Shown: positions 1-24,771 of the stretch, piece by piece
Layout: every line of letters starts with the position of its first letter
Numbering within the stretch: position 1 is the first letter of the stretch
IMG/VR virus record: IMGVR_UViG_3300043429_000169
Location: 1 to 24,771 of that record
Strand: one strand, 5' to 3'
Origin: a virus
DNA: 24,771 bases
Position numbers and translations under genes: made by a program
Notes under the pieces: generated by a model
Seen by the model: the letters and a program-made list of their open reading frames with translations, nothing else
Database searches by the model: none
Told to the model about the DNA's origin: nothing

Positions 1-17
1 TGCTTTGCAGCAGCCAT
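1..17 (-). CDS. Start of an unidentified gene (5' fragment)
   Basis: A new reading frame begins with ATG at 17-15 and runs off the left edge after five codons (M-A-A-A-K). It has a good AAGGA Shine-Dalgarno site just after the TAA stop of the preceding gene at 28-26. The spacing suggests it is translated from the same polycistronic message. Nothing can be said about its function. Confidence 0.55.
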
Positions 18-25
18 ATCAATCC

Positions 26-316
26 TTAACTAGAGTAAACTAGTGCTGTACCAACGTATATTTTAGATACTTGTATATTTCCTACATAGAATTTAAGAGG
101 TGTACTAGCTCCCATTCTTATATAGTTTAAGACAGAAGCAATTATTGTTAGTTGATTACTAGCCTGTCCCGCCTGCATGAAAACATAGTTAGATAAAGCA
201 CTAGCAAGTAGGGGCCCTTGAGCAGCACTTCCGTAGAAGTGCTGCTCTTGAACTGGTCCAGCGGTGCCTATATCTCTAACTAACTCTATAGATCCTCCCC
301 CTACCTGTAAGTCCAT
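26..316 (-). CDS. Small tail-fibre-associated protein, C-terminal 'IYVGT-LVY' motif
   Basis: This is a 96-aa protein with no signal peptide or convincing membrane segment. Its last 20 or so residues (FYVGNIQVSKIYVGTALVY) resemble a short beta element (V-x-x-I/Y-x-G-x-x-L-V-Y) that I know from the ends of small phage fibre or virion-appendage proteins. That resemblance is recalled, not tested. The start lies one base after the TAA of the 716-aa fibre gene, with only a weak GTGG-type ribosome site, so translational coupling is likely. Composition is A+T-rich like the backbone and unlike the core of the neighbouring gene. The position downstream of three fibre-type genes suggests a fibre tip, fibre chaperone or decoration role. 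The gene is solid, its function tentative. Confidence 0.7.
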   Translation of the reverse strand: MDLQVGGGSIELVRDIGTAGPVQEQHFYGSAAQGPLLASALSNYVFMQAGQASNQLTIIASVLNYIRMGASTPLKFYVGNIQVSKIYVGTALVYSS

Positions 317-317
317 A

Positions 318-2468
318 TTATGCCACCACTATTTTTGCGTAAAGAGCAACTCCGCCAGGTAGGGAACCTGTTGGAGAAAACCTACGTCTAGTTCCAAGTG
401 TGTCTGGTCCTAGTCCATTTACCCAAGCTGAGCCATCCCAATACTGGAAGTTACCGTTAGTAGACCCAGTGCTAGCTTGTGTTAGTACTAGGGCATCCGT
501 GTCTGCTCTATAAATATTTATAGTATGTGTAGTTAGAGCTGCTCCGAATAAAGCTTTTTGAATCCACGCAAATATCCCTGTAGAAGTTGAGAAGTCTGCG
601 TCATTCCACCTATACTGAGAAGGCAAGTCATCAGTAGTTTCATAAAGAAGTGCTAATGATAATATACGCGCAGGAAGCATAATTACTCCAGCTGTTCTGA
701 ACTGGAACGCAAATTGTATGTTCGCCGCTGGAAGGACGCCGGAGAGATCGCCACTTTGCGGAACGTCAGCCCACGCACCGGTGTTGTCGTCGATCCCAGA
801 GGTCCGATACTGGACCCTATACGCATCCGGGGTAATGCCCATCGTGTGGTCGCCAATGTTCTCCACGCAGTTAGCGAGGACCCGGTAGAGCTTGGCGGGC
901 GTGCCTCCAAGGCTGATCTTCGGGCAGATGATGCGATTGTTCACCTCCGCCTGAAAGTCGAGGTCGGCGGCGAGCGGGTACGCGGTCAAGGCATTGGCGG
1001 TTGTGGTTGTAGCGCCGCTATACAGCCAGAATAGCCAGCCATCTTCGACCCAGACGAACGGCACCGAGGAGCCGTTGAGCGAGTGCACCCAGACAGGGCT
1101 GTCCGTGTCGCGCAGCGACGACGGAAGCTGGCTCGCGGCGCACATGGCGCGGCGATCGAACTGCTGCCCGCCCGTGTAGTAGTCGGTGACGTAGAGCGAC
1201 GTGCTCTGGCCCGACGTGGTCACGATGACGAGCTTGTCGAGCGATCCGGCGACGTCCAGCGAGGTGAACGGCGTCGAGCCGCTGGCCGAGTTGGTGTTCG
1301 TGCCGCCCGGCGGCACCTCGGACATCGAATCAGCGACGAACGTGGTGCTCGCCGCGACGATGGCCGAGAGTGGTACGCGAAGGATGCGGGTAGTCGTGAA
1401 CAGATACAGGGATGGCACCGAAGCGCCCGGGCCGTGGTTGAGGGTCGCCACGCGGCCGTTGTTCGACTGCAACACGTTGCCCGCCACGGTCTGCGCGCCG
1501 GTAATGACCATGTTCGAACCCGTCAGCACCATCGCGCCAGCGGTCAGGGTCAGCGGAGCGCGGATGTTATAGCGATAAATGTTCAGGGAGGTTGATGTGC
1601 CGTTGGTCGAATAGACGTATTGCTCCGTCCACGAAGTCCAGTCACCCAGCGCACAGCCGCCAATGGTGGTGTTGGTGATCGTGGCGGCGTCTTTCAGCCA
1701 GTAAGTGGCCTTGATCTTGTCCACCGTGGTCGCCGCCGGGATGGCGGTCGCGGGGTTCTGGAAGTCCTCGTAGCGAAGGCCCTTCGTGATGAACAGGCCC
1801 CCGTTGCCCGCCGTGGCGTTTGTCGTGGCCTGAACGATCATCAGGTCTTGGATGACGTAAGCCGTGCCCGCCGAGATGGTGCCCGCCGAGGAAGTCAGCG
1901 TGATGGACGTATCCGAGCCGATGGCGCTGATTTGATACCAAGTCGTGATCTGCGTCGGATCGGTCGAACCGAAGCCAATGCGCGAGCCGACAGATAGACC
2001 CGTCGTCCACGAAGTGTCAGAGCCCGTAACGCCGGTGCCAGAGACCGCGACCGTGCCGGTCGTGTAGTTCTCCAGGATCGCTCGAATGCCCCGGACCGTG
2101 TGCACGGTAGCCGTCGGAAAGGTCAATGTGACCGCACCAACGAGATTGTAGGTGTTGGTCGAGGGAACCCACGTCCAAAGCTGCACCCGGCGGGTAGCGG
2201 CAGCAGTCGCAACATCCGAGCCAAAAACCCAAAATAGGTCATCCGAAATTTTCAACGGATGGACGAACCCGGACGGAATTGCCAGCGAGCTTTCACCAAA
2301 GTTGGCCACGCCCAGGGGCGCTGGACCAATGAACTTGTCGATGTCGCCGCTTCCGAGATTGAACTGCCCGGTGTGCTTGCCGCGATTTATCTTTGTAGAA
2401 TCATAAGCACCACCAATTGCTACTTGTGCTAATGACCCATTAAATACTTGTTCAATAGCTACTTTCAT
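318..2468 (-). CDS. Large tail fibre / receptor-binding candidate with a foreign G+C-rich core
   Basis: This 716-aa protein is rich in Thr, Ser, Ala and Gly and has no signal peptide. Its tandem beta-strand-like segments are typical of phage fibre or beta-propeller-like virion proteins. Residues about 140-210 resemble the small 'GD/GS-xV' beta modules inserted in other tail proteins of this window. Start: ATG at 2468 abuts the stop of the 57-aa gene and has a GGAGGA site. The striking feature is composition. Roughly the first 28 codons and the last 130 codons match the A+T-rich phage backbone. The middle, about 2385 down to 715, is about 60-67% G+C with codons ending in G or C. The frame stays open across both junctions. 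I read it as a mosaic host-recognition protein whose middle was exchanged in frame. A non-fibre structural role remains possible. Confidence 0.75.
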   Translation of the reverse strand: MKVAIEQVFNGSLAQVAIGGAYDSTKINRGKHTGQFNLGSGDIDKFIGPAPLGVANFGESSLAIPSGFVHPLKISDDLFWVFGSDVATAAATRRVQLWTWVPSTNTYNLVGAVTLTFPTATVHTVRGIRAILENYTTGTVAVSGTGVTGSDTSWTTGLSVGSRIGFGSTDPTQITTWYQISAIGSDTSITLTSSAGTISAGTAYVIQDLMIVQATTNATAGNGGLFITKGLRYEDFQNPATAIPAATTVDKIKATYWLKDAATITNTTIGGCALGDWTSWTEQYVYSTNGTSTSLNIYRYNIRAPLTLTAGAMVLTGSNMVITGAQTVAGNVLQSNNGRVATLNHGPGASVPSLYLFTTTRILRVPLSAIVAASTTFVADSMSEVPPGGTNTNSASGSTPFTSLDVAGSLDKLVIVTTSGQSTSLYVTDYYTGGQQFDRRAMCAASQLPSSLRDTDSPVWVHSLNGSSVPFVWVEDGWLFWLYSGATTTTANALTAYPLAADLDFQAEVNNRIICPKISLGGTPAKLYRVLANCVENIGDHTMGITPDAYRVQYRTSGIDDNTGAWADVPQSGDLSGVLPAANIQFAFQFRTAGVIMLPARILSLALLYETTDDLPSQYRWNDADFSTSTGIFAWIQKALFGAALTTHTINIYRADTDALVLTQASTGSTNGNFQYWDGSAWVNGLGPDTLGTRRRFSPTGSLPGGVALYAKIVVA
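715..2385. other. G+C-rich, CTAG-free foreign segment inside the fibre gene
   Basis: Base composition changes abruptly near 715 and near 2385. As a sample, 1201-1260 is 40/60 G+C, whereas 541-600 in the same gene is 26/60. The tetranucleotide CTAG occurs about nine times in 1-720 and I see none in 720-2380. No transposase, terminal inverted repeats or target duplication are visible, and the reading frame continues through both edges. This fits homologous or illegitimate recombination with a G+C-rich phage or host rather than a mobile element. Junction positions are estimates good to about 15 bases. Confidence 0.8.
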
Positions 2469-2642
2469 TTAAAATTCCTCCATTCCTACCACGGTTCCAG
2501 CTAAGAACATACAAGTAGCTTCCTCACAGTCATAACATATGACTTTACATAGTACAAAATCTAAAGGCTCGAAAGTGCCTCCTACGGCTACCTCATATTG
2601 AGGCGCGAACATTACAATATCGCCAGCATTAATTTCTAACAT
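2469..2642 (-). CDS. 57-aa Cys-rich small protein between two fibre genes
   Basis: This 57-codon frame starts at ATG 2642-2640, which overlaps the TAA of the collagen-like gene by one base (TAATG). It ends in TAA at 2471-2469, directly against the ATG of the 716-aa gene. It thus exactly fills a gap that would otherwise be non-coding. The protein begins [20 protein letters not shown], then carries four cysteines in its second half (LCKVICYDCEEATC), followed by a short hydrophobic stretch and an acidic end. There is no obvious Shine-Dalgarno site, so translation is probably coupled to the upstream stop. The four closely spaced cysteines could bind a metal, but spacing matches no family I recognise. 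The exact fit, coupled start and downstream ribosome site inside its last codons support a real gene. Function is unknown, perhaps a fibre accessory protein. Confidence 0.75.
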   Translation of the reverse strand: MLEINAGDIVMFAPQYEVAVGGTFEPLDFVLCKVICYDCEEATCMFLAGTVVGMEEF

Positions 2643-3721
2643 TAGATTATCACGTACATAGTATTAGAATACTTAGTAGCTGCGTCATACTCTCCTTGAC
2701 TGCATTGAATTATGTTTACAATATTATCACTTCCGGCTACCGGAGTAGTATTACTACTAATTTTATCACTAGCAGCTATTCTAGCATCTATATTGGAGTC
2801 ACTTTGTGCGGGACCCGTAGCTCCTGTAGGGCCTATAGGACCTGCGGGGCCTGCTGAACCTGTTGGACCTGTTGGGCCTGTTAACCCTGTTGGACCAGCT
2901 ACTCCAGTAGCACCTGTTGGACCATCAGGACCAGCGGGTCCTGTAGGGCCTGTAATACCTGTAGCCCCTTGAACTCCTGTAGGACCTGTAGGTCCCGCTG
3001 GGCCTGTTGGGCCCGCTGGACCTGTTGGACCTGTTAATCCTGTTGGGCCTGTGGGTCCTGCTATACCAGTTGCTCCTGCTGGGCCAGTAGGCCCTGCAGG
3101 ACCTGCTGGACCTGTTGGACCGGCTGATCCTGTGGGACCTGCAATACCTGTAGCACCCGTTGGGCCTACGGGACCTGTTGGACCTGTTGGACCTGTTAAT
3201 CCTGTCGGGCCTGTTGGGCCCGCTACTCCTGTAGCACCTGTAGGACCTGCAGGACCTGTGGGGCCTGTTAATCCTGTGGGGCCTACAATACCTGTAGCAC
3301 CTGTAGGACCTGCCGCACCCGCTGGGCCAGGAGCCCCTGCTGGACCATCAATTCCCGTAGCACCTGTTGGACCGCTAGGACCTGTTGGGCCGGCGGGACC
3401 TGCTGGTCCACTGGGACCTGCTGGGCCACTAGGACCTGCTAATCCCGTAGCACCTTCTGGACCTGTGGGACCTGAGGGTCCTGCAGCTCCTTCTGGTCCC
3501 ATAGCTCCAGTTGCTCCTATAGGGCCACTAGGTCCAGTTAAACCAGTAGGACCTGCAATACCTGTTGCACCAGTAGCCCCCCCTGGAGACCCCGCAGGAC
3601 CCTCTATACCTGTTGCTCCTGTAGGGCCTGCGGTACCTGCTGGACCAATAGGACCCGTTGCTCCTGCAGGCCCTGGAGGACCAGCCCCGATAGAGGTTTG
3701 TAATTCTAGATGAATTGTCAT
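2642..3721 (-). CDS. Collagen-like trimeric tail fibre protein
   Basis: This 359-aa protein has three parts. A short N-terminal head (about 13 residues) is followed by roughly 95 uninterrupted Gly-X-Y triplets (to about residue 305) and a C-terminal domain of about 54 residues. The triplets are mostly GPT, GPA, GAT and GPS. A higher-order motif GATG(I/V)xGPxG recurs about eleven times. The C-terminal end ([18 protein letters not shown]) matches a motif often found at the tips of phage fibre proteins. Phage collagen-like segments form trimeric rods, so this is probably a fibre shaft with a C-terminal trimerisation or tip domain. The ATG overlaps the TGA of the upstream gene by four bases (ATGA), with GGAGTG upstream. 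Its Gly-Pro-rich coding sequence is internally repetitive, making length change by recombination likely. Confidence 0.9.
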
Positions 3722-4038
3722 CTGGTCACTCCGGGGGTAACTGTAATTTTACCCTCTAGTACTCTTTCTATTTGAGTAGCATTGTAAAGTTCAATATCAT
3801 AAAGGTATATTCCTGGCTCTATATTATCAGATACTGCGGACAGAACTGTTAATAGAAAAGTATTTGTATTTACTACTGAAGTAGCAAATTGAAAACTTAC
3901 AATTCCATTAATAGCTTTTCTAGCATATCCTCGAATACTGTACCCTGTTAAGTCTCTAACCTCCTCATTTGTTTTAAAGCTAAGCTTTAATTTAAAATCG
4001 GAGCCTTGATCTATAACTAGATTATATTTAGTTGCCAT
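3718..4038 (-). CDS. Small beta-rich tail/baseplate accessory protein
   Basis: This 106-aa protein is predicted from its pattern to be all beta. Alternating hydrophobic strands run throughout, with the core motif '[23 protein letters not shown]' region at residues about 75-97 and an ending 'TVTPGVTR'. This pattern (Y-D-I-E followed by R-x-L-x-G-x-I-x-V-x-P-x-V-T-R) resembles the small beta-sandwich domains near the N-terminus of phage baseplate or fibre proteins (BppU-N-like), recalled rather than searched. It overlaps the upstream PAS-protein gene by 11 bases and the collagen gene by 4, so the three are translationally coupled. The start has a close GGAGGG site. A likely role is to attach the collagen-like fibre to the tail tip. 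Confidence 0.7.
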
Positions 4039-4669
4039 CGCCCTCCACTAGTATTCCGGTCCAGGCTACAACTTCATCATTAAATAAAACAGGTATAGCT
4101 CTACATCTACAATGTATAATTACTCCGGCTCGTTCTATTCTATAAGAAGCTTCAAAGATACGTTTTTGCTTAACAGCTAAGTCCCACTCATATCTGATAG
4201 ACTCTAGGTCAGCTCCTAAAATAGGGACTGTCCACCCCCAATTTATTAACTCAATCTTAGGCCTTCCAACTAGTTTTTCGTAGCTTTTAGAAACCCAAGT
4301 ATAAAGTCCATTTGCATCAGTTTCAAAAATAGCTGCATCTTTAGTATCTAGATATTGTGCCATTTTGGACTCTGAAATTCGTTGGTGTTTTTCTAACCTA
4401 TTGACGGCATCCCTTAAAGAAGAGCCTCCATTAGGACTCAACTGAGAAACTATAAAGTCTAGTTTCTCAGCGAGTTTTTCATGGCTTTTTTCTAAATGGG
4501 CAAGCTTTCTGGTTGTTCCATTAAATGGATAAAATAAAGCATTCCATATTCCAATTACCCACTTTCTGGCATTACCAGTGAAGGAGCTACCAAATATTAA
4601 AGCTAAGGCGGTACCCCCGGCTGTTATTAACCCGAGTACTTGACCAATTTGTAATAAGATTTGTTGCAT
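4028..4669 (-). CDS. Membrane-anchored PAS-domain protein in the fibre/lysis region
   Basis: This 213-aa protein has a clear three-part layout. Residues about 8-30 are hydrophobic (VLGLITAGGTALALIFGSSF), followed by a second partly hydrophobic stretch (WVIGIWNALFYPF, about 37-49). Residues about 55-105 are charged, with heptad-like spacing suggesting a coiled coil. Residues about 112-210 resemble a PAS/PAC fold: AIFETDANGLYTWVS, then YEKLVGRPKIELINWGW, then a beta-rich end finishing in an [12 protein letters not shown]-type strand. No kinase, cyclase or other output domain is present. The start is ATG 4669 with AGGA five bases upstream. The location between the tail tip gene and the fibre genes is where many phages place holin-like or exclusion proteins. 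Whether it senses a ligand, acts in lysis or superinfection exclusion, or uses the PAS fold only for assembly is unknown. Confidence 0.75.
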   Translation of the reverse strand: MQQILLQIGQVLGLITAGGTALALIFGSSFTGNARKWVIGIWNALFYPFNGTTRKLAHLEKSHEKLAEKLDFIVSQLSPNGGSSLRDAVNRLEKHQRISESKMAQYLDTKDAAIFETDANGLYTWVSKSYEKLVGRPKIELINWGWTVPILGADLESIRYEWDLAVKQKRIFEASYRIERAGVIIHCRCRAIPVLFNDEVVAWTGILVEGDGN

Positions 4670-4704
4670 GTCATCCTAATTTACCTGGGCAAATACCCTA
4701 TTAA

Positions 4705-7700
4705 TTATGTTAGGCTCTCTGTTTTGTTATCGGTAATACGCATAGTAGCTTTATTAATTGTAACATTAACTGTAGAGCTAGTGTAGGGATTGATCTTAGC
4801 TACAATAGAGTATGTGTAGGTTCCTGCCCCTGGCTTTTCTCTAAAGGTAAAAGCCCCAGAAAAATATTGAGAAGCACTACTTAATGCATAAAGTCCAGTA
4901 CTATCAATAAGAACTCCATCCCTATATAGATCAAATTGAACTCCCCAGCTAGGGTTAATTGCACTTACATTTATGTAAGTATCTATATCAATATATCCAG
5001 CACTAACTGTTACTGTTTTAGTTAAAATAGTTGGAGTTGAAAATCCTATAAAATTAACCGAACTGGCTAAAATACTAGTAAAAGTTCTTGTAATACTATC
5101 ACTAACAATATTATTAGCAGTAATAATATTAGCCCCTAAAGTTCCACTAAAATAAGCATTTCCAGCATAGTCAATATAGAACTTTGCGTTGGCATTATTA
5201 ACAGCAGCATTATTTACATCACTATTATAAGGGCCTGCCCACATTAAATATTGTGATAGATTACCAATTCCCCAGCCAGATATTAGCATCTGAGAAAAAT
5301 TAGTAGCCATCCAATAGGGACCTCCTGCACCATTTAAATCAAGTCTAAATGTATTGTCAGAAGCTCTAATAAGGCCTGCGGTAAGAGTTCCCATATCTGC
5401 TTTAATTGTACTTAAACTAGTCACTCCTATCTTTGCAGCTGTTACTGCACCTGCATAAATATTATTAGTTAGAACAGAATCTGCCGCTAGTTGTCCATTT
5501 ACAATTTGACCAGTAAGGTCTGTTGTAGGAACTGCAGTAGTCCATGCGGTTCCATTGTATCTATATAATTTACTATCAGAAGTAAAGTATACCATTCTTC
5601 CGTTAAATAAATTACTTCCTGGAAGAGTATCAACTATCTCGTATCCAGTCTTTGTTTTATTTACTGTAAATACTCTTTGATAATTTATAGAGTTGTATGT
5701 AACTGTAATTGTTAATGTACCAGAGTCTCCAGTTAACCCAGTAACTCTATAATATCCTCTAACTTGTCCAGATACTGGAGTATTATCTGCTGTGTTAACT
5801 GTTCCCGTCAGACCACTAGATGCCGTTGCACTATAACTTGCAGAAGCTGTTACATCAACTCCAGCACTATATACTTTAACAAAACCATCTATGCCCGCCC
5901 AAGAGGGTACATCCCCATTCGCATAGGCAAATACACCTATAGAGTTTTTAGTGAGAGAAATATCTACTGCGCTAGTTCCGTTAGTTCCGTTAGTTCCGTT
6001 GGTTCCCGCAGTACCCGCCCTAGCCTTTGCTAGAGTTTGCACTTTGCGCAGAACTGTACTACCATAGAGTGCTTGATATACTACAGAAGCTGTATCTGCA
6101 GACATAGCTGTTACACTATAAGTACCTGTGCTAATATTGATTACCGGAGTACATCCTGTTGAAGTAACGACAGAGTATACAATCCCATTTCCAACAGAAA
6201 TATCAGTTAATCCCGATAAAACAGCAAATCGACCATCTGCAGGAGTAAAATCTGATACTACACCTGCACTAGTAGCCGCAAGAGTTACAGATTCATTTGT
6301 AAGGTACCCACTAATAGCTCCAGGAGCACCATCAGTAGTTCCTAAAACTGCTGCTGCCGTCCTCAGAGGATGAAAGTCCGAGTAGTTAGCACTACCCGAA
6401 ACAAATACCTTATTTCTAATTCTATAGTATTTACTTACAGCCCCCGTAGAATATACAATATCTGTATACTTAGTTATTGGATATGTAACTGCATTTATTA
6501 GACGTTCTACACCAGCATACAATGTTAGTCCAGAAGCATTTGCTAATGTTACAGCGTTTCCATTAACATCCTTAAGGGAGAATGTATTTAACCCAGTTGG
6601 AACAGCTAAATAAGTTACTCCAGTGGTTATTCCGCTTGTACTAGTAAAGAACACAATAGGATCATCTAAAGTTAATCCATGCGCTGTACTAGTTAGAACA
6701 CTTGAAGATATAGCGGTAACTAGTAGGTCTTTACCAGCACTGTATATTTCTATATCCGTGCCGCTTGGAGTAGCTGTTGTGCTATTATCCCAAGTTAAAT
6801 TTATTGTTACACTTGTATCATCAGAATCTGCAACTTGTGTAGCCGACAGATTTGTTGGAGCATTAATCGAAGCTGTTACAGGGTTGCCACTTAGGCCCGT
6901 TCCTTCTTGCTTTGCAACGTTGCTAATGGCATATAACTTATCGTCATATTCTCTAGCTACGATATCTACTAAGCAGTCTTCTGCAATTGTCATAGACTCG
7001 ATACGGAACTTCTTATTTACCCAGCCATACCTGCTATACTGAATCTGTATAACCTGCCCCGGAATTAGTAACATACCTCTAGGCGCTAGAGTTACATTAA
7101 TAGTTAGTCCATATCTTGACTTATTTAGGTACTTGTCAGCTAAAAGTCTAGCATTGTAGTAGTTAGTAATACCTGGAATAGATAGGTTCCCCTTTCTTGG
7201 GACATTTCTATCCGCCTTCAGGTAGTCTGAATTAAAGAAACTAATATTTCTTGCTTCAAACTTATTACTTGGATCAGCATACGAGACCGAAAGTGAGTTA
7301 TAAGAACTTCTAATACCTTCGTCTGTTAAGCTAATCTTTCCTACAATATGATCTTCTGTAATATTGTAAGGTTCTGAGTCAGATGTACTGATTGAACCTA
7401 CTTGTGCTTCTACGTCTAAGAAATACTTTCCGCCACTATAACGAAGCATTCCGCCAAAGTGAGATAGAATAGAGTTAATATTATCAAAGACAGACGCCGA
7501 AGTATCAATTAATAGATTTCCTTGGTGCTTGGTAACATAACGCTGATCTGCAGAGTCCCACCCTAGGTATCTCCAGTAATCCACGCCATCTGAGTCATAT
7601 AGAGAGTAACCCGAAGCTAGTCTACCATTCTTTACTGCTTGAACTGGGTTTCCAGTGTAGAATAGAGCTAAAGTAGCGGAACCGCTTCCAGTTACTTTAG

Positions 7701-10700
7701 TTAATGTACAGCTGCTCTGATAAATTAAATTACCTACAGTGCCACTCGTATGTGTAGGAGCCGTTGCACTAGGAGCGTATCCGGAAGCAGCTTTATATAG
7801 GTTATTTCCGTAGTGTACTAACTCTCCCTCTGCAAAAGTTTTCCAGCTATTCCAAGCGTTTGTTAATTTACCAAGTATATTAGTAAAGGTAACAAATGCG
7901 GTTGAAGCTCCTGGTACAGTGCTAGTATAACTAGAAGCTACCGTTCCTTGCCATATAATACTTCCCGCTGTATTCGTAAACTTATATACATCGCCTACGG
8001 AAGGTGCGGAACCACTTGCTAAACGAACTGTTACGTCTGATTGAACGTCACAGTCTCTAGCTGCTTGCATCCAAGAGGGAAGATCAATATCATTAGTTAC
8101 TGACAGCCCTCTACCATAAGTAGGAGAAGTAATATAGTCTAGCGCTTGAATAGCAAAGTTATTACTAACCCTGTGGTCGATATAAGCCTGAGTAATTACA
8201 TAAGTATCAGTTGTTGTTGGAATTGAATTTGCGTCCCATACACCATCAATAGTAGCAATTCTACTTGCACCATCGTAATCAATAATACTCTTTTGTTGTA
8301 CTATCTGCTTCCCTGTTGTGCTGCTAGTTCTAGTAACTGTGATCTTAGCCCCATTGTAGTAGTCATTTACTGAACTTGCACTACTATGTAGCTTAATTGT
8401 GTTTCTAGAAACTAACTTGTTTCCACTAATGGCTGCGTTTGCATATACAGAAGAAGTTGCATAGGAAATTTCAGTAGTTAGGCTACTTGAAGTATCTACA
8501 CCTGAAAGAATAGCGGAGCCAAAACGCTCATTACTAATTAAGCCCGATGCGTTGGTTAAAATACTAAACTTTGGTGATTGCTCATAAATGTCGCCTCCGA
8601 CATTCATATTAGCATTTGCAGTAAAGTTAAATACTAACTTACCTGCCCCATTTGAAGCCGACGTTAATGGAGAACTAATCTCAGCGGACACTTGTCCTGT
8701 ATGCTCACTGTGATTATATGTTACCATTGTCCAGGTATTTACACCGCTCTTTAAGTAGAACTTTGTAATAGTTGGAACACCATTTACGTAACCTAGTGCA
8801 GGTACGGCGCTTAATCTAAAGCGTACATTTGCAGTACCATCGGGATTGTAGAAAGTCCACTTATCTATAATCTGGACACTAGAGTTAATTATAGTATTAG
8901 TGTCTGATCTATAAACATCTACGATATCGCCCAGCTTAAAGTTAGCTGCATTTTCACCGGTTGTCTTATTGTGGTGGCTGTAGCTATAATCATAATTATA
9001 GCAAGGTAAAACCTTACCATTTACGATAAACTCTAATTCAGGAATACTAGTTTCACCCTCTGCAATAGTATAGTTTACTACCACATAGGCGGTGTCTAAC
9101 ATACGGTGATTTGGACCCCAATATTCGGCTGTATCGGTTCCTGTCCAGTAGTCATTCTGAATTTTGAAGTTTTTAGCCTTAGCAATTTCTACTAGTGACT
9201 GAGCTGCTTTTTGCGCTTCTTTTCCGGAGAAAAAGTCAATAGTAATTGCTTGAGGACTAGTAAGATAGATGGTCTCTCCATCTTTGATTCCGGTTTGTGT
9301 AACAGGAGCCGTTACGATAGGTGCTGTATATCCTAGACTATTAATTTGATCTAGAATATTGTAACCAAAGTCGTATAGATAAGACTCATTAGCATAGTAA
9401 GAAGTTACTGTATAATCAATAGCAACACTTCCTCCTAGTACATCACCGCGATCCGCGCGACCCATACATACTAGTGATACGGTATTGTCGGGATTTTGCT
9501 GGCTTCTAGCATCAAAATCTGCTTTATTGTTACAGATTAACGAGTTACCTTCTATATATACATCATAGATACTACCAATCTCACCTTCAGATAGTGCATA
9601 TACAACGTATACCGAGGCTGAGTTATCATTTAGAGTATCAGCAAAAACCGGAATACCAGTGACTGGTCTAACTCCATAGACTACTGGAATGCTCTTGGCT
9701 TGCAGCTGGAAGTCAAGATTGGTACTACGCTCCTCGGGAGCTTTATACTTGCGAACCTTAACTTTTGAGCCAATTCCCAGGAAGCCTTTTTTAACTGAAA
9801 TATCTTGCTTATCTACCAGTACCGTGTACTTCGCTAGTAGATTGATTGAGGTTTCTGCGTGTGCAAATCCCTTGTCGTAAGCGTATAGAGGCTTTAATGA
9901 TGATAACGGATTTGGGTTACCGTTCTCATCAAGAGCACGGTGAAAGTCATCGCTAGTAATACGACCAGCAATTTGAGCCCAATCTCCCCAATGGCTAGTC
10001 AGCCCCCACGATACCTTTACTAGGCTATCGCTATCTTCAAAGCTAGTGTTACTTACTAGACCTTTGAAGATAAGTACTGGAGTACCAACAATAGTTCCGT
10101 TTTGAAAGAATGCCTTCCATACGTATACTTCTCTGTTAAGAAATGACGAATATTCAGAGGCATTCTTATCTAGGAGGATGCTCTTGATTTCTTCTGAGCT
10201 TAGGCTCATAGTAATTGATACGTTGCTCTGCGCTGTCGACAGTGTAGTATCAATTTTACCTATTCTAAGAGTGTTGTTTGCACGGAAACCAATAATATTA
10301 TAGTCTCCAGGTTCAGCAATTCCTGTAATAGTTACTTTGTCTCCTTCACGGAAACCTGCATCTATAAGATCAGCTGTAAATACAACGTCATAAACCCCAG
10401 TAGATACTACTGAGGTTGTTACTACATCCGATACCTGGGCTCCAATTGCTGTTCCATCAAGCTCTAGAGTATAGGTACTGGCTACTGCTTCGATTTCTTC
10501 ACTAATAGGGCTGACTCTTAGCACTTTATTTGCTATATAAGTCTGGGCCCCATTAGTTAAACCACTAAGATTTGTAGAGCCATCATCAAAACTTACATCA
10601 ATAGAAGCGTCACTAATATAAGTATAACGCTCTTTAGAAGTACTAACCTTACCTGTTACTGAGTCTGGACGTGAAGGTCTTTCAAACTTCACTAAGTGGC

Positions 10701-10767
10701 AGTACTCAAAAGGCTCATTATTAATTAGTAATGATCTTACATTTGTATCTATTGAACGTTCCATCAT
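4705..10767 (-). CDS. J-like tail tip / central fibre protein
   Basis: This 2020-aa protein has the general plan of lambda J-type tip attachment proteins. The N-terminal half is the hub portion. Around residues 860-900 is the typical segment 'NFAIQALDYITSPTYGRGL ... DLPSWMQAARDCD'. Around 1190-1260 lies the hub strand region with 'YYNARLLADKYLNKSRYGL'. An FN3-like domain begins near 1302 (APTNLSATQ). An 'AHGL' beta module lies at about 1359-1420. A short collagen-like (GTN)n linker is near 1587. From about 1750 (GQIVNGQLAADSVLTNNIYAG) the sequence resembles the DUF1983-type central fibre segment, followed by a C-terminal beta domain likely to contact the host. It starts with ATGATG at 10767 behind AGGA. 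Upstream is a possible weak promoter. It should act at the tail tip in adsorption and opening the tail. Confidence 0.9.
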   Translation of the reverse strand: MMERSIDTNVRSLLINNEPFEYCHLVKFERPSRPDSVTGKVSTSKERYTYISDASIDVSFDDGSTNLSGLTNGAQTYIANKVLRVSPISEEIEAVASTYTLELDGTAIGAQVSDVVTTSVVSTGVYDVVFTADLIDAGFREGDKVTITGIAEPGDYNIIGFRANNTLRIGKIDTTLSTAQSNVSITMSLSSEEIKSILLDKNASEYSSFLNREVYVWKAFFQNGTIVGTPVLIFKGLVSNTSFEDSDSLVKVSWGLTSHWGDWAQIAGRITSDDFHRALDENGNPNPLSSLKPLYAYDKGFAHAETSINLLAKYTVLVDKQDISVKKGFLGIGSKVKVRKYKAPEERSTNLDFQLQAKSIPVVYGVRPVTGIPVFADTLNDNSASVYVVYALSEGEIGSIYDVYIEGNSLICNNKADFDARSQQNPDNTVSLVCMGRADRGDVLGGSVAIDYTVTSYYANESYLYDFGYNILDQINSLGYTAPIVTAPVTQTGIKDGETIYLTSPQAITIDFFSGKEAQKAAQSLVEIAKAKNFKIQNDYWTGTDTAEYWGPNHRMLDTAYVVVNYTIAEGETSIPELEFIVNGKVLPCYNYDYSYSHHNKTTGENAANFKLGDIVDVYRSDTNTIINSSVQIIDKWTFYNPDGTANVRFRLSAVPALGYVNGVPTITKFYLKSGVNTWTMVTYNHSEHTGQVSAEISSPLTSASNGAGKLVFNFTANANMNVGGDIYEQSPKFSILTNASGLISNERFGSAILSGVDTSSSLTTEISYATSSVYANAAISGNKLVSRNTIKLHSSASSVNDYYNGAKITVTRTSSTTGKQIVQQKSIIDYDGASRIATIDGVWDANSIPTTTDTYVITQAYIDHRVSNNFAIQALDYITSPTYGRGLSVTNDIDLPSWMQAARDCDVQSDVTVRLASGSAPSVGDVYKFTNTAGSIIWQGTVASSYTSTVPGASTAFVTFTNILGKLTNAWNSWKTFAEGELVHYGNNLYKAASGYAPSATAPTHTSGTVGNLIYQSSCTLTKVTGSGSATLALFYTGNPVQAVKNGRLASGYSLYDSDGVDYWRYLGWDSADQRYVTKHQGNLLIDTSASVFDNINSILSHFGGMLRYSGGKYFLDVEAQVGSISTSDSEPYNITEDHIVGKISLTDEGIRSSYNSLSVSYADPSNKFEARNISFFNSDYLKADRNVPRKGNLSIPGITNYYNARLLADKYLNKSRYGLTINVTLAPRGMLLIPGQVIQIQYSRYGWVNKKFRIESMTIAEDCLVDIVAREYDDKLYAISNVAKQEGTGLSGNPVTASINAPTNLSATQVADSDDTSVTINLTWDNSTTATPSGTDIEIYSAGKDLLVTAISSSVLTSTAHGLTLDDPIVFFTSTSGITTGVTYLAVPTGLNTFSLKDVNGNAVTLANASGLTLYAGVERLINAVTYPITKYTDIVYSTGAVSKYYRIRNKVFVSGSANYSDFHPLRTAAAVLGTTDGAPGAISGYLTNESVTLAATSAGVVSDFTPADGRFAVLSGLTDISVGNGIVYSVVTSTGCTPVINISTGTYSVTAMSADTASVVYQALYGSTVLRKVQTLAKARAGTAGTNGTNGTNGTSAVDISLTKNSIGVFAYANGDVPSWAGIDGFVKVYSAGVDVTASASYSATASSGLTGTVNTADNTPVSGQVRGYYRVTGLTGDSGTLTITVTYNSINYQRVFTVNKTKTGYEIVDTLPGSNLFNGRMVYFTSDSKLYRYNGTAWTTAVPTTDLTGQIVNGQLAADSVLTNNIYAGAVTAAKIGVTSLSTIKADMGTLTAGLIRASDNTFRLDLNGAGGPYWMATNFSQMLISGWGIGNLSQYLMWAGPYNSDVNNAAVNNANAKFYIDYAGNAYFSGTLGANIITANNIVSDSITRTFTSILASSVNFIGFSTPTILTKTVTVSAGYIDIDTYINVSAINPSWGVQFDLYRDGVLIDSTGLYALSSASQYFSGAFTFREKPGAGTYTYSIVAKINPYTSSTVNVTINKATMRITDNKTESLT
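5974..6006. repeat. Short tandem repeat (about 9 bp x 3) encoding the Gly-Thr-Asn linker in J
   Basis: The 9-base unit GTTCCGTTA occurs three times in tandem, with a fourth degenerate copy. On the coding strand it specifies GTN triplets, a flexible or collagen-like linker. The perfect copies could change number by replication slippage while keeping frame. Confidence 0.7.
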
Positions 10768-10770
10768 GAT

Positions 10771-10799
10771 ATCCTACAAAACTTCGACTGTAAAGTCAA
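10771..10799 (-). promoter_or_regulatory. Possible weak sigma70 promoter before the J gene
   Basis: On the minus strand TTGACT (10799-10794) is followed after 17 bases by TAGGAT (10776-10771). The -35 side shares the 11 bases TAATCCTTGAC with the stronger promoter at 18182-18210. The -10 is poor and also serves as the AGGA ribosome site of the J gene. Predicted initiation would fall at about the second ATG of J, giving an essentially leaderless message. It may be a regulatory motif or weak promoter rather than a main start. Confidence 0.35.
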
Positions 10800-10811
10800 G
10801 GATTAATTTTT

Positions 10812-11522
10812 CTATGGCTGTATCTCCTCAAGTGATAATCCAAACTGAAAAAGATTATTAACTCCTAAGGAGTATTCCTGAATATCAGATTTTAATATAC
10901 AGCGTATTTTAGGGTCTTTAAATATGACTGATGCCCCTGCACTGACAGATCGTGTAAGTGGGGGCACAAAATGAATACGACGCTGAGTAGAAGTAAGTCC
11001 AGCAGTCTCGTATACAGTAGAATTCTCGGACCTAGTAACTCTATAAGCTTTAGTATGATTAGCGTTGCCAGCATCAGTTATTGTAAACATATCTCCGGGG
11101 CTAGGGTCCCCTGCAATACTTGCATGAGAGATAATCATACTGGTGGAACCAGCGGCGGTTGCTGCAGCTGTGGGAGTATTAGAGGCTACAAAGGTTGCAA
11201 ATGTGGAGTCTCTTGGAAGCGCGTACTCGGGAAGGGCCACATAAAATGGGGTTCTTCGAGCATTTCTAGAAAGTAGAAAAGAAAACACGGGTTCAAATTC
11301 AGCCCTAGTAAGAGGGTTATATGAAATTTCGAGTTCCCAATTCTGGCTTCCTTGAGAGCGGGTAATACCTCGACCACTAATGGTGCGGGACACCTGAGTG
11401 TCCCGCACTGAGCGTAGTGATACAGAAGCAAAACCGGGTCCAGCTGTCCCAGTAGAGTTATTATAAACTCCTGCATTTGTTATCTTATTTACCGGATCCG
11501 GTAAAATATTAGAAAACGGCAT
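10812..11522 (-). CDS. Distal-tail-like / tail-tip assembly protein
   Basis: This 236-aa protein lies between the tape measure and the J-like tip gene, the usual place of distal tail or minor tail proteins (lambda M/L position, or Dit). Residues about 60-95 (WELEISYNPLTRAEFEPVFSF, then RRTPFYVALPEY) form a core seen, to my recollection, in tail proteins of environmental siphophages. Residues about 110-205 look like an inserted beta module ('SPGDMFTITDAG ... AYRVT ... HFVPPLTRSVSAGASVIF'). The C-terminal strand returns to the core with 'RCILKSDIQEYSLGVNNLFQFGLSLEEI'. The ATG overlaps the tape-measure stop by one base (TAATG), with GGAGGAG upstream. The position is strong evidence, the exact family assignment less so. 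Confidence 0.7.
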   Translation of the reverse strand: MPFSNILPDPVNKITNAGVYNNSTGTAGPGFASVSLRSVRDTQVSRTISGRGITRSQGSQNWELEISYNPLTRAEFEPVFSFLLSRNARRTPFYVALPEYALPRDSTFATFVASNTPTAAATAAGSTSMIISHASIAGDPSPGDMFTITDAGNANHTKAYRVTRSENSTVYETAGLTSTQRRIHFVPPLTRSVSAGASVIFKDPKIRCILKSDIQEYSLGVNNLFQFGLSLEEIQP

Positions 11523-14500
11523 TAAAGTCTTGCTCCTCCGCGTCTATACTTTTGAGTATTTACGCCTTCTAGGAAGCTTTGTCCACTGGAGTTAGCAGCT
11601 TCTCTAAGCATTCCTATAATATGACCACGATTATTAGTTAGTACTTGTTCAACGCCTTCGGCGTCAATTGCTTGAATAGTGATATTAGCATTGACACTAG
11701 GAGTTGATGGCATGTTATCGTTGGAAACAACGTTTCCTGGAACGGAGGGTACGAATAGCTCAGGGCCTTTCTCACCTACAACCATTCCAGCACGAGCTGG
11801 ACCACCATAAGCACGTCGAGTAAAGTTTGAAGGGTTGCTACCATAACCAGTTGCCCCAGTTAGGTACCCTAGTTCTCCTCCGACACTCATGTTATTTCTA
11901 GCTAGATCTACTGAACTTCCTCTCTTTCCTATGGAAACAGTGGAAGGTGTAGCTACTTGAGCAGCAGTAGCAGTACTTTGATACTGCATGCCACTAATTA
12001 AAGCTACTTGCGCAGCTCCCATAGCTCCTATAACACCTGCCATAATAGCAGCTCCCATAGGAGTTAGATAAGAACTAGCAGCTAGGGCTCCGGCGACACC
12101 TGCCGCAGTTGACATGATAGCCTGTGCTATCATAAGCTTTTTATTCATTTCAAAAGCTTTTCTAGCCATACTATCTTTTTTCTTTTCGAGCGCGGCTAGT
12201 TTAGCTACGCTTTCGGCTGATTTACCATCACGCTTTTGCTCAGCAGCAATTTCCTGATCTATTGAGGCAATTTTTGCTTTTGCGCTAGCTTGGTAAATAG
12301 AGTTCACGGCAGCAATACCGGCGGACGCAGACTCTGCTATACTAGCTATTCCACCTAACAAGTCTGTGCCAGTTTTACCCTTTAAACCTTCAAAAGACTT
12401 AGAGATATTTAGTGCTGCATCTGCAATTACTAAAGATCCTTGGGCAAAAGCTGAGACAGCCTCTCCATCAGGCCCTAACTCGCTTAACTTAGCTGTAAAT
12501 GTAGATACTTGAGCATCTACATCTATTAGAACAGCTTGAAGGTTTTCTATTGGGCTATTTTTAAACCTTTCTAGATTAGTAGCTTCATCTAACTTACTAT
12601 TATAGACGTTGCTTAAGCTTATTTTACCCCCACTTAAACTTTTAATAGTATCTGCTTTCTTAAGTTGAGCAGTAAGCTTTGCTGTTTCACTAGCTACAAC
12701 ATCTCCTGCGGCCCTCATAGCTGTGGGAAGATCCGCTAAAATATCATTTAGAGCGCTAATTCCAGCTTCTGATTCTCTTGGTAACCCTAGTTGGGCTCGT
12801 CTATCATCTAGTTGTTGTAAATCATCGCGCTGTTTAGTTAGCTGAGCTGCTAACAGCGCATATTCGGCTTCAATAATTGCATATTTTATAGTAGCAACTT
12901 GTACAGCAGTTGAGTACTGAGCTTCAATAACTTCTTTCTCTTCTTGAAGCGTCTGTACTTTACTAATTGGGCCTCCTTGAAGCTCCCGATTAATTTTTGC
13001 TATTTCCCTTTGGTTTGCATCTATTGTGGCATAGGAGTCTTGAATACTTTGAGTTACATTTAACTGCTGATTTAGAATGTCTAGCTTTTCTTGCTCTAAA
13101 TCTACAGCTGTTTTAACCCCTAGAATCTCTAGTAGGGCTTTCCTGCTAGAAATATCGAGAGCTTCGAGTTGTAGATTTCTACGGTCTATTTCTTGCTGTA
13201 TTAGAGCATCATAGAGTCTTCTATTTTCTTCTCCACCCCCTTTAGCTAGAGCATTAATTTTATCAGCATTTAGTGCTTTGATTCTGGCTTCGCTCTCTCT
13301 TTCGATTGCAGCAATAGTATCATTTCTACTTTTTTGCTGCTTTTCATACAGAGCATCAAATTCATCAAAGGTACTCTTAGCTACACCTAACTCCATACGG
13401 GCTATGTCTAACTTGTCGGCATCTATAGCTATTTGTTGCTCTGTTAAAGCTAAAGTATTCTTAGCTATTTGATCCTGCGTTTTTGCAAGAGTTGCTGCTC
13501 CAGCTGCGGCAATATATGCTTTTGAGTTCATATTTGCTGTAGCTGCTGCGGCCTGCATTTGAGCACTGGCTATTCCAGCATTTGCGTTACGGATTTGAAG
13601 GTCTATATTTAAGCGCTCTTGCTGCTTGTCAATGAATTCATTTAAAGCAGCTTTAGCTTCTCCAGAAATATTTGGATCACTAAGTTTTGCTGTAGCCTGT
13701 GCTAAATCTAGGGCATCACTAGATATCTTTAGCAGTTCTAGACGAGTCTTTATCTTTTTCTCATCAAGCTCTAATTGTTTTCTATCCGTTTCTAGCCCTT
13801 GTATGCTTATTCTTAGCATTTCTACTTGTAATAGAATCTGCTGTGCTTGTATACTCTTTACATTATTTTCTGCCTTCAGTCTATCTTGAGTACCTTTCCC
13901 AGATAAGTCATTATAGCTACTAACAGTAGATAGTTGGGCTTGGGCCATGGCAAGTTGCCCTGCCATTAATAAAGATTGAGATTGAATCTGAGTTGCTTTT
14001 TCTTTTTGTCTGATGATATCTTGAACTAAGAGTGCTGAGGCTTTTCCGGCAGATGCCGTAATATTTGACTGTGCCGCTTCTTGTTGTTTAACAGCAGCAC
14101 TATATTCAGCGGTACCAGTTTTCCCCGCATCTCTTAAGGTCTTGAGAGTTAGCTCTGCTTCCTCTAGCTTTTTAATTTCAGCAACTAACTGCTTTACTTC
14201 GTTACTAGTATTTCCGAGTGTTATAGAGCCTAGTGCTCCTATGGTGTTACCAAACTGTTCAGCTGTTAACTGTCCTTTAGACATTAACTGAACATTATCA
14301 ACTAATGTATCACTAGTTTTATTCAGCTCTTGAACTAACTTATCATAAGGAGTTGTAGGAGTAGCTGATTTTAAAAAAGTAGAATAAGCATCTTCTAATT
14401 CTTTGAAGTTAGTGGTAGTAGCTTCTACAGCAGGCCCCATCTCTTTAAGTGCTTCAGTCACTCCTTTTAATACTACTATAGCTTTTTGTGGGTCTCCCAA

Positions 14501-16477
14501 AACTTCTGATATTTTGGGAACTCCCCCAATTAATTCTATTGCAGCTTTACGAACTTCCGGAATGCCAGATTTTAATTGTTGGACTAAAAGTTCACTAGGA
14601 TCTGATAGAGCTCCCGACAAGGTTCCTCTTCTAGCTCTGCGTATTTCGTCGCTAATTTCTTTATTGGCTTTTGCTTTATCTATGTCTATAGAAGTTTTTT
14701 TCTTATTATTAAGCTTCTCGTACTCTGTTTCAAGCTTTTCTATAATTGCTACTTGTTCTTGTAACGAACTACTAATAATCTTACTAGCCATCACTTCTTT
14801 GGTGGCTAGATTACCAGCCTCAGCTCTAATTCTATTATACTCTTTAGTTTTTTCTGCTACTTGTTCTGTAATTTCTTTCAGGTTTTTTCTAGCTTCAATA
14901 ATATCTTTTCCTACAAAAGCTGTATATAATGCTTTTATACCATCATAAGCCATACTAGCTACTAAAACTACCGTTCCAATAACTGGAATTAAATTTAGGA
15001 AAGCGGCTCCAGCTACTTTTAAACTTAAAGTAAGGTTTTTTACCCCTACTCCAAGTAAAAGCATTGTTCCTCTTAAACTTTTAAGACTAGCTCCATTAGC
15101 TATTGCAGCTGTAGTATTTAAATTTTTAGCAACAGTTAACTGACTATACGCAGTTTTTAAGTCCCTAGATGAAGCAGCTACTATAGCTTGAGAAGAAGCA
15201 CTTGCTACGGCGGCTTCATTTTCTTTAACTAAAATATCTTCTAGGCCTGCTATGATGTAAGCCTTTTCTTCAATTAAACTCTTTTTATTCGCAAATTGCC
15301 CTGTAGCAGTTCTAGCTGGAGTCTTTTGGCTATTTAATTGTTCTATCTCGGAATTAAGATTAGCAATTGCAATTTGATAATCCCTAGAAGTAGCCTTGCC
15401 AGCTTTCATAGTTTCTTGTAGCTTAATAATACCCTGATTATTTTTACCACTATAGTTAAAGTTAGCTATTTCAGCTGTTAGAGCTTCTTGTTTTGCTTCT
15501 GCAAGTTTTAAAGTCTGCTTTTCTAAAGCATATAAGCCTGGTAATAAATCCTTAGAAATAGTACTAGCAAATAAAATCATTCCACCAAGGAGAGATCCGG
15601 GGCTAGCACTAAAGAACTTTGCTAGTGGGATTGCTACGACATTTACTACACTTAATACAGCTTTTGTTAAATCTTGGAAAGTAGCAGCTAGTTGTTGTAT
15701 GCTAGTTAAATTTCCTGCGGCTTCAGATAGCCCACCGAACTTCAACTCTCCTTCTGCCATAGCAGCATTTAAGAATGCTTGGCGCTTTTCCGTAAGAGTA
15801 AGTTGGCTAGCAGTCTTATTTAGTGTTTTAGCATAGATCTTGTTTGCCTCGTCAAGACGAGTCATAATACCAAGTTCGTCGATAAGTTCTGGCTCTAGCT
15901 TGATAACACCACGAGTTAATCGGTCCATAGACTCAGACATATCTCGTCCTAGAGCAAACGAAGCATCTTTTGCTACCTTAGTAATTCTCTCTAATTCTGT
16001 TGTTCCAAATCCCGCTGAAATTACTTGTGCTGTAGAACGCATGGCCTGTTCAGTGCTAAGCAGCCCCCCAGATAACTCGCGCACTTTTTGAGCCGCTACG
16101 GATAGTGTTATCCCTAGACGGTTTCCCATTAACTCCAGACCAACAGTAAGTTGTTGGAATTGAGCTGCTTCTCTTAAGGCTTGAAATGCTGCTGTAATAG
16201 AGAATATGTTGGCAGCTAGAGTAGCATACGCTCCTACTAGACTATTATTTCCTCCATTAATAGTACGACTTAGCTTAGCAAAGTTTTGCCCCGCGCTACC
16301 AGTACCAATAACACCCTTGGCTTGGGTGTTATACATATCATGCATAGCGTCGTTAGCTTTTCGAGAAGAACGAGTAGTACTCTTAAGAGAAGCATCTACA
16401 GACCTTATATCGGCCAGTACTTTCTCTAGTCCTTCTTCCTTCACTACGATTATATGATTAGTGACTGATGTAGCCAT
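11522..16477 (-). CDS. Tail tape measure protein
   Basis: This 1651-aa protein is by far the longest helical protein here and follows the tail assembly chaperones, as tape measures do. Most of it is Lys/Glu/Gln/Ala-rich with long coiled-coil-like stretches. Hydrophobic segments lie near residues 490-520 (LIPVIGTVVLVASMAYDGI) and 1449-1495 (Ala/Gly-rich, STAAGVAGALAASSYL onward), a common tape-measure feature linked to membrane insertion during DNA ejection. Near 1562-1576 is the C-terminal signature GEKGPELFVPSVPG, typical of lambda-like tape measures. At about 1.5 angstrom per residue the predicted tail length is about 250 nm, an inference. I see no peptidase or lysozyme motif inside it. The start is ATG 16477, with GGAGTGAG slightly far upstream. 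Confidence 0.93.
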   Translation of the reverse strand: MATSVTNHIIVVKEEGLEKVLADIRSVDASLKSTTRSSRKANDAMHDMYNTQAKGVIGTGSAGQNFAKLSRTINGGNNSLVGAYATLAANIFSITAAFQALREAAQFQQLTVGLELMGNRLGITLSVAAQKVRELSGGLLSTEQAMRSTAQVISAGFGTTELERITKVAKDASFALGRDMSESMDRLTRGVIKLEPELIDELGIMTRLDEANKIYAKTLNKTASQLTLTEKRQAFLNAAMAEGELKFGGLSEAAGNLTSIQQLAATFQDLTKAVLSVVNVVAIPLAKFFSASPGSLLGGMILFASTISKDLLPGLYALEKQTLKLAEAKQEALTAEIANFNYSGKNNQGIIKLQETMKAGKATSRDYQIAIANLNSEIEQLNSQKTPARTATGQFANKKSLIEEKAYIIAGLEDILVKENEAAVASASSQAIVAASSRDLKTAYSQLTVAKNLNTTAAIANGASLKSLRGTMLLLGVGVKNLTLSLKVAGAAFLNLIPVIGTVVLVASMAYDGIKALYTAFVGKDIIEARKNLKEITEQVAEKTKEYNRIRAEAGNLATKEVMASKIISSSLQEQVAIIEKLETEYEKLNNKKKTSIDIDKAKANKEISDEIRRARRGTLSGALSDPSELLVQQLKSGIPEVRKAAIELIGGVPKISEVLGDPQKAIVVLKGVTEALKEMGPAVEATTTNFKELEDAYSTFLKSATPTTPYDKLVQELNKTSDTLVDNVQLMSKGQLTAEQFGNTIGALGSITLGNTSNEVKQLVAEIKKLEEAELTLKTLRDAGKTGTAEYSAAVKQQEAAQSNITASAGKASALLVQDIIRQKEKATQIQSQSLLMAGQLAMAQAQLSTVSSYNDLSGKGTQDRLKAENNVKSIQAQQILLQVEMLRISIQGLETDRKQLELDEKKIKTRLELLKISSDALDLAQATAKLSDPNISGEAKAALNEFIDKQQERLNIDLQIRNANAGIASAQMQAAAATANMNSKAYIAAAGAATLAKTQDQIAKNTLALTEQQIAIDADKLDIARMELGVAKSTFDEFDALYEKQQKSRNDTIAAIERESEARIKALNADKINALAKGGGEENRRLYDALIQQEIDRRNLQLEALDISSRKALLEILGVKTAVDLEQEKLDILNQQLNVTQSIQDSYATIDANQREIAKINRELQGGPISKVQTLQEEKEVIEAQYSTAVQVATIKYAIIEAEYALLAAQLTKQRDDLQQLDDRRAQLGLPRESEAGISALNDILADLPTAMRAAGDVVASETAKLTAQLKKADTIKSLSGGKISLSNVYNSKLDEATNLERFKNSPIENLQAVLIDVDAQVSTFTAKLSELGPDGEAVSAFAQGSLVIADAALNISKSFEGLKGKTGTDLLGGIASIAESASAGIAAVNSIYQASAKAKIASIDQEIAAEQKRDGKSAESVAKLAALEKKKDSMARKAFEMNKKLMIAQAIMSTAAGVAGALAASSYLTPMGAAIMAGVIGAMGAAQVALISGMQYQSTATAAQVATPSTVSIGKRGSSVDLARNNMSVGGELGYLTGATGYGSNPSNFTRRAYGGPARAGMVVGEKGPELFVPSVPGNVVSNDNMPSTPSVNANITIQAIDAEGVEQVLTNNRGHIIGMLREAANSSGQSFLEGVNTQKYRRGGARL

Positions 16478-16494
16478 AAGGATTTCTCACTCCA

Positions 16495-16911
16495 CTAGCG
16501 TGGTCCGGATTTGTTTAGCTTATCTCTAGCTCTTTTCATCTCCTCTGCGGATTTTTTGACTAGCTTAGCATCCAACCAAGCTAGAATCTCTAGAAAGAGT
16601 TCTTTGTCCTCAACTCCTTCTAGGTAAACTGGTAACAAAGTATAGTCTTTTCCTAGGTATCCAATATCTGCGGCTACACGATCACCGAGTATATTAAAAA
16701 CGCCTAAAGCCTCCTGGACAATTGGAGGGAAATCTTCCAAGTCCGGAGGCATTTTTTCAGGATCAGGCTCTCTACCCATCTGTTCCATCATTTCCAGATA
16801 AGTAGACCTACTCATTTTACCTTCTATACTATTGTGCCACTTTTCCAGTCGGCTCCACAGCTCCTCTTTCTGTTGGGCTACGAAAGTTGTCCAGATCGAA
16901 CACGACCTCAT
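16495..16911 (-). CDS. Tail assembly chaperone, downstream (T-like) frame reached by frameshift
   Basis: This ORF overlaps the end of the upstream chaperone ORF and lies in its +1 frame. The first in-frame ATG (16911) is immediately preceded by a TGA and has no Shine-Dalgarno site, so independent initiation is unlikely. After residue about 10 the sequence becomes convincingly protein-like: QQKEELWSRLEKWHNSIEG, then YLEMMEQMGREPDPEKMPPDLEDF. Such an acidic helical segment is typical of the C-terminal half of G-T-type tail chaperones. It probably exists only as the C-terminal part of a fusion starting at 17275. It ends 17 bases before the tape-measure start, matching the conserved chaperone-then-tape order. 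In lambda the fused protein recruits tube subunits to the tape measure; the same role is inferred here. Confidence 0.8.
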   Translation of the reverse strand: MRSCSIWTTFVAQQKEELWSRLEKWHNSIEGKMSRSTYLEMMEQMGREPDPEKMPPDLEDFPPIVQEALGVFNILGDRVAADIGYLGKDYTLLPVYLEGVEDKELFLEILAWLDAKLVKKSAEEMKRARDKLNKSGPR

Positions 16912-17275
16912 TCAACCACGAGTCAAACATAGATGAGTTAGCGACTAGAAGCTTAGCATTACCTTCTGAGTATGATAGGGTATCATCAGGATTTAACTTG
17001 CTTACGTCAACAAGCAGAAGTTGCTCTAAGTAAGAGTACTTTAGGCCCTTCCAATCCTTTACAACTGCGTTAGTAAATTCATCAATAAACTTCTCGTCAT
17101 TAAGAACTTCCTGAGGCTGACGAGTTTTCTTGTCAATTACCTTTTCAACGCAGCGGTTTCTTAAAGCTAGAAGCTCTTTTCTTGATAGACTGGCTACTTT
17201 TACCGAAAAGTCATCAAAGCCTGGATACTCTACCCATACTTCCTTGACGTCTACCATAAGCTTACTTAGTTCCAT
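16829..17275 (-). CDS. Tail assembly chaperone, upstream (G-like) frame
   Basis: This 148-aa acidic helical protein, MELSKLMVDVKEVWVEYPGF onward, ends ...NEVVFDLDNFRSPTERGAVEPTGKVAQ. It lies between a tube-type gene and the tape measure, the standard place of lambda G-like chaperones. An AAGGAG site precedes ATG 17275. The last 83 bases overlap the next ORF, consistent with two products: a short form ending at 16829 and a longer fused form from ribosomes that shift to the +1 frame. Chaperones of this type coat the tape measure and bring in tube subunits but are absent from the finished virion. No sequence search was possible; the assignment rests on order, size, overlap and the character of both halves. 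Confidence 0.82.
   Translation of the reverse strand: MELSKLMVDVKEVWVEYPGFDDFSVKVASLSRKELLALRNRCVEKVIDKKTRQPQEVLNDEKFIDEFTNAVVKDWKGLKYSYLEQLLLVDVSKLNPDDTLSYSEGNAKLLVANSSMFDSWLNEVVFDLDNFRSPTERGAVEPTGKVAQ
16880..16885 (-). promoter_or_regulatory. Candidate +1 programmed frameshift site (UUU-CGU) in the tail chaperone
   Basis: In the upstream chaperone frame the codons ...AAC TTT CGT AGC... occur at 16885-16880 and following. A +1 slip of tRNA-Phe from UUU to UUC would continue as GTA GCC CAA CAG AAA, giving ...FDLDNFVAQQKEELW... UUU CGU is the heptad core used for +1 shifting in influenza PA-X. The shift must occur within 16911-16829, between the last TGA of the new frame and the TAG of the old one. 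An alternative is AAA-G at 16843-16840 (tRNA-Lys moving AAA to AAG). Confidence 0.55.
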
Positions 17276-17284
17276 ATATTCTCC

Positions 17285-18160
17285 TTAATTATAAATTAAA
17301 ACACTTGACAGAGAAGCTGGGTTATCAGTCATTCTAAAGTCATAAGACTTTGTTAGTACTTCACCAACTTCTAATCTATTTGTAAATATAGCGTTTGAAA
17401 TAGAAACATTTAATGTTCTATCCGCTTTTATGGTTATTGGAACAGTTCCCCAGGTCTGCACAGCAGAGTCCTGCATAAACTGTTGAATTGACCCAGATAG
17501 TGTTCGGCCCTCTAAAACAAAGCTAGTAGGATAAATGGTATTACTGCTGTCTGTAACATTTAATGAAGCTTGTACAGTATCATTTTTAATCCAACTAATG
17601 TTATTTTGAAGCGAAAGAGTTACCTGGGATACTGAGTCTAATGTGCTACCGTTAACGGTAACTTTGAAAGACTTTATTGAATTTGGGGTACTGCCAGTTC
17701 TTATTTGTAAGGTTCCGGGTATTGCATAAGCGTTATCCCCAATTCTATATAATTTACTGGCAGACCCGTTAACAGCCAGTGTCAAGACACTAGCCATGGA
17801 CATATTGAATTGGCCTTCTTCGAGCACACACTTCTCTAACTTATATGTATCAGTTTCTGTTCTAGCGTATAGATCGAAGAAATTAATGCCATAAGTAGCC
17901 GAGTATCCAGTAAGAAGGTCAAATACTATTCTCAGATCATTCTCTAGAATGAGAGGCATAGTAAATGAAAAAGAGGCAGCGTTAGCTTTAACGATTGTAG
18001 CTCTATCAAAGTTATTTGCTTGCGAATGTAGTGTTTTTACTGGATTTGATTCTTCTGAGAAGGTTTGTGAAAAATTGATATCTGGATAAATGTCGAGGGA
18101 GTATCGTAGCCCGTTATAAACTAAAAATAAATCTAGATTTTGCTTGAAATTATACGGCAT
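17285..18160 (-). CDS. Second tail-tube-like protein
   Basis: This 291-aa, all-beta protein lies between the terminator/promoter region and the chaperone genes, where lambda-like phages keep their tube gene. The segment at residues about 160-235 (VTLSLQNNISWIKNDT, then FVLEGRTLSGSIQQFM) parallels the major tail protein's 'SITISNNITFL ... TGTRTISGTFTCYL', suggesting a shared tube fold and divergence from a common ancestor. There is no inserted Ig-like pair. The start has the strongest ribosome site in the window (GGAGGGAG at 18171-18164) and is served by its own promoter. It could be a second tube subunit, the tip-proximal tube initiator ring, or a tube-associated minor protein. The gene is certain, the tube assignment moderate. 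Confidence 0.7.
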   Translation of the reverse strand: MPYNFKQNLDLFLVYNGLRYSLDIYPDINFSQTFSEESNPVKTLHSQANNFDRATIVKANAASFSFTMPLILENDLRIVFDLLTGYSATYGINFFDLYARTETDTYKLEKCVLEEGQFNMSMASVLTLAVNGSASKLYRIGDNAYAIPGTLQIRTGSTPNSIKSFKVTVNGSTLDSVSQVTLSLQNNISWIKNDTVQASLNVTDSSNTIYPTSFVLEGRTLSGSIQQFMQDSAVQTWGTVPITIKADRTLNVSISNAIFTNRLEVGEVLTKSYDFRMTDNPASLSSVLIYN

Positions 18161-18181
18161 GATCTCCCTCCATTAATCTTG

Positions 18182-18210
18182 AGTATAGCAGTAAGAGCAT
18201 ACTATGTCAA
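18182..18210 (-). promoter_or_regulatory. Strong sigma70-type promoter for the downstream tail genes
   Basis: On the minus strand TTGACA (18210-18205) is separated by exactly 17 bases from TATACT (18187-18182). This gives a perfect -35, a five-of-six -10 and ideal spacing. A/T-rich sequence lies upstream of the -35. The predicted start near 18175 leaves a leader of about 15 bases that contains the GGAGGGAG ribosome site of the 291-aa gene. It lies directly downstream of an intrinsic terminator, so it re-starts transcription for the tail module. Confidence 0.85.
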
Positions 18211-18228
18211 GGATTATTTTACTAAAAG

Positions 18229-18251
18229 GCCCCCGAAAAGATTTCGGGGGC
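18229..18251 (-). terminator. Intrinsic terminator after the major tail protein gene
   Basis: This is a perfect 10-bp stem (GCCCCCGAAA pairing with TTTCGGGGGC) with a three-base loop. On the minus strand it is followed by a short CTTTTAG tract. It begins 8 bases after the end of the major tail protein gene. The U-run is only four bases, so termination may be partial. The other orientation has no T-run. Confidence 0.8.
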
Positions 18252-18258
18252 ACAGTAT

Positions 18259-19935
18259 TTAGATAGCAGGTCCTGCGTAACGAACCTTAGAGATTTCGTC
18301 AGCTGAACTGATTGTTGTAGGCAGCGCGTGCCAGTTAACTTCTGTAGAAATAACGTCGTCGAATGTAACGCTAGGAATTTCTAAGTGAGCTTGTGGGAAC
18401 GAGAACTGAACACCAGGAGGGTTAGGAACGTTACCACCACCTCCACCGACATAGAAGTCAAGAGCAAACTGGTTAGTAACCGTAGTTAGGCCCTTTTCTA
18501 GTAGGTCTTGGAACAGGTCGATCGATCCATTAGCAACTTCATCTAGGTAGCAGGTGAACGTTCCGGAGATTGTTCTAGTACCAGTTACGTGTCCAATAGG
18601 CTTATTAACAACACCAAGAACTTCAGGAGTTAGGAAGGTGATGTTATTTGAGATCGTAATAGATCCTCCGGTTAGCGTTAGAGCGTAAGTAGTAGTAGTT
18701 GGGCTACTTGCTACCGCGCTAACAGCCGTTAGACGGTTTCTGATGAAGTTATTCGAAGCTGTAATTCCCTGAGTACCGGCAGTTGTACCATTGAAGGCAC
18801 CTAGTTCGTTCATTGCCGAACCCATTCCACCCCAAGAAATTGTAGAAATTCCTTCAATATCGAAGCTGATTGAGCATTCGTTAACAACGGCGTCGGATAC
18901 CTTGTAGATAGTAGTTGTACCACCATCAGTTCCACCAACGAAGTTACGGCTAGCTACCTTATTTCCGCCTAGAACATAGTAAAGGTCGAATGTTCCAAGG
19001 TTAACTGAGTTCGAGTTGCTGAATCCGAAGTCTAGGTTGCTTGCGCCACGAGTTGTACCAAGGGCCCATGAAGTAACTAGAGTTGATCCGCTTCCTGATG
19101 TAACAGCAGCATTTCGGCCGATTAGGTTAGCCCATAGTGGCTCTTCAATGGCATACTGGTTGCCGTTTGAAGCCTTATAAGGACGAACATAAGTATCGAA
19201 GCTCCACTCAGTTGGGTTAACAGCGTTGTTGAACATCTGACGACCACGACGGCTGATACCGGCGGCGCTAGTCATTTCGTTCAGTGTAATTTCACTAGTT
19301 GCAGTACCCTGAGAAGCTGAGTATCCAGCTAGAACGGGGACTTCCCACATATTGGTCTTTACGACCTTAATAGAGCTTGGAGTACTAATTGTGCCTGTGG
19401 CGGCACTGGCGACTGTGAATGCTGTGGTTGAGGTAATACTTGCAACTAGGTAAACACCATTTAGCGAAAGCGATCCGGTATCAGTTACACCATAGACGCT
19501 TACTAGGTCACCTGCTTGGAAGTTGTGAGTTGCTGTAAACGAAGCAGTTGTTCCGTTTAGCGTTACTGCGGTTGGAGTTACATACGAATCCAGTGCTGCA
19601 ATATAGTACCCTGCTGATGGTGTACCTGTAATAGTAATTGGAACAGGTGTAGCAGCAATAGCGTCAGCGTACGAAGCAGCAAACTTAAGTGTTGTGGTTG
19701 AAATAACAATAGCATATAAAATTGTAGCTACAGTTGATGATAGACCAGTAACACCTGTACCTACTGTAACCATAACACGGTCACCATTAGAAAGTCCGTG
19801 AGCAAGTGCTGTAGTTACAGTGTTTGATGCAATTAGAGTAGCCGATACGTTAATTGGCCTACCCTGAGATTGTCCTAGATAAACTTTGGTATCTCTGTTG
19901 AAAAATAGATTACTAGCGCCTTCTGCAATTGGCAT
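18259..19935 (-). CDS. Major tail (tube) protein with an inserted pair of Ig-like modules
   Basis: This 558-aa protein starts MPIAEGASNLFFNRDTKVYLG, a tube-protein-like opening. At about residue 195 it continues the tube core with NMWEVPVLAGYSASQGTATSE and 'ITLNEMTSAAGISRRGRQMF'. Between them, residues about 30-193 hold two beta modules. The first has 'LAHGLSNGDRVMVTVGTGV' and the second 'THNFQAGDLVSVYGV ... NGVYLVASITSTTAFTV'. These look like surface-exposed decorations of the kind inserted in many phage tube and capsid proteins. The C-terminal half has the strand SGTFTCYLDEVANGSIDLFQDLL. Codon choice is more G/C-rich at third positions than in the fibre genes, as expected for an abundant protein. 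AGGAG lies upstream of ATG 19935. It forms the tail tube around the tape measure. Confidence 0.85.
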   Translation of the reverse strand: MPIAEGASNLFFNRDTKVYLGQSQGRPINVSATLIASNTVTTALAHGLSNGDRVMVTVGTGVTGLSSTVATILYAIVISTTTLKFAASYADAIAATPVPITITGTPSAGYYIAALDSYVTPTAVTLNGTTASFTATHNFQAGDLVSVYGVTDTGSLSLNGVYLVASITSTTAFTVASAATGTISTPSSIKVVKTNMWEVPVLAGYSASQGTATSEITLNEMTSAAGISRRGRQMFNNAVNPTEWSFDTYVRPYKASNGNQYAIEEPLWANLIGRNAAVTSGSGSTLVTSWALGTTRGASNLDFGFSNSNSVNLGTFDLYYVLGGNKVASRNFVGGTDGGTTTIYKVSDAVVNECSISFDIEGISTISWGGMGSAMNELGAFNGTTAGTQGITASNNFIRNRLTAVSAVASSPTTTTYALTLTGGSITISNNITFLTPEVLGVVNKPIGHVTGTRTISGTFTCYLDEVANGSIDLFQDLLEKGLTTVTNQFALDFYVGGGGGNVPNPPGVQFSFPQAHLEIPSVTFDDVISTEVNWHALPTTISSADEISKVRYAGPAI

Positions 19936-19999
19936 TGGCTTCTCCTATAAGACTTGAAAAGTCGTAACTCTTGAACCTTTGTTCGTGGTTATGAATTTT

Positions 20000-20443
20000 C
20001 TAATATCTAACCTCTAGCTGGATTTCTCCTACACCATGAGGTTCTAAGGCACCTTCGTCAGTATCAATACCGACTATGGTTATTTGTTGAGTATATTGTT
20101 GCGCTCCATTGGAATCGAAATATGCCAATCTACTGTTTTGTTCTATCACAGTTTCAACATCCTCAAGGAGCGCTTCCAGGCCATCTAAAGGATTTTCCTC
20201 CCTTACATAACACCGGACGGTAACAGTCATAAATCTATCTTTATAACCACCACCTTGATATTGTCTTGTTTCGGCTCCTGGACTTAAGTGTACAGCAGGA
20301 AACTCTTCTATTTCGTCCCAAAATTTAAGTCTGGGAGATACACTAGAAACGGCCGTACGATATTCCCCGGAACCGTCAATCTTTGCAATCTCATCTGCAA
20401 GAGCACGCACTATAGCCATTCTTCTAGATGTGTATACTCTCAT
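20000..20443 (-). CDS. Tail terminator-like protein
   Basis: This 147-aa protein sits between the neck genes and the tube gene, the position of lambda U-type terminators that cap the growing tube and join it to the head. Visible features are an N-terminal helix (MAIVRALADEIAKI), the central segment 'FWDEIEEFPAVHLSPGAETRQY', then KDRFMTVTVRCYVREENPLDGLEALLEDVETVI, a strand-helix layout common to this family. Its C-terminal strand reads HGVGEIQLEVRY. Its ATG overlaps the stop of the upstream gene by one base (TAATG), with AGGAG upstream. The 64 bases between this gene and the tube gene hold only a 5-bp hairpin and the tube gene's ribosome site; I see no credible terminator or promoter. Confidence 0.8.
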   Translation of the reverse strand: MRVYTSRRMAIVRALADEIAKIDGSGEYRTAVSSVSPRLKFWDEIEEFPAVHLSPGAETRQYQGGGYKDRFMTVTVRCYVREENPLDGLEALLEDVETVIEQNSRLAYFDSNGAQQYTQQITIVGIDTDEGALEPHGVGEIQLEVRY

Positions 20444-21627
20444 TAAATTCTCCTAGTGTAAAATCTAGCTTCCATAGCTGATCTAGCAATAGCACGAACG
20501 GACTCGTCAATGATTACACGAGGATTGCGTGCTGGTGTATACAGGCGGCCACCGGGCTCAAAGACCTGATACGGGTACTTTTGATAGGTAAAGGATAGCG
20601 TAATACTATTGGGATTTTGTACCTGAGAAACTACTCGGGCACTCTCAGCAAAACGTCCCGTTCTATAAACTAGCCTAGGGTAAGTCATTCGCTTACGAAT
20701 TTCCTCAGGAAGCTTCTTATTAATTAAAGCAATTAGATTTATAGAAGATTTTCTAGGCTTTTTTACTGGAATATCTAAAGACACTTGAGTAACTTTTGGC
20801 TTCTTTGTAGTTTTAACGCTTGCAGTTGCAGCCTTTAGATCAGGTTTTTCACCTTTGCCATTTAAAGCAATTTGAATAGTTTTAGAAACTCGTCTAGCTT
20901 GGGAGTCAGAGCCTGCTTGCGTTGCCCAGTCTCTACTAGCAATGAACTTCTCAATTCCCTGTATAACTTCTTGCTTCTTTTCTTTATCTTCTACCTTGCT
21001 TCTATTTACAGAAGCAGACTCTAGTTCTACGCGAACATTAAATACTTTGTTACCTTTTCTGTCATAATGACTAGAAATAGTATACATATCCGATATACTA
21101 GGAATTGAAGATATTAAAGGAGCTTTAAAAGTTTGGGCGGCTTTACTTTCTTCTAAAAGTTTGCCTGTTTGTAGCTCACCAATAGACTTATGGTGCCCCG
21201 TATCTAGGAAATTATCGGACTCAATATTGGAAGAGAACATTTCATTAACTTTAGCCAGAAGCATGTCTCTAGCATCTTTTGTAATGATGTCTCTAATTCT
21301 ATCAAAGTTGCTTAAAAGTCCGGAAGCATGAACATAAAGTACGTCCCCTATAAGTTCTACTTCAGTAACTCCTTCATATCTAGGACTGTTCTTTCTAGTG
21401 ACTGCACTACGAACAATCATTTGAAAGGCCTCGTGCGCTAATCTATCTAGAATACCTGCACGACCTCGTATACTAAATCCTTCCGCTTTAATCTGATTTA
21501 TTAACTGACTATAAATTCCAGTTCTACTAACCACAAGCGTATGTGGAAAAGCGTCTGCAGTTTTTCTATAACTTTCAACGTCCTCTTTTAGAGCAGATAC
21601 CAGTTTTTGAAGATCAGCTTTTGCCAT
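20443..21627 (-). CDS. Neck / tail-completion candidate, 394 aa
   Basis: This basic 394-aa protein lies between the head-tail connector and the tail terminator. The C-terminal part (residues about 315-394, TYPRLVYRTGRFAESARVV then 'YPYQVFEPGGRLYTPARNPRVIIDESVRAIA') resembles the small HK97-gp10-like/tail-completion fold, with 'R-T-G-R-x-A-x-S', a Y-P-Y turn and a closing helix. The N-terminal 250 residues are unusual for the family, which is normally about 120-150 aa. A Lys-rich segment near residues 270-300 looks like a linker. It may therefore be a fusion of a head-closure domain with a tail-completion domain, which would account for the absence of separate head-closure genes in this interval. 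Start ATG 21627 directly abuts the upstream stop. Confidence 0.65.
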   Translation of the reverse strand: MAKADLQKLVSALKEDVESYRKTADAFPHTLVVSRTGIYSQLINQIKAEGFSIRGRAGILDRLAHEAFQMIVRSAVTRKNSPRYEGVTEVELIGDVLYVHASGLLSNFDRIRDIITKDARDMLLAKVNEMFSSNIESDNFLDTGHHKSIGELQTGKLLEESKAAQTFKAPLISSIPSISDMYTISSHYDRKGNKVFNVRVELESASVNRSKVEDKEKKQEVIQGIEKFIASRDWATQAGSDSQARRVSKTIQIALNGKGEKPDLKAATASVKTTKKPKVTQVSLDIPVKKPRKSSINLIALINKKLPEEIRKRMTYPRLVYRTGRFAESARVVSQVQNPNSITLSFTYQKYPYQVFEPGGRLYTPARNPRVIIDESVRAIARSAMEARFYTRRI

Positions 21628-22203
21628 TTATTGCCTATACAGGTCTAAAACTCGCTTAATATGATCCGGGAACGCAGCACCACCAGTAATTCCTTTTGAC
21701 ATAGAACCCTGCATTGTGGTAGTTCCGATAGACCTAGATGTTTTATAATCTTCCTTGAAATAGTAGTTAACTAGATCAATTGTAGCTAGTTTAAGATCTT
21801 CCGGGCAGGTACTAAAGCCTGCCTTATAAGTAATCACTACGGACCCAGGCCCCTCCATGAAGGAAACAAAGTCTCCCGCAGAGAGTCTCCAAACTGTGTC
21901 AGTAGATTTATCTAAGTAGTAATCCGTGGCTCCTAAAGTTACATATGGGCTAGATACACTATCGCGTTCAGCTACACTAGTAATGGATACTACGGGAGTT
22001 TCTCTTAGTTGAAGCGACTTGCGCTCCCAAGTAATAGTAAATTCTTCTACTAGGTCAGTAGCATAGTAATCTACAAAGCTTCTATTACAATATGTTTTTA
22101 TAAGTTGGCTTACTGAAGTTATTAAAGGAGTTATCTTTGAATCCTCTGTAAATCCAGCAATCCCCTTATAGGTTTTATAATCCTCTAAAGTTATTAAATT
22201 CAT
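21628..22203 (-). CDS. Head-tail connector (HK97 gp6-like adaptor)
   Basis: This 191-aa protein has the layout of the gp6-like connector family. It opens MNLITLEDYKTYKGIAGFTE, with a helix carrying SKITPLITSVSQLIKTYCNR. A beta-rich middle follows ('LRETPVVSITSV', 'YYLDKSTDTVWRLSAGDF', 'GSVVITYKAGFSTCPEDL'), and then a closing helix 'LKLATIDLVNYYFKEDY'. The P-V-V-S-I-x-S-V and Y-x-A-G-(F/Y)-x-x-x-P-x-D-L elements are hallmarks of these proteins. They form a ring under the portal and link it to the tail. The gene directly follows the capsid gene and precedes the neck gene, the normal order. AGGAG lies five bases before ATG 22203. An upstream hairpin may lower its expression relative to the capsid. 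Confidence 0.88.
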   Translation of the reverse strand: MNLITLEDYKTYKGIAGFTEDSKITPLITSVSQLIKTYCNRSFVDYYATDLVEEFTITWERKSLQLRETPVVSITSVAERDSVSSPYVTLGATDYYLDKSTDTVWRLSAGDFVSFMEGPGSVVITYKAGFSTCPEDLKLATIDLVNYYFKEDYKTSRSIGTTTMQGSMSKGITGGAAFPDHIKRVLDLYRQ

Positions 22204-22219
22204 GTCACTCCTAAGAAAT

Positions 22220-22247
22220 GAGGGGGAGTTTATTCAAACTCCCCCTC
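22220..22247 (-). terminator. 12-bp hairpin between capsid and connector genes
   Basis: This is a perfect inverted repeat (22220-22231 with 22236-22247) with a four-base loop, lying between the capsid stop and the next ribosome site. The strand downstream reads ATTTCTT, not a true U-run. It is therefore probably an attenuating terminator or an mRNA-stabilising/processing structure that lets the capsid be made in excess of the connector. Confidence 0.65.
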
Positions 22248-22253
22248 CAACTA

Positions 22254-24771
22254 TTAAGTAGCCTTGTACTGAAGCGAAGTTACAGCTGTGGCTCCTGCGA
22301 TCAGTTCGGTGAATCCGATACGCTGAGTAGCAATAACAGCAGTATTCTGGTTTCTAGCCTGATAGTCGTTCTCCATTGTCATACCACGAAGACGTGGAAC
22401 AACGAAGTTACGAGTGTTAACAGCTAGGCCATAGTGCTTGCTGACTGCTGGTGTAGCGAACTCGTCACAAACGATAACGCGTGAACCATAGATACTTCCT
22501 ACTTCACCGGTCATCTTAACGGCGTCATTTTGAACCTGGTTCCAGTCTTGGAAAGCAGTATCCTTTAGTAGGTTGTAGTACTCTGTTAGAGATACAATGT
22601 AAATAACATCGCGAGGATCAACACCCCACTTACCTAGGTTCTTACGAGCATTTAGTAGCTGAAGGCCTGTTAGAGACTCAGAAGCGAAAGCTGTAGCAGA
22701 CTGAAGGTTACGGCTTCCTGTGCTTGCAGTCTTGATAAGACCATTGAAGGCACCTGAAGTATAAACACCGTCAACGTGGTTACCTAGAAGCATTGCGTTT
22801 TCTACGCCACGAGCGTGCGAACGAACGATAGACTCACGAATTAGAGGAAGAATTGGAATAATCGCATCTTCTTCAGTTTCGTTACCTAGGTAGCTCTGAG
22901 AAATAAGCTTTACAGTGCTTAGTACAACTTCGTTAAGGGTAACACCACCATAAGGAGCCCCATAAGCAGAACCGCGAGCGTCAAGGTTACCAGCTGGGGC
23001 AGAGCCCGACGAAGTAGCGTTTGAAGTGATTTCAGCGTAACCAGCATCTGGCATGATTGGAATAATCTGAGTTGCTGAACGCAGGCTAATCTCACGGAAC
23101 AGAGGTGCTAGAACTAGCTGCAGTTGGATGTCGCGTTCGATGTTTGAAGAAACTTCTTGCTCGAAGTCAGCAGAAGAAACAACAACACCACTGTGCTGGT
23201 TAACCTTTTCGATTACCTCACTAGCGAACTTTGTATTCCAGCCCTTCTTTGTGGCTAGGCCGAGAATGAAGGCATCTTCTACTTGATTATAAAGACCCTT
23301 TTCGCTCTTCCAGTCGCCATTTCCACGACGATCACCAAAGACGCGCTTACTGTCACGCATCTTGATTAGGTCCTCAGAAGCTTCCTTAAGAGCTGCCATC
23401 TTCTCGTCAATGATAGACGAAATGTCAGCTTCCTTAGAAGCCATCTTCGACTCGATTTCAGCAATCAGACGCTCAGCTCCGGTGTTAAGACCAGAAGCAA
23501 CAGCTACGCTAATCTTCTCTGCATTAGCGGCTTCTTCAGCAGCCTTTGCAGTAGCAGCATCCGCAGCGGCCTTGTCTGCAGCAGCTCTTTCAGCGGCAAC
23601 AGCGGCCATCTTTTCTGCGGTTTCTCTAGCAGTCTTTTCTACTAGAGCTGCAATGTCATTATCCATTTTTGTTTTCTCCATTGGTGTCTTTACACCACTC
23701 TGTGTATTACCAGCTTGTGAAGTCTTTACTTCGTTGTTAATAAATACACTTTTATATTTTTCGTAATCTTCTGAGTTCTCGAAAGACTTTGCAATCGAAA
23801 AAATAGCGTCCTGATTACATGGGATTGTAACTACGGATACCTCTAATAATTCGGCATCCTTAATGATTAAGCCATCATTACTCTTATTATAATCAGCATC
23901 AATAATCTTGAAGCCAACCGAGAAAGTAGTAAGGATTCTTTCTTTTACAAGGTCGTAAACTCGTCCAGCGCTTTTGCTGATTACACCCTTGATCTTTAGT
24001 CCCTTAGAATCTGTAGTAATCTCTGTAACTCTACCAATAGGCTCGCTATAGTTGTGATTAAACAGAAGAATAGGGTTGTTCTTGAAATTATTTAACCCAC
24101 CCTTAGTCCAGGCAGAGGGTAAAATCTTATCAGAGGCTCTATCCAGGGCGTCCGTACTTGCGTAACCCTCGATCTTAAGCTCTGTACTAGTATCCTCTAC
24201 TGACTTAATTGTGGAGTCTAATTTAAACACCTTGTTCATAATTTTCTCCTCTTCTTCTTGTACAAACTCCTGAGGTTCCCACTCGGAGCAGGTTCTCGTA
24301 GCTGTACAAGTAATATCAAATTCTGTGCAGTATCCGGATACGGTACCAACATCTGCCCACTTGGGCTCTACTGGAAGATCAGAAGCCTTCATTGTTGAAG
24401 ACCGCAGACATTCTAGCATCTTTGGAGTATTCTTATAATACTCGCAGTTTTGGCATTGTCTATTACGTGCCTCGGCCTCCGAAATATTCCACTCTGCGGC
24501 TTTTTCAGCCCAGAACTCATTTTCTGGGGCATCAGGATTTGCGGGACCTAGTCCAGCTTCCTCGATAGCAGCTAAGTGGTTGGCAAGGTTAAGTTCATCA
24601 TTATGAGTAACTGTGGGGCATTCGGCTCCATAGTCGTCCATTGACTTATCTAGTGCGGCTGCTTTAGCGCGTGCCCAGGTTTGTCCGGCGTCTCCGCCCC
24701 AAAGTGCCCAAGCAACTCGTCCATTAGAGGGATAGCCAGGCCCAGGATAAAAACCCTCACCCTGCTTGTCA
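22254..24771 (-). CDS. Prohead protease - scaffold - major capsid fusion, 5' end outside the window
   Basis: An uninterrupted frame runs from the right edge to TAA at 22256-22254. Upstream of the first ATG in the window (24641) it stays open to the edge and has no ribosome site there, so the true start lies beyond 24771. Counting from M(24641), the parts are: before residue 1, a 'GYPSNGRVAWALWGGDAGQ' motif I recall from other phage proteins; residues about 62-122, a cluster of eight cysteines (CQNC...C...C...C...C plus WEP); about 135-300, an HK97-type prohead protease with likely catalytic His196 in LFNHNY and Ser241 in TTFSVGF; about 326-450, an Ala/Glu-rich coiled-coil scaffold-like segment; about 460-795, the HK97-fold capsid (ERDIQLQLVLAPLFREISL, 'GYAEIT', 'GVTLNEVVLSTVKL'). 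Protease-capsid fusions are known; here the cysteine domain and upstream motif are added. Confidence 0.9.
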   Translation of the reverse strand, partial: DKQGEGFYPGPGYPSNGRVAWALWGGDAGQTWARAKAAALDKSMDDYGAECPTVTHNDELNLANHLAAIEEAGLGPANPDAPENEFWAEKAAEWNISEAEARNRQCQNCEYYKNTPKMLECLRSSTMKASDLPVEPKWADVGTVSGYCTEFDITCTATRTCSEWEPQEFVQEEEEKIMNKVFKLDSTIKSVEDTSTELKIEGYASTDALDRASDKILPSAWTKGGLNNFKNNPILLFNHNYSEPIGRVTEITTDSKGLKIKGVISKSAGRVYDLVKERILTTFSVGFKIIDADYNKSNDGLIIKDAELLEVSVVTIPCNQDAIFSIAKSFENSEDYEKYKSVFINNEVKTSQAGNTQSGVKTPMEKTKMDNDIAALVEKTARETAEKMAAVAAERAAADKAAADAATAKAAEEAANAEKISVAVASGLNTGAERLIAEIESKMASKEADISSIIDEKMAALKEASEDLIKMRDSKRVFGDRRGNGDWKSEKGLYNQVEDAFILGLATKKGWNTKFASEVIEKVNQHSGVVVSSADFEQEVSSNIERDIQLQLVLAPLFREISLRSATQIIPIMPDAGYAEITSNATSSGSAPAGNLDARGSAYGAPYGGVTLNEVVLSTVKLISQSYLGNETEEDAIIPILPLIRESIVRSHARGVENAMLLGNHVDGVYTSGAFNGLIKTASTGSRNLQSATAFASESLTGLQLLNARKNLGKWGVDPRDVIYIVSLTEYYNLLKDTAFQDWNQVQNDAVKMTGEVGSIYGSRVIVCDEFATPAVSKHYGLAVNTRNFVVPRLRGMTMENDYQARNQNTAVIATQRIGFTELIAGATAVTSLQYKAT
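23664..23679 (-). promoter_or_regulatory. Second internal start for a scaffold-capsid form
   Basis: GGAG (23679-23676) lies nine bases before an in-frame ATG (23666-23664) beginning MDNDIAALVEKT. This falls between the protease domain and the scaffold-like segment. Initiation would give about 470 aa of scaffold plus capsid without the protease. An overlapping ATG (23681-23679, MEKTK) has no such site. Confidence 0.5.
24237..24250 (-). promoter_or_regulatory. Internal ribosome binding site and start for the protease-capsid form
   Basis: Inside the fusion ORF an AGGAG (24250-24246) lies six bases before an in-frame ATG (24239-24237), which begins MNKVFKLDSTIKS at the expected start of the protease domain. 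The preceding codons form a Glu run (EEEE) whose coding sequence supplies the ribosome site. Initiation here would yield a protease-scaffold-capsid protein without the N-terminal cysteine domain. Confidence 0.65.

Follow-up and report, generated by a model that had tools for sequence, protein, structure and literature searches.

Evidence for in-frame, probably homeologous exchange of the core of a predicted beta-propeller gene in a putatively T5-like phage

Introduction

How does a gene come to have ends in the base composition of its own genome and a centre in that of a quite different one? This question is raised by the DNA analysed here, a stretch of 24,771 nucleotides (hereafter the window; positions 1 to 24,771 of IMG/VR virus record IMGVR_UViG_3300043429_000169), in which a gene on the minus strand (318-2468) encodes a predicted beta-propeller protein of tail-fibre type, described from its reading frame, an AlphaFold model and PHROG matches. 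The tail fibres and tailspikes of tailed phages are domain mosaics, in which a conserved end is kept and the distal or central part is recombined. Here we report on the composition of this gene, its relatives, its neighbourhood and its predicted fold.

Results

The reading frame at 318-2468 is intact, encodes 716 aa and stays open across both composition junctions. The G+C content per 300 bases is 0.43-0.48 at the 3' end of the gene, 0.56-0.68 over about 750-2400 and 0.38-0.46 upstream, the gene ends and the flanking DNA being A+T-rich. The third-position G+C (GC3) rises from 0.11 in codons 1-28 to 0.80 in codons 29-590 and falls to 0.26 beyond, and a three-segment fit to it places the change-points at codons 29 and ~583-590 (lnL gain 87; 2-lnL intervals of codons 26-30 and 566-591), which gives a core reaching from 2384 to about 699-771 of the window. 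By base-level comparison with the sister phage described below (L006) and with G+C-rich relatives, the 3' junction was narrowed to ~710-735, and near position 720 the native sequence takes over from the donor-like CGGCGAACAT in the alignment. The tetranucleotide CTAG occurs 189 times in the remainder of the window, 4 times in the gene ends and not once in the core, where ~14 would be expected at the window's density. The sharp contrast, the open frame and the CTAG-free core on which an earlier note on this DNA had built are thus confirmed by the sliding G+C, the GC3 fit and the CTAG count. Its boundaries of 715 and 2385 also hold to within ~20 bases, given the fit and the narrowed 3' junction. 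The gene, all on the minus strand, consists accordingly of a native A+T-rich 5' end (codons 1-28, 2386-2468), a foreign G+C-rich core (codons ~29-583, 715-2385, recognised by GC3, trees and DNA identity to the phage L003) and a native A+T-rich 3' end (318-714).

Relatives were collected from IMG/VR, where a single-protein query returned 58 loci and an alignment query 137 matching stretches, the latter extending to contigs of 374-479 kb. Best-segment identity to the window protein was 67-86% in 57 of the 58 loci and 41% in one. In the 74 copies with enough flank, the G+C of the gene tracks that of its carrier (r 0.945), and the window is the largest outlier from this relation, with L006 the second. 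The difference between core and ends is 0.20 in the window and 0.21 in L006, whereas the other copies (~75) give -0.006 ± 0.027 with a maximum of 0.070; for GC3 the window reaches 0.573 against -0.016 ± 0.060 in the others, with a maximum of 0.136. The contrast is peculiar to the window and L006 among ~77 copies, some of which represent one phage in several samples, so that the independent comparisons are fewer, and none of which approaches the window.

The core and the ends of the gene have different nearest relatives. In the tree of the core the window joins L002 (98), a phage of 68% G+C, and next L005 (99), within phages of 68-70% G+C, and in the tree of the ends it joins L006 (98). The AU test rejected the grouping of the ends with L002 (p 0.0009) and, narrowly, that of the core with L006 (p 0.0425). 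At the DNA level the core groups with the G+C-rich phages L001-L004, with up to 99% identity over 60 codons. Gene nucleotides 1021-1500 are 92-100% identical to L003 and 88-100% to L001, nucleotides 901-960 are 97% identical to L052, a phage of 58% G+C, and the core blocks near the 3' junction are only 65-77% identical to L001 and L003. Since the best relatives differ along the core, the core, judged by these alignments, is a patchwork in its own right; its exact donor is absent from the IMG/VR relatives collected.

The sister phage L006 lies in a 71-kb record and has its backbone in common with the window (91% DNA identity over window 5487-8295); it was the only sibling of this backbone found. 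The DNA flanking the gene is 90% identical directly upstream and 97% directly downstream, and the gene ends are 99% (5') and 92% (3') identical, the first 68 nt being the same in both phages and the 92% applying to codons 585-716, against 0.57-0.69 in blocks compared with L001 and L003. The core of L006 is also G+C-rich, yet it is only 72% identical to that of the window, and the junctions are not nested: codons 24-27 are A+T-rich in the window and G+C-rich in L006, whereas codons ~548-580 are native in L006 and of donor type in the window. Among the relatives, L006 alone shows this composition along its entire gene, and since its core is a different one, it supports exchange rather than refuting it. 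Neither allele can be reached from the other by one more replacement, and at least two exchange tracts, each with an A+T-rich allele, would therefore be the simplest account of the two cores. One old exchange in the common ancestor, followed by core-to-core and end reshuffling, would explain why G+C-rich cores stand at nearly the same place in both sisters. This account appears less likely: the two cores group apart, and the native codons kept by one sister (24-27 in the window, ~548-580 in L006) are of donor type in its counterpart, which requires renewed involvement of an A+T-rich allele.

The earlier note had proposed that the core was acquired recently and in frame from a phage or host with a base composition far from that of the backbone, the ends being kept; such an acquisition, with phages as the source, is borne out by the separate trees, the near-identical donor stretch and L006. 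Its main competing explanation had been an assembly chimera, in which the ends of one phage's gene are joined to the core of another's homologue from the same sample. Homologues of very different G+C are common in such samples, but the architecture recurs in a separate record (L006), where the core and the junctions are others, the reading frame runs through both junctions of the window gene, and the exact words shared with G+C-rich loci across the switch points measure at most 12 bases on the 5' side and 15 on the 3' side. The L006 record and the shortness of these words largely remove the chimera, which we consider very unlikely.

Exchange within this gene is found again in other members of the family. 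L003 and L027, with flanks of 90-94% identity and the first ~49 codons identical, are at 72% in codons 50-536 with their G+C unchanged; because of such trade at equal G+C, composition scans catch only part of it. L050 and L063 differ in codons 108-250, and L041 and L044 have an identical 49-codon tract inside a gene otherwise ~75% identical, in both pairs between related flanks and again at unchanged G+C. The propeller genes of L017 and L021 are 99-100% identical with flanking DNA at 73%, suggesting a recent whole-gene transfer. Intragenic exchange in this gene is real and recurrent; of the single event proposed in the earlier note the exchange stands, and the notion of one event gives way to exchange recurring in a widely common gene family, phages of equal G+C included. 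As the breakpoints differ between pairs, a fixed cassette system fits less well than homeologous recombination of a general kind, which is probably the route. A dedicated diversity system, either a site-specific cassette or a retroelement, would account for the recurrence in one gene. It is nevertheless hardly credible, in view of the varying breakpoints, of an exchanged tract of 1.6 kb whose differences fall on all bases, unlike the product of a diversity-generating retroelement, and of near-identical stretches lying in other phages. An exact domain-for-domain exchange was considered as well and rejected: the 3' junctions fall inside a predicted beta-sandwich stretch, and the breakpoints vary.

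The AlphaFold model of the 716-aa protein, a confident one (pLDDT 83, pTM 0.77), predicts a beta-propeller in residues 49-500 (Z up to 19.6 in fold comparison). An inserted stretch at ~135-220, and only that region, is similar to the beginning of two tail fibre families of PHROG, while the beta-rich residues 500-716 have weak fold matches (Z up to 6.6). No domain was found in the gene by Pfam search and no match by PDB profile search. The most likely role, at moderate confidence, is that of a tail-fibre-type surface binder, whose ends would hold it to the virion and whose core would recognise the host. The main alternative, possible if doubtful, is that the propeller is an enzyme acting on extracellular polymer or else a part that binds particles in general. 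The endosialidases of phages phi92 (Z 18.0) and K1F (Z 17.6) are among the fold matches, and the conservation of the protein (57 of 58 loci, as above) is unusual for phages with such different genomes. However, the endosialidases are 7-8% identical to it, and many unrelated propellers match the predicted fold equally well or better, so that the fold is uninformative on activity.

The neighbouring genes, also on the minus strand, place the putative surface binder in a tail gene cluster. Directly downstream lies a 96-aa ORF (26-316) of cluster c1, and directly upstream a 57-aa ORF (2469-2642) with similar ORFs in relatives; both are part of a common gene set, in which an ORF of ~100 aa often follows the propeller gene (c1, 35 loci including the window) and ORFs of ~55-83 aa precede it in roughly one of two loci examined with a full gene start. 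Further upstream are a collagen-like fibre protein of 359 aa (2642-3721; PF01391, E 7e-44) with a counterpart in L006, and an adaptor of 106 aa of the LtfC or L-shaped tail fibre assembly type (3718-4038; phrog_1084, E 2e-21; phrog_3304, E 1e-10). This adaptor type is found in 82 phage records, mostly cyanophages, some of them annotated as L-shaped tail fiber protein assembly. The collagen-like gene is also G+C-rich (~0.6), in L006 too, because of its Gly-X-Y codons. At 4028-4669, within the tail gene cluster, a protein of 213 aa, 95% identical in L006, combines what looks like a membrane segment at its N-terminus with a PAS-like domain just below cut-off (PF00989, E 2.6e-4), a sensor-type domain that is odd in such a place.

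Upstream of the gene set, the window shares with several other phages an adaptor of ~110 aa and a protein that is fibre-like or collagen-like. Gene cluster c0 is present in 57 loci and cluster c1 in 35, with further neighbours seldom in common, and the same gene set is found on phages with otherwise unrelated flanks, as a horizontally shared module would be. The carriers range from 29 to 74% G+C, with different kinds of tail sheath, baseplate hub and terminase genes near the set, and the family has more than 130 matching stretches in IMG/VR. Among 50,697 phage records, the window gene had no match at E 1e-5 and its relative L016 none at 0.01, and none of the cultured phages searched carries the gene.

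The backbone of the window appears to be distantly T5-like, from matches that are all remote: the capsid protein is 36-38% identical to T5-like phages over ~70% of its length, a pb3/J-type protein 27-32% over ~40%, and the domains of a pb9-like distal tail protein fall below the Pfam cut-off. The sister genome (L127 4246-12803) has 26 tRNA genes, which together serve all 20 amino acids, and an SbcD/SbcC-like pair of which the phosphoesterase passes the Pfam cut-off and the Rad50-like partner falls below it. So many tRNA genes would be of use to an A+T-rich phage if the composition of its host differs from its own, and in such a host it could meet G+C-rich phages. The host jump that the earlier note had suggested is not supported, since L006 is the same phage type on the same backbone with another core. 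The propeller gene is also present in three Roseomonas MAG contigs (L061, L062, L063), in one of which (L061) a baseplate hub gene lies upstream of it, as in a prophage. The search of 200 genomes of the Roseomonas family matched the query genome only; no host follows from this lead, and all that the contigs show is that this group contains members of the gene family.

Discussion

Our preferred reading, to which we give a probability of about 85%, is a homeologous, in-frame exchange of the core in a probable surface-binding propeller gene of a putatively T5-like phage. The gene, standing at the end of the phage's tail-fibre cluster, would encode a virion-associated and probably cell-surface-binding beta-propeller. 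A phage of ~60-70% G+C that carried a homologue would have co-infected the cell, and the two genes would have recombined homeologously where short stretches are conserved, near KINRGKH (5' side) and QFAFQFRTAG (3' side). In this way ~1.67 kb (residues ~29-583) would have been replaced in frame and the native ends left. The phage's own recombination enzymes may have been the means, and selection for changed binding the reason. The phosphoesterase and Rad50-like pair and the 26 tRNAs of the sister count for this reading, as does the place of the gene among tail genes that include the adaptor and the collagen-like fibre. Against it, receptor binders are typically less conserved than the propeller protein, and the reading assumes that phages of 41% and 65-70% G+C can infect one host together.

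One close precedent was found in the literature, and nothing closer: the distantly related Alteromonas phages A5 and V22, which infect one bacterial genus, have a host recognition module in common whose fibre and chaperone were experimentally characterised (PMC10579305). The likeness lies in a tail-fibre-type gene set present across families and morphologies, which implies horizontal transfer and recombination (PMC10579305). Unlike that module, the set described here has carriers of 29-74% G+C, a predicted propeller and no recognised chaperone, and its exchange has breakpoints within the gene. Tail-fibre mosaicism and modules common to different phage families are already known (PMC10579305). 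The window departs from the usual mosaicism in keeping both ends, in a gap of more than 25 G+C points and in the presence of two cores on the same backbone. It resembles T5-like phages, distantly, in its backbone only (capsid, pb3/J-type and pb9-like proteins, and the L-shaped tail fibre assembly adaptor), and differs in carrying the propeller gene, which no cultured T5-like phage among the records searched has. With the endosialidases of phi92 and K1F it has the predicted beta-propeller fold in common, but at 7-8% identity and with other propellers matching as well or better. What is new is an uncultured propeller family spread over carriers of 29-74% G+C, and a recent in-frame internal exchange across more than 25 G+C points that has put two different cores in one backbone.

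We tentatively propose that the beta-propeller gene set travels among many kinds of tailed phages (29-74% G+C) and that the propeller is traded in frame across compositions. If so, one common pool of surface-binding heads would link phages thought to be without shared hosts. Junctions such as these record recent contact between genomes more than 25 G+C points apart and can therefore show which phages share cells. The gene family itself looks like a virion part that many phages have in common.

Two further arrangements were observed among the carriers. In L041 (6001-10332), a phage with a tail sheath, the propeller gene stands in two tandem copies of 712 and 731 aa. In L006 (8449-11579), a second adaptor-like ORF (109 aa) directly follows the propeller set and is itself followed by a 935-aa ORF with a collagen-like beginning, an arrangement that resembles fibre modules in tandem array.
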